In this document: piece after piece, positions 1 to 64,000 of the stretch | How the letters are laid out: each line of letters opens with the position of its first letter | Numbering within the stretch: position 1 is the first letter of the stretch | Source: Limnochorda sp. LNt | Lineage (GTDB): Bacteria; Bacillota; Limnochordia; Limnochordales; Geochordaceae | NCBI RefSeq assembly: GCF_035593265.1 | Contig: NZ_CP141614.1 | Span: 2,666,001 to 2,730,000 of the forward strand | Direction: 5' to 3' | DNA: 64,000 nucleotides | The notes under the pieces: generated by a model | Database searches by the model: none | What the model was told of the DNA's origin: nothing | The model's input: only the letters and a program-made list of their open reading frames with translations | Position numbers and translations under genes: made by a program

Positions 1-498
1 GTGCGCGACGAAGTCGCGGGGCTGCAGCAGCCATCGGGTCCGGGCCAGCAGGGCCGGCTCGTGGCGCTTGAGCCACAGGAGCTTGGCCAGCGTGAAGGTC
101 GCGTCGGGCACCATGCCGGTGGCACGGTGGATGGCCTCGGCCCCCCATCGCCGCACGAGCGCGCCGATCTCCTCGGCGCCTCGCCGGTCCATCCACGAGA
201 TGGCACGAGCCAGAGGGCGGCCGTCCCGGTCGGTCAGCGCGACCGTCTCCCGCTGGGAGCTCAAGGCGATGGCCGCCACCTCGGGGGTGGACGCTTCGGC
301 AGCCTCGAGGGCCGCGCGCGTCGCGGCGATGGCGGCCTGCCACCAATCCTCGGGGTCTTGCTCGGCCCACAGAGGTCTCGGGTGGTGGGTGGGATACTCG
401 GCCTGCCCCACCGCCACCACCGTCCCCTCGGTGTCGACCAGGGCGGCCTTGCAGGCGGTGGTCCCCACGTCGATCGCGAGCAGGGTCGTGCGGGCCAT
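1..498 (-). CDS. FGGY-family carbohydrate kinase, N-terminal part (runs off window)
   Basis: The first 166 codons are present and the frame is open to the window edge. The protein begins MARTTLLAIDVGTTACKAAL, the phosphate-binding DxGTT loop of FGGY sugar kinases, and carries the family pattern SSQRETVALTDRDGRPLARA followed by ISWMDRR around residues 78-105. This is the ATP-dependent kinase I domain of a xylulokinase- or gluconokinase-like enzyme; the substrate cannot be told from this half. ATG at 498 follows GGGGGTGGCGAG. It is distinct from the glycerol kinase at 53.9-55.4 kb. Confidence 0.85.
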   Translation of the reverse strand, partial: MARTTLLAIDVGTTACKAALVDTEGTVVAVGQAEYPTHHPRPLWAEQDPEDWWQAAIAATRAALEAAEASTPEVAAIALSSQRETVALTDRDGRPLARAISWMDRRGAEEIGALVRRWGAEAIHRATGMVPDATFTLAKLLWLKRHEPALLARTRWLLQPRDFVAH

Positions 499-579
499 CT
501 CGCCACCCCCGCTGCGTCAGGATCTACCGGAGGCTCGGGCCGCAGTCCTGCCGTGGGCGGGATGGCCGCGGAGAGGTAG

Positions 580-603
580 GGGGCCTGGCAGACGCCAGGC
601 CCC
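580..603 (-). terminator. Perfect 10-bp hairpin
   Basis: GGGGCCTGGC-AGAC-GCCAGGCCCC is a perfect inverted repeat with a 4-nt loop. It lies 8 bases past the stop of the beta-barrel remnant read on the minus strand, so it was probably that gene's terminator. There is no T-run, so activity is uncertain. Confidence 0.45.
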
Positions 604-611
604 GGAGCTCC

Positions 612-746
612 TCACCAGCTGAAGGCGAGCCCGACCAGGCCGTGGACCGCGACGTTGGGCACATCTGCGTGGCCTTCGGCCACGGGCACTCGAGCCCAGG
701 CGGCGGTGACCCTCAACTTGCCAGGACGGCGAGGAGCCGGTAAGAT
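612..746 (-). pseudogene. C-terminal remnant of an outer-membrane beta-barrel protein
   Basis: The minus strand is open for 44 codons with no start, bounded upstream by TAA at 747-749. It ends ...VHGLVGLAFSW-stop. An alternating hydrophobic final strand with a terminal aromatic residue is the signature of the last strand of outer-membrane barrels, and the complete barrel protein at 4776-6104 ends LATRLTWSF. The rest of this gene is gone, replaced upstream by the TetR promoter and gene. Seen: peptide and stop. Inferred: barrel origin. Confidence 0.45.
718..746 (+). promoter_or_regulatory. Promoter of the TetR-RND operon
   Basis: A -35 box TTGCCA (718-723) and a -10 box TAAGAT (741-746) are separated by exactly 17 bases. 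The -10 sits just upstream of the TetR operator, so bound repressor would cover the start site. Confidence 0.65.
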
Positions 747-751
747 TTAGG

Positions 752-767
752 TCGGTCGTCCGACCGA
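752..767. promoter_or_regulatory. TetR operator (inverted repeat)
   Basis: TCGGTCG-TC-CGACCGA is a perfect 7-bp inverted repeat with a 2-bp centre, directly after the -10 box and ending 13 bases before the regulator's start. Size, position and the GG(T/A)CG core are typical of TetR-family autoregulatory operators. Confidence 0.7.
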
Positions 768-780
768 TGGGAGGATGCCC

Positions 781-1410
781 ATGCAGGCCAGGGTTGCCAG
801 CCCCACGGGCCAGACGATCCTCGACGCGGCGTACCGCTGCATGGTCCGCAACGGATACGCGGCGGTCTCCATGCGCCAGATCGCCCGGGAGGCGGGCGTG
901 GCTCTCAGCCAGCTGCACTACTACTTCCGCTCCAAGGACCACCTCCTCGTGGAGGTGCTGCGCCGCACCATGGAGCAGCACGTGCGGGAGACGGTGAGCC
1001 GGCTGGCGGAGCTGCCCCCCGAGCGGCGCGTGCACGGGCTGCTGGCCCTGATCCGCACCAAGCTGCGGCAGGACCCCGGCTGGTTCCGGTTGCTCTTCGA
1101 CAGCCTGGTCCTGGCCTCCCGTGACCCCGAGGCTCGCCAGCAGGTCCGGCGGCTCTTCCAGGAGCTGTCCGAGGAGGCGGGCCGTCGGTTTCCGCAACTG
1201 TGGCAGATGTCCGCAACGGGTCGGGCCGGGACGGTTCGAGGCCGCCTGCAGCCCTGGCCAGGCGCCCTGAGCCCGACCGCGCTGGGGCGGGTCGTGGTCG
1301 CCACGCTGTACGGCCTGGCCTTGCAGCTGCTGGTGGAGGGCGCGGACCAGGCCTCGGAGCCCCTCTGGTTCGGTGAGCTGATGGCCGCGGTGAGTCCCGC
1401 CGGGCAGTAG
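781..1410 (+). CDS. TetR/AcrR-family transcriptional repressor
   Basis: A 209-residue protein with an N-terminal TetR helix-turn-helix: residues about 10-55 include TILDAAYRCMVRNGYAAVSM and QIAREAGVALSQLHYYFRSK, followed by an all-helical ligand domain. ATG 781 is preferred over the in-frame ATG 775 because GGGAGG lies 6 bases upstream of 781 and abuts 775. It heads a same-strand cluster with an RND exporter, LolA-like protein and beta-barrel protein, so it most likely represses that exporter operon and itself through the operator at 752-767. The inducer is unknown. Confidence 0.9.
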   Translation: MQARVASPTGQTILDAAYRCMVRNGYAAVSMRQIAREAGVALSQLHYYFRSKDHLLVEVLRRTMEQHVRETVSRLAELPPERRVHGLLALIRTKLRQDPGWFRLLFDSLVLASRDPEARQQVRRLFQELSEEAGRRFPQLWQMSATGRAGTVRGRLQPWPGALSPTALGRVVVATLYGLALQLLVEGADQASEPLWFGELMAAVSPAGQ

Positions 1411-1444
1411 CGGCGAGCGGACGTGGACGAGGAGGCAATCGCGC

Positions 1445-3853
1445 GTGAACCTTCTGGCCAGGCTCGTACTCCAGCGACCGTGGCTGGTGCTCGGCGTGCT
1501 GCTGGCGATCACCGTCGCCTTCGCCGCCTTTCTCCCGAGGCTGGGCATCTCCAGCGACGTGGCGTCGATGGTGCCCGAAGACGATCCGGTGGTGCGCCAG
1601 CTGGTCGACGTCGTGACCGAGTTCGGTTCGCAGGACGTGCTGATGGTGGTCATCTCCGGTGCCGACGTCTACCGGCCGGAGACCCTGGAGAAGGCGTGGC
1701 GCATCGCCGAAGAGCTCGAAGCCATCCCAGGGGTCGCCTCGGTGCTGTCGCCGCTCGACGCGGAGCTCGTCACCGGCTCCGAGCTGGGTCTCGAGATCCA
1801 GCCGGTCGCCTCCGCCCCTCCCTCGACGCCCGAGGAGATCGCGGCCTTCCGCGCCCGCCTGGCCCGCAGCCCGGCGGCAGCGCCTCTCGTCTCGACGGAC
1901 GGCACGGCGCTGGCCATGGTCGTCACCCTGGAGCCCGACATGGCCTACGGCCAAGAGTTCAACCAGGTCGTCGCACCCCGGCTGGAGGCCGTGGTGGCCG
2001 CCCATCGCGGCCCCGAGTCCGTCCGGGTGGTGGGGCAGCCCTACCTCAGCTACACCATCTCCCACAGCATCCGCCGGGACCTCTTCTTCCTCTTCCCGCT
2101 GGCGGTGCTGGTGGTGCTCGCGAGCCTCTACGCCAGCTTCCGCACGCCGGCGGCCCTCGTCTTGCCGATGGTGCCCGTGGGCATGGGGCTGGTCTGGGTA
2201 CTGGGCCTGATGGCGGCCCTGGGGTATCGCCTCTCCATCGTGTCGGCCGCCCTGCCCGTGCTCCTGGTCGTGGTGGGCAGTGCGAGCGGCATCCACATCC
2301 TCAGCCGCTACCAGGGGTTCCGCCAACAGGGCCTGCCCCATCACGAGGCCGTGCGGCGCGTCGTCCACTCCCTGAGCGCCGCGCTGGTGATGGTGTCGCT
2401 GACGGATGCGGCCGGCTTCGCCTCGCTGGTCACCGCCTTCGCACGACCGGTTCGTGAGTTCGGCGTCTTTACGGCCGTGGCCGTCCTCTTCGCGTTGCTG
2501 GCGAGCCTCGCCGCCGTGCCGGCCATCCTCGCGTTGCGGGAGCCCTCCATGCCGACCAGGCGTGCCGGTGGGCCGAGCGGTGCCACCGGGCGTCGAGACC
2601 AGGAGCCGGGCCAGGGCCTCGGCCCCGCGACCCCATGGCAGCACCAGGCCCGGCGGCTCTCGGCGGCCATGACGAGGCCCACCGGCGTCGCCATCATCGC
2701 CGCCGGGGTGCTGGTGGCCCTGGGGCTCGCCACCGGGATCCCCCGGATCCGCATCGAGACCAATCTGCTCGAGTACTTCGGGCCGCAAAACGCGGTGGTG
2801 GCCGCGACCCGTGACGTGGAGCGGCTCTTCGGGGGCGCGAGCACGCTCTCCGTCGTGGTCGACACGGGCCAGCCCGACGGGGTCAAGGATCCGACCCTCC
2901 TGGAGCGGGTCGATCGCTTCCAGCAGTCCATCGCCGGCATGGAGGCCGTCGCGCAGGTGCAGTCCATCACCGACGTCCTGCGGCAGGTCAACCGGGCCCT
3001 TCACGCCGACGACCCCGCGGCCGACCGCATCCCCCCGACGCCCGAGGCGGTGGCCCAGGAGCTGCTGCTCTTCACCTTCCAGGGGGGTAGCGGCCTCGAC
3101 GCCCTGGTCGACTACGACTACTCCAAGCTGCGCATCATGGCCAGGGTCGCCACCTTGCCGACGCACGAGTCGCGTGCGCTGGTGGAGGCCATCGAGGCCG
3201 AGGCCCGGGACGCCTTCGCGGGCCTGCCCGTCGAGGTGACGGTGGCGGGCACCCCTCGCATCGTGGTACGCCTGCAGGAGCGCTTCGTCTCGAGCCAGTT
3301 ACAGAGCATCGCCCTAGCCTTCGTGGTGGTGGCCGTCATCGTGGCCCTGTTGATGCGCTCGTGGCGGGCGGGCCTTCTCGCCTTGATGCCCCTGGTCCTG
3401 ACCGTTGCGGTGCAATTCGGCGTGATGGGCTTCGCGGGCATCGCGCTGGACATCGCCACCTCCATGATCGCGGCCATCACCATCGGAGTGGGGGTCGACT
3501 ACGGCATCCACCTCATCAGCCGCTATCGCCAGGAACGGCGAGCCGGCCTGCCCGCCGGCCCTGCCCTGGAGGCGACGCTGGCGAGCACGGGGCGAGCGGT
3601 CGCAGTCAACGCCGTGACGCTGTCGGCCGGCTTCGCGGTGCTCATCTTCTCGGACTTCCGGGCGGTCTCGGTGCTGGGGCTGCTGCTGGCGCTGACCATG
3701 CTGGTCTCGGCTCTGGCCACCTTGCTGCCCCTGGCGGCCAGCCTGGTACGGGTCGCCGACGAGGACGTCCGGCGGGAGGCGGGTGCGGCTCACGGTCTCT
3801 CGGGCGGCCAGGCGCGCGCCGGCACCCTCCCCCCGAGGAGGCCGCAGGCGTAG
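1445..3853 (+). CDS. RND/MMPL-family transporter
   Basis: An 802-residue two-fold repeated membrane protein. Each half has one N-terminal TM helix (residues about 12-30 and 410-430), a large extracytoplasmic domain, then five TM helices, the RND/MMPL and SSD layout (12 TM in all). Motifs such as GVGVDYGIHLISRYRQERR in the second half are typical of HpnN/MMPL-like exporters. GTG 1445 has AGGAGG 9 bases upstream; the gene starts 34 bases after tetR. Followed by LolA-like and barrel genes, it probably moves a lipid or hydrophobic compound towards the outer membrane. The substrate is not shown. Confidence 0.88.
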   Translation: MNLLARLVLQRPWLVLGVLLAITVAFAAFLPRLGISSDVASMVPEDDPVVRQLVDVVTEFGSQDVLMVVISGADVYRPETLEKAWRIAEELEAIPGVASVLSPLDAELVTGSELGLEIQPVASAPPSTPEEIAAFRARLARSPAAAPLVSTDGTALAMVVTLEPDMAYGQEFNQVVAPRLEAVVAAHRGPESVRVVGQPYLSYTISHSIRRDLFFLFPLAVLVVLASLYASFRTPAALVLPMVPVGMGLVWVLGLMAALGYRLSIVSAALPVLLVVVGSASGIHILSRYQGFRQQGLPHHEAVRRVVHSLSAALVMVSLTDAAGFASLVTAFARPVREFGVFTAVAVLFALLASLAAVPAILALREPSMPTRRAGGPSGATGRRDQEPGQGLGPATPWQHQARRLSAAMTRPTGVAIIAAGVLVALGLATGIPRIRIETNLLEYFGPQNAVVAATRDVERLFGGASTLSVVVDTGQPDGVKDPTLLERVDRFQQSIAGMEAVAQVQSITDVLRQVNRALHADDPAADRIPPTPEAVAQELLLFTFQGGSGLDALVDYDYSKLRIMARVATLPTHESRALVEAIEAEARDAFAGLPVEVTVAGTPRIVVRLQERFVSSQLQSIALAFVVVAVIVALLMRSWRAGLLALMPLVLTVAVQFGVMGFAGIALDIATSMIAAITIGVGVDYGIHLISRYRQERRAGLPAGPALEATLASTGRAVAVNAVTLSAGFAVLIFSDFRAVSVLGLLLALTMLVSALATLLPLAASLVRVADEDVRREAGAAHGLSGGQARAGTLPPRRPQA

Positions 3854-3910
3854 TGGCTGGTATCCGTGACGCCCGCCATCCTGCACGAGAGTCGGAAGGA
3901 GGAGCGTGAG

Positions 3911-4759
3911 ATGACGTGCATCTCCATCGCACGGTCCCGTCCGGCAGCCCGGGGCCATACCGGGGGCCGATGGTGGGTGGCCTCGGTCCTGTCGGCCGTC
4001 ACCCTCGGGCTGCTGGCCGCCGCCGGCGGGGCGAGTGCCGCGGCGGCGGAGCTATCGGCCGCTGAGATCCTGGACCGGGTGGCCGGCACGGGTGTCCTGA
4101 GCGGGAGCGGCCAGGCCCGCCTCGAGCTGGTGACGGAGAATCGCCGGGGCCAGCAGCGGGCCTACCGCCTGCAGATCTACCGGGCCGAGGGGCCCGACGG
4201 CTCGGACCGCCAGCTCCTGGAGTACCTGGAGCCGGCCGACGTGCGCGGCACCAAGCTCCTGAGCCTCGGCCAGCCCGACGGCGAGGCGCAGATCTGGCTC
4301 TACCTGCCCGCCCTGGGGCGGGAGCGCCGCGTCGCCGGCGCCGACGTGCAGCAGTCGTTCATGGGGACCGACTTTACCTACGAGGAGATCGCAGGAGGCG
4401 CCACCTACAAGACCGACTACGCCTCCGAGCGTCTGCCCGACGCGGAGCTCGACGGGCAGCCCGTCTACGTGGTGCGGCTCGTCCCCAAGGACCCCTCGAG
4501 CCGGTACGGCTCGGTGCAGATGTGGATCGACCAGGCCACCTTCGTGCCGAGGCGCATCGACTTCTACGACAAGCGAGGAGAGCTCGAGAAGCGACTGAGC
4601 GCGGACGACCTGCGCCAGGGCGACGACGGCGGGTGGATGCCCCATCTCATCACCATGGCCAACGCCAAGGCTCAGACCCGCACCATCGTGCGGGTGCTGG
4701 AGTACCAGCCGGGCCAGGTGCCCGAGGAGTACTTCACCGTGCGCTACCTGAGGCGCTAG
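3911..4759 (+). CDS. LolA-like outer-membrane lipoprotein-sorting family protein
   Basis: A 282-residue exported protein with a signal peptide (hydrophobic core VLSAVTLGLLAAAGGASAAA, residues about 25-45). The rest resembles the LolA-like family that accompanies RND exporters, with the patterns LLEYLEPADVRGTKLL, IWLYLPALGRERRV and MGTDFTYEE. ATG 3911 follows AAGGAGGAG by 6 bases, better than an upstream in-frame ATG at 3866. It lies between the RND pump and the beta-barrel gene, so a periplasmic carrier linking the two membranes is the likely role (inferred). Confidence 0.82.
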   Translation: MTCISIARSRPAARGHTGGRWWVASVLSAVTLGLLAAAGGASAAAAELSAAEILDRVAGTGVLSGSGQARLELVTENRRGQQRAYRLQIYRAEGPDGSDRQLLEYLEPADVRGTKLLSLGQPDGEAQIWLYLPALGRERRVAGADVQQSFMGTDFTYEEIAGGATYKTDYASERLPDAELDGQPVYVVRLVPKDPSSRYGSVQMWIDQATFVPRRIDFYDKRGELEKRLSADDLRQGDDGGWMPHLITMANAKAQTRTIVRVLEYQPGQVPEEYFTVRYLRR

Positions 4760-4775
4760 ACGGAGGGATGGCGGG

Positions 4776-6104
4776 ATGCGACGAGACGCAGCACGAGGGC
4801 TGGAGCCGGCAGGTCGCCGGCTCGGGAGGGGAGCGGCGGCTTTTGCGGCTGCCGCCTTGCTGGCGGCCGCGCTGGCCGGGCCGGCCGGTGCGACCTCCTG
4901 GCAGCTGGAGGGCCGCCTGGGCCATCACCTATTTTACGGCACGCTGGCCGAGGACCTGCTCCAGCACGAGCTCGCCTACCGGCTCGCCCTGCGGGTGCGG
5001 CCCGACTGGGACGGACAGGTCTACGTCTCCGTGGAGGGCGGCGTCGGGCTGTCGTCGGTGACGCCGTCGCCGTTCTTCGAGGCGCCCCCCGAGAATGCCT
5101 GGCCGGAGCTCGACGAGGCGTACGTGGACCTCTACCTGCCGATGGTGGACCTGCGCCTGGGTCGCCAGGTCGTGGCGTGGGGCACGGCCGACGGCTTCAA
5201 CCCCACCGACGTGGTCAACCCGCGAGCCAGCGGCCTCGGGTCGCTCGCCACGGGCGAGGTGAGCCGGCTGCCCGTGCCCGCCGTCAGGGCGGCCGTCTTC
5301 GCCTGGCCCCGCTTCGCCGTGACCGCCGTGGGCGTCGCCGACTTCGTGCCGGCGCCGTTGCCCGAGACCCTGTTGAAGCAACGGGTCGAGTCCTCATCGC
5401 ACGTCTCCCTGCCCGACCCGTGGCTCGCCCTCGAGGAGCCCCAGGGGCGCGACCGCTACGAGCTGGGGCTGCGGGGCGAGATGGCCCTGGGCGCCTGGGA
5501 CCTCTACCTGAGCTACTTCAACGGCGTCGAGGACTGGCCGGCGCTGTGGGTCGCCCTCACTTCGGACTCCACTGTGCAGGTGCAAGGGCGCTATCGCCGC
5601 CAGCAGCACGTCGGCCTGGCGCTGGCGGGCAGCGTGGAGGGCGTGGGCCTGTGGGCCGAGGCCGCGTATGTCGTGCCCGAGGAGGTGCCCGAGCTCGAGA
5701 CCGGTCCTCTGACGCCCCTGTCGGACAACGAGCCGCGCTGGGAGGCCATCGTCGGCGCCGACTACCGCTGGGGGGACCTCCACGTGTCGGGGCAACTGAT
5801 GGGGCTCCAGCGTCGACGCCTGCTCTCGCCGTACCGGGAGCCCGGCGTGGAGGGAGACGGTCTCTACGCCATCGGGCTCGTCCGCCACAGCCCGCCGCTC
5901 GGCTCGACCACGTGGGAGCTCGTGACGCTGGCCAGCCTGCGCGACGGCAGCGCCGTCGTCGCTCCGGGCGTCTCGCACGAGATCCGCCCCGGGCTGCAGC
6001 TCTCCGCCCGTTACCTGGCGGTGGTGGGCGATGCCGGGACGGAGCTCGGCGCCCTGCGCGACGGCGTCGAGGGCCTGGCTACCCGGCTGACGTGGTCCTT
6101 CTAG
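4776..6104 (+). CDS. Outer-membrane beta-barrel protein (DUF1302-like)
   Basis: A 442-residue protein with a signal peptide (AAAFAAAALLAAALAGPAGA, ending near residue 39), then repeated amphipathic beta strands and a C-terminal strand LATRLTWSF with the terminal aromatic residue used for barrel insertion. The segment LRLGRQVVAWGTADGFNPTD resembles DUF1302-type porins found with RND/LolA-like genes. ATG 4776 has GGAGGG upstream, and only 16 bases separate it from the LolA-like gene. Proposed role: outer-membrane part of the exporter. Confidence 0.75.
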   Translation: MRRDAARGLEPAGRRLGRGAAAFAAAALLAAALAGPAGATSWQLEGRLGHHLFYGTLAEDLLQHELAYRLALRVRPDWDGQVYVSVEGGVGLSSVTPSPFFEAPPENAWPELDEAYVDLYLPMVDLRLGRQVVAWGTADGFNPTDVVNPRASGLGSLATGEVSRLPVPAVRAAVFAWPRFAVTAVGVADFVPAPLPETLLKQRVESSSHVSLPDPWLALEEPQGRDRYELGLRGEMALGAWDLYLSYFNGVEDWPALWVALTSDSTVQVQGRYRRQQHVGLALAGSVEGVGLWAEAAYVVPEEVPELETGPLTPLSDNEPRWEAIVGADYRWGDLHVSGQLMGLQRRRLLSPYREPGVEGDGLYAIGLVRHSPPLGSTTWELVTLASLRDGSAVVAPGVSHEIRPGLQLSARYLAVVGDAGTELGALRDGVEGLATRLTWSF

Positions 6105-6268
6105 GGCAGCAGGGGTCGGGGCAGGCGCCGAAGCCTCCCCGGCCCCGTGCTGCCAGCCCCTCGCGCAGGATCGCCCGGAGCCCGACGAGAACTCCTCGGC
6201 GGTCGCACCGGCACGGGGCAACGTGCGGCCCCGGCGACCGGCCGACCGCCGTCGAGGAGGGCATCGCT

Positions 6269-7492
6269 TTGCCAATGACCCCGTGGCGTCGCATCGTCAT
6301 CGGGCTGGTGGCCGCCTCCGTGGCGGGTGGGATGGCGGGCGCCGGGCCCCTCAGCGCCCGTGCGCAGCCCCTCACGCCCGAGCGGGCGCTGGAGCGGCTC
6401 TTCGTGGAGCGGCCCATGCAGCCCGACTGGTTCGCGCCGTCCTTCCTGAGCCAGGTGCCGGCCGCCCAGGTGGAGGCCATCGTGGCGCAGCTGACGGCGG
6501 CCCTGGGCCGCTTCGAGCGTGTCGAGCGCGAGGGCGCCTCCTACGTCGTGGTGCTCGAGCGGGGGCTCATCCCCACCCAGGTCGCGCTCGACGGCCAGGG
6601 CCGCTTCACGGGCCTCTTCTTCCACCCGCCCCGGGCCCGGGCGGCCGGTGACTCGTCCGCTTCGGCCGTGCGTGACGCCGTCGCCGCCTTCGAGGCGCTG
6701 CCGGGGCGGGTCAGCGTGGTCGTCGTGGAGGACGGGCGAGTCCGGGAGGCCCTGGCGGCCGACCAGCCGATGGCCGTCGGCTCGGCCTTCAAGCTGGCCA
6801 TCCTGGCCGCCCTGGCCGACCAGGTCCGCTCGGGCCAGCGCCAGTGGGACGAGGTGGTCCACCTGGAGCCGGGGTGGAAGAGCCTGCCCTCCGGCATCCT
6901 CCAGGCGTGGCCCGACGGTGCGCCGCTGACGCTGTACAGCCTGGCTGCCCTGATGATCTCGGTCAGCGACAACACGGCAGCCGACGCCCTGCTCCACCTG
7001 GCGGGCCGTGAGGCCGTCGAGGCGCTGGCCCCGCGCAACCGCCCCTTCCTGAGCACCCGCGAGGCCTTCATACTCAAGGGCCCGGATGGGGAGGCGCTGC
7101 TCGCCCGCTACCGCGCCGGCGACGAGGCCGGGCGGCGGGCCCTGCTGGCCGAGATCGCGGGGCAACCGCTGCCCGGCGTCGAGGCGTTGACTGGCGAGCC
7201 GCGGGCGCTGGACGTGGAGTGGTTCTTCACCGGCACGGAGCTGTGCGCGCTGATGGAGCGGGTGCGAGACCTGCCCCTGATGGGCATCAACCCCGGCGTC
7301 GCCCGCCCCGAGGAGTGGGCCTCGGTGGCGTTCAAGGGGGGCTCGGAGCCGGGCGTACTCAACCTGACCACGGCGCTGACCGCCCGTGACGGCCGCCGGC
7401 TCTGCGTGGCGGCCACGTGGAACGCCGACCAGGCGCTGGACGAGGCGCGGTTCGTCTCGCTGTACGCGCTGCTCCTGGATGCGCTGAAGTGA
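6269..7492 (+). CDS. Class A beta-lactamase-fold serine hydrolase
   Basis: Exported (signal peptide VIGLVAASVAGGMAGAG), about 407 residues. Residues about 32-120 form a small alpha-beta domain; the rest carries class A serine hydrolase motifs: SAFK (S170 and K173 counted from ATG 6275), SDN (231-233) and FKGGSEPG in place of KTG. These families include beta-lactamases and related hydrolases; antibiotic hydrolysis cannot be claimed. TTG 6269 lies 8 bases after GGAGG, whereas ATG 6275 is 14 away, so TTG is preferred narrowly. A 164-base gap separates it from the exporter operon. Confidence 0.8.
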   Translation: MPMTPWRRIVIGLVAASVAGGMAGAGPLSARAQPLTPERALERLFVERPMQPDWFAPSFLSQVPAAQVEAIVAQLTAALGRFERVEREGASYVVVLERGLIPTQVALDGQGRFTGLFFHPPRARAAGDSSASAVRDAVAAFEALPGRVSVVVVEDGRVREALAADQPMAVGSAFKLAILAALADQVRSGQRQWDEVVHLEPGWKSLPSGILQAWPDGAPLTLYSLAALMISVSDNTAADALLHLAGREAVEALAPRNRPFLSTREAFILKGPDGEALLARYRAGDEAGRRALLAEIAGQPLPGVEALTGEPRALDVEWFFTGTELCALMERVRDLPLMGINPGVARPEEWASVAFKGGSEPGVLNLTTALTARDGRRLCVAATWNADQALDEARFVSLYALLLDALK

Positions 7493-7510
7493 GCCGGGCG
7501 CCGCGTCGGC

Positions 7511-7969
7511 TCACAGGCCGGCCGAGGCGATGATGGCCCACGACGCCAGGGCGGCCAGCACCGAGACGCCGCTGGCCACCACCGACAGCCCGTGCAAGAT
7601 CCCGAAGGCAGGCGGCAGGGGCCGCGCGGGGCCCGCCTCGGCCGCCTGCACGCGCAGGGCGTGGATCCGCGGCTGCAGCACCAGCGCGCCGACGAGGGCC
7701 ATCGCCAGCATCACCACCGCCAGGGCCAGCGCAAGCCCGGCTCGCGGCCGGCCGGCCGCGAGCCGCCACGCTCCCACGGTCACCAGCAGCGTCGCCGTCG
7801 CCAGCGCGGTGCGGTAGTACCCGGGAAAGAGCACCTCGACGATCTGCCCCGCTTCGGTGCGCCCGAAGCGCGCGAAGACGGACGGCGTCGCGCTGCCGCC
7901 GAAGTAGGCGGCCGTGCCGGTCCACCAGGCGAGGGCCACGAGATAGAGGAGATCGCGCAGCGTCGCCAA
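7511..7969 (-). CDS. DUF4149-type four-helix membrane protein
   Basis: About 152 residues with four hydrophobic helices and the pattern GGSATPSVFARFGRTEAGQI followed by FPGYY, as in DUF4149 proteins of unknown function. TTG 7969 has GAGGAGGG 7 bases upstream. An in-frame ATG at 8026 was rejected: it has no ribosome site and overlaps the TATAAT element at 8025-8030. Convergent with the hydrolase, 18 bases away. Confidence 0.72.
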   Translation of the reverse strand: MATLRDLLYLVALAWWTGTAAYFGGSATPSVFARFGRTEAGQIVEVLFPGYYRTALATATLLVTVGAWRLAAGRPRAGLALALAVVMLAMALVGALVLQPRIHALRVQAAEAGPARPLPPAFGILHGLSVVASGVSVLAALASWAIIASAGL

Positions 7970-8024
7970 GCCGACACCCTCCTCGTCGTGGCGCCCCCGC
8001 TCCCCCGCCGCATCGTCCCGGCCC

Positions 8025-8030
8025 ATTATA
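8025..8030 (-). promoter_or_regulatory. Candidate -10 box (TATAAT) for the DUF4149 gene
   Basis: A perfect TATAAT on the minus strand, 56 bases upstream of the TTG start. No clear -35 is seen. TACAAT on the plus strand at 8045-8050 could be the divergent -10 for the oxidoreductase. Confidence 0.4.
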
Positions 8031-8112
8031 GCCGGGCCGTGTGGTACAATGTTGGCACGCTCGTCACCCTGCGGCCAGTGCATCCACGATGCCAGGGAGG
8101 GGGCGGCACGGC

Positions 8113-9075
8113 TTGCGAGCCATGGTGATACGGGCCTTCGGCGGCCCCGAGGTCTTCGACCTCCAGGAGGTGCCCGACCCGACGCCCGGCCCGGGCGAGC
8201 TGCGGGTGCGGGTCGCGGCGAGCAGCGTCAACCCCGTCGACTACAAGATCCGCCGCAACGGCGCCTGGGCCGGCGTCCGGCCGCCCGCCATCATCGGCTA
8301 CGACGTCTCGGGTGTGGTGGATGCGGTGGGGCCTGGCGTCACGGAGTGGCGCCAGGGCGACGAGGTCTACTACACCCCCGAGATCTTCGGCGGCCGCCCC
8401 GGCAGCTACGCTCAGTACCACGTCGTCGACGCCGCCATCGTGGCCCGCAAGCCCCGCAACCTCGATCACGTGCAGGCGGCCGCCGTCCCTCTGGCCGGGG
8501 GCACGGCCTGGGACGCGCTGGTGGTGCGCGCCGGCGTCCGTGCCGGCGAGACCGTGCTGATCCACGGGGGCGCCGGCGGGGTGGGTCACTTCGCCGTGCA
8601 GATCGCCCGGGCCTCCGGCTGCCGGGTGCTGGCCACCTGCAGCCGGCGCAACCTCGACTTCGTGCGCGAGCTGGGTGCCGACGTGGCCATCGATTACGAG
8701 GCCGAGGACTTCGTGGAGCGGACCTTACGCGAGACGGACGGCCAGGGCGTCGACGTGGTCTTCGACACCGTCGGCGGTCCGCTCCTCGCCCGCAGCATCG
8801 AGGCGACCCGCCCCGGGGGCCGCCTGGTCAGCATCGTCTCGGCCGCCAGCTCCCTCGACGCCGCCCACCGCAAGAACCTCACGGTGCACTTCCTCTTCCT
8901 CCTGCGCGAGCGCCGCCGCCTCGACGCGCTGCGCTCGCTCATCGAGCGGGGGCTGCTCCGCCCGGTCGTCGACGAGGTGTTGCCCCTCGAGCAGGTGGCG
9001 CGTGCCCACGCCCGCCTGGAGAGCGGGCACGGGCGCGGCAAGATCGTGCTGGAGATCCCGAGCCGAGACCCGTGA
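8113..9075 (+). CDS. Zinc-independent quinone oxidoreductase (MDR family)
   Basis: About 320 residues. Starting at TTG 8113 gives the classic N-terminus MRAMVIRAFGGPEVFDLQEV; AGGGAGGGGG lies 8-9 bases upstream. It has the GroES-like domain, then a Rossmann domain with GGAGGVGHFAVQIARASGC near residue 155. Structural and catalytic zinc cysteines are absent, placing it with NADPH quinone oxidoreductase/zeta-crystallin-type MDR enzymes. Substrate unknown; it is followed 12 bases later by a sugar dehydrogenase gene and may share its transcript. Confidence 0.88.
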   Translation: MRAMVIRAFGGPEVFDLQEVPDPTPGPGELRVRVAASSVNPVDYKIRRNGAWAGVRPPAIIGYDVSGVVDAVGPGVTEWRQGDEVYYTPEIFGGRPGSYAQYHVVDAAIVARKPRNLDHVQAAAVPLAGGTAWDALVVRAGVRAGETVLIHGGAGGVGHFAVQIARASGCRVLATCSRRNLDFVRELGADVAIDYEAEDFVERTLRETDGQGVDVVFDTVGGPLLARSIEATRPGGRLVSIVSAASSLDAAHRKNLTVHFLFLLRERRRLDALRSLIERGLLRPVVDEVLPLEQVARAHARLESGHGRGKIVLEIPSRDP

Positions 9076-9087
9076 GGAGGGACGCCC

Positions 9088-10257
9088 ATGCGCAGGCGCG
9101 CCGTGGGGCTGGCGCCGCTGCTGGTCGCAGGCCTGCTGGCCTGGACCCGGCTCGCCGGCGCCCCCGCCGCCGACCCGCCGGCCCGTGAGGCGACCGTCAT
9201 CGGCGAGCGCTTCCTGCCGACCCCGCCAGGGGTGCGGGTCGAGACCTGGGTGAGCGGTCTCGAGGTGCCGTGGTCCCTGGTCTTCCTGCCCGACGGGCGG
9301 GCCCTGGTGAGCGAGCGGCGCGGCCGCATCCGTCTCATCGTGGACGGCCAGCTGCGCCCCGAGCCCTGGGCGATGCTGGAGGTGCGCCACCGGGGCGAGG
9401 GCGGGCTGATGGGGCTGGCCCTGCACCCCCGCTACCCGCAGGAGCCCTACGTCTACGCCATGATGACCGTGACGGCGGGCGGCGCCGCCCAAAACCGGGT
9501 CGTGCGCCTGCGGGATCGGAGCGAGCGGGGCGAGCTGGATCGGGTCATCATCGACGGCATCCCAGGCAGCGACGTCCACAACGGCGGCCGCATCGCCTTC
9601 GGCCCCGACGGGATGCTCTACGTCACCACGGGAGACGGGTCGCAAGGGGCCCGGGCACAGGACCCGGGCTCGCTGGCGGGCAAGGTGCTGCGCCTCGAGC
9701 CCGACGGCTCCATCCCCCCCGACAATCCGCTGGTCGGCAGGCGGGGCCGACCCGAGGTCTACACCTATGGCCACCGCAACCCGCAAGGGCTGGCGTGGCA
9801 TCCGCGCACGGGTGACCTCCTGGCCTCCGAGCACGGCCCGACGGGCGAGCGCGGGTGGCGTGGCCACGACGAGATCAACGTCCTGCTCCCCGGCGCCAAC
9901 TACGGATGGCCCGAGGTGATCGGCGCGCCGGGCGACGCGCGCTTCGTGGATCCCCTCGTCTACTGGGCGGCGGGCCTGCCGCCTGCCGGGATGACCTTCT
10001 GGAGCGACGACCTCTTCGTCGCCTCGCTGCGGGCGGGAGCCCTGGTGCGGCTGACGCTACGGCACGACGACGGCCGCTACGCCGTGACGAGCATCGAGCG
10101 GTGGTGGGCGAGCGGCCCTATGGAGGGGACGTACGGCCGGTTGCGCGACGCCGTGGTCGGGCCCGACGGGGCGCTGTACGTCCTGACCAGCAACCGGGAC
10201 GGCCGGGGTCGCCCTCGCCCCGGCGACGACCGCATCCTGCGGATCACGCGCCCCTGA
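9088..10257 (+). CDS. PQQ-dependent aldose sugar dehydrogenase family protein
   Basis: 389 residues with a signal peptide (GLAPLLVAGLLAWTRLAGAP). Beta-propeller motifs of the soluble glucose dehydrogenase/YliI family are clear: VPWSLVFLPDGRALVSERRG, GEGGLMGLALHP, NGGRIAFGPDGMLYVTTGDG, YGHRNPQGLAWHP and SEHGPTG. These enzymes oxidise aldoses outside the cytoplasm using PQQ; no PQQ biosynthesis genes are in the window, so cofactor use is by family only. ATG 9088 follows GGAGGG. Convergent with the heme O synthase gene. Confidence 0.85.
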   Translation: MRRRAVGLAPLLVAGLLAWTRLAGAPAADPPAREATVIGERFLPTPPGVRVETWVSGLEVPWSLVFLPDGRALVSERRGRIRLIVDGQLRPEPWAMLEVRHRGEGGLMGLALHPRYPQEPYVYAMMTVTAGGAAQNRVVRLRDRSERGELDRVIIDGIPGSDVHNGGRIAFGPDGMLYVTTGDGSQGARAQDPGSLAGKVLRLEPDGSIPPDNPLVGRRGRPEVYTYGHRNPQGLAWHPRTGDLLASEHGPTGERGWRGHDEINVLLPGANYGWPEVIGAPGDARFVDPLVYWAAGLPPAGMTFWSDDLFVASLRAGALVRLTLRHDDGRYAVTSIERWWASGPMEGTYGRLRDAVVGPDGALYVLTSNRDGRGRPRPGDDRILRITRP

Positions 10258-10293
10258 CCTCCCCACCCCGGGGGCGGCAGCAGCCGGCGGACG

Positions 10294-11238
10294 TCACGCC
10301 CGCTTGTCGACCAGGGCGATGGCGAAGATGACGGTCAGGTAGAAGAAAGAGTAGCGCAGCAGCCACCGCCCCCGGGTGCGCGCCTCGGCCGGCCCCCGCC
10401 GGGCCGCCCGTACGGCGGCCACGACGTAGACGGCACCCAGTACCAGAGCCGCGGCCAGGTAGACCCAGCCCGTCACGCCCAGCAGGTGCAGCGACACCGA
10501 CAGCCCCGTCATGACCGTGGCGTAGGCCGCGATCTGGTCGAGCGTGGCCTGCTCGCCGTGCACCACGACTACCATGGGAAGGCCCGCCCGCCGGTAGTCG
10601 TCGGCCACCAGCAGGCTCAGGGCGAAGAAGTGAAGAGGCTGCCAGACCACCATCATCGAGAAGAGCACGACCGCCGGCCACGCCAGGCTGCCCGTCGCCG
10701 CCGCCCATCCGATGAGAGGCGGGATGCCACCCGCCACGCCGCCCACCAGGGTATTCCACGGGGTGCGGCGCTTGAGCCATCGGGTGTAGACCAGGTCGTA
10801 GGCGACGATGCCCGCCACCGTCAGCCCCGCCGCCAGTGCGTTGACGGCCGCGGCCATGATGACGACCGACAGCAGCGCCAGCACGCCCCCATACGCCGCG
10901 GCGTGGCTCGCCGCCATGCGGCCCGACGCCAGGGGGCGGTCGACCGTGCGGCTCATCAGCGCATCCACGTCACGCTCCAGCAGCGCATTGAAGACGTGCG
11001 CGGCCGCCACAGCCAGGGCCGTACCCGCCAGGGTGGCGGCCACGCGCCCGCCAGGGACGGGCCCCGACGCCGCCAGGGCCAGGCCTACCCAGGCCGTCAG
11101 CGTGGAGGGGATCACGTGTTGCGGCTTGGTCACGACCAGGTAGTCGCGTAGCCGGATGGTCCTGTCCACCCACACGGCCGAACCGGTGCCCAACCGCGTC
11201 GCGTCTCCTTCCCCGGCTGCACCCGTCGGTGCCGCCAC
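10294..11238 (-). CDS. ctaB: Protoheme IX farnesyltransferase (heme O synthase)
   Basis: A UbiA-family prenyltransferase of about 314 residues with eight or nine TM helices. The prenyl-diphosphate motif NALLERDVDALMSRTVDRPL and the second motif YDLVYTRWLKRRTPWNTLVG are those of CtaB/CyoE, which farnesylates heme B for oxygen-reducing oxidases. No oxidase genes are nearby. The start is uncertain: GTG 11238 lacks a ribosome site; TTG 11193 has AAGGAG 11 bases upstream. Confidence 0.88.
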   Translation of the reverse strand: MAAPTGAAGEGDATRLGTGSAVWVDRTIRLRDYLVVTKPQHVIPSTLTAWVGLALAASGPVPGGRVAATLAGTALAVAAAHVFNALLERDVDALMSRTVDRPLASGRMAASHAAAYGGVLALLSVVIMAAAVNALAAGLTVAGIVAYDLVYTRWLKRRTPWNTLVGGVAGGIPPLIGWAAATGSLAWPAVVLFSMMVVWQPLHFFALSLLVADDYRRAGLPMVVVVHGEQATLDQIAAYATVMTGLSVSLHLLGVTGWVYLAAALVLGAVYVVAAVRAARRGPAEARTRGRWLLRYSFFYLTVIFAIALVDKRA

Positions 11239-11342
11239 CGAGCGCCGGTCAGGCGGCGCCTGCCGCAGTATACGGGTGCACGGGGTATGTTCGCCAGGTC
11301 AAATGTCCTGCGCGTGCAGGGCAGATGTCCTAAAGGAAACCT

Positions 11343-12101
11343 TCACCAGAAGTAGACGCACACCTGCCGCCCCTGGAGGGGCACGGTTTGAATGGGCATG
11401 TCGTACACCTCGTGCAGCACGTCCGGGCGGATCACCTCGGAGGCCGTGCCCGTCTGGACCACCCGGCCGGCCTTCATCGCGACGATCTCGTCGGAGTACG
11501 CCGCGGCGAAGTTGAGGTCGTGCAGCACCAGGACGATGGTCTTGCCCATCTCGTCAGCCATGCGGCGGATGCGCCGCATGATCTGCACCGCGTGGCGGAT
11601 GTCCAGGTTGTTGAGCGGCTCGTCCAGCAGGATGTAGTCGGTCTCCTGAGCCATCACCATGGCCAGCAGGGCACGCTGGCGCTCGCCGCCACTGAGCTGG
11701 TCCAGGTAGCGGTCCTGCAGCGGCTCCAGTTCCATCCAGCGCAGGGCTCGCTCGATGGGCTCCCGATCCCGCTCGGTCAGCCGCCCGCCGGAGTGGGGGA
11801 AGCGCCCGAAACCGACCAGGTCCCGCACCGTCAGGCGCAGCGACACGGTGGCGCTCTGCCGCAGCACGGCCAGCCGGCGCGCCAGCGCCTGGGTCTCCCA
11901 GCGTCCGATCTCCCGACCGTCGACGAGGACCTCGCCGCCGTCCTTGGGAATCAGGCGGCTGGCCACCGACAGCAGGGTGCTCTTGCCGGCGCCGTTGGGG
12001 CCGATGATGGAGGTGACTCGCCCCTCCCGGAAGGTCACCGAGACGTGATCCACCACCAGGCGCTGGCCGTAGCGCTTGCAGACGTCCCTCAGCTCGATCA
12101 T
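11343..12101 (-). CDS. Iron-siderophore ABC transporter ATPase
   Basis: 252 residues of the FepC/CeuD type: Walker A GPNGAGKS, signature LSGGERQR, Walker B YILLDEP, switch histidine in VLHDLNFAAAYSDEIVAMKA. ATG 12101 overlaps the permease stop by ATGA, so translation is coupled. It is the last gene of the importer operon read from the promoter near 15.05 kb and energises uptake of a ferric siderophore or similar chelate. Confidence 0.9.
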   Translation of the reverse strand: MIELRDVCKRYGQRLVVDHVSVTFREGRVTSIIGPNGAGKSTLLSVASRLIPKDGGEVLVDGREIGRWETQALARRLAVLRQSATVSLRLTVRDLVGFGRFPHSGGRLTERDREPIERALRWMELEPLQDRYLDQLSGGERQRALLAMVMAQETDYILLDEPLNNLDIRHAVQIMRRIRRMADEMGKTIVLVLHDLNFAAAYSDEIVAMKAGRVVQTGTASEVIRPDVLHEVYDMPIQTVPLQGRQVCVYFW

Positions 12102-13039
12102 GCCGGATGTTCCTTCAGGATGAGATGGAGGAAGTAGGCGCTGCCCGCCAGGTTGACGATGACGCTGACCGTGGTGGAGAAGCCCAGCACCCGTTCCACC
12201 ACCAGCACGGCCCCGGCCAGCGCCGCCACGCTGAGCAGCGTCGCCCCCGCCATCAGCACCGTGCGCCGGTAGGTGGCGAGCAGCTCCTGGGCCAGGTTGG
12301 CCATCAGCAGCCCCAGGAACGTGATGGGCCCCACCAGCGCCGTGGAGACGGCCACGAGGACGGAGACCGCCACCCACAGCCGCCGGGTCAGGGCCGGGTA
12401 GTCCACCCCCAGGTTGACGGCGTGGTCTCGCCCCAGCGCCAGCACGTCGAGGTAGCGTAGCGTCGGCAGCATCCAGATGGCCATCAGGAGCACCGCCCCG
12501 GCAGCGACTCCCAGGAGCTCCACCGGCACGTTGTTGAAGCCCGCGAACATGCGCCCCTGCACCACGAGAAACTCGTTGGGGTCGATGAGCATCTGCAGGA
12601 AGGAGACCAGGCTCTGGAAGAGCGTCCCCAGCACGATCCCCACCAGCAGGATGAAGTAGAGGTGGTGCTCGCCCCGCACCACGAAGAGCCGGTACAGGCC
12701 CAGGGCGAAGAGGAGCATCAGGGCCGAGGCGATGACGAAGTTGACCCGGGCGTCGGCCCAGGCCAGATGCGTCGCCCCCAGGAAGAAGACCGTGGCCGTC
12801 TGCGTCAGCAGGTACAGCGAGTCCATGCCGATGATGCTGGGCGCCAGGATGCGGTTGTGGGTCATGGTCTGGAAGATGATGGTGGCCGGCGCCACGCTGC
12901 TGGCCACCAGCGCCACGGCCGCCATCTTGACGACGCGGCGCGACAGGGCGTAGCTGCCCGTCAGGCCTACCAGCACGTAGACGGCGACGAGGGCCGCGGC
13001 CACCACGGCCACGGCCACGAGCCGCCCCCTAACCCGCAC
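12098..13039 (-). CDS. Iron-siderophore ABC permease (FecCD family, second subunit)
   Basis: 313 residues with about nine TM helices and FecCD features such as NLGVDYPALTRRLW and GPITFLGLLMANLAQELLAT. It resembles the CeuC/YclO subunit of heterodimeric catecholate-siderophore permeases. The 5' end overlaps the 3' end of the other permease gene by 11 bases and the 3' end overlaps the ATPase gene by 4. Confidence 0.88.
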   Translation of the reverse strand: MRVRGRLVAVAVVAAALVAVYVLVGLTGSYALSRRVVKMAAVALVASSVAPATIIFQTMTHNRILAPSIIGMDSLYLLTQTATVFFLGATHLAWADARVNFVIASALMLLFALGLYRLFVVRGEHHLYFILLVGIVLGTLFQSLVSFLQMLIDPNEFLVVQGRMFAGFNNVPVELLGVAAGAVLLMAIWMLPTLRYLDVLALGRDHAVNLGVDYPALTRRLWVAVSVLVAVSTALVGPITFLGLLMANLAQELLATYRRTVLMAGATLLSVAALAGAVLVVERVLGFSTTVSVIVNLAGSAYFLHLILKEHPA

Positions 13040-13982
13040 GGTAGCGGCTCCTCACCAGGAGCGCCAGGAAGGCCGCGCTCCCCAGGATCCCCATCACCAG
13101 CCCCACCGAAACCTCGTAGGGGAAGACGACGACCCTCCCGATGATGTCGCAGATCAGCACGAGCAGCGCGCCGAGCAAGGCGGTGTCGAGCAGGGCGTAG
13201 CGCATGTTGTCGCCCCGGTAGAGGCTGACCAGGTTGGGCACGATGAGGCCCAGGAACGGCAGCGACCCCACCGTCAGCACCACCACGGCCGAGACGCTGG
13301 CCACGATGGCCAGCCCCACGTGCACCACCCGCTGGTAGTCGATGCCCAGGCTGGTGGCGGCCTCGTCGCCCATGCCCGCGATGGTGAAGCGGTAGGCGTA
13401 GGCGTAGGCCAGCGCCACCAGCGGCACCACCAGGTAGAGCAGCTCGTAGCGCCCCCGCAGCACCGTCGAGAAGTCGCCGTGCAGCCACGCCACCAGGGTC
13501 TGCAGCAGGTTGTGGCGGTAGGCGATGTAGGTCGCCGCCGCGTTGATGACGTTGCCGAACATCAGCCCCACCAGGGGGATGAAGATGGGATCCCGCAGCT
13601 GCACCCGCCGGACGATGGCCATGAAGGCCAGGGCGGCCCCCAGCGCGAAGAGGAAGGCGATGGCGATGCGCTGCAGCATGCTGGAGGACCCGGCCAGCAG
13701 CACCGCCACCAGCACGCCCAGACGGGCGCCGTCCATGACCCCTGCCGTGGTGGGCGAGACGAAGCGATTGCGGGCCAGCTGTTGCATGATGAGACCGGCG
13801 ATGCTCAGACCGGCGCCCGCCAGCAGGATGCTGGCAAGCCGGGGCAGCCGGCTGGCCCAGACGATCTGCGCCTGCAGCGGCGTCAGCTCCCACAGGCTGG
13901 CCGGTGTGACGGGCACCACGCCGACGAAGATGGAGACCAGCGCCAGGCTCGCCAGGCCACCTGCCAGAAGCGCCGTCGCCAT
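13029..13982 (-). CDS. Iron-siderophore ABC permease (FecCD family, first subunit)
   Basis: 317 residues, FecCD family: RLPRLASILLAGAGLSIAGL followed by MQQLARNRFVSPTTAGVMDG is the conserved RLPR and NP(L/F)xxP-like region, here with NRFVSP. LGIDYQRV and GSLPFLGLIVPNLV follow. It resembles CeuB/YclN, pairing with the downstream permease. It starts 46 bases after the binding-protein gene. Confidence 0.9.
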   Translation of the reverse strand: MATALLAGGLASLALVSIFVGVVPVTPASLWELTPLQAQIVWASRLPRLASILLAGAGLSIAGLIMQQLARNRFVSPTTAGVMDGARLGVLVAVLLAGSSSMLQRIAIAFLFALGAALAFMAIVRRVQLRDPIFIPLVGLMFGNVINAAATYIAYRHNLLQTLVAWLHGDFSTVLRGRYELLYLVVPLVALAYAYAYRFTIAGMGDEAATSLGIDYQRVVHVGLAIVASVSAVVVLTVGSLPFLGLIVPNLVSLYRGDNMRYALLDTALLGALLVLICDIIGRVVVFPYEVSVGLVMGILGSAAFLALLVRSRYRAG

Positions 13983-14028
13983 CGATGGCTCCCCCGCTCC
14001 CCGCCGTGGTAGGGGCGGCCCCGGCGCC

Positions 14029-14949
14029 TCAGCGCAGGACCGCCGCGACGTCCGCGATCATCCGGGCGAAGGAGTCGAGCCCCCCGCCGGAGAGGTACCA
14101 GTAGCTCGGGTCGAGGTAGACGATCTGCCCCTCGCGGTAGGCCCGGGTGTGGCGGACCAGCTCGTTTTCGATGACCTGCCGGGCCGGCTGGGCACCGCCG
14201 CCGGCCACGACGGCGTCACGGTCGATGACCAAGAGGTAGTCCGGATCCTCCTGGAGGAGGAACTCGAAGGAGATGGGCTGGCCGTGGGTCGACACCTGGA
14301 TGTCGTCGTTGGCCGGCTCCAGCCCCAGCACGTCGTAGACGAAGCCGTAGCGGGAGCCGGGGCCGAAGGCGCTGAGACGCCCCGCCGTCACCAGCACGAC
14401 CAGCGCCGTCTTGCCGTGGGCCCGGGCCCTCACCCGCTCGATGCTCTGCCGGATCCGGCCCAGCTCGGCCTCGACCTGCTCCTGCTTGCCGAAGACGCGG
14501 CCGAGCAGGCGCATGTTGGACTCGAAGGAGGCGAGGTAGTCGGCCGTATCGATCCCCATGTAGATGGTGGGCGCAAGCCTGGACAGCTCGGCGTAGTGGC
14601 TCGACTGGCGTCCCGAGATGAAGATGACGTCGGGCCGCAGCACCTCGATGCGCTCGAAGTCGGGCTCCGTCAGGCTGCCGACGCTCGTGTAGCGGGCGTC
14701 GAGGTAGCGGGAGAGGTAGGCGGGCAAGGAGGCCTTGGGCACCCCCACGACGTCGACGCCCAGCCGCTCCAGCGAGTCGAGGACGCCCAGGTCGAAGGCC
14801 ACGACACGCTGGGGCGGCACCTCCAGACGGGTCGTGCCGAGGGCGTGCTGGATCTCGAGCATGCGTTCCTGGGCGACCGCGACTTGAGCGAACGCGGCCA
14901 CCATCACCAGACCACTCAAGAGCGCCGCGCGCAACATGGGTCGAGACAC
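14029..14949 (-). CDS. Siderophore ABC transporter substrate-binding protein
   Basis: 306 residues with a signal peptide (MLRAALLSGLVMVAAFAQVA) and a class III binding fold (PF01497): VVAFDLGVLDSLERLGVDVV, IEVLRPDVIFISGRQSSHYA, APTIYMG. It resembles CeuA/YclQ (catecholate siderophores). GTG 14949 is chosen over ATG 14955 because GGAGGG sits 6 bases upstream of the GTG but touches the ATG. No lipobox cysteine is seen, so it would be a soluble periplasmic protein, consistent with an outer membrane. Confidence 0.85.
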   Translation of the reverse strand: MSRPMLRAALLSGLVMVAAFAQVAVAQERMLEIQHALGTTRLEVPPQRVVAFDLGVLDSLERLGVDVVGVPKASLPAYLSRYLDARYTSVGSLTEPDFERIEVLRPDVIFISGRQSSHYAELSRLAPTIYMGIDTADYLASFESNMRLLGRVFGKQEQVEAELGRIRQSIERVRARAHGKTALVVLVTAGRLSAFGPGSRYGFVYDVLGLEPANDDIQVSTHGQPISFEFLLQEDPDYLLVIDRDAVVAGGGAQPARQVIENELVRHTRAYREGQIVYLDPSYWYLSGGGLDSFARMIADVAAVLR

Positions 14950-15043
14950 CCGCATCCCTCCGGGTATCGACTGGGATGGCCACCGCCCGACGTCGGCGAG
15001 GGGTTGACCCTCTTCATACGGTTGGCGCAGTTCTTGCCCCCTC

Positions 15044-15072
15044 ACGTTAACGCGAACAGTTAACCATGTCAA
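15044..15072 (-). promoter_or_regulatory. Promoter and operator of the siderophore importer operon
   Basis: On the minus strand a perfect -35 TTGACA (15067-15072), a 17-base spacer and -10 TAACGT (15044-15049). The spacer is filled by an inverted repeat, GTTAAC-7-GTTAAC (15046-15064, 19 bp), a good site for an iron-responsive repressor of the DtxR or Fur type by position and length. It does not match a classic Fur or DtxR box. Start site about 15037, leaving a leader of about 88 bases. Confidence 0.65.
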
Positions 15073-15099
15073 TAGTGTTCGTGGGAAAGTAACTCTCCG

Positions 15100-15119
15100 C
15101 AGGAAACCGTTCTTTCCTG
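15100..15119. promoter_or_regulatory. Inverted repeat upstream of the siderophore promoter
   Basis: CAGGAAA-ccgttc-TTTCCTG is a perfect 7-bp inverted repeat 28 bases upstream of the TTGACA box, between divergent genes. It could be an activator site or act on the plus-strand phosphoesterase. The rest of the 14950-15274 gap holds nothing else recognised. Confidence 0.35.
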
Positions 15120-15274
15120 GCATTCAATCTCATGAAGGTTCGCGCGCGGTCGAACGGGCGGCGGTGGCAGGACGCTGGCCGATCCGGGGCGAACGCACGC
15201 GGTGTCTGCCGGGCGGCCCACCCCCGGCAGCGTGCCCTACGTCGCCATGACGGAGACGAAGGAGCGTCCGACGG

Positions 15275-16090
15275 ATGGCTGCGACGTTGAGACTGGCCCT
15301 CGTCACCGACATCCACCACGGCCCCGACAAGCCGACCCGCCCGGGCAGCGTGGCGCCGGGGCTCTTGCGGCGCTTCGTCGAGGTGGTCAACGACGAGGTG
15401 CGCCCCGATCTGGTGGTCGATCTGGGCGACCGCATCGACAACGTGGACCCCGCCCAGGATGCTCGGCGAGACAGCGAGGTGCGCGCCATCCTCGGGGAGC
15501 TGCGGGCCCCGGTCGTGCACCTGCGAGGCAACCACGACCACCCTCGCCACACCGACGGCGGAGCGCCCGCCCCTCTCTCCCCGCCCGCTCCCCACCACGC
15601 CGGGCCTCGACGAATCCCCTCCGGCCAATGGACGCTCCTGGCGCTCGACACCTGCGACCCCGCACTCGGTGGCGTCGGCGGCTCGGTCTCGCCGCAGCAG
15701 GCCGAGACCTTCGAGCGGTGGCTCCAGGAGGGAGAGGGCCCGGTGGTGGTGCTGGCCCACCATCCCCTCGACGACCACGCCATCGACGGCAACCCGCTTT
15801 TCGCGCCGTTTCCCGAGTGGGCCTTCACCCGAGAGCGGGAGGCTTTGCGCGCTGCCATGGAGCGCAGCGGGCGGGTGGTCGCCGTCTTCAACGGTCACGT
15901 CCACTGGGGCGTCGTACGGGTCACGGGCGGGATCCCCTACGTCGCGGTGCCATCGTTTCTGGAGCGATGGCGCCCGGAGGGGCCCGTCCCGGGGGCGTAC
16001 GCGGTGGCGACGCTGGGGCCGGGGCGACGGGTACGGGTCGACTTTCGCACGCTCGAGGGCGGCATGACGCTGCGGCTGGAGCACGGCTAG
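15275..16090 (+). CDS. Calcineurin-like metallophosphoesterase
   Basis: 271 residues with the complete metallophosphoesterase set: D12-x-H14, GDRID (51-55), GNHD (85-88), LAHH and GHVHWG. These bind two metals and hydrolyse phosphomono- or diesters; the substrate is not predictable. No signal peptide, so cytoplasmic. ATG 15275 has AAGGAG 10 bases upstream. It precedes the GH3 gene by 43 bases on the same strand. Confidence 0.88.
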   Translation: MAATLRLALVTDIHHGPDKPTRPGSVAPGLLRRFVEVVNDEVRPDLVVDLGDRIDNVDPAQDARRDSEVRAILGELRAPVVHLRGNHDHPRHTDGGAPAPLSPPAPHHAGPRRIPSGQWTLLALDTCDPALGGVGGSVSPQQAETFERWLQEGEGPVVVLAHHPLDDHAIDGNPLFAPFPEWAFTREREALRAAMERSGRVVAVFNGHVHWGVVRVTGGIPYVAVPSFLERWRPEGPVPGAYAVATLGPGRRVRVDFRTLEGGMTLRLEHG

Positions 16091-16133
16091 AGCGCGGGGC
16101 CGGGCGGGGCCGCCGGCAAGGGAGGTCATCTCC

Positions 16134-18455
16134 ATGCGAGCGCGACGTCCGAGGATGTCGTGGAAGGCGCTGCTGGCGGCACCGCTCCTGGTGCTGGCCG
16201 TCGGAGGCAGCGGCGGACCGGGGACAGGGGTGCGGGCCGACGAGCGCCCGGCCTACCTGGACCCCTCCCTGCCCGTACCGACGCGGGTCGAGGATCTGCT
16301 GAGCCGGATGACCCTGGCCGAGAAGGTCGGCCAGATGACGCAGATCAACCTGACCCGTCTCATGGGGCGCGACGAGTGGGATCGCGGCCCTCTCAACGAG
16401 GCGTGGCTCCAGCGGGTGCTGGTCGACCACCACGTGGGCTCCATCCTCAGCGGCGGCGGCGCCAGCCCCGTGCCCAACGACCCTGAGACCTGGGCGACGG
16501 TGACCCATACGCTGCAGCGCTGGGCGGTGGAGCGGACCCGCCTCGGCATCCCCATCCTGTACGGCGTCGACGCCGTCCACGGCCACAACAACGTGCTCGG
16601 CGCCACGCTCTTCCCTCATCAGATCGGCCTGGCGGCCACGTGGGACACGGCGCTGGTGGAGGAGGTGGCGCGGGTGACGGCCCGGGCGGTGCGCGCCACC
16701 GGCATCCACTGGGACTTCGCGCCGGTCGCGGATGTGGGGCGCGACTTCCGCTGGGGCCGCTTCTACGAGACCTTCGGGGAGGATCCGCTGCTGGCCTCGG
16801 AGCTGGTGGCAGCGTCGGTGCGAGGGCTGCAGGGGGAGGACCTGTCGTCGCAGGGGGCCGTGGCCGCCACGCTCAAGCACTTCGTGGGCTACTCGCAGCC
16901 CCTCAACGGGCAGGATCGCAGCCCCGCCCTCATCCCGCTGCGGACGCTGCGGGAGGTCTTCCTGCCCCCCTTCGAGGCGGGCCTGCGGGCGGGGGCCCGC
17001 ACGGTGATGGCCAACAGCGGCTCGGTCAACGGCGTGCCGGTGCACGCCTCGGCCTACCTGCTGACGGAGGTGCTGCGCCGCCAGATGGGCTTCACCGGTG
17101 TGGTCGTCTCCGACTGGCAGGACATCGACAAGCTCGTCACCGTGCACCGGGTGGCCCCGACCTTCGAGGAGGCGGTGCGCCGCAGCATCCTGGCCGGCGT
17201 CGACATGTACATGGTGCCGCTGGACGCCGAGCGCTTCACGCGGACGCTGGTGCGGCTCGTCGAGACGGGCGCCGTCCCCATGGCACGCATCGACGAGGCG
17301 GTACGGCGGATCCTGACGCTCAAGATGGAGCTCGGGCTCTTCGAGCGCCCGTACGTCGACCCGCAGGGAGCCCGAGAAGCGGTGCAGGCGGGCGAGGAGC
17401 TGGCCTGGCGGGCCGCGGTCGCGTCCATCACCCTGCTGGAGAACCGGGACGGCCTGCTCCCGCTCGGGGCACGGCACCGGTCGGTGCTGGTGACGGGGCC
17501 CGGGGCCGACGACGTCGCCATGCTGCTCGGCGGTTGGAGCGTCGGGTGGCAGGGCGTGCCGCCCGGCGAGGTGCCGACCGTCGTGTCGGTGGCCGAGGCG
17601 CTGCGGCAGGCGGCTCCGCCCGAGGTGACGGTGCGGCACGTGGCGGGCGGTCGCCGGGCCGAGGAGCTGAGCGGGGTGGTGGCGGCGGCCCGGGACGCCG
17701 ACGTGGTGGTGGCGGTGGTGGGCGAGACGCCCTACGCCGAGGGCGAGGGCGACGCGCACGTGCGGGGCTACCGGTTGTCGCCCGAGCAGCAGCGGCTCGT
17801 CTCGGCCCTGGCCTCGACGGGCAAGCCGCTGGTGGTGGTGCTGCTGGCAGGCCGACCGCTGATCCTGGGAGAGGTGGCCCAGGGGGCCGACGCCCTGCTC
17901 ATGGCCTACCTGCCGGGCAGCCAGGGCGGACGAGCCATCGCCAGCGTGCTCTTCGGCGAGGCGTCGCCGGGCGGGCGCCTGCCCTTCAGCTGGCCGCGTG
18001 ACATGGTGCAGGTGCCCATCTCCTACGACCACCTGCGGGCCGAGGAGTCGCCGACCCCGGAGTACGACCCGCTCTATTCCTTCGGCTACGGGCTCAGCTA
18101 CACCCGCTTCGCCTACCGGGACCTGGAGGTGTCGGGGCAGGCCAGCGCCGGCGGCGTCATCGAGGTGCGCGTCTCGGTGACCAACACCGGCGAGGTAGAG
18201 GCCGACGAGGTCGTGCAGGTCTACGCGAGCAAGCCCTTCGCCACGGTGGTGCGGCCGGAGCGGCAGCTCGTCGCCTTCGAGCGGGTGCGCCTGCAGCCGG
18301 GCGAGAGCCGCGAGGTGCGGCTCGCCATCCCGGTGCAGAGGCTGGCCATCGTGCCCGGCGACATCCTGGGCGAGGCCCCGATGGTGGTGGAGCCGGGGAT
18401 CTACCGGCTGACCGTGGGCGGGCTGTCGGGCGAGGTGACGGTCAGCTCGCCGTAG
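16134..18455 (+). CDS. Glycoside hydrolase family 3 (beta-glucosidase-like), secreted
   Basis: 773 residues, BglX-like. The signal peptide (LLAAPLLVLAVGGSGG) is followed by the GH3 TIM barrel with YLDPSLPVPTRVEDLLSRMT, ILYGVDAVHGHNNVLGATLF and the catalytic nucleophile D327 in VVVSDWQDID; then the alpha/beta sandwich and a C-terminal FnIII-like domain (FGYGLSYTRFAYRDLEVSG, VSVTNTGEVEADEVVQVY). It would release glucose or xylose from beta-linked oligosaccharides in the periplasm. ATG 16134 follows AAGGGAGG. Its last 55 bases overlap the opposite-strand hydrolase gene. Confidence 0.92.
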   Translation: MRARRPRMSWKALLAAPLLVLAVGGSGGPGTGVRADERPAYLDPSLPVPTRVEDLLSRMTLAEKVGQMTQINLTRLMGRDEWDRGPLNEAWLQRVLVDHHVGSILSGGGASPVPNDPETWATVTHTLQRWAVERTRLGIPILYGVDAVHGHNNVLGATLFPHQIGLAATWDTALVEEVARVTARAVRATGIHWDFAPVADVGRDFRWGRFYETFGEDPLLASELVAASVRGLQGEDLSSQGAVAATLKHFVGYSQPLNGQDRSPALIPLRTLREVFLPPFEAGLRAGARTVMANSGSVNGVPVHASAYLLTEVLRRQMGFTGVVVSDWQDIDKLVTVHRVAPTFEEAVRRSILAGVDMYMVPLDAERFTRTLVRLVETGAVPMARIDEAVRRILTLKMELGLFERPYVDPQGAREAVQAGEELAWRAAVASITLLENRDGLLPLGARHRSVLVTGPGADDVAMLLGGWSVGWQGVPPGEVPTVVSVAEALRQAAPPEVTVRHVAGGRRAEELSGVVAAARDADVVVAVVGETPYAEGEGDAHVRGYRLSPEQQRLVSALASTGKPLVVVLLAGRPLILGEVAQGADALLMAYLPGSQGGRAIASVLFGEASPGGRLPFSWPRDMVQVPISYDHLRAEESPTPEYDPLYSFGYGLSYTRFAYRDLEVSGQASAGGVIEVRVSVTNTGEVEADEVVQVYASKPFATVVRPERQLVAFERVRLQPGESREVRLAIPVQRLAIVPGDILGEAPMVVEPGIYRLTVGGLSGEVTVSSP

Positions 18456-19603
18456 ACGGCCTCGAGGATCGGCCGCAGGAACGCGTGGCTGGGGACGTAG
18501 GGCAGGGGCCCGTGCACCCGGTTGGTCAGCACCGCGACCACCATGCGGTGGGCCGGGTCGATGTGCAGCAGCGTGCCCGTGAAGCCGGTATGGCCGTAGG
18601 CCCCATCGACCGGGCTCCAGGGGAGCCTGCGCCAGCCGAGACCGTCTCGAGTGAAGCGCCGTACCGTCTCGGGCCGGAGCAGGGGCATCGTCCCACCGGC
18701 CGTCCCCTCGTCGAGCACCATGCGCCCCAGCGTGACGAGCGACAGGGCGTCCGCGAAGAGCCCGGCGTGCCCCGAGACACCGCCCAGCGCGAGGCGGCAG
18801 TTGCCGTCGTTGGGCCGGCCCACCAGCACCCGCGGCTCCCGCAGCTCGGCCACGTCCTCGGGACGCCGGCGAAGCGGCAGCGGAAAGCGGCGGCTCCTGC
18901 ACATCTCCACCTCGAAGGGGTTGCCGATGGAGGTGGCGGCGATACGCCCCCTCCAGGCGGCCGGGGGCTGGTATCCCACCGTCGACAGCCCCAGGGGCCG
19001 GTAGAGGCGGCGAGCCACGAACGCGTCCAGCGCCTCGCCGGCCACCCGCTCCACGACCTGGCCCAGCAGGATGAAGTTGAGGTCGCTGTAGACGTCGGGC
19101 GGCCCCGGGTCGGTGGCAGCCGCGAGCCGGGCGATGAGACGCACCGCCTCCCGGCGGCGTGCCTCGGGCGGGCGGTCGAGGTCGACCAGCAGGTAGAAGG
19201 GCAGCCAGTCCGGCAGGCCCGAGCGGTGGGTCAGCAGCCGTTCGAGCTCCACCTGGCCGAGCCATGTGCCGGCCGTCTCCGGGAGGAAACGTTGGAGCGC
19301 ATCCTCCAGCGAGAGCCCGGCGTCGTCCACCAGAGCGGCCAGCGCCAGCGTGGTGGCCGCCACCTTGGTCACCGAGGCCAGGTCGAAGATGGTGTCGGGT
19401 CGCATGCGGCGTGGCTCGTCGAGCACCCGCAGATCCTCGTCGAAGAGTTCGGCCGCGCCCCACGCCTCGTGAAGGACGACCCGGCCCTCCTTCGCCACGG
19501 CGATCACCGCCCCGGCGAAGGCGCCGCCGGATCCGGCGTCTCGCCTCAGGTATCGCCGCACGGTTTCGTCGATGGATGCCCCCGCTGCCATGACCAGCCC
19601 CAT
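18401..19603 (-). CDS. Beta-lactamase-family (class C/EstB-like) serine hydrolase
   Basis: 400 residues, no signal peptide. Motifs of PF00144: SVTK (S77-K80), YSDLNF (Y172) and GHTGFTG near residue 347. Family members are esterases, DD-peptidases or amide hydrolases; co-location with GH3 glucosidases is common in cell-wall recycling and sugar loci. The C-terminus is encoded within the antisense of the GH3 3' end. ATG 19603 has GGAG 4 bases upstream; ATG 19591 is an alternative. Confidence 0.85.
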   Translation of the reverse strand: MGLVMAAGASIDETVRRYLRRDAGSGGAFAGAVIAVAKEGRVVLHEAWGAAELFDEDLRVLDEPRRMRPDTIFDLASVTKVAATTLALAALVDDAGLSLEDALQRFLPETAGTWLGQVELERLLTHRSGLPDWLPFYLLVDLDRPPEARRREAVRLIARLAAATDPGPPDVYSDLNFILLGQVVERVAGEALDAFVARRLYRPLGLSTVGYQPPAAWRGRIAATSIGNPFEVEMCRSRRFPLPLRRRPEDVAELREPRVLVGRPNDGNCRLALGGVSGHAGLFADALSLVTLGRMVLDEGTAGGTMPLLRPETVRRFTRDGLGWRRLPWSPVDGAYGHTGFTGTLLHIDPAHRMVVAVLTNRVHGPLPYVPSHAFLRPILEAVYGELTVTSPDSPPTVSR

Positions 19604-19619
19604 CCGACTCCGGACCGCT

Positions 19620-20360
19620 TCACAGCCGCGTGTGTCGCAGCTTGGGGTCGAAGCGCTGCTGGAGCGCGTCGCTCACCAGGTTGAACCCCAGCACCACCAC
19701 CATGATAGCGGCGCCGGGCAAGACGGCCGCCCACGGCGACACCTCCATGTAGGCGCGGGCCTCGCTCACCATCTGCCCCAGCGACGGCGTCGGCGGTCGC
19801 ACGCCGAGCCCCAGGAAGCTGAGCGCCGACTCGAAGAGGATGGCCGTCGCCAGGCTGTTGCTGAACTGCACGGGCACCGGTCCCAGGATGTTGGGCACCA
19901 CGTGGCGCAGTACGATGACCGACTCGCGCTGCCCCAGGGCCCGGGCCGCCTCCACGAAGGGCTGCGCCCTAGCGGCCAGCGTCGGCCCCCGGGCGATGCG
20001 CGCGAAGATGGGGACGTAGACGACGGCAATGGCCACCACGATGCTAGCGAAGCCGGGGTCCAGCACACAATGGCCAGGCCCAGCAGCAGGCCCCACAGGA
20101 TCCGGCTCAGCAGATCCCGCCCGTAGAAGTCCGTGCCCAGCACGAAGGGCCAGCTCGGCCCCGACAGCCGGCTGGCCGTGTGCATGGCCGTCGGGTCGAA
20201 GGGCGAGATCCACGGGGCGGCGACCGGGTCGGTGGTCTCGAAGCCGACCCAGATCTGCGCCGGATCACCCGGGATGGCGCGCATCATCATGTTCACCTGG
20301 ACAGCCAGGTCGGGCACCGTCGGCGACCCCCACGGACCCGCCAAGGTCGTCGGAGGAGAG
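19620..20360 (-). pseudogene. Decayed dipeptide/oligopeptide permease (dppC, with possible dppB fragment)
   Basis: Two frames carry parts of one DppC-type permease. One holds SPFDPTAMHTASRLSGPSWP, VLGTDFYGRDLLSRILWGLL and LGLAIV; the other resumes near 20066 with DPGFASIVVAIAVVYVPIFA and continues to QRFDPKLRHTRL-stop, with the EAA loop EAARALGQRESVIVLRHVVP intact. About 60-70 residues (TM2-TM3) are missing at the junction, with a frameshift. Upstream, AIPGDPAQIWVG resembles DppB. No dppA, D or F is nearby. Seen: both frames. Inferred: internal deletion. Confidence 0.8.
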
Positions 20361-20403
20361 GGGCCCCATGGTAGCGACAACCTGCCCGGATGAGCCGGAT
20401 GCG

Positions 20404-21165
20404 TCAGGTAGAATGCGGAAGAAGCTCGAACCGAGGTGGAGGGCTCAACGTGCCCAGGTCGACGACGTCGCCGGGCCGGCGGATTCTCACGTTGTAGCGC
20501 ACGAGGTACAGTCCGTCGCGGTAAGGTGGCTCCTGCTGAGTGTAGGGGCCGACCACCACCGTGAAGAAGCGCCCTGTCGGCACTCCATGTATTTCAAAGA
20601 GGCCGCTCTCCTGCACCGCGGCTGCCAATCCCGTACCCTCCACGGTCACCCGCGTGCCTGCAGGCACCAGGGCTCTGCCTCGGATGGAGCCGACCGCAAG
20701 GCCTGGCGCTGGGGCAGTACCCAGCGAGTCTGGTGGCGGTAGGGGCCTCCAAGCCGGAGCCAGCAGCTCGATCTTTGGAGACAGGCCCGGGTCGAGGGTC
20801 CCGAGATCCACGGTCTCCCCGGGTCGGCTCAGCCTTATGTTGTAAAGGACGAGGTAGTACGGTTGGACGTGCGGAGGGATCTCTTCCGCGTAAGGCCCGA
20901 TCACCAGCGTGTAGAAGATCCCGACTGGGACGCCTCGCAACTCGAACGAGCCGCCCGCGTCCAGGCGTGTTGTGATGCCCGTGCCTTGCAATGTCACCGG
21001 AGTGCCCGGGCTCGCTCGCACCTTCCCCCTGATCGCGCCCGTTTCCGGGGGAGGCCCGGATGCGCCGGCCTCCAGCGCCGTCGCGAAGCCCCACCCAACC
21101 CAGCCGACAGCGAGGATGACCAACAGACCACACCAACGCCTCAGGTCGACGGGTTGCATCCTCAC
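20404..21165 (-). CDS. Secreted protein of two carboxypeptidase-regulatory-like repeats
   Basis: 253 residues: an N-terminal hydrophobic segment (WCGLLVILAVGWVGWGFATA), then two tandem repeats of about 80 residues. Matching pieces are GAIRGKVRASPGTPVTLQGT and GSIRGRALVPAGTRVTVEGT; FELRGVPVGIFYTLVIGPYA and FEIHGVPTGRFFTVVVGPYT; RPGETVDLGTLDP and RPGDVVDLGTLSP. The fold is probably an Ig-like beta sandwich of the carboxypeptidase regulatory/PEGA type. Function unknown. It sits alone in the decay zone. GTG 21165 has GGTGGG upstream; ATG 21159 is possible. Confidence 0.65.
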   Translation of the reverse strand: MRMQPVDLRRWCGLLVILAVGWVGWGFATALEAGASGPPPETGAIRGKVRASPGTPVTLQGTGITTRLDAGGSFELRGVPVGIFYTLVIGPYAEEIPPHVQPYYLVLYNIRLSRPGETVDLGTLDPGLSPKIELLAPAWRPLPPPDSLGTAPAPGLAVGSIRGRALVPAGTRVTVEGTGLAAAVQESGLFEIHGVPTGRFFTVVVGPYTQQEPPYRDGLYLVRYNVRIRRPGDVVDLGTLSPPPRFELLPHST

Positions 21166-21746
21166 CGGGACCCACCCCTCCTCTTACGGTGGAGTTCTTC
21201 ATTACTTATTATCGCAAGCACTCCGCATTCCCGGGGCGACCCGACGCTCCGGCAGTCTCGCCTGCGCCCGTAGGCCAGCCCCCCGGGTATCCGGTCCCCG
21301 TTGGGTGGCGCCACCTCCACCTCGTCGGTGTCGCTGCCCGGCCGAGGCTGGCCAGGCATGAGACGCCACCTCATCGACCCCAACACGGCCCCGCTTCGCA
21401 CCAGCCGCGGGACGAAGGAGACCTGCTCATCGCCGCCGCAAGACGTTGGCCTGGTACGTTGACGAGGGGTTGGGCGCCGCTGTGCAGCGGAAAGCGCAGG
21501 CGGAAGGGGTACCGCCCTCGGAGGGGGCCGAGCGGATCCTACGCCAGGCGCGGACTCTTGGGTGGCTCTAACGGCCAATGTGGGAGAAGCTAAGGCTCGG
21601 CCCCTCCTGGCGCTCTCCCCACCAGGAAACCGGGCCGTAGGGACTGCACGGGCCGCCCGTCGCAACCCCGGAAGATGACCGGACCGCGCCTGGGTGTTGT
21701 CGCGCCAAAGAAAGGGCCGGGTCGTGGCCCGCCTGCCGACGTACCT
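21166..21746. other. Intergenic stretch with no intact gene
   Basis: No convincing complete gene is seen. The only protein-like signal is the short ribbon-helix-helix-like frame at 21446-21571. Base composition is lower in G+C near 21190-21225 than around it. Confidence 0.5.
21446..21571 (+). pseudogene. Possible ribbon-helix-helix (antitoxin-like) remnant
   Basis: A 41-codon frame ending AWYVDEGLGAAVQRKAQAEG then VPPSEGAERILRQAR. The pattern YVDE-x-L...AxxEGVxxSEhh resembles a ribbon-helix-helix DNA-binding motif. It has only a TTG start with no ribosome site nearby and no partner toxin, so it is either a fragment or chance. Confidence 0.25.
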
Positions 21747-22103
21747 TTACCTATCGCCAGAGCAGTAGCCACCTTTTCGTAGCAGCGCGGCGAAATCACG
21801 GATCAGCGCGAGTTGCTGGCAGCTGGCGCCGTCGAGCAGGCGGCCGATCTCCTGGCGCATGAGGTCAGCATCGGCCGCAGACTCCCGTTGCTCAACCACC
21901 CGGACGAGTTCCGCTGTAGAAACCCCTAGCGCGGCGGCCAGCCTGGCAAGCACATCGAGAGCGGGCATGGACCTGCCGGCCTCAATGCGGGTGATGTAAG
22001 TCGGGTGCACGTTCGCCCTCTCGGCGAGCTGCTCCTGAGTCAGGTTCCGCTCCCGCCGCAACGCCCGCAGGTGTGCTCCGAGTCGCCGCCGCGAGTCTGT
22101 CAT
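21747..22103 (-). CDS. XRE-family helix-turn-helix regulator
   Basis: 118 residues. An HTH_3 domain spans residues about 6-62 (LGAHLRALRRERNLTQEQLA, ERANVHPTYITRIEAGRSMP, LDVLARLAAALGVSTAELV), followed by a short helical tail. ATG 22103 has GGAGG 7 bases upstream. It lies alone between remnants; an inverted repeat in its upstream region (22152-22180) suggests autoregulation. Target unknown. Confidence 0.85.
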   Translation of the reverse strand: MTDSRRRLGAHLRALRRERNLTQEQLAERANVHPTYITRIEAGRSMPALDVLARLAAALGVSTAELVRVVEQRESAADADLMRQEIGRLLDGASCQQLALIRDFAALLRKGGYCSGDR

Positions 22104-22151
22104 GGTAAGTCCTCCGGCACCCATGCTCCTGGCAGAGGGACGTGGAAGGGA

Positions 22152-22180
22152 ATAGCATGTCTGCTATAGAACATGACTAT
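22152..22180. promoter_or_regulatory. Candidate operator of the XRE regulator
   Basis: ATAG-CATGT-10-ACATG-A-CTAT: nested inverted repeats (CATGT/ACATG and ATAG/CTAT with a one-base bulge) around the sequence CTATAG, which may form part of the -10 region. It lies about 50-77 bases upstream of the regulator start. Confidence 0.4.
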
Positions 22181-22561
22181 GCGTCAGGCTTACGGCGGGC
22201 ATCCGGGGGTTGGGGGCCGAGGCCCGGGCGCGGCCGTCGTGCCGCGCCCTCCTCGCTACCGCCGACGAGATGACGTTGTCTTCTTGTGCTCGTAGTCGGT
22301 TATGCTGCGGCCGTCTTGAGTGGTGGCTCGGGTCGACTACGCCGCAGGAGCCCGGACAGGCTGCCAGGCCCGACGTGGTCGTCTCGGATGCCAGCGTGCT
22401 GGCACGTGAACATCGAGCCGGAGTACTGTGATCAGCCACAACGCGTGGGCGGGTCGGAGGAGGCACTGGACTCCTAAGCGGCCGGTTGACTCCCACTTTT
22501 GTGGCGATTCCTGGAGGATGGCAAGGATCGCCTGTCCAAAAGCGCTCCAGGGCAACCAAGC
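22181..22561. other. Gene-free stretch
   Basis: About 380 bases between the XRE promoter and the nfrB-like remnant. Frames here are short and match no family I recognise. Confidence 0.5.
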
Positions 22562-23110
22562 GTGACCGATCGCCCCCGGGGCAGGAAGCCAACGTTCCAG
22601 CTCCTGGAAGCGCAACGTCTGGGCAGGGTGACTGAAGGATTGCCTGAACCGCTGTTGCTGCTGGTCACACTGGTCGCACTACTCGTGTGGTTATCGGGGC
22701 TGGACGACCTCGCTTTCGATGCGGTCTATGTCCTGCGTGCCCGCAGGATTCGCCGCAGCGTACGGCTCCACGATCTCTCGGCAGGGCCGTTCAAGCGGAT
22801 TGCCGTCTTCGTCCCTGCTTGGCAGGAGGCCCTTGTCATTGGCGAAATGCTACGGACCACGCTGGAGCTGGTCAACTACCCGCGTAGCCGCTACACGGTT
22901 TTCGTCGGCACTTACCCCAACGCGGTGGACTAAGACCGAGCACAGGGATTACGCACCGCCAGAGCTAATCAGGGCCTACCGCCGGCCGGCTTGGTGGTCG
23001 CCGCGGCCGAACCCTTGTCGCCCGTCGCCCGGGACGCCCTACGAGAAGCCACGGGGATGACCGTAACCGAGGTGTTGGCCCCGGACGACGACATTCAATT
23101 CGCCGCTAAC
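22562..23110 (+). pseudogene. Internally deleted NfrB-like glycosyltransferase
   Basis: The 5' frame (22562-22933) has a TM helix LLLLVTLVALLVWLSGLDDL then RRIRRSVRLHDLSAGPFKRI, AVFVPAWQEALVIGEMLRTT and YTVFVGTYPN, the start of the glycosyltransferase domain of NfrB (phage N4 adsorption protein B). It stops at once. From about 22990 another frame reads AAEPLSPVARDALREATGMT then EVLAPDDDIQFAAN, the GspE/MshEN-type domain that ends NfrB. Several hundred codons between are missing. Non-functional; head and tail only. Confidence 0.7.
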
Positions 23111-23111
23111 C

Positions 23112-23370
23112 CTACTCCACCTCCCGCAGGAGTCGCTCCAGCCCCTCGGCCAAGCCGTCCCGTACCTGGCGGAAGGCTTGCCGGATGGCCTCGGGCGAAC
23201 CTTGCACGGCCGCCGGGTCGGGAAACCCCAGGTGCACCCGCCGAGCCTGTCCCGGCCAGGCCGGGCAAGCCTCGGCCGCCTGATCGCAAACTGTGACCAC
23301 CAAACAGCGCTTCGGCCATCTGGGAGCGGGCCGAATTGCCCGTGCACAGGAAGAGTACCCGTCGCTTCAT
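23112..23370 (-). pseudogene. arsC: Internally deleted arsenate reductase (ArsC, LMW-phosphatase type)
   Basis: From ATG 23370 the frame reads MKRRVLFLCTGNSARSQMAE then ALF, including the CxGNSxR phosphate loop. At about 23306 it breaks and the next frame reads VVTVCDQAAEACPAWPGQAR, HLGFPDPAAVQGSPEAIRQA to LLREVE-stop, the family C-terminus. About 50-55 residues are missing at the junction with a frame change, so the enzyme is dead. It abuts the nfrB-like remnant tail to tail. Confidence 0.85.
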
Positions 23371-23478
23371 CCGTCCTCGACCCCCTGTCACCCGCGTCGC
23401 GCCGCCCGGCTGCGGCAGTGAGAAGGGGGGCGGCCGGATGGGCCGCCCCTTCGGATTCAGGCCCGCCCTGTTTGGGGC

Positions 23479-24966
23479 TCACCGGCGAGGTATCCGCATG
23501 GCCAGAAGCTGCCCGCCCTCGGCCAGCTCCGGGTCGCTCTGCTTGTAGTGGGCCTGTACGTCCAGCAGGACCCAACCGTCGCCGAGGATCTGGGAGGCGT
23601 CGACGATCCCCGAAGACTCCTCGTCCTCGGTGAGGAAGCTCTGGCCGCCTTGGCGGAAGCGGGCGGGATCGTGCTGAGCTACCGGCGTGAGCGCCCCCGT
23701 GGCGATGTCGTAGCTCCAGATGGTAGCCAGGTGGGGATTCTCGCCCGGGTCCTCCTGGATCAGGAGCTGCCCGCCGGTCGTGACCGTCAGGTTATCCATC
23801 GTCTTAGGGCCCTCGTTGCCGGTCAGCAACATCTCCACCGTGCCGCCCAGTTCAGGACGGCGGATATCGTCGAACCGAAGTCGCCACAGCCGGCTCCTGT
23901 TGTTGAAGCTTGCGGTGGTGACGAAGTAGAAGTCGTTGGGGTGGTTGGGATCCCAGGCGCCGTCCTCGGGCCGCTGGAACGCGGTCACCCCGGCCCGGCG
24001 AGACTCCTCCTCCAGCCGGGCTCCCGTCCAGGTGGAGACGTCCCCGAGTCGCTGCAGGGTGAACCGGCTCCCCTTCGCGAGTTGCAGGGCGTCGGTCTCC
24101 TGCGTTACGCCCTCGATCTTCAGGCCGAACAAGACGCCGCCCACCAGGCCGGCCTTCTCCACGGGATTGCCGCTGGCCCGCTTCTCCCCTACGTAGACGT
24201 AAACCTGGCCGCCGGAGCTATCGTCGAGGCCGACGACAACGGTGCGGGTGCCGGCGGCCGGATGGGCCACGACGTTCTCGAAGCTGAGCTTGCCCAGCCA
24301 CGGAAGCTCGTAGCTGATCCCATCCAGCGTATGGGCGAAGGTCCTACCCTCGGCCCCCGATTCCTCACCGTTCGTCAAGAGCCGGCCGTGATAACCGAGG
24401 CCCGTCACCGGGTCGTAGAAGGCAGTAAGCGCCGGGAGGTCGGCCGAGCAGAATCGGGAGAAGGCGACACCCGCGGAGGGTGGGTTCCACGATGCCGTCT
24501 TGGGGTCCCACGTCACCACCTGGCGGATGAGGTCTTCCCCATGCAGGACTGCCAGGTCGGACTTTCGGATAATCCAGCGCGAAACGAAAGCCCCTTGCGC
24601 GCCGTGGGCTCGCGTGAGACCCTGGTTGCCCGGGAATTCGTGGTTCATGAGCACGGTGAAGGTCCCGTCGCCGTTGTCGAAGAGCGCGAGCCCGTCGGGA
24701 ATGCCCGCCATGCGGTACGGCGTGCCATCGGGCCTGCGGTTGACCCAGTCACCCACCGTCAGGATGGAGCGGACCTCCACACCCGCCGCCAGTGGCACGA
24801 TGTACGGGGACTGGGAGCTGGACGGGCCCGTTGCTGCCATTGCGGGCAGCGCGATACCCAGCAACCCCATGCCCAGGGCAAGTCCCCACGCCATCCGAAG
24901 GCACCGACGATGCCGACTCAGAGGCCAGATCCCTCCTCCATGGATGCGAAGTACCGGCGTTCTCAT
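23479..24966 (-). CDS. PhoX-like / DUF839 secreted beta-propeller protein
   Basis: 495 residues. A long N-terminal stretch precedes a signal peptide (MAWGLALGMGLLGIALPAMA). The rest matches DUF839/PhoX-type proteins: DGLALFDNGDGTFTVLMNHE, LLTNGEESGAEGRTFAHTLD, ENVVAHPAAGTRTVVVGLDD, FQRPEDGAWDPNHPNDFYFV, DNLTVTTGGQLLIQEDPGEN. PhoX enzymes are calcium/iron alkaline phosphatases, but many DUF839 proteins are untested. ATG 24966 has no ribosome site; ATG 24894 would begin right at the signal peptide. It appears intact inside the decay zone. Confidence 0.72.
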   Translation of the reverse strand: MRTPVLRIHGGGIWPLSRHRRCLRMAWGLALGMGLLGIALPAMAATGPSSSQSPYIVPLAAGVEVRSILTVGDWVNRRPDGTPYRMAGIPDGLALFDNGDGTFTVLMNHEFPGNQGLTRAHGAQGAFVSRWIIRKSDLAVLHGEDLIRQVVTWDPKTASWNPPSAGVAFSRFCSADLPALTAFYDPVTGLGYHGRLLTNGEESGAEGRTFAHTLDGISYELPWLGKLSFENVVAHPAAGTRTVVVGLDDSSGGQVYVYVGEKRASGNPVEKAGLVGGVLFGLKIEGVTQETDALQLAKGSRFTLQRLGDVSTWTGARLEEESRRAGVTAFQRPEDGAWDPNHPNDFYFVTTASFNNRSRLWRLRFDDIRRPELGGTVEMLLTGNEGPKTMDNLTVTTGGQLLIQEDPGENPHLATIWSYDIATGALTPVAQHDPARFRQGGQSFLTEDEESSGIVDASQILGDGWVLLDVQAHYKQSDPELAEGGQLLAMRIPRR

Positions 24967-24991
24967 CTATGGGGCCGCACTGTTGAAAGGC

Positions 24992-25013
24992 AATTAAAGC
25001 CGCGTAACGCGGC
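24992..25013 (-). terminator. Short intrinsic-terminator-like hairpin
   Basis: On the minus strand GCCGCG-TTA-CGCGGC is followed by TTTAATT, a compact stem with a T-rich tail. It lies upstream of the PhoX-like gene and would stop transcription arriving from the tRNA/IS side. Confidence 0.5.
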
Positions 25014-25289
25014 CTTCACGTTTGCATGAACCGCTTTTTTGCTGATGCTCCAGGCGGGCGGCTCGTTCACCTCCTGTTTGACCCACGTTAGCCTCGGTGT
25101 AACCGGCCACCTCATATTCCTCCCCTTAGGGGGCGAGATGAAGATGGGTTGGAAACGTACCACGACATCGCAGCCTCGCCGTAGAGGAAGGATTTCTGTC
25201 CTGTTTCATCCCCGGTTCCCCTTCACGCAACCAAGAAGGCCCCACGGGCGGCTTTGCGCATCGTCCCCCAAAGCCAGGACGGCCGGGTC

Positions 25290-25480
25290 GTCACCATGGC
25301 CGAGCGAGTTTCTGCGGGGCCTGGTGGGACAGGGCCTGAAGGGGGGCAAGCTCGTCATCTCCGACGCCCGCGAGGGCCTCAAGTAGGCCATTGCGGAGAT
25401 CCTGGCGAGGGCGAGTTGGCAGGCAGCGCTGCCGGGTGTACTTCATGCGCAACCTTTTGGCCCATGTGCCCAAGCACGCG
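25290..25480 (+). pseudogene. IS256-family transposase fragment
   Basis: EFLRGLVGQGLKGGKLVISD then AREGLK matches the IS256 core (SDAHEGL). A TAG stop follows, then AIAEILARASWQ and, in another frame, RCRVYFMRNLLAHVPKHAQA. The frame change coincides with a 4-base duplication (GCAG) after the TGGCAG codons. Head and tail of the gene are missing. Confidence 0.75.
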
Positions 25481-25637
25481 CAAGCCATGGGCCACACTGG
25501 CCGGCCATGCCGACCCGGAGGGGACGTGGCACATCTACCAGCGGGTGACCCCGTCGATGATCCGAGAGGCGACCCGGGCCGTAGAGCGACTCACCTCGGA
25601 TCCGACACCCGTTCGCGAGCGACGGCCACAGGCGTAA
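25481..25637 (+). pseudogene. C-terminal fragment of a tyrosine recombinase/integrase
   Basis: The frame reads TLAGHADPEGTWHIYQRVTP then SMIREATRAVERL before TAA at 25635. The GH and the tyrosine in HIYQ fit the box of phage integrases (LGH..xxTTxxxY). It lies about 170 bases from a tRNA-Ser gene, the usual target of such enzymes. Only the last ~45 residues remain. The 25640-25806 stretch after it holds a short palindrome GTACC-TTTT-GGTAC (25738-25751) and nothing else recognised. Confidence 0.55.
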
Positions 25638-25806
25638 TCGGCGCAAGGCCCGAGGGATACGGGCCGGGAGACCATCCGGGCCTCTTCTTTGTTCTGTCCA
25701 GAGAGGGGACCTATAACACGGAGTCGTGCCTGGTGGGGTACCTTTTGGTACGAGCGCCCAATCCCGAGGCGCGGCGGGGTGTGCCTGATACCGCAAACCC
25801 TTGAAA

Positions 25807-25898
25807 TGGCGGAAGGGGAGGGATTCGAACCCTCGGAGGCCCGGTAGGGCCTCACACGCTCTCCAGGCGTGCCTGTTCGTCCGCTCCAGCACCCTTCC
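25807..25898 (-). tRNA. tRNA-Ser (GGA anticodon)
   Basis: Folds fully: acceptor GGAAGGG/CCCTTCC, anticodon stem CACGC/GCGTG around loop CTGGAGA (anticodon GGA), long variable arm GAGGCCC-TACC-GGGCCTC, T arm GAGGG-TTCGAAT-CCCTC, discriminator G, encoded CCA. Reads UCC/UCU. It lies 36 bases downstream of a second tRNA-Ser gene and probably shares its transcript. Confidence 0.97.
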
Positions 25899-25934
25899 GC
25901 GTCCGAAGGAGCGTGCGGCCGCCGTGCAGCCACG

Positions 25935-26027
25935 TGGCGGAGGGGGTGGGATTCGAACCCACGGGCCAGCGGATGCCAGCCAACGGTTTTCGAGACCGCC
26001 CCGTTATGACCGCTCCGGCACCCCTCC
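25935..26027 (-). tRNA. tRNA-Ser (CGA anticodon)
   Basis: Acceptor GGAGGGG/CCCCTCC, anticodon stem GCGGT/ACCGT with loop CTCGAAA (anticodon CGA), long variable arm, T arm GTGGG-TTCGAAT-CCCAC, encoded CCA. Reads UCG. Confidence 0.97.
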
Positions 26028-26074
26028 GCGCGCCGGGACCCGGGCCGACGCCGCCCCGGCCCTCGGCACAAGGG

Positions 26075-26103
26075 ATCTTACCAGCGGGGCCCCACCGGCG
26101 CAA
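26075..26103 (-). promoter_or_regulatory. Promoter of the tRNA-Ser pair
   Basis: Minus strand: TTGCGC (26098-26103), 17-base spacer, TAAGAT (26075-26080), about 48 bases before the first tRNA. Confidence 0.55.
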
Positions 26104-26117
26104 CCCCGGCCCTTTCG

Positions 26118-26146
26118 TTGACGCCCCTGCCCCCTCCTCTTACAAT
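26118..26146 (+). promoter_or_regulatory. Promoter of the LolA-like/beta-barrel pair
   Basis: TTGACG (26118-26123), 17-base spacer, TACAAT (26141-26146); predicted start about 53 bases before ATG 26206. Confidence 0.65.
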
Positions 26147-26205
26147 GAGAGCCAGTCCGGCGGCCCCCGGGCCAGCCGCCACCTCGTTCGGGGGGTCGGT
26201 AGGAG

Positions 26206-27033
26206 ATGCAGCCGCTACGGCGTCTCGCAGGCGGACGGGGAGGCGGCCTGCGCCGGCAGTCGTGCCGATTCGCCGCCCCGGCCGTGCTCGTGGCCCTGAT
26301 GGGTCTCGTCGCCTGCGGGCTCGCCCCGGAGGCCGCGGCAGGGACGTCCGCCGGCGCGCCTCCTGCCACCGCCCAAGCCGTGCTGGAGCGCGTCGAGGCG
26401 GCGGCTCGGGACCGGCGCGACATGTCCGCACGCCTCACCATCGAAGCCATCGATGCACGGGGGCGGCGAGCGCGCTCGGTGCTGATGGCTGCCTTCATCC
26501 GGGAGCCGGCCCTGGCACGCATCGAGATCGCCGAACCCTCGGCCTTGAGGGGACAGACCTACGTGCTGGACGGCGCAGCCCGCGAGCTGCGGCTGTACCT
26601 GCCCGTCACGCACCAGATCGTGGTGCAGCGCCTCGACGAGGCCCCGGTCGCCCCCGTCGCCCCGGAGCGCCTGCTGCGCGACATGGGCGACCGGCAGGGC
26701 GCGCCGGCCCTGCGGCTGATCGGCACCGAGCAGGCCGAGGGGGCTACGCTCTACGTCCTGGAAGGGCCTCTCCCGTCGAGCAGCATAGCGTCCGGCGGCG
26801 ACGTCAGCCTTACCGGGCTGCCCCTGCCCTCGCTGGGCGACACGCTGGCCGATGGCGGCTCGGTGCGCATCTGGGTCGACGGGCGCTCCTGGGTGCCGGT
26901 CCGGTTCGTGGTCTACGACCCCCGCGGTGGGCAGCGGGCCTCTTTGAGCCTCACCGCGGTGCGCCTCGACCAGGGGCTTCGTCCCGAGCAGTTGCGCCGC
27001 CTGCCCGAGGACGCCGAGGTCGTCGAGGGGTAA
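26206..27033 (+). CDS. LolA-like outer-membrane lipoprotein-sorting protein, itself a lipoprotein
   Basis: 275 residues with a lipoprotein signal: APAVLVALMGLVAC, lipobox LVAC with C37. The mature part resembles LolA/DUF4292-like folds: MSARLTIEAIDARGRRARSV, LARIEIAEPSALRGQTYVLD, RELRLYLPVTHQIVVQRLD. It is the second LolA-like protein in the window and again precedes a beta-barrel-like gene by 16 bases, so it may carry lipid or lipoprotein across the periplasm. ATG 26206 has GTAGGAG directly before it and GGGGGG further up. Confidence 0.75.
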   Translation: MQPLRRLAGGRGGGLRRQSCRFAAPAVLVALMGLVACGLAPEAAAGTSAGAPPATAQAVLERVEAAARDRRDMSARLTIEAIDARGRRARSVLMAAFIREPALARIEIAEPSALRGQTYVLDGAARELRLYLPVTHQIVVQRLDEAPVAPVAPERLLRDMGDRQGAPALRLIGTEQAEGATLYVLEGPLPSSSIASGGDVSLTGLPLPSLGDTLADGGSVRIWVDGRSWVPVRFVVYDPRGGQRASLSLTAVRLDQGLRPEQLRRLPEDAEVVEG

Positions 27034-27049
27034 TGGAGAGGCCGGCACC

Positions 27050-27922
27050 ATGCACAGGCTGAGCGCCTGGCTGGTAGCGTTGACCCTGGCGGCTGCCGGC
27101 ACCCCGGCGTGGGCCGGCACCGCGAGCTCCGCCGCGGCCTGGGAGCCCCGCGCCACCACGCTCGCCGCTGCTTACGTCCCCGACTCCGGCTGGTCGGGCG
27201 CACTGGCCGCGCTCGGCCGCTTGCGCACGGGCCGCCTGGCGGGGGCCGACGGGTGGATCGCACTGGCAGCCGGCCATCTGCCCGGCGCCTACCTCCAGCT
27301 GGCCAGCGGCGTGAGACTGCGACAGCTCCTCGCCAGCGCTGCCCTCGTCACCCACGGCCTCGAGGCCCGGCTCCAGCTGTCGGCGGGCGAGCCGCAGGAC
27401 GGGAGTCCCTCCCCGGTCCGCCCCGCCGGAGCGGCTCGCATCGAGACGGGCATCGCCACCGGGGCGCTCGGCCTGAGCGCTTCCGCCTGGGCGGCCACGG
27501 CCAGCGTCGCCCCTGCCCTCTCGTGGCTGGGCGCCTCCGACCCGCCGGCTGGCTCGCTACTGCTGCGCTTGGCCGAGCCAGGCAGCGCCGGGCTCTCCCT
27601 CGAGGGCCGGCGCCGCATCGGCGAGCTCACCGCTCGGCTCGGCACGGCCCTGCGGTGGGTCCCCGCTCTCGGCCAGTTGGTGCCCCGCCTGTGGGCCAGC
27701 CTGGCCACCCGCTCGGGCCCGTATACCCTCGACCTGGGCGCCGCCGTCGACGCCGTCGCCTCCGCTGCCGGGCCCCCGCCCGTGGCCCTGGCCGCCTCCA
27801 TCAGCGCCACCCGGCCGGCCGCGACCCCGCCCACGTCCCGGCGCCCCCGACGGGCTCACCTGGTGGCGTGGTGGGAGGCGCCGTCCGACCGCCTGGGGCT
27901 CGCCGCCGCGCTCGAGTGGTGA
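27050..27922 (+). CDS. Probable outer-membrane beta-barrel protein
   Basis: 290 residues with a signal peptide (WLVALTLAAAGTPAWAG). The mature part is rich in Ala/Gly/Leu with strands alternating hydrophobic and polar residues and ends RLGLAAALEW, a barrel-like terminal strand with a final aromatic residue. I recognise no named family. Its place directly behind a LolA-like lipoprotein supports an envelope role. Function unknown. Confidence 0.55.
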   Translation: MHRLSAWLVALTLAAAGTPAWAGTASSAAAWEPRATTLAAAYVPDSGWSGALAALGRLRTGRLAGADGWIALAAGHLPGAYLQLASGVRLRQLLASAALVTHGLEARLQLSAGEPQDGSPSPVRPAGAARIETGIATGALGLSASAWAATASVAPALSWLGASDPPAGSLLLRLAEPGSAGLSLEGRRRIGELTARLGTALRWVPALGQLVPRLWASLATRSGPYTLDLGAAVDAVASAAGPPPVALAASISATRPAATPPTSRRPRRAHLVAWWEAPSDRLGLAAALEW

Positions 27923-27976
27923 GATGGCCTCCGCCCGACGCCGGTGATATGATCGGCGCGGACGGCCTGACCACCG

Positions 27977-28240
27977 ATGGAGCATGCCGAGTCATGGACC
28001 CCGACGGAGCGCTGGACAGCCGGAGCGCGGTGCGTCCTGTGCGGGCGGCCGCTGGCAGCGACCCGCCATCTCTCGGCCGCGGGTTGGGCGCTCTGCCCGG
28101 CCTGTCGGGCCCTGATCCACCGGCGGGCGCTCGCGCGACTCGCGGGAGGAGAGGGGCAGCGAGACGCTCTGCCCCTCAGCGTCGGCCGCGGTTGGGGTTG
28201 TGCGCGGCCATGGTCGCCATCGCCAGCACGTACGCCTTGA
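27977..28240 (+). CDS. Possible small zinc-ribbon protein
   Basis: 87 codons with two CxxC pairs: CVLCGRPLAATRHLSAAGWA then LCPACRALIHRRALARLAGG, a C-x2-C-x18-C-x2-C zinc-binding pattern. No ribosome site is seen before ATG 27977 and the 3' end overlaps the opposite-strand small gene by 65 bases. It may be a real DUF2197-like protein or chance; the cysteine pattern is the only support. Confidence 0.4.
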   Translation: MEHAESWTPTERWTAGARCVLCGRPLAATRHLSAAGWALCPACRALIHRRALARLAGGEGQRDALPLSVGRGWGCARPWSPSPARTP

Positions 28241-28331
28241 AGTTGGGCGGCAGGTCCATCTGCTCCAGCAACGGGCGCAGCGGCGACCGCTCCATCTCCT
28301 GGCGCAACTGGTGATAGCCTCGCCTCTCCAT
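28176..28331 (-). CDS. Small helical protein (51 aa) behind nrdJ
   Basis: ATG 28331 follows GGAAGGGGGGGG by 2-6 bases. The product begins MERRGYHQLRQEMERSPLRP and continues LLEQMDLPPNFKAYVLAMAT, short amphipathic helices, no membrane segment. It begins 110 bases after the ribonucleotide reductase stop on the same strand. Family unknown; the good ribosome site and coherent composition support a real gene. Confidence 0.5.
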   Translation of the reverse strand: MERRGYHQLRQEMERSPLRPLLEQMDLPPNFKAYVLAMATMAAHNPNRGRR

Positions 28332-28440
28332 GGCCCCCCCCCTTCCCATCGCTGGGGGCCACCCGTGTGCGAGCCGGCGCCGGCCGTAGTATGTGCGGCC
28401 CGGGCCGCTGGCTTGTGTGCGCCTGCCCGGGCTGCCCCCA

Positions 28441-31332
28441 TCAGCAGCGGGTGTAGCCGCAGTTTTGACAGTACCCGCAGCCCTCCACCCGCACGTACTG
28501 CGCCTGCCCGCAGACCGGGCAGATGTCGGCTCCCGCCAGGGGCTGCACGTGCCCGTTGCTCGTGCTCTTGCCGGGCTCGGTCACGGCGGACAGCGTCGGG
28601 CCCGGGATCGCCTGCCCCCTGGCCTCGGCGGCCACGGGGCCGCTGACCGCCAGGCTCGCGCCGGTCGTTGCCCCCTTGCGGCGCCCCTGGGGCTGCGAGG
28701 CTCGCTGCCCTGCCGGGCCGCCGTCCGGCGGATCGGGCCGCACCACCGGCCTCCGCCGCACCTGGGCGCTCTCGCCGCGGCCACCGCCGTCGGCTGCCAC
28801 CTGCCCGCCCTCGCCCTCGGCGCCCTCCGCCTCCTCCTGGCCCTCGGCACCGCCCTGCCCCGTCTGCCCGCTCGCCTCCTCGCCGGCGCGCCGGGTCCGC
28901 AGGTAGCGCTCCAGCGCCTTGGCCAGCGCGTCGGGCATGGAGAGCACCCGGTCCGGCCCGAAGCCGAACGGCTGGGCCCCGCCGATGTTGCGCAGCTGCT
29001 CGACCACCAGCGCCAGCTTCTCCAGGTTGCTGATGGGGCTGGGCGTGCGCAGGTAGAGCGAGATGAGCCGCCCGATGGCCTCGGCGTCGGCCGTGATGTC
29101 CATGCCGCCCTTGCCCAGCACGATGATGGCCTCGAAGGGCTGGCCCCTGGGATGCTCGTTGATGACGACCCGGGCGGTGCCGACGAGCGTCTTTTGCCGG
29201 TAGGTGAAGCCCTGCACCTCCTCGGGCACCTCGCCGATGACGGCCCGGGGCTCCACCTCGAGCGGCGAGCTCCAGCCACGCCCTGCCTGCGCCGGCGCCG
29301 CCACCGGCGCACCGGCCAGCTCTGTCCTGGCCTCGGCCGCCCGCCGCTCCACCTCCGCCTGCTGACCCGGTGACGTCTCGTCTTTGGCCACCAGCACCTG
29401 CTCGTCGCGTGACCGATCCCGGTAGATGGTGACGCCCTTGCAGCCGAGCTTGATGGCAAGCTGATACAGCTCCATCGTCTGCTCGACGGTGTAGTGCGCG
29501 GGCAGGTTGGCCGTCTTGCTGATGGCGGAGTCCACCCACCGCTGGATGGCGGCCTGCATGCGCACGTGCTCCTCTGGCGTCAGCTCCAGGGCCGTGACGA
29601 AGTGGGGGGGCAGCTTCTTGACGTCGCCGCCGAGCTCGGGGTGCGCCTCGAAGTACTCCTGCACCACCGGCTCGAAGACCTCCTTGCGCCCCAGCCGCCC
29701 GTGGCGGTAGTAGGACCAGGCGTAGTAGGGCTCGATGCCCGTCGACGTGCCCGCCATGGTGCCCGTCGTGCCCGTGGGGGCCTGGGTCATGAGGGTGACG
29801 TTGCGGATGCCGTGGCGCCGCACCGCCTCCCGCACGTCCTCCGGCATCGTCTTCATGAAGCCCGACTGCAGGAACCTGTCCGCGTCGAACGCCGGGAACG
29901 GCCCCTTCTCCCGGGCCAGATCCACCGAGCCCAGGTACGCCTCGCGGGCGATGAAGCCGTACAGCTCGTCCGCGAACTTGACGGCCTCGGGGCTGCCGTA
30001 GCGGATGCCCAGGTGGATCAGCATCTCGCCCAGCCCCATGGTGCCCATGCCGACACGCCGCTCCAGCTTCTGCTGGCGCTCGTTCTCTTCGAAGAAGTAG
30101 GGCGTGATGTCGATGACGTCGTCGAGGAAGCGCACGGCCAGCCGGGCCGCCCGGGCCAGCTCCTCCCACTTGACTTTGCCCTCCTCGACGAAGCGCGCCA
30201 GGTTGAGGTGCCCCAGCAGGCAGACGCCCCAGGGCGGCAACGGCTGCTCGCCGCACGGGTTGGTGCTGATGAGGGGGGCGAAGTACCACGAGTTGGACAT
30301 GGCGTTGGCGTAGTCGAGCCGCACGAAGCCCGGCTCCGCCGAGGCCCAGGCCGACTCGACGATCTGCCGGAAGAGATCCCGGGCCCGCAGGCGCTGGTAG
30401 ACCTTGACGGGCTTGCCGAGCGCCCGCCACTTCTTGAGGTCGCCGTCCCAGAGACGGTCGTAGTCGGGGTCGGTGGTGTCGGGAAAGACCAGCTCCCACT
30501 CCGCGTCGGCCTCCAGGGCGCGCTCGAACTCCTCGGTGATGCCGACACTGATGTTGGCGTTGGTGATGGCAGCGAAGTCCCGCTTGGCGTTGATGAACTC
30601 CACCACGTCGGGATGCCAGACGTTGAGGATGAGCATCAGCGCGCCCCGCCGGCTGCCCCCCTGCTCCACCAGCCCCGTGGCGAAGCTGAAGAGGGCGCCC
30701 CACGAGACCGAGCCCGACGACTTGCCGTTGACGCCCTTGACGTAGGCCAGGCGCGGGCGCAGCACCGACAGGTTGATGCCCACCCCGCCGCCTCGCGCCA
30801 TGATCTCCACCATGTTGCCCAGGGTGTCGATGATGGCGTGGCGAGAGTCGGGGGGCACGTCGGATGTGCGGCCCCGCACGGGGATGACGTAGCAGTTGTA
30901 GGCGGTCAGGGCCTGGTCGGTGCCCAGCATGGCGTTGATCCGGCCGCCAGGCACGAAGCGAAAGCCGTCGAGCAGCCACCGAAACTCGCGAGCCAGCCGC
31001 GCCCGCTGCCCCTCGGCCTCCACTCGGGCCGCCGCCCGCGCCAGCCGGTCCCACATCTGCTCGGGGCGGGTCTCCAGGGGCTTGTCGCAACGGTTGCGAG
31101 GCCGGCGGATCACCTCGCCGTTGACCTTGAGCCGGACGACCACCTCGTCGCCCTCGACGGCCTCGACGATGCCGACCTCCTTGGCTGGATACCGGCGGTC
31201 GTCGCTGGTCATCACCACGACGACGTCGCCGGCCTGGATCTCTTCGCGCGCCGCCTTGGGGCTGTACCGGTCGAGGAAGATGAGCTCCTGGACCGGGCCC
31301 CAGCGGTAGGGCCTACCCCCCATACCGAACAC
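28441..31332 (-). CDS. nrdJ: Class II (adenosylcobalamin-dependent) ribonucleotide reductase
   Basis: 963 residues. Key features: redox cysteine C147 (TAYNCYV), thiyl-radical C360 in ISTNPCGEQPLPPWG, the MARGGGVGINLSVLRP segment, and a C-terminal zinc ribbon CPVCGQ...CGYCQNCGYTRC that re-reduces the active site. It makes deoxyribonucleotides with coenzyme B12, with or without oxygen. A Gly/Glu-rich low-complexity linker (about residues 800-900) joins the catalytic domain to the tail. GTG 31332 and ATG 31323 are both possible starts. Confidence 0.96.
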   Translation of the reverse strand: MFGMGGRPYRWGPVQELIFLDRYSPKAAREEIQAGDVVVVMTSDDRRYPAKEVGIVEAVEGDEVVVRLKVNGEVIRRPRNRCDKPLETRPEQMWDRLARAAARVEAEGQRARLAREFRWLLDGFRFVPGGRINAMLGTDQALTAYNCYVIPVRGRTSDVPPDSRHAIIDTLGNMVEIMARGGGVGINLSVLRPRLAYVKGVNGKSSGSVSWGALFSFATGLVEQGGSRRGALMLILNVWHPDVVEFINAKRDFAAITNANISVGITEEFERALEADAEWELVFPDTTDPDYDRLWDGDLKKWRALGKPVKVYQRLRARDLFRQIVESAWASAEPGFVRLDYANAMSNSWYFAPLISTNPCGEQPLPPWGVCLLGHLNLARFVEEGKVKWEELARAARLAVRFLDDVIDITPYFFEENERQQKLERRVGMGTMGLGEMLIHLGIRYGSPEAVKFADELYGFIAREAYLGSVDLAREKGPFPAFDADRFLQSGFMKTMPEDVREAVRRHGIRNVTLMTQAPTGTTGTMAGTSTGIEPYYAWSYYRHGRLGRKEVFEPVVQEYFEAHPELGGDVKKLPPHFVTALELTPEEHVRMQAAIQRWVDSAISKTANLPAHYTVEQTMELYQLAIKLGCKGVTIYRDRSRDEQVLVAKDETSPGQQAEVERRAAEARTELAGAPVAAPAQAGRGWSSPLEVEPRAVIGEVPEEVQGFTYRQKTLVGTARVVINEHPRGQPFEAIIVLGKGGMDITADAEAIGRLISLYLRTPSPISNLEKLALVVEQLRNIGGAQPFGFGPDRVLSMPDALAKALERYLRTRRAGEEASGQTGQGGAEGQEEAEGAEGEGGQVAADGGGRGESAQVRRRPVVRPDPPDGGPAGQRASQPQGRRKGATTGASLAVSGPVAAEARGQAIPGPTLSAVTEPGKSTSNGHVQPLAGADICPVCGQAQYVRVEGCGYCQNCGYTRC

Positions 31333-31361
31333 CTGCCCGCCACGAGATGTTGTGCAGTCTT

Positions 31362-31391
31362 ATTATGGAGGCACGACGGGTTGTGGTACAA
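31362..31391 (-). promoter_or_regulatory. Promoter of nrdJ
   Basis: Minus strand: -35 TTGTAC (31386-31391), 18-base spacer, -10 CATAAT (31362-31367); start site about 31355, 23 bases before the GTG start. No cobalamin riboswitch is recognisable in so short a leader. Confidence 0.5.
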
Positions 31392-31475
31392 AGGACGTCG
31401 GCGCCCGTCCGTGCCCTTCACGCCCCCTGGAGGCGAATCGTGTCGACCCGTCACCCGCCGGTGGCCCCTGGCGAC

Positions 31476-32405
31476 TCACACCGATAGATCCCGGCGGAAG
31501 AGCGCGAGGCTCAGCGCCACGAAGGCCGCCCCGTACATGGCCAGCACCGCCCACGCCGACCCCGGATCCAGGGCCCGCGCCGCGGCCTCACCGCCGGTCT
31601 CCCGCAGGGCGGCCAGCGAGACCAGGAAGGGATTGTCATCGACCACCAGGGCCCGGGTCACGTTGCCCAGCAGGTAGGGACGCAGCTCCGCCAGCCATCC
31701 CCTGGACTGCACGATGAGCCCCGAGACCAGGGCCTCCACGAAGTAGTACACCAGCGCGCCCCCCACGGCGACCCCGGGACTCTGCCAGGCGAAACCGGCC
31801 GCGGCCGCTGCCAGCCCGTAGACCGTCAGCACCGCCCACAGCCGCACCGCCACGACGCCGAGCGAGCGCCAGGTCTGGACGTCTCCGAAGACCGAGACGT
31901 CGAGGGCACCCAGCCGCCAGCTCGTCAGCGAGGCGATGACGGTCCCCACCGCCAGGCCGACCACGACCCCGACCGCGGCCAGGATGGCCACCAGGCCCAA
32001 CTTGGCCCCCGCCATCACCCACCGGCGGCGCCCCCGACCCAGCAGCCGCTGCATGGTGCCCCAGCCGAACTCGTTGGCCACCAGCGTGGCGCCGGCGATG
32101 GTGATGAGCACGAAGCCCGGGAAGAAGAGCACCCCGCTGATGCCGGCGTAGGCCGAGGGCAGCTCCAGGTTGGCGCGCAGCGCCGCCGCCAGCACCTCCT
32201 GCCTCAGCGCCCTCGCCGGCCGGTCGGCCGTCGCCGTCTCCTCGATCTCGACGCGGGCGTAGCGGCGCACGTCGTGATAGGCCTGGTACGAGATGCCCGC
32301 GCTCAGCGAGAGGAAGAGCACCGACAGCCCCAGCAGCACCCACAGCATCCGGAGCCGGCGGGCCTTGAATAGCTCCCACCGCAGGGCGACCAGCAGGTCC
32401 CTCAC
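31476..32405 (-). CDS. ABC-2 type transporter permease
   Basis: 309 residues with a cytoplasmic start, one TM helix (LWVLLGLSVLFLSLSAGISY), a periplasmic segment, then five TM helices, the ABC-2 layout. GTG 32405 overlaps the ATPase stop as GTGA, so the two genes are translationally coupled. It forms an exporter of unknown substrate with the preceding ATPase (BcrAB-like). Confidence 0.85.
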   Translation of the reverse strand: MRDLLVALRWELFKARRLRMLWVLLGLSVLFLSLSAGISYQAYHDVRRYARVEIEETATADRPARALRQEVLAAALRANLELPSAYAGISGVLFFPGFVLITIAGATLVANEFGWGTMQRLLGRGRRRWVMAGAKLGLVAILAAVGVVVGLAVGTVIASLTSWRLGALDVSVFGDVQTWRSLGVVAVRLWAVLTVYGLAAAAAGFAWQSPGVAVGGALVYYFVEALVSGLIVQSRGWLAELRPYLLGNVTRALVVDDNPFLVSLAALRETGGEAAARALDPGSAWAVLAMYGAAFVALSLALFRRDLSV

Positions 32406-33391
32406 GGCCGTCCGTTGCCCCCCGGGGTCGCCGCCGCCAGCTCCATGAAGTACTGCTCCAGCGTGCTGCGCACCGGCACCATCTCGCTGACCCAGATGCC
32501 CGCCTGGGCCAGGGCCCTCGTCAGCTCGGCCCCCCGCTCCGGCGGCGCCTCGACCCACAACGCGTCGCCGGCCAGCTCCACCCTGGGGCGCCAGGGCAGC
32601 GCCTCGAGATGGGCCGCCGCCTGCCGCGCCAGCTGACCGTCACGGGCCGCCGGCCGTCCGTTGGCCGGACCCGCGCTGACCCGCAGCCGCAAGCCGCGGG
32701 GGCGCAGCAGCTGGGCCACGGGCCCCTGCGCGACCAGCCGGCCGTGCACGATGACGCCCACCTCGTCGCAGACCTGCTCCACCTCGTGCAGCAGGTGGCT
32801 CGACAAGAAGACGGTCAGCCCCGACCGGCCCAGCTCCCGGACCAGCTGGCGCACCTCCTGGATGCCGACGGGATCGAGGCCGTTGGTGGGCTCGTCGAGG
32901 ATGACCAGGCGCGGTCGCCCCACCAGGGCCAGCGCGATGGCCAGGCGCTGGCGCATGCCCAGCGAGTAGGTCTGGTAGCGCCGGTGGGCCCGGTCCAGCA
33001 GCCCCACCCGGTCCAGGGCCTCGTCGAGCTCGCGCTCGTCCACCGGCCGGCGCGACGCCGCCAGCACCCGCAGGTTGTCGCGCCCCGACAGGAAGGGGTA
33101 GAAGGCCGGCGCCTGCACCAGCGCCCCCACCTGGCTCAGGGCGTCGGCGTACCGGCGCGAGCCGAGGGGCTCCCCCAGGAGCTCGACCTGCCCTTCGCTG
33201 GGGCGCATCAGCCCCAGCACGATGGCGATGGCCGTGGTCTTGCCCGATCCGTTAGGCCCGACGAAGCCGTAGATGCACCCTGCCGGGACTCTGAGGTCGA
33301 CGGAATCGAGGGCTCGTATCGCACCGAACCGCTTGGCGAGCCCTACGGTGCGGATGGCCCATGATGCCTCCGTGCCCAACGCCTGCCGCAC
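32402..33391 (-). CDS. ABC exporter ATP-binding protein
   Basis: 329 residues: Walker A GPNGSGKT, Q-loop VQAPAFYPFLSG, signature YSLGMRQRL, Walker B LVILDEP, then a C-terminal extension of about 100 residues typical of BcrA/CcmA-type exporters. GTG 33391 follows GAAGGA by 6 bases. It lies 10 bases after the M28 peptidase gene. Confidence 0.9.
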   Translation of the reverse strand: MRQALGTEASWAIRTVGLAKRFGAIRALDSVDLRVPAGCIYGFVGPNGSGKTTAIAIVLGLMRPSEGQVELLGEPLGSRRYADALSQVGALVQAPAFYPFLSGRDNLRVLAASRRPVDERELDEALDRVGLLDRAHRRYQTYSLGMRQRLAIALALVGRPRLVILDEPTNGLDPVGIQEVRQLVRELGRSGLTVFLSSHLLHEVEQVCDEVGVIVHGRLVAQGPVAQLLRPRGLRLRVSAGPANGRPAARDGQLARQAAAHLEALPWRPRVELAGDALWVEAPPERGAELTRALAQAGIWVSEMVPVRSTLEQYFMELAAATPGGNGRP

Positions 33392-33401
33392 TCCTCATCC
33401 T

Positions 33402-34610
33402 TCAAACCCCCGGACGAGACGGCGTGCCCTCGCTCAGCTCCGAGACCAGGCGGTCGATGAAGCTCCCGATGGTGTCGGCGACGCGCTCCAGGTGCTCCCG
33501 GTCGACGTGCCGGATCATATCAGAGAACCAGTGGTAGTGGGGGATCTCCCCGCGCTCGTCCAGCCCGATGAACGTGATCGCCTCGTATCCCCGCACCGCG
33601 GCGGGCCCTGCATCGGTGCTCAGCAGCAGCATGCGATCCCACCATGAGAGGCGCCCCTCCTGCACCAGCGCCTCGACCAGCCGACCCAGCCGCCGCCCGC
33701 ACGGCACGGGGAGCAGCATCCCCTCGTGCCGCAGGGCCCGCAGGCTCCCCCCACCCACGTTGTCGACGTTGACCACGTAGACCGGACGTGCCCGCAGCTC
33801 CGGATGGCCGTCGAGATACGCCCACATGCCCCGGGTGCCGACCTCTTCGGAACCCGTCAGCACGAAGCGCACCTCCACACCCGGGCGGCTCGCCCGGGCG
33901 GCCCACCGCTGCGCCAGGGCCAGCACGACGGCCGTGCCGGAGCCGTTGTCGTTGGCGCCGTTGACGGGGCGGCCTCTCCATCCGGCCAGCGCCAGCGAGC
34001 CCATGGTCGCGGCCGTCACCGTCGCGCCCGCCCCGGCCACCCACCGCCAGCCCGTCCACCCGGCCCCCAACCACCCCGCCACGGCCCCTGCCAGCAAGCC
34101 GATCACGGCCAGTGCGACGCCGCCGTAGGCCACCTTGAAGAAGACGGGCAGCCCCCTCCGAAACCACGGGGCGAACAGCCAGCTGCCGCGCTGGGTGTCG
34201 TAGTGGGCCACCACCAGCACCAGCGGGCCCGACCCTGGCCCGTCCGGCCAGGAGGCCACGACGTTTTGGCTGGGGCGTACGGGCAGGATCCGGTCGAAGC
34301 CCGGGCGTAGCAGGAGCGCCTCCTGCAACAGCAGCGCCACCGCCGCCAGGGCGACGACGGCGGCGACAGTGGCCCCCCATGGCCCCGGCACGGCCAGCGC
34401 CAGCGCTACGGCGCCCGCCACGACGGCCCCCACCAGGGGTGGCCCGGCGTAGAGGGTCGCCGCCGGGGCCCGAAACGGCTCCACCGCGACGGCGTAGCCC
34501 ATGGAGCGCAGCGTCTGTGCGAGCCACCGCGCGGCCTCCGTCTCGTACACGGAGGTCGAGCCACGGTGCGGCCACGCCGTCAGCTGCTCGAGGTGCTCCC
34601 ACGCTCCCAC
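33402..34610 (-). CDS. Membrane-anchored M28-family zinc peptidase
   Basis: 402 residues. Metal ligands of M28 aminopeptidases are present: [35 protein letters not shown] and HYHWFSD. Unusually, two hydrophobic blocks sit inside (residues about 55-95, and about 165-215 between the HYDT and ANDN motifs), giving several TM helices. The 5' end overlaps the patatin 3' end by 31 bases. Probably removes N-terminal amino acids from peptides at the membrane; substrate unknown. Confidence 0.82.
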
Positions 34611-35533
34611 GCGGAGGAAGATTCGCCGGGCGGCGCCTCGCGCCTGCCGGTGCCATCGGCCCGCTCCAGCAGATCCCGCACCCGCTCCACCGCCTCACGC
34701 CCGGCCCGCAGCCCCGCCTCGATGGCATACCGTGCGCGGCCGAAGTCGAGCGTATCCACCGGCACCGCGAACTCCGGACGCAGCACCAGGTCGGCCCGGC
34801 GCAGGAGCATCCGGGTGTGCTGGCGTGACGCGATGGCCGCGGCCCGGATCAGGGCCTCGAGGCCGTTTTTGACGGTGCCGGTCGCCTCGTTGCTGACGTC
34901 GACGGCCACCACCACGTCGGCCCCCAGCTCACGCGCCGCCATCACCGGCACCAGCTCGACGAAGCCCCCGTCGACCAGGAGCCGCCCCTCGAATCGCACG
35001 GGCGGGAAGACCAGGGGCAGCGCGGCGCTGGCCATGGCCGCCAGGGCGGCATCGCCCCGTGTCAGCAACGCGCGCTCGCCTCGCTCCAGGTCCGTGGCCA
35101 CCACGCCCACGGGGATGGGCGCGTCCTCGAGGCGCAGCCCCCGGGTCATCTCGGTCAAGAGCGGCATCACGTCCAGCAGCGGGGTGCCCCATCCCCGGAT
35201 GTTGCTGGTCAGGATCCGCTCCGTCATCACCAGGCGACGGACCCGGGTCATGAGGCTCTCCTGCTCGCCGGGGTAGCGAGGCGGCAGGGGCGTGCCCACC
35301 ACGGGATGTCCCTGCTCGAGCCGATCGATGATGCCGCTGCGCTCGGGGTCGCCCAGGGCGAAGGCCACGGCCACGATGGCTCCCATGCTGGTGCCCGCCA
35401 TCACGTCGATGGGGATGCCCGCCCGCAACAGCGCGCGGATGACCCCGATGTGGGCGAAGCCTCGGGCCCCCCCGCCACCCAGGGCAAGCCCCAGGCGGGG
35501 GCGCGCCGGGTGGCTCTCCTGCGCACCCGTCAT
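34580..35533 (-). CDS. Patatin-like phospholipase (RssA-type)
   Basis: 317 residues: oxyanion loop [13 protein letters not shown], nucleophile elbow GTSMG, and DGG of the Ser-Asp dyad ([13 protein letters not shown]). No signal peptide. Lipid acyl hydrolase of the RssA/NTE group. It lies between an SCP2 sterol-carrier-like gene (21 bases upstream) and the M28 peptidase gene (overlap), suggesting shared expression. Confidence 0.9.
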
Positions 35534-35554
35534 GGCTGCAACCGTCCCGCCGGG

Positions 35555-35878
35555 TCAGGAGAGGTACGGCTGCAACCTCATGGCCAGCCCGATGTCGCCC
35601 ACCAGCCGCAGCCGGCCGCTCATGTAGGCGGCGACCGGGCCCAGGCGGCCCGCCAGCATCTCCTGGAAGTCCGCGACGCTCATCTCGACGGTGACCTGGG
35701 GAGACGACACCGCCCCTTGCTGCACCGAGGCACGGCCATCCTGGATCACCATGGTCCACGTGCCACCCCCGTCACCCGTCAGGGTGAACTGAAAGGAGGC
35801 GCTGTCGACCCCCAACCGCTGGGGCTGGGCATTGATGCGCTCGACGACCTTCTCCAGGAACTCCGCTGCCGAGGCCAT
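35555..35878 (-). CDS. SCP2 sterol-binding domain protein
   Basis: 107 residues, a single SCP2 domain: FQFTLTGDGGGTWTMVIQDG, PQVTVEMSVADFQEMLAGRL and GRLRLVGDIGLAMRLQPYLS. These small soluble proteins bind lipids or act as accessory domains. Its neighbour is a patatin lipase. Confidence 0.85.
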   Translation of the reverse strand: MASAAEFLEKVVERINAQPQRLGVDSASFQFTLTGDGGGTWTMVIQDGRASVQQGAVSSPQVTVEMSVADFQEMLAGRLGPVAAYMSGRLRLVGDIGLAMRLQPYLS

Positions 35879-35990
35879 CGCTCGACCTCCTCCCGCCGGC
35901 GTGCACGCCCGCGCCCATCCGGCGCCACGATCCCCGGTAGGCTTTCGGCAGAGCGCCGGGCTTCCCTCTGCACGGGAGTGCCCGGCTGGC

Positions 35991-36620
35991 TCACAGCAGC
36001 TGGCCGGTGCGGTAGAAGAAGCGGAGGATGCCGTCGATGATGGCGTCGCACGTCGCCATGAAGCGCCGCTGGTGCGCCGAAGCCGGCCCCACCACCGGCC
36101 CCACCACGCCGATGAGCCCCACCTGGGCCGGCACGGTGGCGATGTCGGTGCCCAGCGTGGCGGTGCGCGGCACCTGGCGCTCGTCGAGGGGGCTGGGCAA
36201 CCCCCGCCGGCCCCCGCCGGCCGCCGCCCCCAGCGCCTGCCGGGCCGTCATGAACTCCTCGTCCGGCTCGACGCTGGCCGACCAAGCGATGACGTGGCCG
36301 TCCTCCTCGCTCTCGCCCGACGTGCCGTCCACGACGACGACGAAGGACTGCGGAAACTCCTCGGTGATCCGGAAGAAGGTGGCCTCCACGTTGTGGCGCG
36401 CCACCTCGTGGCCGCCGTGGCCGAAGACGTAGGGATAGACCTTGGCCAGCTCCGTGGCCACCGTGGGCCCGACGCTCCCAGGCCGGTCCAGCGACAGCCC
36501 CAGGCCGACCACCACCACGGGCTGGCGCCGCCCCGTCTTGACGTAGACGTACTCGAGAAGCCTGGCCAGCCGGAAGTCGGCCGTCCAGTGGCTGGAATCC
36601 ACCGTACCCAGCCACGGCAT
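35991..36620 (-). CDS. YyaC/DUF1256-like protein (remote)
   Basis: 209 residues. The core VVVVGLGLSLDRPGSVGPTV, VFGHGGHEVARHN and FPQSFVVVVDGTSGE follows the YyaC/DUF1256 pattern (GTD..G.SLGP, N, VDA..G), a fold related to the germination protease and hydrogenase-maturation proteases. In Bacillus YyaC is sporulation-linked; divergence here is large. ATG 36620 has GAGGGGG 9-10 bases upstream. Confidence 0.5.
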   Translation of the reverse strand: MPWLGTVDSSHWTADFRLARLLEYVYVKTGRRQPVVVVGLGLSLDRPGSVGPTVATELAKVYPYVFGHGGHEVARHNVEATFFRITEEFPQSFVVVVDGTSGESEEDGHVIAWSASVEPDEEFMTARQALGAAAGGGRRGLPSPLDERQVPRTATLGTDIATVPAQVGLIGVVGPVVGPASAHQRRFMATCDAIIDGILRFFYRTGQLL

Positions 36621-36699
36621 CGCCGTCGGACCCCCTCGCCCCAGGGTACCAGGGCGGCGCCCCGGTGTCGAGGGTATCCGTCGTCTCGCGCGGGCCTCC

Positions 36700-37275
36700 T
36701 CAGATCCCGTAGAGCTCGGGATGCAAGCGGGGCACCAGGGCTGCCAGCACGGCGTCGGCCACCAGGTGACGCCGGGTGACCAGCCCCCGGGTGAGCAGGC
36801 CGACAGCGCCCGGGTCCACCCTCGCCCCCTCGGTGCCGAACCAGTCATCCACCACCTCGGCCAGTTCCTGGCCGGCGAGAAGGGCCCGTACCATAAGCGG
36901 CGGCAGCGCCAGCCGCAGGCCCTCGCCCGTGCTGATGCGGCCCTGGCGGTCAGCGACGGCCGCGACCGTGACGAGCCACCCGCGCTCGCCGGCCTCGAGG
37001 TGCATCCCGCCCTCGATCCCCACGCCCCAGACGGCTTCGTCGAGGGCCTCCAGCGCGGCTCGCGCCCGCCCCTCGGCTCCGCGCCGCGTCTCCTCCAGCG
37101 ACAGGGGCTGGGCGGCCACGCCGCTGGGCACCCCCACGGCCTCCACCCGGCAGGTGCCGAAGAGCCGCCGCAGCAGATCGCCGACCGGCTCGACCTTGGC
37201 GGGGTTGGTGGAGCCGACGGCCACCACCCGGGGCCCGCCGTCCGGGCCGGCAGGCGGGCTACCGGGAGCCGCCAT
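36700..37275 (-). CDS. DUF84 inosine/xanthosine triphosphatase-like protein
   Basis: 191 residues: VVAVGSTNPAKVEPVGDLLR, GVPSGVAAQPLSLEETRRGA and VWGVGIEGGMHLEAGERGW match the YjjX/DUF84 family, which hydrolyses non-canonical purine NTPs. The 5' end overlaps the SirB1-like gene by 17 bases. Confidence 0.82.
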   Translation of the reverse strand: MAAPGSPPAGPDGGPRVVAVGSTNPAKVEPVGDLLRRLFGTCRVEAVGVPSGVAAQPLSLEETRRGAEGRARAALEALDEAVWGVGIEGGMHLEAGERGWLVTVAAVADRQGRISTGEGLRLALPPLMVRALLAGQELAEVVDDWFGTEGARVDPGAVGLLTRGLVTRRHLVADAVLAALVPRLHPELYGI

Positions 37276-38197
37276 GCTCCTCGGGCGCTCCCGGGCCTCC
37301 CGCCCGGCTCGCCCCCGACGACCGGGACGGGGGCTCCTCGGTCTGCCCCCTGGTGAAGGTACGCATCAACTCCTCGACCCGTTGCGCCGCGACCGCCTGG
37401 GAGGTCAGCGCGTAGACCCGCATCAAGTGGGCCAGCATCCGCTCGACCAGCTTGCGGTCCGGCAACGGGGCCAGGGCGGCCTCGTCCAGGCGGTGCCCTC
37501 CCTCGCTGGCGAAGGCCGCCAGGTCGTGCCGGGAGAGGACCCGGCCGCTGCGGGCCGGGTCGACCCAGAAGGCGACGGGCCCGGGGACGGCCACCACCAC
37601 GTGACCCGCCACCGAGATGGCGGCCACGTCGAACCCCGCCCGGCGGCTCACCACCAGGTAGAGGGCCGCCAGGGAGACGCCGACGCCGGTCCGCCGGTCC
37701 AGCACCTGGTTGATGCAGACGTTGTCGGGGTCGTAGTAGTGCGCCTCGTTGCTCTTGAAGCCCAGCTCGTGGAAGAGGTAGCGATTGACGGCCGCGGCGG
37801 CCTCGGGCGGCGACATGCGGCCGACGCGCCGCTGCTGCAGCTCCTCCCACAGCCCTCGCAGACGCTGGCGGTACGAGGACTCCTCGAGGTCAGGGTACCG
37901 GGCTCGGGCGACCGCGAAGAGGCCCTCCTCCAGGTCGAAGGTGGCGTCGTCCTGTCGCGCCAGCTCCGCCAGGCGCCGCTTGAGCGTCCGGAAACGCACC
38001 TCGTCCAGCAACAGCCGGGCCCGGCCCCTCACGACGGCATCGGGCTCCGACGTGGCTGCCGCGTGCAGCCACGGCACCGCCTCGGGGCCCGCCTCCAGCA
38101 GGCGGGTGCGTGCCACCTTGACGGTCCGCTCGTCGCTGTCGCCGAGCAGCCTCACCAGAGCCTGCAGTTCGGATGCCGAGAGTTGCCGCTGCGCCAC
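37259..38197 (-). CDS. SirB1-like transglutaminase-family protein
   Basis: 312 residues. A helical N-terminus precedes the SirB1/PF13369 region: INRYLFHELGF-type motif (VNRYLFHELGFKSNEAHYYD), NVCINQVLDRRTGVGVSLAA, YLVVSRRAGFDVAAISVAGH and VVVAVPGPVAFWVDP. The order Cys (NVCIN), His (AGHVVV), Asp (VDP) is compatible with the papain-like triad, though SirB1 proteins are untested. It is followed by the DUF84 gene. Confidence 0.78.
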   Translation of the reverse strand: MAQRQLSASELQALVRLLGDSDERTVKVARTRLLEAGPEAVPWLHAAATSEPDAVVRGRARLLLDEVRFRTLKRRLAELARQDDATFDLEEGLFAVARARYPDLEESSYRQRLRGLWEELQQRRVGRMSPPEAAAAVNRYLFHELGFKSNEAHYYDPDNVCINQVLDRRTGVGVSLAALYLVVSRRAGFDVAAISVAGHVVVAVPGPVAFWVDPARSGRVLSRHDLAAFASEGGHRLDEAALAPLPDRKLVERMLAHLMRVYALTSQAVAAQRVEELMRTFTRGQTEEPPSRSSGASRAGGPGAPEEHGGSR

Positions 38198-38226
38198 CGG
38201 ACGTCGGGTCGCCCCCCTCTTTCACC

Positions 38227-38985
38227 TTACCAGCCGTCATCGGGCCGCGCCAGCCCGGGCAGCCACGCCACCAGGTCCGCCAGGCTTCCCCGGCCATCGG
38301 GCTCCACCCGCGAGATGCCGCGACCGATGGGCAGGTGCGTCACCCAAAAGGTGCGCATCCCGAGCCGGGCGGCCACCAGGTCCTCGTCCCGGTCGTTGCC
38401 CACCATCAGGCAATGCTCGGGGGGCACGCCCAGGCGTTCGACGATTTCCAGGAAATACTCCGGGTGGGGCTTGCAGGCATGCGAGTTTTCCATGGTCGTC
38501 ACGAATTGAAACGGCAGGTCGGCGAGCTCCGCCCACGCCAGGCGCCGCCGGATGGCGGCCTCCGGGAAGACGGGGTTGGTGGCCACCACCACCCGCATAC
38601 CCATATCCAAGGCCGTCTCGACGGCCTCCCGGGCCAGGGGGTGGATGGGCGCATGCGATCGAAGCGCATCGAAGCGCTCCTCGTAAAACCGGTCGAAAAG
38701 GGGGTAGAGCAGGTCGCGAAGCGCCGGGTCGTCACGCAGGAAGCGCCGGCGGAACTTCTCGGCATTGGTCAGCTCGACGTCCCGATCCTGGAGGAGGGAC
38801 TCGGTGGCCTGCCAGATCTCCCGGGCGAGGCGCTGTGGCTCTATCCACTCCCGGAGGTACTCCCCCAGGGCCGCGAAGTAGCGCGGTAGGAACTGGTCCA
38901 TGTCGATCCCGTTGAGGGTGCCATCGAGGTCGAAGAGAATGGCCCGGATGGGCTGCCGCTCGTGCATGGCCGTGCCTGTCGTCAC
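38227..38985 (-). CDS. HAD-superfamily hydrolase
   Basis: 252 residues with HAD motifs I DLDGT (residues about 19-23), II VVVATNP, III K in ACKPHPEYF, IV GNDRDEDLVAA. A large helical cap (about residues 30-110) marks subfamily I. Phosphatase of unknown substrate. GTG 38985 or ATG 38967 are possible starts. First gene of the minus-strand run down to nrdJ. Confidence 0.88.
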   Translation of the reverse strand: MTTGTAMHERQPIRAILFDLDGTLNGIDMDQFLPRYFAALGEYLREWIEPQRLAREIWQATESLLQDRDVELTNAEKFRRRFLRDDPALRDLLYPLFDRFYEERFDALRSHAPIHPLAREAVETALDMGMRVVVATNPVFPEAAIRRRLAWAELADLPFQFVTTMENSHACKPHPEYFLEIVERLGVPPEHCLMVGNDRDEDLVAARLGMRTFWVTHLPIGRGISRVEPDGRGSLADLVAWLPGLARPDDGW

Positions 38986-39158
38986 CCCACCCCGTCGTGC
39001 TCGCCCGAGACGGCCCGCTCTCGCCCCGGCACGGCGCCGCCCGGATGCTCCCCTCCATGCTATCCGCCCGTGCCGAGGCAGGCAATCGGCCGGGGCCTCG
39101 TGGAAATCCCCTCTCGGCCCTTGCGGGCCGATCCGGGCGAGTCGGTGCGAGGAAAGAG

Positions 39159-39464
39159 GTGCGGGATCTCGTGGTCGACCCCATCGCCATCATCGGACTT
39201 GTTATCGTTCTCACAGAGCTCGTCAAGGAAGCGGCCGCCCGTCTGCGCCTGCGCCCTGAAACCGTCAAGCAAGTGGTCATCCCGCTCGCGGTGCTGCTGA
39301 TGAGCGCCGCGCTCAACGCCCTCAACGCGTATCTCTTCGCGGGCCCCGCCCCGGGGCAGCCCCCCGAGGGAGCCGTGCGCGACGCGGTGGTCCAGGGCCT
39401 GCAGCTCGGGGCGATGGCGAGTGGCATCTACGGCCTGGGTAAGGCCGCCCTCGGGCGCTCGTAG
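39159..39464 (+). CDS. Small two-helix membrane protein (holin-like layout)
   Basis: 101 residues: helix 1 PIAIIGLVIVLTELVKEAAA, helix 2 VVIPLAVLLMSAALNALNAY, and a third amphipathic helix near the C-terminus. GTG 39159 has GAGG 6 bases upstream. Layout and size recall phage holins, but no phage genes adjoin it. Function unknown; convergent with the acetoacetyl-CoA synthetase gene. Confidence 0.55.
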   Translation: MRDLVVDPIAIIGLVIVLTELVKEAAARLRLRPETVKQVVIPLAVLLMSAALNALNAYLFAGPAPGQPPEGAVRDAVVQGLQLGAMASGIYGLGKAALGRS

Positions 39465-39499
39465 GCGGCCGACGGCCCCGGGACCCGGCGTCTCCCCGG

Positions 39500-41503
39500 T
39501 CACCCGGCCTGCAAGAGGCGCTGCGCCAGCTCCACGAAGGGTCGCAGCGCCTCGGGGTTGCGCATCGCGTCGCGGCTGACGGCCTGCTCGGGCGGCACGC
39601 CCATCAGGATGCGCCGGACGGGGACCTCCATCTTCTTGGCGTTGAGGGTCCTGGGCACCTCGGGCACCGCGAAGATGGCGTCAGGCACATGCCGAGGGGA
39701 GAGCTCGGTGCGCAGCCGCTGGCGGATGCGCGCCTGCAGCACCTCGTCGAGGATGACACCGGGCCGCAGCACGACGAAGAGCAGGAGCTGACCCTCCCGG
39801 CCCAGCTGGCCCGTATCGACGACCAGGCTGTCGACCACCTCGGGCATCTCCTCGACGACCCGGTAGAACTCGCTGGTGCCCATCCGCACGCCGCCCCGGT
39901 TGAGGGTGGAGTCGGAGCGGCCGTAGATGACGCAGCTCCCCCGGGGCGTGATCTTGATCCAGTCGCCGTGGCGCCAGACCCCGGGGTACGTCTCGAAGTA
40001 AGTAGCGCGGTAGCGGGCCATGCCGGGGCCGTCGTTCCATAGGAAGAGCGGCATGGACGGCATGGGCTCGGTGATGACCAGCTCGCCCACCTGCCCGACG
40101 AGCGGTCGTCCCGCCTCGTCGTAGGCCTCGACCCGGGCCCCCAGCATCCGGCACTGGATTTCGCCGGCGTGCACCGGCAGCAGCGGACACGACCCCACGA
40201 CCGCTGTGCACAGGTCCGTGCCCCCGCTCACCGAGCCCAGCAGCAGGTCCGCCTTGACCTGCCGGTAGACCCAGTCGAAGCCTTCGGGCGGCAGCGGGGC
40301 GCCCGTCGATCCGACGCCTCGCAGGGCGCTCAGGTCGCACGCCCGCCCCGGCTCGATGCCCGCCTTCATGCAAGCCTGGATGTAGGGGGCGCTGGTGCCG
40401 AAGTAGGTCATGCGGGTGGCCTCCGCGAAGCGCCACAGCGCCCCCATGTCGGGATAGGCGGGGCTTCCGTCGTACAGCAGCACCGTCATGCCCAAGAGCA
40501 GGCCGCTGACCAGGAAGTTCCACATCATCCAGCCGGTGGTGGTGAACCAGAAGAACCGATCCGCCTGGCTCAGGTCCAGGTGCAGCGCGATGGCCTTGAG
40601 GTGCTCCAGCAGGATCCCTCCGTGGCCATGGACGATGGCCTTGGGAAGCCCCGTGGTGCCCGAGGAGTAGAGCACCCACAGCGGGTGGTCGAAGGGCACC
40701 GGTTCGAAGCTGAGCGACGCTCCTGCCGCGCCGCCTCCGCCGGCGGCATCCATCAGCTGCTCCCACCGCACGGCATCCCGCAGCGCCGACGTGTCCGGCC
40801 GCGGCTCGAGGTAGGGGATGACCACCGTGGCCGAGAGGCTCGGCAGGTGGCGCTGGATCTCGGCGACGGCGGCCAGCCGGGGGTACGGCGTGCCGTTGTA
40901 GCGGTAGCCGTCCACCGCCAGCAAGACCTTGGGCTCGATCTGCTGGAAGCGATCCACCACGCTGCGGATGCCGAACTCGGGGGAGCAGCTCGACCAGATG
41001 GCGCCCAGGCTGGCCGTGGCCAGCAAGGCTACGAGGGTCTGCGGGATGTTGGGGGCGTAGGCGACGACTCGGTCGCCCCGCCGCACGCCCAGCCGGCGCA
41101 GCCCGGCCGCCGCCGCGGCCACCTGGCGAGCGAGCTCGGCGTAGGTGAGCGTCCCGAGGGGCCCGCTCTCCGACCAGGCGACGACCGCCGGGTGGTCGTC
41201 CCGCCGGCGCAGCGCGTGCTCGGCGTAGTTGAGCCGCGCCCCCTCGAACCAGCGCGCCCCCGGCATGGTGCGCTCGGCCAGGACGCGGCGGTACGGGGCA
41301 TGGGCCCGGACCTCGAAGAACTCCCAGACGGACGACCAGAAGCCTTCCAGGTCGGTCACGGACCACCGCCACAGCTCGTCGTACGACTCGAAGGCCAGGC
41401 CACGCCGCTCCCGCAGCCAGCGCATGTACTGCGCCAGGCGGCTGGCGCTCCTCTGAGCCTCCGAGGGTTGCCACAAGAGGGTACCCTCGGCGACGCCCCC
41501 CAT
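39500..41503 (-). CDS. Acetoacetyl-CoA synthetase
   Basis: About 667 residues of the ANL family, acetoacetate-CoA ligase type: N-terminal ACS domain (FWSSVWEFFEVRAHAPYRRV), AMP-binding LYSSGTTGLPKAIVHGHGG, FFWFTTTGWMMWNF, GDWIKITPRGSCVIYGRSDS and the C-terminal lysine in PRTLNAKKMEVPVRRIL. It activates acetoacetate with ATP and CoA. ATG 41503 has a GGGGGGG run about 10 bases upstream; GTG 41524 is an alternative. Confidence 0.92.
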   Translation of the reverse strand: MGGVAEGTLLWQPSEAQRSASRLAQYMRWLRERRGLAFESYDELWRWSVTDLEGFWSSVWEFFEVRAHAPYRRVLAERTMPGARWFEGARLNYAEHALRRRDDHPAVVAWSESGPLGTLTYAELARQVAAAAAGLRRLGVRRGDRVVAYAPNIPQTLVALLATASLGAIWSSCSPEFGIRSVVDRFQQIEPKVLLAVDGYRYNGTPYPRLAAVAEIQRHLPSLSATVVIPYLEPRPDTSALRDAVRWEQLMDAAGGGGAAGASLSFEPVPFDHPLWVLYSSGTTGLPKAIVHGHGGILLEHLKAIALHLDLSQADRFFWFTTTGWMMWNFLVSGLLLGMTVLLYDGSPAYPDMGALWRFAEATRMTYFGTSAPYIQACMKAGIEPGRACDLSALRGVGSTGAPLPPEGFDWVYRQVKADLLLGSVSGGTDLCTAVVGSCPLLPVHAGEIQCRMLGARVEAYDEAGRPLVGQVGELVITEPMPSMPLFLWNDGPGMARYRATYFETYPGVWRHGDWIKITPRGSCVIYGRSDSTLNRGGVRMGTSEFYRVVEEMPEVVDSLVVDTGQLGREGQLLLFVVLRPGVILDEVLQARIRQRLRTELSPRHVPDAIFAVPEVPRTLNAKKMEVPVRRILMGVPPEQAVSRDAMRNPEALRPFVELAQRLLQAG

Positions 41504-41533
41504 GCCCACGACGCCCCCCCGCACGACCCCGAC

Positions 41534-41692
41534 TCACGGTAGCCAGACGATGGCCGCCGCCATCAGCACGAAGACGACGAGCATCACGGCAGCCGCATAG
41601 CCCATCACCTCCCCCGCCCGCAGCCGCGTGATGCCGAGCAGCGGCAGGGCCCAAAACGAGCCACTCGCCGACTCTTTGAAAGCGATATAAAA
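41534..41692 (-). pseudogene. C-terminal remnant of a short-chain fatty-acid transporter (AtoE-like)
   Basis: The minus strand reads SGSFWALPLLGITRLRAGEV, then MGYAAAVMLVVFVLMAAAIV and WLP-stop, with no start codon upstream in frame. FWALPLLGIxxLRAxxxMGY fits my recollection of the C-terminus of AtoE-type short-chain fatty-acid transporters. It ends 31 bases before the acetoacetyl-CoA synthetase gene, a sensible partner, so the intact operon probably coupled uptake and activation. Confidence 0.45.
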
Positions 41693-41791
41693 CCTTCGTG
41701 GACAGGCCGGGCCGGGATCGGCGAGAGGACTATTAGTAAGCCTTTTCGATTGTTGGCCTGGGTTCCCTCCTCGGAAGCGGGAGCCGGGCGG

Positions 41792-42762
41792 TCACCGCTC
41801 GGGGGCGCGCAGACCTCGCGACACGGCCAGCTGCACCATGGTGGCCAGCGGCGTGACGGCGTACCCGAGCTCCGCGATGGCGCGACCCGAGGAGTAGTAG
41901 ATGGACCGGCCGACCAGCCGGGCGTGGTCCCGGGTGAGCGGTGGAGGACGACGGGTCAGGGCGGCCGCGCCCTCCAGGGCCCACGCCGCGGCCCAGACCA
42001 GCCCCGGGGGCCCGCCTCGCCGGGGCCGGCGCCCGCCGCCTGCGCCAGCGCCTCGATGATCCGGCGAAACGTCACGTCGTGGCCGCCCAGGATGTAGCGC
42101 TGGCCCGTGCGGCCCCGGCGGGCCGCGGCGAGGTGGCCGGCCACGACGTCGTCGATGTGACAGAAGGTGGTGCCGCCTTCCACCCACGCCGGCAGGCGCC
42201 CGCGAGCCGCCAGGTCGACGAGCGAGCCGGGGCGAGGGGCGTCGTCGCCCAGGATGGTGGCCGGGTTGACGATGACGGCGTCGAGCCCCCGCTCGACGCC
42301 CTCGAGCACCCGCCGCTCCGCCTCCCACTTGGTCACCGCGTACTGCAGCCCCAGCCGGTGGCCGTTGAAGGGGAAGGCCTCGTCGGCCAGTTCGCCGTCC
42401 AGGGGGAAGCCCACCGCCGCCACCGAGCTGGTGTGGACGAGCCGCCGGACGCCGGCCCGCAGCGCCTCGGCCACCACGCGCCGCGTCCCCTCGACGTTGA
42501 CCGCCCACTGGCGATGCCGGTGCCCCCGCCACCACGACAGGTCGCCCGCCACGTGAAAGACCCACTCCACGCCGTCCATGAGCCCGTCGAGAGGACGGGG
42601 CTGGGTCAGGTCGGCGACCACGACCCGAACGGGGATGCCCCGCAGGCGCTCGGTCGGTGACGTGGGCCGCACCACGGCCGTCACGTCGTGGCCCTCGGCC
42701 ACCAGGGCCCTCACCAGGAAGCGCCCGACGAACCCCGTCGCGCCCGTCACCAGCACCTTCAC
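41792..42762 (-). pseudogene. NAD-dependent epimerase/dehydratase with one frameshift
   Basis: From GTG 42762 (GGGGGAG 8 bases upstream) the product starts MKVLVTGATGFVGRFLVRAL, an extended SDR Rossmann fold, with YAVTKWEAER as catalytic YxxxK and HIDDVVAGHLAAA. Near 42030 this frame loses similarity and the next frame reads PPGLVWAAAWALEGAAALTR, then SIYYSSGRAIAELGYAVTPL to stop at 41792. Restoring one G in the run at about 42030-42035 rejoins them. It resembles HpnA-like sugar epimerases. True mutation or sequence error. Confidence 0.8.
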
Positions 42763-42863
42763 GCCTGTCGCTCCCCCTCCCCCTCGGTGGACGAGTGCGA
42801 TGGCTTTGACGGTCGTCACATGACGGGCCGCCCACCCGGCGCGACCATGGGACGAGAGAAGCC

Positions 42864-44132
42864 ATGACGGTAGGAGCGATACGCGTGCCGACCCCACCCC
42901 GTGACGCAGGCGCCCCGGGAGCCCGGCTGGCTGCCCACAAGGCCGTCCGCCATGCCCGCTACGACTTGGACCAACGGCCCTTCATCGTCATCTGGGAGGT
43001 CACCCGCGCCTGCGACCTGGCCTGCCGGCACTGCCGGGCCGAGGCCATCCCCCATCGCCACCCCGGGGAGCTGACGACCGACGAGGCGCGCCGGCTGATG
43101 GATGCCATCGCCGCCTTCGGGCCGCCGCCCCCGCTGTTTGTCATGACCGGGGGCGATCCCTTCAAGCGCCCCGACCTCTTCGACCTCGTCCAGTACGGCA
43201 CCACCATCGGCCTGCCCGTCTCGGTCTCGCCGTCGGGCACCCCCACCCTGACGGAGGCCAACCTGGGGCAGCTGCGCCAGGCGGGGGCCGTGGCCCTCTC
43301 CTTGAGCCTGGATGGCTCGACGGCCGCCATCCATGACCGGTTCCGCCAGGTCGAGGGCGTCTACGACTGGACCCTCGCGGGGTGGCGGGCAGCCAGGGCC
43401 CTCGGCTTCAAGGTGCAGATCAACACCACCGTCGGCACCCACAACGTGGACGACCTCCCCGACATTCTGCGGATCGTGCGGGAGCTGGGGGCCATGACGT
43501 GGAGCGTCTTCTTCCTGGTGCCGACGGGGCGCGGGCGCCAGCTGGCCTCCCTGCCGCCCGAGACGGTCGAGGACGTGCTGCACTTCCTCTACGATGCGGC
43601 CAAGGTGCTCTCCCTCAAGACCACCGAGGCCCATCACTACCGGCGCGTGGTGATCCAGCGGCAGGTGCTGGAGCAGCGGGGCATCCCCGCCCACGAGGTG
43701 CTCCCGCTGGGCGAGACGTACCGCCGGTTGCGCCGGCGCCTGCAGGAGGTGGCCCCTGACGTGGACCTCGACGCCCCGACACCGATGCGCCGCACGCCGA
43801 TGGACGTCAACGCCGGGCGCGGCTTCGTCTTCGTCTCGCATACCGGCGTCGTGCACCCCAGCGGCTTCCTGCCCATCCCCGCCGGCAACGTCCGACTCCA
43901 GCCCCTCCCCACCATCTACCGCGAATCGCCGTTGCTGCGGGCGCTGCGCGACCCCGAAAGGCTGGGCGGGCGGTGCGGTCGGTGCGAGTTCCGCACGGTC
44001 TGCGGTGGCTCGCGCTCGAGGGCCTTCGGGGTGTCGGGCGATCCCCTGGCCGAGGAGCCGTGGTGCCCCTACCAGCCCGGCAGCTTCCCCTTCCAGGAGG
44101 ACGTGCGGACCTACGTGACGGCGACGTCCTAG
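42864..44132 (+). CDS. Radical SAM/SPASM domain protein (TIGR04053-like)
   Basis: 422 residues. The CxxxCxxC cluster motif is C50-DLA-C54-RH-C57; GGDPFKRPDLFDLVQYG follows, and the SPASM region near the C-terminus holds CGRCEFRTVCGGSRSRAFGV and WCPY. It resembles a heme-pathway-related radical SAM/SPASM family (AhbD/NirJ relatives); the reaction is not known. It is divergent from the epimerase gene across 101 bases. Confidence 0.85.
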   Translation: MTVGAIRVPTPPRDAGAPGARLAAHKAVRHARYDLDQRPFIVIWEVTRACDLACRHCRAEAIPHRHPGELTTDEARRLMDAIAAFGPPPPLFVMTGGDPFKRPDLFDLVQYGTTIGLPVSVSPSGTPTLTEANLGQLRQAGAVALSLSLDGSTAAIHDRFRQVEGVYDWTLAGWRAARALGFKVQINTTVGTHNVDDLPDILRIVRELGAMTWSVFFLVPTGRGRQLASLPPETVEDVLHFLYDAAKVLSLKTTEAHHYRRVVIQRQVLEQRGIPAHEVLPLGETYRRLRRRLQEVAPDVDLDAPTPMRRTPMDVNAGRGFVFVSHTGVVHPSGFLPIPAGNVRLQPLPTIYRESPLLRALRDPERLGGRCGRCEFRTVCGGSRSRAFGVSGDPLAEEPWCPYQPGSFPFQEDVRTYVTATS

Positions 44133-44179
44133 CGGCGTCACCCCCCTCCCCGCCCGCGCGTAGCATGGCGGCGCACGAG

Positions 44180-44207
44180 CCGCACCGGGACCCGACTCCC
44201 GGTGCGG
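44180..44207 (+). terminator. Perfect 10-bp hairpin between radical SAM and ABC genes
   Basis: CCGCACCGGG-8-CCCGGTGCGG. It lies 48 bases after the radical SAM stop and 29 before the binding-protein start. It has no T-tail; it may be a terminator or a leader stem. Confidence 0.4.
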
Positions 44208-44235
44208 AGATGCTCTCGGGGGGTAGGGGTGTGCG

Positions 44236-45264
44236 ATGCGTGCGTGCAAAGCCGCGTCCTGGCTCTTGCTGACCGCCCTGGTGGCGGCGTCGCTGGTCGG
44301 CGAGCCCGGCGCGACACCGGCGGCCGCCGGCTCGCCGCCGACCGTGGTGCGTCTCTCCGAGGTGGTGCGCTCGGTCTTCTACGCGCCGCAGTACGTGGCC
44401 CTGGCCCTGGGGTTCTTCGAGGACGAGGGCTTGCGCATCGAGCTCTCGACGGCCCAGGGCGCCGACAAGGGCATGGCGGCGCTGCTGTCGGGCACCGTCG
44501 ACATCGGCTTCTTCGGGCCGGAGGCCACCGTCTACGTCTACCAGCGCGGCGCGCCGGACCCGGTCATCGGCTTCGCCCAGCTGACGGCCCGGGACGGCTC
44601 CTTCCTCATGGCCCGCCATCCGACGCCGCAGTTCAGCTGGACGGAGCTGAGGGGCAAGACCGTCATCGGGGGGCGCAAGGGTGGCGTGCCCGAGATGGTG
44701 CTGGAGTGGATCCTGCGCCAGCACGGCCTGGAGCCGCACCGGGACGTCACCATCGTCACTCACCTCGCCTTCGAGGCCGCACCCGGCGCCTTCGAGGGAG
44801 GCCTGGGCGACTACGTCGCGCAGTTCGAACCGACGATGAGCGCGATGGAGAAACGGGGCATCGGCAAGGTCGTCGCCTCGCTGGGGGTAGACGGCGGGCC
44901 CATCACCTACACGCTCTACCACGCTCGCAAGAGCTACCTCGAGCGCAATTCGGACGTCATCCAGCGCTTCACCAACGCCATCGACCGGGGCCTGCGCTGG
45001 GTGCGGGAGCACTCACCCGAGGAGATCGCCGAGGTCGTGGCGCCGTTCTTCCCCGGCATCGAGCAGGACGTCCTGATCCTGACCCTGCGCCGCTACCGTG
45101 ACCAGGAGACCTGGCCCGAGACACCGGCCATCTCGCGGGAAGGCTTCGAGCACCTGCTCGAGGTGATGGAGGCCGCCGGCGAGCTGGCCGCTCGGGTGGA
45201 GTTCGACGCCATCATGACCAACCGCTTCGCCGAGCGGGCGGCGGAGATCGCCGAGGGACGATGA
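44236..45264 (+). CDS. ABC transporter substrate-binding protein (NMT1/SsuA type)
   Basis: 342 residues with a signal peptide (ASWLLLTALVAASLVGEPGA). Family features: YAPQYVALALGFFEDEGLRI, LLSGTVDIGFFGPEATVYVY and LRGKTVIGGRKGGVPEMVLE, as in NitT/TauT/ThiY binding proteins. Substrate could be a sulfonate, nitrate or thiamine precursor; nothing here decides. It ends in an ATGA overlap with the ATPase gene. Confidence 0.85.
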   Translation: MRACKAASWLLLTALVAASLVGEPGATPAAAGSPPTVVRLSEVVRSVFYAPQYVALALGFFEDEGLRIELSTAQGADKGMAALLSGTVDIGFFGPEATVYVYQRGAPDPVIGFAQLTARDGSFLMARHPTPQFSWTELRGKTVIGGRKGGVPEMVLEWILRQHGLEPHRDVTIVTHLAFEAAPGAFEGGLGDYVAQFEPTMSAMEKRGIGKVVASLGVDGGPITYTLYHARKSYLERNSDVIQRFTNAIDRGLRWVREHSPEEIAEVVAPFFPGIEQDVLILTLRRYRDQETWPETPAISREGFEHLLEVMEAAGELAARVEFDAIMTNRFAERAAEIAEGR

Positions 45265-46049
45265 GGGGCGCCGACGTCGTCGTCCGGGACCTCTGGTTCA
45301 GCTACCACGTCCCCCAGGGGGAGACGCCCGCCCTGGCCGGACTCTCCTTGCGGGTGCGTGGCGGGGAGTTCGTGGGGATCGTGGGGCCCAGCGGGTGCGG
45401 CAAGAGCACCCTCTTCTCCCTCATCGCCGGGCTGTTGCGCCCCGAGCGTGGCGAGGTGCACATCGACGGCCAGACGGTGACGGGGCCCCGCTCCGACGTG
45501 GCGTACATGCTGCAGCAAGACTGCCTGCTGGAGTGGCGCACCGTTCTCGACAACGCACTGCTGGGGCTGGAGGTGAGGGGGATGCGCACCCCCGAGCGGG
45601 TGACCCGCGTGCGGGAGCTGCTGGCCCGATCGGGGCTGGCCGGCTTCGAGCACCGCTTGCCCCGGGAGCTGTCGGGCGGCATGCGCCAGCGCACGGCCCT
45701 GGTGCGCACCCTGGCCCTGGAGCCGAGGGTGGTGCTGCTCGACGAGCCCTTCTCGGCGGTCGACGCCCAGACCCGGCTGCTGCTGGAGGAAGAGGTCGGG
45801 CTGGCGCTGCGGGAGCGGCAGGCCACGGTGCTGCTCGTCACCCACGACATCGGCGAGGCGGTGGCCATGTGCGATCGGGTGGTCGTGCTGACCCACCGGC
45901 CGGCCCGCGTCAAGCGCGAGTATCGCATCGCCCTGGGCCCCAGCGCCGACCACTCGCCGGTCGCGGCGCGTCAGTCGTCCCGCTTCTCCCACTACTTCAG
46001 CGCGATATGGGCCGACCTCGAGGTGCAGGTGAAGCCCGGTGTCGCATGA
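45261..46049 (+). CDS. ABC transporter ATPase (SsuB/TauB type)
   Basis: 262 residues: Walker [10 protein letters not shown]-loop [10 protein letters not shown], signature LSGGMRQR, Walker B VVLLDEP, switch [14 protein letters not shown]. Coupled by overlap to both neighbours (4 bases upstream, 11 downstream). Confidence 0.92.
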
Positions 46050-46848
46050 GCACGCATCGCTGGCCCATCGGCGCTACCGGAGGGCGCGCCGGCGCCACCG
46101 ATGGAGCGTGGCGGCCGGCCAGGTCGTGGTGCTGGTGGCCCTGCTGGCGGCCTGGCAGGCGTCGGCCGACCTGGGGCTGGTCTCCGCCTTCCTCACCAGC
46201 CGGCCGACGGCCGTCGTGGAGACCATCGCCCGCCTGGCCGCGCAGGGCCAGCTCTGGGGACACGTGGCCCACACGACGCTCGGCACCGTGGTCGGCTTCG
46301 CCGCCGGCACCGGGCTCGGCGTGGCCATCGCGGCGGTGCTGTGGTGGTCGCCCTTCCTGGCGAGGGTCTTGGAGCCGTACCTGGTGGTCTTCAACGCCAT
46401 CCCCAAGGTAGCGCTGGGCCCCCTCTTCATCGTCTGGCTCGGGACCAACATCCGGGCCGTCATGGCCATGGGGATCGCCATCACCGTCGTCATCGCCGTG
46501 GTGGTGGTCTTCGCCGCCTTCCAGGAGACGGACCCGGCGCGCCTGACGCTGCTGCGCTCCCTGGGCGCCAGCCGGTGGCAGCAATTTCGACTGGTGGTGG
46601 TGCCGGCCTCGGTACCGGCGGTCCTGGCGGCGCTCAAGGCCAACGTGGGGTTGGCCCTGGTGGGGGCGGTGACGGGCGAGTTCCTGGCCGGGGGCAGAGG
46701 GCTCGGCTACCTCATCGTCTACGGCGGTCAGGTCTTCGACATGAACCTGGTGATGGCCAGCCTCATGCTGCTGGTGGTGCTGTCGACCGCCCTCTACGGT
46801 GCGGTTTCGCTGGCGGAGAGGGTCGTGCGACGGCGGTTCGCCGGGTAG
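46039..46848 (+). CDS. ABC transporter permease (SsuC type)
   Basis: 269 residues, six TM helices, with the binding-protein-dependent EAA loop LRSLGASRWQQFRLVVVPAS. GTG 46039 begins 11 bases inside the ATPase gene. Its 3' end overlaps the opposite-strand ClC gene by 55 bases. Confidence 0.9.
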   Translation: MSHEHASLAHRRYRRARRRHRWSVAAGQVVVLVALLAAWQASADLGLVSAFLTSRPTAVVETIARLAAQGQLWGHVAHTTLGTVVGFAAGTGLGVAIAAVLWWSPFLARVLEPYLVVFNAIPKVALGPLFIVWLGTNIRAVMAMGIAITVVIAVVVVFAAFQETDPARLTLLRSLGASRWQQFRLVVVPASVPAVLAALKANVGLALVGAVTGEFLAGGRGLGYLIVYGGQVFDMNLVMASLMLLVVLSTALYGAVSLAERVVRRRFAG

Positions 46849-48896
46849 CGAGATGGCGACGGCCCGCCCCCCAGCCAGGCTGCCAGGGCGTCGGCTCGCT
46901 CGGCCGGCACGGCGAAGACCAGGACCCGATCGCCGGGCTGCAGGGTCGTGTCGCCGTGTGGCACGAGCACCTCCGGGCCCCGCCGCACGGTGACCAGCAC
47001 GCATTCGGACGGCAATCGCAGCTGGGCGAGGGCATGGCCGGCCACGGGCGACTGCTCGGTCAGGACCGCCTCCCGGAAGGCGCCCTGGTCGCCGTGGGCG
47101 TCCCGCAGGAAATCGATGCGAACGGCCACCTCCGAGGTGTGCATCGTGTACGTGTGATAGGCCCGCAGCACATCGGAGCGGCGCAGCCGCCCGATCACCC
47201 GCCGCGGGTCGTCGCGCGCGACGACGGGCAGCATGGCGAAGTCATAGACCCCGAAGCGGCGCATCGCGCGCTCGAGGGTGTCATCGGGGTAGACCGTCAC
47301 GACGCTGGTGCGGGCGATGGCTCCGACGGGCAGGTCGCTGCTGGAGACGCCGGGCACCGTCCGCAGATCCGACAGGGAGACCACGCCCACCAGGCGACCG
47401 TCGTCGTCGACCACCATCAGGGGCTCGTGGTCCTCTTGCACGAGGCGCCGGTAGGCGTCCCGCACGGGAGCGTCCCGGTGGATGGGAGCGCCCGGGCCCG
47501 TCATGGCGGCCTGGACCGTGACCCGCTCCGTGGGGCGCACTTCGGCCCCGCGGACGATGACGATGCCGCGCCGGCTCAGTCGCACCGTGTACATCGAGTC
47601 CCGGCTCAGCGAGCCGTGCACCAGGTAGCTGATGGCGCAGGCGCCCATCACCCCCATGGTGAGGCCCCAGTCGCCGGTCATCTCCAGGATGATGGTGATG
47701 GCCGTCAGGGGGGCCTGAGCCGCCGCGGCGAAGATGGCGCCCATGCCGACGACGGCATAGGGCTCCCCGCCCACCACGAGGGCCGGGGACCAGCGCTGCA
47801 GCACGCCGCCAAACAGGCCGCCCAGCATGGTGCCCAGGAAGAGGGACGGTGCGAAGACGCCGCCCGATCCCCCCGCCCCGATGGTGATCAGGGTCGCCAC
47901 GTACTTGGCCACCAGCAGGCCGCCCATCGTCGCCAGCGGCAGGCGCCCCGTGACCGCCTGCTCCATCGTCTCGTAGCCGACTCGCAGCACCTGGGGCCAC
48001 AGCAGGCCGATGGCGCCCACCGCCACCCCGCCGAGGGCCGCTTTGAGCCAGAAGGGCGCCCTCCACCGCTCCGAGAGGGTCTCGACCCGTTCCAGGCCCC
48101 GGGTATAGGCCACGCCGGCCAGTCCCGCCAGCACTCCGAGGAGTAGCACGGGCAACAGCCGGGCGGGATGGTGCAGGGCGTAGGGTGGGGCGGGCAGGAC
48201 CAGCTCGCCGCCCATCAGGGCACGGAAGGTGATGCCCCCTGCGACGGCCGCCAGCAGCACGGGCACCACCGCTCCCATCGCGTAGCTCCCCAGCACCACC
48301 TCGAGCCCGAAGAAGGCGCCGGCGATGGGGGCCTGGAAGGTGGCGGCCACGCCAGCCGCCGACCCGCAGGCCAGCAGGACGGCGACGTAGCGGTCGGGCA
48401 GGCGGAGCACCTGCCCGACGATGGAGCCGAAGGCGGCGCCGATGAGGGCGATGGGGCCCTCCTGGCCGACCGAACCCCCGCTGCCGATGGTGATGGCAGG
48501 GGAGACGATGCCGAACGTCGCCACCCGCGGATGGATGCGCCCGCCCCGCAGCGCCAGCGCCTCCAGGATCTGCGGGACGCCGTGGCCCTTCACCTCCGGT
48601 GCCAGGTAGCGTGCGATGGCGGTGACGACGACGAGCCCCACGGCCGGGGTGGCGAGCGCCATGAGGGTGCGCAGGCCGGTCGACGCCGCCATGCCCGCCG
48701 GCGCCGTGAAGAGGGATGTGCAGAGCTGGATCATCCATCGGAAGACGATGGCGCCCAGCCCGCCGATGACCCCCACGACGAGGGCCAGCACCACCAGGAC
48801 GACGGGCTCGCCCCGGGGGCCGAAGAGGTGGGTCCACGCTCGACCCTGTCGCCAGCCGAAGACAGCCTGGCCGACCCTGCGGCTCACAACGCCCAT
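46794..48896 (-). CDS. ClC-family chloride channel/antiporter with CBS and TrkA-C domains
   Basis: About 700 residues. The ClC core has GSGGSVGQEGPIALIGAAFG (anion filter) and GAGGSGGVFAPSLFLGTMLG; then a CBS pair (about 450-575, VSLSDLRTVPGV and YDFAMLPVVARDDPRRVIGR) and a TrkA-C-like domain at the end (LRLPSECVLVTVRRGPEVLV). It moves chloride, with ligand control via CBS/TrkA-C. ATG 48896 overlaps a TATAAT box; GTG 48887 may be the true, leaderless start. The 3' end overlaps the permease gene convergently. Confidence 0.92.
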   Translation of the reverse strand: MGVVSRRVGQAVFGWRQGRAWTHLFGPRGEPVVLVVLALVVGVIGGLGAIVFRWMIQLCTSLFTAPAGMAASTGLRTLMALATPAVGLVVVTAIARYLAPEVKGHGVPQILEALALRGGRIHPRVATFGIVSPAITIGSGGSVGQEGPIALIGAAFGSIVGQVLRLPDRYVAVLLACGSAAGVAATFQAPIAGAFFGLEVVLGSYAMGAVVPVLLAAVAGGITFRALMGGELVLPAPPYALHHPARLLPVLLLGVLAGLAGVAYTRGLERVETLSERWRAPFWLKAALGGVAVGAIGLLWPQVLRVGYETMEQAVTGRLPLATMGGLLVAKYVATLITIGAGGSGGVFAPSLFLGTMLGGLFGGVLQRWSPALVVGGEPYAVVGMGAIFAAAAQAPLTAITIILEMTGDWGLTMGVMGACAISYLVHGSLSRDSMYTVRLSRRGIVIVRGAEVRPTERVTVQAAMTGPGAPIHRDAPVRDAYRRLVQEDHEPLMVVDDDGRLVGVVSLSDLRTVPGVSSSDLPVGAIARTSVVTVYPDDTLERAMRRFGVYDFAMLPVVARDDPRRVIGRLRRSDVLRAYHTYTMHTSEVAVRIDFLRDAHGDQGAFREAVLTEQSPVAGHALAQLRLPSECVLVTVRRGPEVLVPHGDTTLQPGDRVLVFAVPAERADALAAWLGGGPSPSRYPANRRRTTLSASETAP

Positions 48897-48900
48897 TATA
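48895..48900 (-). promoter_or_regulatory. Candidate -10 (TATAAT) at the ClC start
   Basis: A perfect TATAAT overlaps ATG 48896, so a transcript from it would begin near 48888, next to the in-frame GTG 48887. No good -35 is visible. Confidence 0.35.
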
Positions 48901-48960
48901 GATCCGTCGTGCGTGCGCGGAGCGGGCGATGAGCGCAGGACGGCTGTGGTGCGAGGGAAT

Positions 48961-50061
48961 CTACGCCACGCTGACGCCCGCCAGCCGGCGCGCACCGAGC
49001 CGGCGGGGGTGGGAGGAGAGGAGGCTGGCGTCGACCGGGGGCTCGGGCGGCGTCCACGCCTCTCGGTAGCCGAACTGCCGCTCCTCGTCGAAGGCCAGCA
49101 CGACGACACCCCGCGGTCGCGGGACGGCGCGAAGGGCACCGGCGTCGATGATCGCCGTCCCTGCAGCGGCGCCCACCAGGGCGTAGGCCGCCCGGGTCGT
49201 CTGCACCACACGGGCGCCCAGCCCCTGCTGGCGAGCCACGGCGAAGAGGAGCATCGCCTTGTCGAGCGGACGCCCCACGCCGTGCGTCGCGACCTGGTCG
49301 GGCAGCATCACCCGGTCATCCTCCGGAAAGATGGAGCCCGGATCCACGTGACGCCGCATCCAGGCCAGCAGCCCCTCCGGAGCCCGCACGTGACGTGCCA
49401 GGATGGTCGCCGCCAGGCTCGAGACAGCCGCCCGGGCGTACGCCTCCGGACGGTGCACGATCAGGGTCTGGTAGGCGTAGAGAGCCAGCGTGTGGACCGA
49501 TTGCGGCCGTTGGGCGCTGGCGCTGAAGACCTCGCGCCGCACCTCGAGCACGAGAGCCTCTGGATCGACGGAGGGGCGGCCGGCTGAGCGGGCCAGCAAC
49601 TCAGCCCCTGCGGCCCCGATCGCCGTACGCGTGCCGGACCAGTCCACCGCCGCCCAACCAGGACGCTGTCGGCCGGGTCGGGGCCACGCCCTGGCCTCCT
49701 CGGGTAACAGGCGCCGGGCCTCTCCTGGTGCCCGGCGCCTGTCATCGGTGCGGCTCGCCTGACTCTGCGTCGTGCGTGAGGCGGTAGCTGGGCTGCCCTG
49801 CTCACGCGCCCCTGGCCCGTCCGACAGCCATCGCAGCCATGGCGCGTCGCGCCGTCCTGCCCGCCCCGTCTGGACAGTACCGCTGGCGAGCACCTCGGAC
49901 ATCTGGCAGGCGAGCACCAGGGCCTGCTCGAGCTCGGGGCAACCCTCCAGGTCACAGCGGGCCTTGCGCGCCGCGGCGGCGTACAGCTCCACCGGACCCG
50001 GATGGTCCGATGCGGCGACGAGGTCGATGAGCTCGCTCACCTGTCGTTGCTCCACACGCAA
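48961..50061 (-). CDS. Transglutaminase-like protein lacking the usual catalytic cysteine
   Basis: 366 residues. The C-terminal half resembles the transglutaminase core: GVGRPLDKAMLLFAVARQQG then LGARVVQTTRAAYALVG, and IIDAGALRAVPRPRG. At the place where active enzymes have Cys (GxC) this protein has Gly-Val-Gly, so it may be inactive. The N-terminal 150 residues are helical and Arg/Pro-rich. TTG 50061 or GTG 50055 are possible starts. Function unknown. Confidence 0.5.
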   Translation of the reverse strand: MRVEQRQVSELIDLVAASDHPGPVELYAAAARKARCDLEGCPELEQALVLACQMSEVLASGTVQTGRAGRRDAPWLRWLSDGPGAREQGSPATASRTTQSQASRTDDRRRAPGEARRLLPEEARAWPRPGRQRPGWAAVDWSGTRTAIGAAGAELLARSAGRPSVDPEALVLEVRREVFSASAQRPQSVHTLALYAYQTLIVHRPEAYARAAVSSLAATILARHVRAPEGLLAWMRRHVDPGSIFPEDDRVMLPDQVATHGVGRPLDKAMLLFAVARQQGLGARVVQTTRAAYALVGAAAGTAIIDAGALRAVPRPRGVVVLAFDEERQFGYREAWTPPEPPVDASLLSSHPRRLGARRLAGVSVA

Positions 50062-50137
50062 CGCCCCCGCCTGCCTCGCCGACGGCGCCAGCGGCCTGAG
50101 ACTCCGATGGCTCCGTTACGAGATGACAAGGCAACTG

Positions 50138-50296
50138 CTAGAAGGGAAACGGCCCCTCGCCCCCTGGATCACGCAAGGGCACGATACGTCCCGCGGCAGC
50201 CGACGCTGTCCCGTCATCGATCCACAGAGTCCCCGTGCCGACCAGCCCGAGAACCAACACCACGGCCAACAGGACAGTCGCAACGAGACGCTTCAC
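50138..50296 (-). CDS. Small secreted peptide, candidate pheromone precursor
   Basis: 52 residues. GTG 50296 follows GAGGGGGG by 6 bases. MKRLVATVLLAVVLVLGLVG is a signal segment; TASA-AAG near residue 34 is a likely signal-peptidase site, leaving a tail of about 18 residues ending RDPGGEGPFPF. It is divergent from an HTH-TPR regulator gene 173 bases away and has its own promoter. That layout (regulator with TPR sensor plus short exported peptide) is the hallmark of RRNPP quorum-sensing pairs. The pheromone role is inferred. Confidence 0.65.
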   Translation of the reverse strand: MKRLVATVLLAVVLVLGLVGTGTLWIDDGTASAAAGRIVPLRDPGGEGPFPF

Positions 50297-50341
50297 GATG
50301 GGCCCCCCTCTACTGGACTTTGGGAGCAAGGTCATGTCTAA

Positions 50342-50370
50342 GAAATAGCACTATAGGCGCATCCTGTCAA
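50342..50370 (-). promoter_or_regulatory. Promoter of the small-peptide gene
   Basis: Minus strand: perfect -35 TTGACA (50365-50370), 17-base spacer, extended -10 TGcTATTTC (-10 at 50342-50347). The spacer contains CTATAG (ACTATAG read on the plus strand, 50350-50356), also found in the regulator promoter. Confidence 0.6.
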
Positions 50371-50420
50371 TCGAACGCGCGTGCGATCTCTTCATACAAT
50401 TACGTCTTTGCTCTGTGTGT

Positions 50421-50431
50421 GATACTATAGT
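50421..50431 (+). promoter_or_regulatory. Promoter (-10) and palindrome of the HTH-TPR regulator
   Basis: Extended -10 TGaTACTAT (-10 at 50423-50428). The 8-bp palindrome ACTATAGT (50424-50431) overlaps it; ACTATAG recurs at 50350-50356 in the peptide promoter. No clear -35. Confidence 0.5.
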
Positions 50432-50469
50432 CTCAACTCCGACTCTCGCACGAAAGGAGGCCCGCGACC

Positions 50470-51879
50470 GTGACGGTAAGCGAGAAGATTGCACACCTCT
50501 TCCGCACGGTGCGCCGCCCCGACGGTAAGCCGTGGACGCTCCAAGATGTCGCCAGTGCGACCGGCCTCTCCGTGTCGTACATCTGGCGCTTACGCTCTGG
50601 CAAGGCGACCAACCCGACCAAGGCCGTGTTGGAGCGTCTCTCAGCCGTCTTCGGCGTTCCGGTTGGCTACTTCATGGACGACGCTCCTGTAGACCCCCAG
50701 ACGTCGACATCGACCACCGGCAAGGCGCAGGCTGTGGTGGAGCAGCTGTTGCGCGAGGCGACGGACGCCTACCGGAGCCATGACCTGGGACGGGCCGAGC
50801 AGGCGGCTCGGCAGGCGCTGCAGCACTGTCGAGCGGTCCACGATGATGTCATGGCCGGGCGCTGCCTGTCGGCTCTGGCACACATCCTGTCCGCGGCAGG
50901 ACGGTCCCAGGAGGCGGCGACCGCCATCTCCGAGGCTCTGCGCCTCCTGGGGGGGCCCAAGGCCGGCGCCAGCTGGCTGCGGGCTGTGTTGACACTCTCT
51001 CGCATCGAGTTCCTCGAGGAGCGCTTTAGCCACGCGTACTTCCATGCACGGCGCGCCCTGGCCGCCATCGAGCTGGGTGAAGGAGATGACGAACTTCGCC
51101 TGTACGTCCTGTACTCGGTTGGGGTGACCGCCCGTCGGGTCGGCCGGCCGGAGGAGGCGATCGTCTACTTGGAGCAGGCGACGCCCCTTGCGGAGCGCTT
51201 GGGCACGCCCTACCTGGCCGACAACCTGATGAACCGGGGTCTGGCATACCTCGACGCCGAACAACCGGAGCGCTCGCTGGAATACCTGACGAAGGCACTC
51301 GGCATGTATGCGGCGTGTCGTCTGCCCAAAGGGGTGGCCTGGGCACAACACAACATCGGCCTGGCCTACCAGAAGCTAGGGAGGTGGACGGAGGCCATCG
51401 AGTCGCTCACCAAGAGCCTGGGTTCCAACGAGGCGCTCGGCGACCTGCGTATCATCCTCTACAACCACATGGAGCTCGGCTGGTCCTACGCCAACGTCGG
51501 TCAGCGGGAGATGGCGCTACGCCACGGCCAGGCCGCCCTCGCGCTCGCGCAGGAGCACGACTGGGCCGGAGACCGCGCACGCGCCCACTGGCACCTGGCG
51601 CGTGCGCTGGCCAAGCTGGGCGACATGGAGGAGGCCATGACGCACTACGAGGCCGCACTCCGTCTGCTGGAGGAGCTCGAGCTCGAGGCCGAGCTGGCGC
51701 GCGTGCAGGTCGAAGCCGGTGACCTGCTCATGCAGCAGGGCGACGCGGTCCGGGCGGCCCAGCTCTACCGCCAGGCGGCCACCCTGGTCATGCACGCGCC
51801 GTCGCTCCAGCGCTACTTGATGGCGACCCCACCGATGGAGTTCCATGAGAGCGAGATCGCCCTCGGGTGGCGCCACTGA
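50470..51879 (+). CDS. HTH-TPR transcriptional regulator (RRNPP-like)
   Basis: 469 residues. The XRE-type HTH is residues 5-70: RPDGKPWTLQDVASATGLSV, SYIWRLRSGKATNPTKAVLE, LSAVFGVPVGYFMDD. The rest (about 85-455) is a chain of tetratricopeptide repeats, for example NRGLAYLDAEQPERSLEYLT, HNIGLAYQKLGRWTEAIESL and WHLARALAKLGDMEEAMTHY. This is the NprR/PlcR/Rap-like design in which the TPR groove binds a signal peptide. GTG 50470 has AAAGGAGG 10 bases upstream. Its likely ligand is the peptide encoded at 50138-50296. Confidence 0.82.
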   Translation: MTVSEKIAHLFRTVRRPDGKPWTLQDVASATGLSVSYIWRLRSGKATNPTKAVLERLSAVFGVPVGYFMDDAPVDPQTSTSTTGKAQAVVEQLLREATDAYRSHDLGRAEQAARQALQHCRAVHDDVMAGRCLSALAHILSAAGRSQEAATAISEALRLLGGPKAGASWLRAVLTLSRIEFLEERFSHAYFHARRALAAIELGEGDDELRLYVLYSVGVTARRVGRPEEAIVYLEQATPLAERLGTPYLADNLMNRGLAYLDAEQPERSLEYLTKALGMYAACRLPKGVAWAQHNIGLAYQKLGRWTEAIESLTKSLGSNEALGDLRIILYNHMELGWSYANVGQREMALRHGQAALALAQEHDWAGDRARAHWHLARALAKLGDMEEAMTHYEAALRLLEELELEAELARVQVEAGDLLMQQGDAVRAAQLYRQAATLVMHAPSLQRYLMATPPMEFHESEIALGWRH

Positions 51880-51940
51880 TGGGACCACATCCGCACGACG
51901 CGCGACGCCCTTGGAGTCTCGGGGGTGACCGGGGCCCGGG

Positions 51941-52049
51941 TCACGACGGCCGCGGCGCCCCCTCCCCGCCGTCGAGCCATCCCATCGCCCGTGCTACGGC
52001 CCGCTGCCACGTACGGTAGGCCGTCTCCCGCCTGTCGGGCTCCCACCGG
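51941..52049 (-). pseudogene. Displaced 3' end of glpK
   Basis: Just outside the left end of the IS, the minus strand reads RWEPDRRETAYRTWQRAVAR then AMGWLDGGEGAPRPS-stop. YxxWxxAVxRxxGW is the conserved C-terminal helix of glycerol kinase. The main glpK reading frame stops at ...EARRWTPRL at the right IS end, so removing the IS rejoins RRW to EPDRRETAYR. Confidence 0.8.
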
Positions 52050-53932
52050 GCTGGCGTTGTACAGTAAGTGGCCACAACCCGCCCCCACCCGCACGGTGCG
52101 AAGCGGGTTTGCGGGCCATTCCCCGTAGAAAAACGCGGATGCGCGTAGACACAACCACAAAAGATGTAGCTATTGACACAGCGTGGTAAACGAGTTACGA
52201 TGTAGGCACGATGTACGTGCGCACCGTCACTTCCAAGGGCATCCAATACGCCCAGCTTGCCCATAACGTCCGGGACCTCAAGACTGGACAGCCCCGGGCC
52301 CAGGTGCTGTACACCTTCGGCCGGGTCGACCAGCTCGACCTGGACGCGCTGCGCCGCCTGGTGCGCAGCATCGCCCGGTTCCTGCCCCCGACGAGCAGGC
52401 CCAACTGCAGAAGCGATCTCGGCATGGAGTGGCCCTTTCGGTACCTGGGCTCCCCGAAGCTGGGCGGGACGTGGCTTTCGGACGGGCTGTGGCGGCGGCT
52501 GGGCATCCAGAAGACCTTGCAGCGCCTGCTCAAGCGCTGCCACTACCAGACCCCCATCGAGCGGCTCCTCTTCGCCATGGCGGCCAACCGGGCCTGGCGC
52601 CGTCCAGCAAGCCGGCCATCGAGAAGTGGGTGGCGCAGGACGTCTACATCGACCAGCCGCCCGCGGTGGAAGTCCACCAGCTCTACCGGCCATGGACTTT
52701 CTGCTGGAGGCTGCCGAGGCGATCCAGCGCGAGGTCTTCTGGACGCTGGCCAACCTCTTCAACCTCGAAGTGGACGTCATCTTCTTCGATACGACGACGG
52801 CGTACTTCGAAATCGAGGGCGAGGACGCCGACGGGTTGCGCCGCTGGGGGCACAGCGCCGATGATCATCCGAAGATGGCCCAGGTGGTCATCGGCTTGGC
52901 CGTGACCCGGGACGGCATCCCGGTCCGCTGCTGGGTCTGGCCCGGCAACACCGGCGACCAGAACGTCGTGGCCGAGGTCAAACGGGATCTCAACGGCTGG
53001 AAGCTCAACCGGGTGGTCGTGGTGTTGGACACGGGCTTCAACTCCGAGGCGAACCGCCGCATCCTGCAGGGCGCCGGCGATCACTACATCATCGGGGAGA
53101 AGTTGCGGGTGGGCCCCCAGGGGTGCCCGCGGAGGCGCTGCGCCGGGCGGCAAGTACCGCAGGCTTCCCGACGGGCTGGAGATCAAGGAGGTCGTGGTCG
53201 GAGGGGATAGCGCCGCCCGCCGGCGCTTCGTCATCGTCCGCAACCCCGAGGAGGCCGAGCGGGACCGCCAGAAGCGGGAGTCCATCCTGGCCGAGCTTCG
53301 CCAGCGGCTCGAAGCGCTCAAACAGAAGCAGGGCGAGGCGCATACCAAGGCAGCCTGCGAGCTGCGGGCCCACGAGACCTTCGGCCGCTACCTGCGCCAG
53401 ACGTGGGCGCGCGACTGGTCATCGACGCGGCCAAGGTTCGCCGAGAAGCCGCCCTCGACGGGAAGTTCGTGATCGGCAGCTCCGACGACTTTTGCCCGCC
53501 GAAGACCTGGTCTACGGCTACAAGCAACTCTGGCAGGTGGAACGGGTGCACCGGGACCTGAAGCACACGGTCGACGTCCGGCCGATGTACCACCGGCTCG
53601 ACGACCGCATCCGGTCCCACGTGCTGCTGTGCTGGCTGGCCCTCCTCATGATCCGGGTGGCCGAGAACGAGACGGGCCAGACCTGGCGACAGATGCGGGA
53701 TCTGGTCGCCCCATCGACGTGGGCCGCCACGCCACCGCCCACGGCGAGGTCTGGCAGGTCCGCCCCCTCACCGAAGAGCAGAAGGCGCTGTTTCAGGCCC
53801 TGAAGGTCGACCGACCGCCCCACTACCTGAAGATTGTGACGCCCACCCGAAAAACGGCGTAGATACAACCGCTTTGTCCACCTCAGCCCTTATAGATCCC
53901 GTCATGTCGCTCTTTGTCACCTTGAATTGTCG

Positions 53933-53954
<22 letters not shown>
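52050..53954 (+). mobile_element. IS1634/IS4-like insertion sequence inside glpK
   Basis: Terminal inverted repeats GCTGGCGTTGTACAG (52050-52064) and, on the other strand, GCTGGCGTTGAACAG (53940-53954) differ at one base. CCACCGG occurs at both flanks (52043-52049 and 53963-53969); the left copy abuts the element, the right is 8 bases away. One transposase fills the element. The insertion truncates glpK. Confidence 0.85.
52211..53862 (+). pseudogene. IS1634-family transposase with multiple frameshifts
   Basis: DDE transposase starting MYVRTVTSKGIQYAQLAHNV. First acidic residues in FFDTTTAYFEIEGED, then VVVLDTGFNSEANRRILQGA, GKFVIGSSDD and YKQLWQVERVHRDLKHTVDV with the Glu, YHRLDDRIRSHVLLCWLALL. 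At least seven frame breaks (about 52601, 52688, 53121, 53149, 53408, 53491, 53717) can each be mended by adding one base to a short G, C or T run. All look like single-base losses, so sequence error is as likely as decay. Confidence 0.85.
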
Positions 53955-55387
<1,433 letters not shown>

Positions 55388-55436
55388 GGCGCCCTCTCCT
55401 TCCTCCCTGCTACTTGTCGACGCTCAACGAGAGGCT

Positions 55437-55452
55437 GCGCACGAAGGTGCGC
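55437..55452. promoter_or_regulatory. Hairpin in the glpK leader
   Basis: GCGCAC-GAAG-GTGCGC. The 169-base stretch between ugpB and glpK also holds CATGC-5-GCATG and a G-rich stem with loop near 55500-55540. Such stems are candidate GlpP antitermination targets, but no T-run marks a terminator. Confidence 0.35.
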
Positions 55453-55556
55453 TGGCAAGAGAGAAGCTGGACCGACTCATGCCGATAGCATGCTTGCACG
55501 GCGAGGAGGGCAGGATCGGGCTATCGGCCCTCCCCCGCCCTCCGACACTTTACAGC

Positions 55557-56903
55557 CTACCGGCCGGTGGTGAGGTTGTACTGGACGATGGCGTCCGTCA
55601 CGGTCCGGGCGGCGCCGTCCAGCGCGGCCTTGGAGGTGGCGCGACCGGCCAGCACCGTCTCGATAGCGGCCTCGATGGTCTGGCGCGCCTGCGGGAAGAC
55701 GCCGATGAGCGCCCCCTGCGTCACCCGGTTGTTGGGCGCCATGTGGAGCTGGCGGATGGCCGTCTCGAACTGCGGATACTGCTGGCGCCAGGCCACCGCC
55801 AGCGGCTGCTCGTAGCCGGAGCGCCGGATCGGGTAGTACCCGGAGACGGTGTACCAGAAGGCCTGCTCCTCGGGCGAGGCCATGTGCTTCACGAACTCCC
55901 AGGCGCACTGCTGCTCGGCCTGCGGGCGGTCCTTGAGGATCCAGAGGGAGGCCCCGCCGATGATGGTGCCCCACTTTTGGTAGGCCGCCTCGTCCGGCCT
56001 CGGCAAGAAGCCCGTCCCCAGCTCGAAGCGCCCGACCGAGGCGTCCAGCAGGCTGCGCAACGTCGCCGTCGAGTCGATGGTCATGGCCGCCCGGCCCGCC
56101 GTGAAGGCGTTGCGGGCGTCGACGGTCTGCCGACCGGGGTTGAAGTCGATGCCCCGGTCGTACAGCAGCTTCCACCAGTCCAGGACACGGACGCCCTCGG
56201 GGCCGTTGAAGGTGGCGGCCGTCGCCCGGCCGTCCCGCCCGTTGCCGTTGTTGGCGTACATGCCGCCCGACACCGCCAGAAACTGCTCGAAGAACCAGCC
56301 GTAGATGGCCAGCGTGATCCCGTACTGGCTGGTGCGGCCCGCGTTGTCCTTGACGGTCAGCTTCTGCCCCATCGAGACCACGTCATCGAAGGTGCGGGGC
56401 GGCACGTCGGGGTCCAGACCGGCCCGGCGGAAGGCGTCCTTGTTGTAGTAGAGCAAGGGGTTGGAGGTGTTGAAAGGCATCGAGTAGATGCGCCCGTCCA
56501 CCGAGTAGTAGGCCAGGACGTTGGGCTCGAAGTCGCTCAGGTCGTACCCCTCACGGTCCACGAAGTCCTGGATGGGCACGGCCACGCCCAGGTCCACCAT
56601 GAGGCGCGTGCCGATGTCGTACAGCTGCATCACGGCCGGGATGTCGCGCGACTGGAGGCCGGCCTTGAGCTTGTTGAGCGCGTCGTCGTACGTGCCCTGG
56701 TAGATGGCCTCCACCGTGCAGGCGCTCTGAGACTGGTTGAAGCGCTGCACCATCTCGGGGATGGAGCGGCCTCCCAGATCCCCGCCCATGCTGTGCCAGA
56801 ACGCGATCCGAGTCGGCGCCGCCGCCACAGGCCCGATCGCACTCGCCAGCGTCAGGAGCAAGAGGACGCCCATGGCGATCATGCGCCGGTAGATCCGGTT
56901 CAT
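55557..56903 (-). CDS. ugpB: sn-Glycerol-3-phosphate ABC transporter binding protein
   Basis: 448 residues with signal peptide (MIAMGVLLLLTLASAIGPVA). UgpB features: IAFWHSMGGDLGGRSIPEMV, RFNQSQSACTVEAIYQGTYD, IPAVMQLYDIGTRLMVDLGV, MPFNTSNPLLYYNKDAFRRA and ASLWILKDRP. It binds glycerol 3-phosphate or its diesters in the periplasm. It lies after ugpE and before glpK on the same strand, 128 bases from ugpE. Confidence 0.88.
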   Translation of the reverse strand: MNRIYRRMIAMGVLLLLTLASAIGPVAAAPTRIAFWHSMGGDLGGRSIPEMVQRFNQSQSACTVEAIYQGTYDDALNKLKAGLQSRDIPAVMQLYDIGTRLMVDLGVAVPIQDFVDREGYDLSDFEPNVLAYYSVDGRIYSMPFNTSNPLLYYNKDAFRRAGLDPDVPPRTFDDVVSMGQKLTVKDNAGRTSQYGITLAIYGWFFEQFLAVSGGMYANNGNGRDGRATAATFNGPEGVRVLDWWKLLYDRGIDFNPGRQTVDARNAFTAGRAAMTIDSTATLRSLLDASVGRFELGTGFLPRPDEAAYQKWGTIIGGASLWILKDRPQAEQQCAWEFVKHMASPEEQAFWYTVSGYYPIRRSGYEQPLAVAWRQQYPQFETAIRQLHMAPNNRVTQGALIGVFPQARQTIEAAIETVLAGRATSKAALDGAARTVTDAIVQYNLTTGR

Positions 56904-57031
56904 CGCTCACCCTCCCTGTCGGTCTCGTGACGCTCTCCAAGGGACGATCCGCCAGAGTCCACCCCGACGGCATCCTCGACCCCGGCCTCACCCCCTCGAC
57001 GGGCTCGTGCCGGCCTGTGGGCCGCCGGCGG

Positions 57032-57862
57032 CTACTTGAACGCCCCGGCCGTCAGGCCACGGATCAGCTGACGGTTGCCCAGCATGAAGAGCAAGAAGGT
57101 CGGGAGCAGCACGATGACCACGCCGGCCATCACGATGTTGAGGGCAAACCGCTCTTCGTCCCGCAGGACGGCGATCCCGATCTGGACGGTGCGCATGGCC
57201 GGGTTGCTGGTGATCAAGAGCGGCCACAGATACTGGTTGTACGTCTGCAAGAAGCTGTAGACGGCCAGCGTGCCCAGGGCCGGCCTCGCCAGTGGCAAGG
57301 CGATGGTGGTCAGGAAGCGGAAGTTGCCGCATCCGTCGATGGTGGCCGCATCGTAGAGATCCCGCGGGATGCTCAGGAAGAACTGGCGCAGCAGGAACGT
57401 GCCGAAAGCCGTGGCGACGAAGGGCACCGTCAGCCCGGCGAAGGAGTCGGACCACCCGATGGAGCGCACCAGCAGGTAGTTGGGGATGATGGTGGCCTCC
57501 CACGGGATCATCATGGTGGATAGGAAGACCAGGAAAAGCAGGTGACGCCCCCTGAAGGTCAGGAAGGCGAACGCGAAGGCCGCCAGGCTGGCGGTGGCCA
57601 GCTGCCCCACCGTCACCAGCGAGCTCTGCACCACGCTGTTGAAGAGGTACCGGGCCAGGGGCGCCTGCCGCATGGCCTGCGCGAAGTTTTGGAAGCGGGG
57701 CTGGAGCGGGACGAGGCGTGGCGGGTAGCTGGACGCCTCCACCGGGCTGAGCAGGCTGGTGGCCACGGCGTAGTAGAGAGGAAAGACGACCACGGCCGCG
57801 GTCGCCGTCAGGACGGCATACGACAGGACGACCCGGATGCGCCGCCCGATCGCCCGCCTCAC
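57032..57862 (-). CDS. ugpE: Glycerol-3-phosphate/sugar ABC permease (MalG type)
   Basis: 276 residues, six TM helices, with the EAA loop DAATIDGCGNFRFLTTIALP and C-terminus RQLIRGLTAGAFK. GTG 57862 overlaps the ugpA stop as GTGA. Partner of UgpA; the ATPase (UgpC) is not in the window, as is common in Bacillota where a shared MsmX-like ATPase serves several importers. Confidence 0.87.
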   Translation of the reverse strand: MRRAIGRRIRVVLSYAVLTATAAVVVFPLYYAVATSLLSPVEASSYPPRLVPLQPRFQNFAQAMRQAPLARYLFNSVVQSSLVTVGQLATASLAAFAFAFLTFRGRHLLFLVFLSTMMIPWEATIIPNYLLVRSIGWSDSFAGLTVPFVATAFGTFLLRQFFLSIPRDLYDAATIDGCGNFRFLTTIALPLARPALGTLAVYSFLQTYNQYLWPLLITSNPAMRTVQIGIAVLRDEERFALNIVMAGVVIVLLPTFLLFMLGNRQLIRGLTAGAFK

Positions 57863-58809
57863 TGGTAGAACACCCTCCACTCCAGCACCCGGAACTGCAG
57901 GATGGTCAGCAGCAGCATCACGATGAAGAGCACCACCGACTGCGCGGCCGCGAAGCCGTACTGGCCGTTGAAGTAGAACTCCCGGTAGATGGAGTAGACC
58001 ATGGTGTTGGTGGAGTCGATGGGGCCGCCCTTGGTCATGATCTCGAAGGGTGCGAAGGTCTGAAACGCAGCCAGCACGTCGACCACCGCCAGGAAGAAGA
58101 GCGTCGGCGAGACCAGCGGCAGCGTGATGCGCACCAGCGTCGTCAGGAAGCCTGCCCCGTCCAGCGCCGCGCTCTCGTAGTACTCCTCCGGGATGCCCTG
58201 CATGCCGGCCAGCAGGATGATGGTGTTGAGCCCCAGCTGCAGCCATATGGTGGTGAGGGCCACCGACAACAGGGCCGTGGAGGCGTCGGTGTGCCAGCGC
58301 AGCGTCGGCAACCCCAGGCTCTCGAGCAGGTAGTTGAGGGGGCCGATGGCGGGATTGTACATCAGCAAGAAGATGACCGAGGCCGTGGCCCCCGACACCG
58401 CGATGCTGGAGGAGAAGAGCCCCCGGAAGATGCCGATCCGCCGCAGGCGCAGATTGCCCAGCACGGCCAGCGCCAGCGCCAGCAACAGCGTGGCCGGCAC
58501 CACGTACAGCACGAACAGGAAGGTCACCTGGACGCTGTTGAGGAAGGTGGGCGAGGCCAGCCGGAGGTACTGGCCCAGGCCGACGAAGACGGCGGGCCGG
58601 CCGATGGGATCGGTTGCATAAAGACTGAGCCCTATCGTGCGCGCGAGCGGCACGAAGACGAAGGCCGTGAAGATGGCGAGAGATGGCAGGAGATACAGCG
58701 ACGCCTCGCCCAGCCGCCGCATCTCCTTCCACATCGGGCTCGTCCGTCGCCGGGTCGGCCGCGGCGACGGCGTGGAGACAGCTGGCCGCGGCGCTGTGCC
58801 GCCAGGCAC
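57859..58809 (-). CDS. ugpA: Glycerol-3-phosphate/sugar ABC permease (MalF type)
   Basis: About 316 residues: a Pro/Arg-rich cytoplasmic start, then six TM helices (YLLPSLAIFTAFVFVPLART first) and EAA loop ESAALDGAGFLTTLVRITLP. GTG 58809 with AAGGGGG 8 bases upstream is preferred; ATG 58734 has no ribosome site. First gene of the ugpA-ugpE-ugpB-glpK run. Confidence 0.87.
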   Translation of the reverse strand: MPGGTAPRPAVSTPSPRPTRRRTSPMWKEMRRLGEASLYLLPSLAIFTAFVFVPLARTIGLSLYATDPIGRPAVFVGLGQYLRLASPTFLNSVQVTFLFVLYVVPATLLLALALAVLGNLRLRRIGIFRGLFSSSIAVSGATASVIFLLMYNPAIGPLNYLLESLGLPTLRWHTDASTALLSVALTTIWLQLGLNTIILLAGMQGIPEEYYESAALDGAGFLTTLVRITLPLVSPTLFFLAVVDVLAAFQTFAPFEIMTKGGPIDSTNTMVYSIYREFYFNGQYGFAAAQSVVLFIVMLLLTILQFRVLEWRVFYQ

Positions 58810-58967
58810 CCTTCGAACCCCCTTCGGTTGGGACTCACACACGAAGGCCCCGTCCCGGACGCGGGAAAGATGCGCTCCCATCCAGGACGAGGCCTCTCCC
58901 GATCTCCGGCCCCCTGGTGGCACGGAGGCAAGTTCGACGCGGCGGAGCCCTCTCCTCTCCCGAGCCG

Positions 58968-59064
58968 TTACCCCTTGAGCCCCGCCGACATGAAGCTCTC
59001 CACGAACCGCCGCTGATAGATGAGGAAGAGCACCATCAGGGCGGCCGCCTTCGAGGCACTCGGA
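58968..59064 (-). pseudogene. C-terminal remnant of another sugar ABC permease
   Basis: The minus strand reads AALMVLFLIYQRRFVESFMS then AGLKG-stop, the usual end of MalG-type permeases (hydrophobic helix, Q(R)xFVxG, xGxKG). It is unlike the UgpE end in this window and has no matching upstream part. The rest of 58810-59116 holds nothing recognised. Confidence 0.55.
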
Positions 59065-59116
59065 TGCATGCGTATGGTCAAAGACGCTCCTCCTTCGGGG
59101 CGAGACATGACCTCCA

Positions 59117-59166
59117 TAACAGAAACCCCGCCCCGCCGGCCACGCGCGACCGGCCGACGGGGCGGG
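59117..59166 (-). terminator. Intrinsic terminator after the glycerol-1-phosphate dehydrogenase gene
   Basis: On the minus strand CCCCGCCCCGTCGGCC, 9-10 base loop, GGCCGGCGGGGCGGGG (one mismatch), then TTTCTGTT. It lies 53 bases past the gene's stop. Confidence 0.75.
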
Positions 59167-59218
59167 GCCACTCCGTCTCTCCAGCCCCAGCCTGGTGTGG
59201 CGCTCGTTTCGACAATCG

Positions 59219-60664
59219 TTAGCGATTTCCTGCTTCCATCCACCGGGACACCCAGTCGCCCGGGGCACCCGGGTCAGGGCCGACCATCCCCAGCTCCCGC
59301 ATGAGATGCAGCACGGTGTAGCGAGGACGCACCTCCGGAGCCGCCACCAGGGACGTGGCCACCAGCTCGGGAGCCAGCCCTATGGCTCTCCAGGAAGAGG
59401 GGGCACCTGCGTCGTGCAGGGCGGCCGCCAACCGCTCGGGGTCCAGCAGGTACGGCTGCACCGACGCCACTACCCGGTCCCATCGGCGCTCGATTTGCGC
59501 ACGGCGCGCGGCGAGATCCTGCCGACCCCGGCCGAAGAGGCGCCACGGGCCGTCGGCCCAGGCACGCTGCTCCTCCAGGAGCGTCGCAGCCACACGCCCG
59601 AAGCCCTGGCGCACCCACCGCTCGTGGTCGGCGACGTCGACGGGTGCGGGCTCGGGCCAGCTCGACGGCTGCGTCGCCAGGAGCGTCCGGTAGATGCGCT
59701 GCACCAGGGCCGAGGCGACCCCGACCCGCTCGCCGTGCAGGGAGGGTTGACGCCCCTCGAGGAGATCTCGCATCTCCCAGTAGTGGGCCAGGTGGTGCTC
59801 GGATCCCGAGGCGGGCCGGGAGTTGCCCATCATCAGCATGGCGACGCCCACCCGGAGCAGCCCGTCCATGAGGGCCTGGACCGCCTCGGGGGACCGCCAC
59901 GCTACGGCCCCCCGCTCCTGGCCGTTGGTCGACACCGCCTGGCGGATGGGCTCGGCCGCTGCCTCCACCATCCCCACAGCCACCGGACAGAGGTACTCGT
60001 CGTTGAGCCCGGCACTCAGCACCCAGTCGGCCAGGGTCGTCCACTTGCCGGCCAGCTCGGCCCAGCCCGATGCCGTCAATCGGGCAGGGGCCCGTACGTA
60101 CACCTCCGGGTCGGCAACCACCGCCACGGGAGGCGAGGAGGAGTAGGTCACCCGCACCCCGTCCACGATCATGGCGGCCACGGAGGACGTAAAGCCGTCG
60201 ACGCTGGCCGCCGTGGGGACGGCCACCATGGGGACGCGCAGGCGGGACGCGACGAAGCGGGCCAGATCGGTGATGGTGCCTGCGCCGACCGCCACCAGCA
60301 CGACCCCCGGCTCCGGGAGGTCGAGCAGCAGCCGGCCCAGCGCTGGCTCGTCGGGGTGCGGAGGCGGCTCCGCCGGGAGCACCGACGCCGTCACCCGACG
60401 GTTGGTACGTGCCAGCAGCGTACGCACCCGCCGGCCCGCCGCCTCGTCGGTCCGCTCATCGGCCACGACCCACACCGATCCGGCCCCCAGCCCGTCGAGC
60501 AGCTGTGGTAGGGTGGCGAGGGCCCCCGGGCGATGGACGATGCGACGCAGCCCCACCGAGTGCTCGCGGCCACACGAGCAGGCCAACCGCGCCTGCGTCA
60601 CCTCCTCGCCCCGCAGCAGCGCGTCGATGGGCTCGGGAAGACGTCGGTCAGCCGTCCAGACCAT
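59219..60664 (-). CDS. sn-Glycerol-1-phosphate dehydrogenase (AraM/EgsA family)
   Basis: 481 residues: NAD-binding GAGTITD (127-133), metal-binding region VPTAASVDGFTSSVAAMI and the histidines of GSEHHLAHYWE. AraM in Bacillus subtilis makes glycerol 1-phosphate from dihydroxyacetone phosphate with a divalent metal. At 481 residues it is longer than usual (about 390-400), the extra lying at both ends. Next to it, divergently, is an AraL-type phosphatase gene, the same pairing as araL-araM. Confidence 0.87.
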   Translation of the reverse strand: MVWTADRRLPEPIDALLRGEEVTQARLACSCGREHSVGLRRIVHRPGALATLPQLLDGLGAGSVWVVADERTDEAAGRRVRTLLARTNRRVTASVLPAEPPPHPDEPALGRLLLDLPEPGVVLVAVGAGTITDLARFVASRLRVPMVAVPTAASVDGFTSSVAAMIVDGVRVTYSSSPPVAVVADPEVYVRAPARLTASGWAELAGKWTTLADWVLSAGLNDEYLCPVAVGMVEAAAEPIRQAVSTNGQERGAVAWRSPEAVQALMDGLLRVGVAMLMMGNSRPASGSEHHLAHYWEMRDLLEGRQPSLHGERVGVASALVQRIYRTLLATQPSSWPEPAPVDVADHERWVRQGFGRVAATLLEEQRAWADGPWRLFGRGRQDLAARRAQIERRWDRVVASVQPYLLDPERLAAALHDAGAPSSWRAIGLAPELVATSLVAAPEVRPRYTVLHLMRELGMVGPDPGAPGDWVSRWMEAGNR

Positions 60665-60848
60665 GACTCGTCACGCCTCCAGGCGACGGATAAGGACCGC
60701 CGGCCGGCTTCGACGGGGCCCTCTCCCTTCCTCCATGCGTCCCTGCCGGCGTCGAGGCAGGAATCGGGGGGGCCCGCGACGTACCCATCGGCGGTGTCGG
60801 AAGCACGAGATCCGGCATCACGACTGCGCAGGCCGGAGTCACGGAGAG

Positions 60849-60890
60849 AGCCCCTGCGCCTGCAGGCCCCTCGTGCCTGCCGCAGGGGCT
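60849..60890 (+). promoter_or_regulatory. Long two-part hairpin in the leader of the HAD phosphatase gene
   Basis: Outer stem AGCCCCTGCG/CGCAGGGGCT (10 bp, perfect) encloses inner stem GCAGGC-7-GCCTGC, ending 65 bases before TTG 60956. It may be an RNA regulatory element, possibly a GlpP target, or a terminator without T-run. The remainder of 60665-60955 has no gene. Confidence 0.5.
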
Positions 60891-60955
60891 TGGCGCGTTT
60901 GGGGTAGGGCGCCGATGACGCCGGGCAAAGGGGTCTGGGGCGGAGGGCAGGCGAC

Positions 60956-61771
60956 TTGGCACAGGCGAGCTTCGAGTGGCAGGCCTACCGGGGGTACATC
61001 TTCGATCTCGACGGCACCGTCTACCTGGGCGAGCGGCTGATCCCGGGAGCCGACCGGGTGGTGGCCACGCTGCGGGCCTCGGGCCGGCGCGTGGTCTTCC
61101 TCTCCAACAAGCCCCTGGAGAGCCGAGAGTCCTACGCCGCCAAGCTGACGCGGTTGGGCATCCCCACGGCGCCGGAGGACGTCATCCACTCCTCCGCCGT
61201 GCTGGCCCGCGCCCTCGCGACGCGACATCCAGGCGCCACCGCCTTCGTCCTGGGCGAGCCGCCCCTCATCGAGGAGCTGCGCCGGGCCGGCGTGCCCGTG
61301 GTGCAGGACCCGGCGGCGGTGGGCTGGCGCGTCGACTTCGTGGTGGCGGCCTTCGACCGGACCCTGACCTGGGAGAAGCTCAACGACGCGCACCAGGCGC
61401 TGCGCCGAGGCGCCCGCCTCGTCGCCACCAACCCGGATCGCACCTGCCCCGTCGAGGGCGGCGACGTGCCGGACGCCGGGGCGGTCATCGCTGCGCTGGA
61501 GGCCTCCTCGGGCCGCCGGCTCGAGTGGGTGGGGGGCAAGCCGTCGCCCCTGGTCGTGGAGGCCGCCCTGGCGCGGCTGGGCACGCAGCCCCACGAGACG
61601 GTCATGGTGGGGGACCGGCTGGAGACGGACATGGCCATGGCGCGCCGAGCCGGTCTGACGGCCGTCCTGGTGCTGACCGGCGTGACGGGCCCGGACCTCG
61701 TCGCCTCGGCACCCGAGCCGTGGCGGCCGGATCTGGTGTTGGACAGCATCGATCAGCTGGTGAGGCCGTAG
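60956..61771 (+). CDS. HAD-IIA phosphatase (AraL/NagD/phosphoglycolate phosphatase type)
   Basis: 271 residues: FDLDGTVYLGERLIPGADRV (motif I), LSNKPLESRESYAAKLTRLG (motif II), GGKPSPLVVEAAL (motif III Lys), GDRLETDMAMARRAG (motif IV). Members dephosphorylate small sugar phosphates including glycerol phosphate. TTG 60956 has GGAGGG 8 bases upstream. Its neighbours, G1P dehydrogenase and GlpP, suggest glycerol-1- or 3-phosphate as substrate. Confidence 0.88.
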   Translation: MAQASFEWQAYRGYIFDLDGTVYLGERLIPGADRVVATLRASGRRVVFLSNKPLESRESYAAKLTRLGIPTAPEDVIHSSAVLARALATRHPGATAFVLGEPPLIEELRRAGVPVVQDPAAVGWRVDFVVAAFDRTLTWEKLNDAHQALRRGARLVATNPDRTCPVEGGDVPDAGAVIAALEASSGRRLEWVGGKPSPLVVEAALARLGTQPHETVMVGDRLETDMAMARRAGLTAVLVLTGVTGPDLVASAPEPWRPDLVLDSIDQLVRP

Positions 61772-61783
61772 GGTGGCGTGGCT

Positions 61784-62389
61784 TCAGGGGCGCAGAGACC
61801 AGAGCCCGGCAGCGCTGGTCGAGACCGCGACGACGGGGCTCGAGAGGACGTACCGCAGCTCGTCCGGGCTCTGCACGAGCCCTCCGGCGATGACGGGAGG
61901 CAGTTCACGAAATGGGATGCGAGCCTGGATGGCGGGCACGATGAGGGCCGGCATGATCTCCACGGCGTCGGGCCGGGTGCCCCGGACGACGGAGACGGCA
62001 GTGGATAGCGACGCCGAATCCAGCAGGAAGACTCGCTGGATGGCCAGCAACCCCACGCGCCGCGCGTCTCGGATCAGCGCGCTGCGCGTGGTGATGATGC
62101 CGTCCACCCCCACCTCCCGGGCCAGCAGCTCCACGCCGGCGGCGTCCTTGCCCACCCCCTCCACCAGATCCAGATGGGCGAAGGTGTACCGACCCAGGTG
62201 GCGGCACGTCTGGGCAATGGCCCGCAGCTCGAAGATGGTGCAGTTGAGGACGAAGACGACGCCGACGTCGGTGCGCTCCAGGCCGGCCAGGTCGTCGGCG
62301 CCGCGGACGGCGGCGATGATCCGGGTGCGACGGACCACCTCGAGCCACGATGGCCGCTGGTCGGTGGGTCGATGGGTGTTTACAGGCAT
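61784..62389 (-). CDS. glpP: Glycerol-3-phosphate-responsive antiterminator
   Basis: 201 residues of the GlpP family (TIM-barrel RNA-binding protein): IIAAVRGADDLAGLERTDVG, VVFVLNCTIFELRAIAQTCR, FAHLDLVEGVGKDAAGVELL, VDGIITTRSALIRDARRVGL, AVEIMPALIVPAIQARIP, VIAGGLVQSPDELRYVLSSP. With G3P it prevents termination in glp leaders in Bacillus. ATG 62389 has GAGGGAG 4 bases upstream. Convergent with the HAD gene and divergent from the glpD operon across 126 bases. Confidence 0.93.
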   Translation of the reverse strand: MPVNTHRPTDQRPSWLEVVRRTRIIAAVRGADDLAGLERTDVGVVFVLNCTIFELRAIAQTCRHLGRYTFAHLDLVEGVGKDAAGVELLAREVGVDGIITTRSALIRDARRVGLLAIQRVFLLDSASLSTAVSVVRGTRPDAVEIMPALIVPAIQARIPFRELPPVIAGGLVQSPDELRYVLSSPVVAVSTSAAGLWSLRP

Positions 62390-62515
62390 GTCGCTCCCTC
62401 GCCGGCTCACGTTTCGGTGCGGGAGCCCGGGCCCCTTCCCCGGAGAGTCGCCGTTACCCCGACGGGATCGTCCCAGCGCCCTCGAGCGACACCGTCGACG
62501 AGGAGGGCTCTTGGC

Positions 62516-63085
62516 ATGAGCCGCCTCACTCCGGGCTTGCGTCTGAGGCCCCGCCGCCTGATCACGGGGCAGGTGCTCGGCTACCTCGCCCTCGTCACCC
62601 TGACGCTGTCGCTGGGCTGGGTCGTGGCGCGTCAGCGGCAGACCGACATCCCGACCGCCGCGGCGCCGGAGGTCCGCCTCCCCTACGTGATGATGCAACT
62701 GGCCTACGCTCTATCCAGCGATGGGGCGACCGACCGGCTCACGCTGGCGCCCCTGGTCGACCTGGGAGGCGCCGGTGGTGCCGTGGGGGCCGTGGGTGTG
62801 GGCGTCACGGGCTCCGGAGCGGAGCTGCGCATCCTGGCCATGGGTCTGCCCGAAAGCCCGGACTCGGCTCCCTCGGCACCGGAGTACACGGTCGTCGCCT
62901 ACCGGGCCGACGGCAGCCCGGTCCCCCTGGGCGCGCTCACCCTCATGACGGCGCAGCGACGGTGGGTCCTGAGCGTCCCCCTCTCCCAGAGGGATCTGCC
63001 CGTGCGACGCGTGCTGGTCCTGCGGCGGGGCGAACCCGTCATGCAGGCATCGATGGAGTCGACCGAAGGGAGCGCGGTGCGATGA
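62516..63085 (+). CDS. Membrane-anchored protein of unknown function upstream of glpD
   Basis: 189 residues with one TM helix (ITGQVLGYLALVTLTLSLGW) and a beta-rich exported domain (VRLPYVMMQLAYALSSDGAT, AAELRIL-like strands, YTVVAYRADGSPVPLGALTL). No family recognised. ATG 62516 has GAGGAGGG 8 bases upstream, and the stop overlaps the glpD start as ATGA, so the two are co-translated. Confidence 0.65.
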   Translation: MSRLTPGLRLRPRRLITGQVLGYLALVTLTLSLGWVVARQRQTDIPTAAAPEVRLPYVMMQLAYALSSDGATDRLTLAPLVDLGGAGGAVGAVGVGVTGSGAELRILAMGLPESPDSAPSAPEYTVVAYRADGSPVPLGALTLMTAQRRWVLSVPLSQRDLPVRRVLVLRRGEPVMQASMESTEGSAVR

Positions 63086-64000
63086 ACGCCGACCTGTCGG
63101 CCAGCCAACGCCTCTCGACGCTTCGGGCGATGGCGGAGCGCGACCTCGACATCCTCGTCATCGGCGGGGGCATCACGGGCGCCGGCGTGGCCCTGGACGC
63201 GGCGTCTCGGGGCTATCGGGTGGGGCTCGTGGAGCAAGCCGACTTCGCCAGCGGCACCAGCGGCCGCTCGACCAAGCTGGTCCACGGCGGCATCCGGTAT
63301 CTTCCCCAGCTGGACTTCTCGCTGGTGCGGGAGGCCCTCGTCGAGCGGGCCCGCCTGGTGGCCAACGCGCCGCATCTCGTGCGTCCCCTGCCGTTTCTCG
63401 TGCCGTTCTACCAGGGCCTGCGGCGTCCCCTCGGCATCCGGCTGCCCTCACCCGGGCAGCCGCTGCTGCCGCTGGCCATGAACATGGGCCTCTGGCTCTA
63501 CGACCGGCTGGCGGGTCGGATGGTGCTGATGCGTCACCGCCCGGTGAGCGTCGCGGAGGCGTTGCACCTCTTCCCCCACCTGCGCCGGGACGGCTTGCGC
63601 CGGGCCTCGCTCTATTACGATGCCCAAACCGACGATGCTCGCCTGACGGTGGCGGTGCTGCGGACAGCCGCGGCCCACGGGGCCCTCTGCATCAACTACG
63701 CTCGTGCAACCGCCCTGGTGCGCGAGGGCGGCCGGGTGAGCGGGGTCGAGGTACAAGACCAGGTCAGCGGAGAGCGTCTCCGCGTCCGCGCCAGGTGGGT
63801 GGTCAACGCGACGGGCGTCTGGGCCGGGGAGGTGGCGCGGCTCGCCGGCGCCGGCGGTGCCATCGAGCTGACGCTGAGCAAGGGTGTCCACCTGGTGCTG
63901 CCCCGGGAGCTGGTGGGCCTGGGCGATGCGGCGCTGGTGCTGCCCGAGACCGAAGATGGGCGCCTGGCCTTCGTCGTACCGTGGGAGGGACGGGCCATCC
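63082..64000 (+). CDS. glpD: Aerobic glycerol-3-phosphate dehydrogenase (5' part, runs off window)
   Basis: 306 codons are present: FAD-binding ILVIGGGITGAGVALDAASR, VEQADFASGTSGRSTKLVHG, GIRYL and YYDAQTDDARLTVAVLRTAA, VVNATGVWAGEVARLAG. It oxidises G3P to dihydroxyacetone phosphate, passing electrons to quinone at the membrane. ATG 63082 overlaps the preceding stop. Confidence 0.95.
   Translation, partial: MNADLSASQRLSTLRAMAERDLDILVIGGGITGAGVALDAASRGYRVGLVEQADFASGTSGRSTKLVHGGIRYLPQLDFSLVREALVERARLVANAPHLVRPLPFLVPFYQGLRRPLGIRLPSPGQPLLPLAMNMGLWLYDRLAGRMVLMRHRPVSVAEALHLFPHLRRDGLRRASLYYDAQTDDARLTVAVLRTAAAHGALCINYARATALVREGGRVSGVEVQDQVSGERLRVRARWVVNATGVWAGEVARLAGAGGAIELTLSKGVHLVLPRELVGLGDAALVLPETEDGRLAFVVPWEGRAI

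What the first reader, a model, noticed from the sequence alone, without database searches (positions are those of the whole stretch)
50138..51879. Candidate RRNPP-type peptide quorum-sensing pair
A 52-residue exported peptide gene with its own TTGACA promoter and ribosome site is divergent from an XRE-TPR regulator. Both promoters carry ACTATAG (50350-50356 inside the peptide promoter spacer; ACTATAGT at 50424-50431 on the regulator -10). TPR regulators paired with tiny exported pro-peptides are the known NprR/PlcR/Rap design, but I know of no described pair with this peptide tail (about 18 residues ending RDPGGEGPFPF). If right, it is a new pheromone circuit in a diderm high-GC Bacillota lineage.
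Basis: partly seen in the sequence, partly recalled or inferred. Interest (0 to 1): 0.85.

Follow-up and report, generated by a model that had tools for sequence, protein, structure and literature searches.

The report
Self-contained peptide-signal regulator gene pair
A DNA-binding TPR regulator and a tiny exported peptide gene sit back to back and recur as a pair in a relative and in a second copy in the same genome, so this is very probably an undescribed bacterial peptide-signalling switch of the RRNPP type, though no step of the signalling has been tested.

Summary
Window 50138-50296(-) encodes a 52-aa exported-type propeptide, divergent (173-bp gap) from a 469-aa XRE-TPR regulator (50470-51879). 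The only close homologues found (about 50% identity; an old paralogue in the same genome and one copy in a sister genus) each have a divergent 52/53-aa exported peptide at the same place, with the same signal-peptide layout, an AxA cleavage motif and a DPG...(F/W)P tail. All three regulator promoters and two of three peptide promoters carry ACTATARKCKCA. Exact copies occur nowhere else in either genome, and none in two relatives without the pair. The AlphaFold2 model is HTH plus nine TPRs, like NprR/Rap.

Best reading: an autoregulated RRNPP-like pheromone cassette, undescribed in the papers searched. Departures: an EspR-like HTH, no match to Pfam RNPP_C, and a host with an outer membrane. The DPG motif is not new: it is reported for arbitrium (AimR) and Paenibacillaceae subfamily-08 peptides, and it also occurs beside more distant XRE-TPR regulators in another family of the class. 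Export, processing, import, binding and targets are inferred, not shown.

The parts
50138..50296 (-). propeptide gene, 52 codons, GTG start
   Evidence: conserved divergent homologues L002:3017-3175 and L004:3046-3207; third-position-biased substitutions
50198..50296 (-). predicted Sec signal peptide, residues 1-33 (KR, hydrophobic core, ASA cleavage motif)
   Evidence: sequence; TASA/YALA/YASA at the same aligned position in the three peptides; no SignalP run
50141..50170 (-). candidate signal tail DPGGEGPFPF (residues 43-52)
   Evidence: D, P and G invariant in the three peptides, followed by (F/W)P
50303..50310 (-). ribosome-binding-like GAGGGGGG of the peptide gene
   Evidence: sequence; GAGGGG-type sites also before the two homologues
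50365..50370 (-). TTGACA, -35-like element of the peptide promoter
   Evidence: TTGAC kept in all three loci; -10 weak, no consensus promoter found
50350..50361 (+). operator-like site ACTATAGGCGCA in the peptide promoter spacer
   Evidence: same site in G002 (ACTATAAGCGCA)
50420..50435 (+). operator-like dyad TGATACTATAGTCTCA over the regulator's -10 region
   Evidence: ACTATAGT conserved in all three regulator promoters
50453..50460 (+). Shine-Dalgarno AAAGGAGG of the regulator gene
50470..51879 (+). XRE-TPR regulator, 469 aa (proposed receptor)
50470..50673 (+). N-terminal XRE helix-turn-helix (residues 1-68), EspR-like
50713..51792 (+). nine-TPR domain (residues 82-441); TPR6-8 most conserved

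Best explanation
The pair is a self-contained, autoregulated peptide-pheromone cassette that works like RRNPP systems. The mini-gene makes a Sec-exported propeptide. Signal peptidase cuts after the AxA motif, and further trimming yields a short C-terminal peptide containing DPG. The peptide is re-imported by an oligopeptide permease and binds the groove of the nine-TPR regulator, changing how the N-terminal HTH dimer sits on the ACTATAG operators. Because the operators lie on the regulator's -10 region and inside the peptide promoter, the regulator most likely represses both promoters, and peptide binding relieves this (positive feedback). Shown here: the conserved gene pair, conserved tail, shared operator motif and nine-TPR model. 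Inferred: export, cleavage, import, binding, and the sign of regulation.
For: Both homologues of the regulator keep a divergent exported peptide. The peptide genes vary as coding sequence and such ORFs are rare by chance. ACTATARKCKCA has 3 exact sites in G000 and 2 in G002, all in these intergenic regions, and 0 in G001 and G003, which lack the regulator. AF2 mean pLDDT 84 with HTH plus 18 TPR helices. Whole-TPR alignment to RapI (Z 28.5, rmsd 4.5, 355 residues) and NprR (Z 27.8, rmsd 4.8, 351 residues). About 15 oligopeptide-binding-protein loci per genome offer candidate importers. Lengths and spacing fall in the RRNPP_detector ranges. More distant XRE-TPR regulators in family f12 of the class have divergent peptides with DPG tails (L070, L071, L072), and one of those regulators matches Pfam RNPP_C.
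Against: The window regulator's two homologues do not match Pfam RNPP_C at E 0.01. Generic TPR proteins such as LGN score higher structurally than Rap or NprR, so the fold alone does not discriminate. The paralogue's peptide promoter lacks an exact operator. Only three close pairs were found, none outside this family of genomes. No target gene beyond the cassette was identified. An outer membrane complicates release of the peptide.
Confidence: 0.78

Rival explanations
1. A cell-autonomous export sensor rather than cell-cell signalling: the propeptide is exported only to the periplasm, trimmed there and re-imported by the same cell, so the regulator reads Sec, protease or permease activity or envelope state, not population density. 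(A sub-reading of the best explanation: same parts, different purpose.)
For: An Omp85 outer-membrane gene is present in both genomes; an 8-19-residue peptide may cross an outer membrane poorly (inference); no release system is evident beside the cassettes.
Against: Tails diverge between copies (GGEGPFPF, LPIWPR, SDSWPL), as expected for diversified signal codes; no porin or permeability data.
Confidence: 0.3
2. The mini-gene is a regulated secreted peptide (effector, bacteriocin-like or envelope factor) and the TPR regulator senses some other ligand; the pair is a regulator and its target, not receptor and signal.
For: The operator motif lies in the peptide promoter; peptide-TPR binding is untested.
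Against: One-to-one co-occurrence in all three copies, including both copies in one genome; DPG tail shared with known RRNPP peptides; partner has the peptide-binding fold of Rap and NprR.
Confidence: 0.13
3. Toxin-antitoxin-like pair: small hydrophobic membrane peptide controlled by an XRE repressor.
For: Small hydrophobic peptide next to an XRE protein.
Against: Conserved features lie outside the hydrophobic core: AxA cleavage motif and DPG tail; the partner is a nine-TPR protein.
Confidence: 0.04
4. The mini-ORF is spurious and the conservation is of regulatory DNA only.
For: Short ORF in a GC-rich genome; no family match.
Against: Shuffle control, third-position bias and conserved protein features; a profile of the three peptides recovers only these three loci with strong scores.
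Confidence: 0.03

Closest known systems
NprR-NprX (and Rap-Phr): nine-TPR RRNPPA receptors
   Same: N-terminal HTH plus nine TPRs (NprR); adjacent exported propeptide whose C-terminal part is the signal; full-length TPR alignment
   Different: About 13% identity; EspR-like HTH; divergent orientation; DPG tail; outer-membrane host; no RNPP_C match for its two homologues
AimR-AimP (arbitrium) and Paenibacillaceae subfamily 08 (clan C)
   Same: DPG motif widespread in their peptides (PMC12700828); nine TPRs
   Different: The TPRs here match TPR profiles strongly, whereas clan C is described as degenerate; no phage genes were identified beside the pair; no direct sequence comparison with AimR was made
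DPG-tailed XRE-TPR pairs in family f12 of the same class (L070, L071, L072)
   Same: Divergent exported mini-gene with DPG near the C-terminus; profile-profile match over 399 columns
   Different: Ordinary XRE head (FISQxEnG); about 20% identity; not grouped with the window regulators in the tree; operator not significantly shared
EspR (Mycobacterium ESX-1 regulator)
   Same: Resembles the N-terminal HTH of this regulator (E 6e-9)
   Different: EspR has no TPR domain and no partner peptide (own knowledge)

Membership tests
RRNPP/RRNPPA quorum-sensing systems (RRNPP_detector signature, PMC10075063) | Receptor of 250-500 aa with TPRs | tested here: met
   469 aa, many TPR hits; nine TPRs in the model
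RRNPP/RRNPPA quorum-sensing systems (RRNPP_detector signature, PMC10075063) | Adjacent propeptide of 10-100 aa at -60 to 400 bp | tested here: met
   52 aa, 173 bp gap
RRNPP/RRNPPA quorum-sensing systems (RRNPP_detector signature, PMC10075063) | Sec signal on the propeptide | tested here: inconclusive
   Basic N-terminus, hydrophobic core and AxA motif in all three; SignalP not available
RRNPP/RRNPPA quorum-sensing systems (RRNPP_detector signature, PMC10075063) | Mature peptide binds the TPR domain and changes receptor activity | not testable with these tools
   needs binding and reporter assays
RRNPP/RRNPPA quorum-sensing systems (RRNPP_detector signature, PMC10075063) | N-terminal DNA-binding HTH (optional) | tested here: met
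   HTH_3 and HTH_31 over cut-off for residues 1-68
Pfam RNPP_C (PF18768) | Match to the RNPP_C model | tested here: not met
   Not in the full lists at E 0.01 for the two homologues, nor in the 25 of 28 rows shown for the window regulator; it does match the f12 regulator in L027 (E 9e-7)
AimR (arbitrium) | DPG-type peptide | tested here: met
   against the statement in PMC12700828
AimR (arbitrium) | Phage context and control of lysogeny | tested here: inconclusive
   Only nearby ORFs were looked at (ABC transporter, CLC channel, transposase-like); no dedicated prophage search; PHROG matches are general regulators and one TPR-region family of unknown function

The most novel reading that the evidence does not exclude
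An undescribed receptor-pheromone subfamily in outer-membrane-bearing Bacillota, with an EspR-like head on nine TPRs, in which a DPG-containing peptide loops through the periplasm. Together with the f12 pairs it would mean that DPG-type signals are older than arbitrium and the Paenibacillaceae systems, or arose repeatedly.
Probability: 0.3. Interest if true: 0.7.

Novelty: new member of a known kind. Interest (0 to 1): 0.5.

Why it matters
It extends peptide-receptor signalling of the RRNPP kind to a lineage of Bacillota with an outer membrane, where how an exported peptide crosses, or stays inside, that membrane is an open question. The cassette is minimal (two genes and their operators), so it is easy to test. 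The DPG tail, seen here and in a second family of the class, bears on where the DPG peptides of arbitrium phages came from.

Tried and rejected
Wider search for close regulator homologues: none beyond the three in 73 genomes of the class and 398 of the phylum. A scan of one genome per GTDB species by conserved peptide patterns gave only generic TPR matches, but that method can miss relatives. G001's partial hit is a different XRE protein of 188 aa without TPRs. Orphan peptides: the peptide profile finds only the three loci with strong scores in the class. Idea that f12 pairs share the window's operator: best match 10 of 12 in L070, reached by 153 of 1000 shuffles, and no match in L071 or L072, so rejected. 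Regulon beyond the cassette: no exact operator elsewhere; sites with one mismatch also occur in relatives without the regulator. Other XRE-TPR regulators of class and phylum have neighbouring mini-ORFs without DPG, or none. AimR was not among the listed structural matches, which does not exclude it.

Full report
What is there. The window lies in a 3.02-Mb single-contig genome. On the minus strand, 50138-50296 encodes VKRLVATVLLAVVLVLGLVGTGTLWIDDGTASAAAGRIVPLRDPGGEGPFPF. The regulator starts 173 bp away on the plus strand (50470-51879, 469 aa). Pfam finds an HTH_3 domain at residues 22-68 and TPRs over most of the rest. The peptide has no family match in Pfam or NCBIfam.

Conservation of the pair. 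The regulator has two close homologues: L002 in the same genome (50.2%) and L004 in G002 of the same family (50.0%); these two share 54.3%. Each has a divergent exported-type ORF at the same place: MRRTLAIVALLLGLVLASVPAVASGGLTGGYALAGGGRVVTTADPGLPIWPR and MRRIAAALLLAVLLVLAWVPSFTLGVAGDGYASAASSRIAPMAQDPGSDSWPL. Aligned, they share the basic start, the hydrophobic core, an AxA cleavage motif at one position, an R near the cut, and DPG followed by (F/W)P. Comparable ORFs arose in 4, 1 and 0 of 4000 shuffles, never with DPG; codon third positions vary most. A profile of the three peptides recovers only these three loci with strong scores in 73 genomes of the class. The genes around the three cassettes differ, so the two genes travel as a unit.

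Shared operator. The intergenic alignment shows conserved blocks at both promoters. ACTATARKCKCA matches exactly at 50350-50361 and 50424-50435, at the paralogue's regulator promoter, and twice in G002; nowhere else in those genomes and not at all in G001 and G003. The motif was derived from these loci, so its presence there is by construction; its absence elsewhere and its recurrence across three diverged loci are the evidence. The site over the regulator's -10 region is a near-perfect dyad, TGATACTATAGTCTCA. The paralogue's peptide promoter has no exact site. In the window the two sites are 74 bp apart, in G002 78 bp. Positions over core promoter elements suggest repression (inference).

Structure. 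The AlphaFold2 model (three sequences, mean pLDDT 84) has an HTH and 18 helices, nine TPRs. It aligns over the whole TPR domain with RapI and NprR, but LGN scores slightly higher, so the fold is compatible rather than diagnostic. Invariant residues are concentrated in TPR6 to TPR8 (fractions 0.44-0.72) against 0.14-0.41 in TPR1-5. With DPG constant and the rest of the tail variable, a division into a conserved and a variable contact region is a possible reading (inference). The HTH resembles EspR.

Relation to known systems. The pair meets the length and spacing rules of RRNPP_detector. RNPP_C is not matched by the two homologues, whereas the f12 regulator of L027 matches it. Peptides beside f12 regulators end ...ILPGPDPGPPHIL...WIPGPDPGRPGNF and ...VVLPDPGHPCFFYF. 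The tree puts the three window-type regulators on a long separate branch, with the paralogue nearer to the G002 copy; rooting over such a long branch is unsure. The window and G002 cassettes lie near the same ABC transporter (ATPase 73% identical), which would instead suggest that they correspond by position; this is unresolved. DPG is reported as widespread in AimR and Paenibacillaceae subfamily-08 peptides (PMC12700828). Among the papers listed by a search for 'RRNPP' or 'Limnochorda', none held both. The host class was not named by any tool; that it is Limnochordia-like is inference. RRNPP in diderm Bacillota is not a first: PMC12700828 lists Anoxybacter fermentans, of Halanaerobiales, a group with an outer membrane according to PMC11456536.

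Mechanism. Both genomes have an Omp85 gene and about 15 oligopeptide-binding-protein loci. Import is therefore plausible, and release across the outer membrane is the weak step; hence the main rival, a periplasmic loop within one cell.

Verdict. A real, conserved, undescribed RRNPP-like pair. The mechanism is well supported by anatomy and comparative evidence, and wholly untested by experiment.

Noticed in passing
window 52211-53862: Transposase-like gene in several broken frames directly 3' of the regulator (judged by eye only).
   Followed up: no
window 48961-50061 (-): 366-aa ORF with a weak transglutaminase-like match below cut-off, 76 bp after the peptide gene on the same strand; not seen beside the other two cassettes.
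   Followed up: partly
window 45261-46848; L033:3623-5262: An ABC transporter (ATPase 73% identical in G002) lies within about 4 kb of both the window and the G002 cassette.
   Followed up: partly
L113:965-1195 (-); L116:2735-2944 (+); L086:2650-2874 (+): Mini-ORFs beside XRE-TPR regulators of other Bacillota with repeated tails (GPIIEPY; SPVLPPDEY; ARMSIPPIKPF), like multi-copy propeptides.
   Followed up: no
L101:1070-1213 (-); L102:1070-1213 (-): Divergent exported mini-ORFs ending DDAEWP / NDAEWP beside XRE-TPR regulators.
   Followed up: no
L070 and L071 intergenic regions: The f12 pairs of G030 and G027 share TGAC[TG]ATAGG[CT]ATATCGACG (18 of 20; shuffled maximum 15), a candidate operator of their own.
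   Followed up: partly
L006:609-794 (-); L021:454-648 (-): Exported-type mini-ORFs 3' of TPR proteins without an evident HTH.
   Followed up: no
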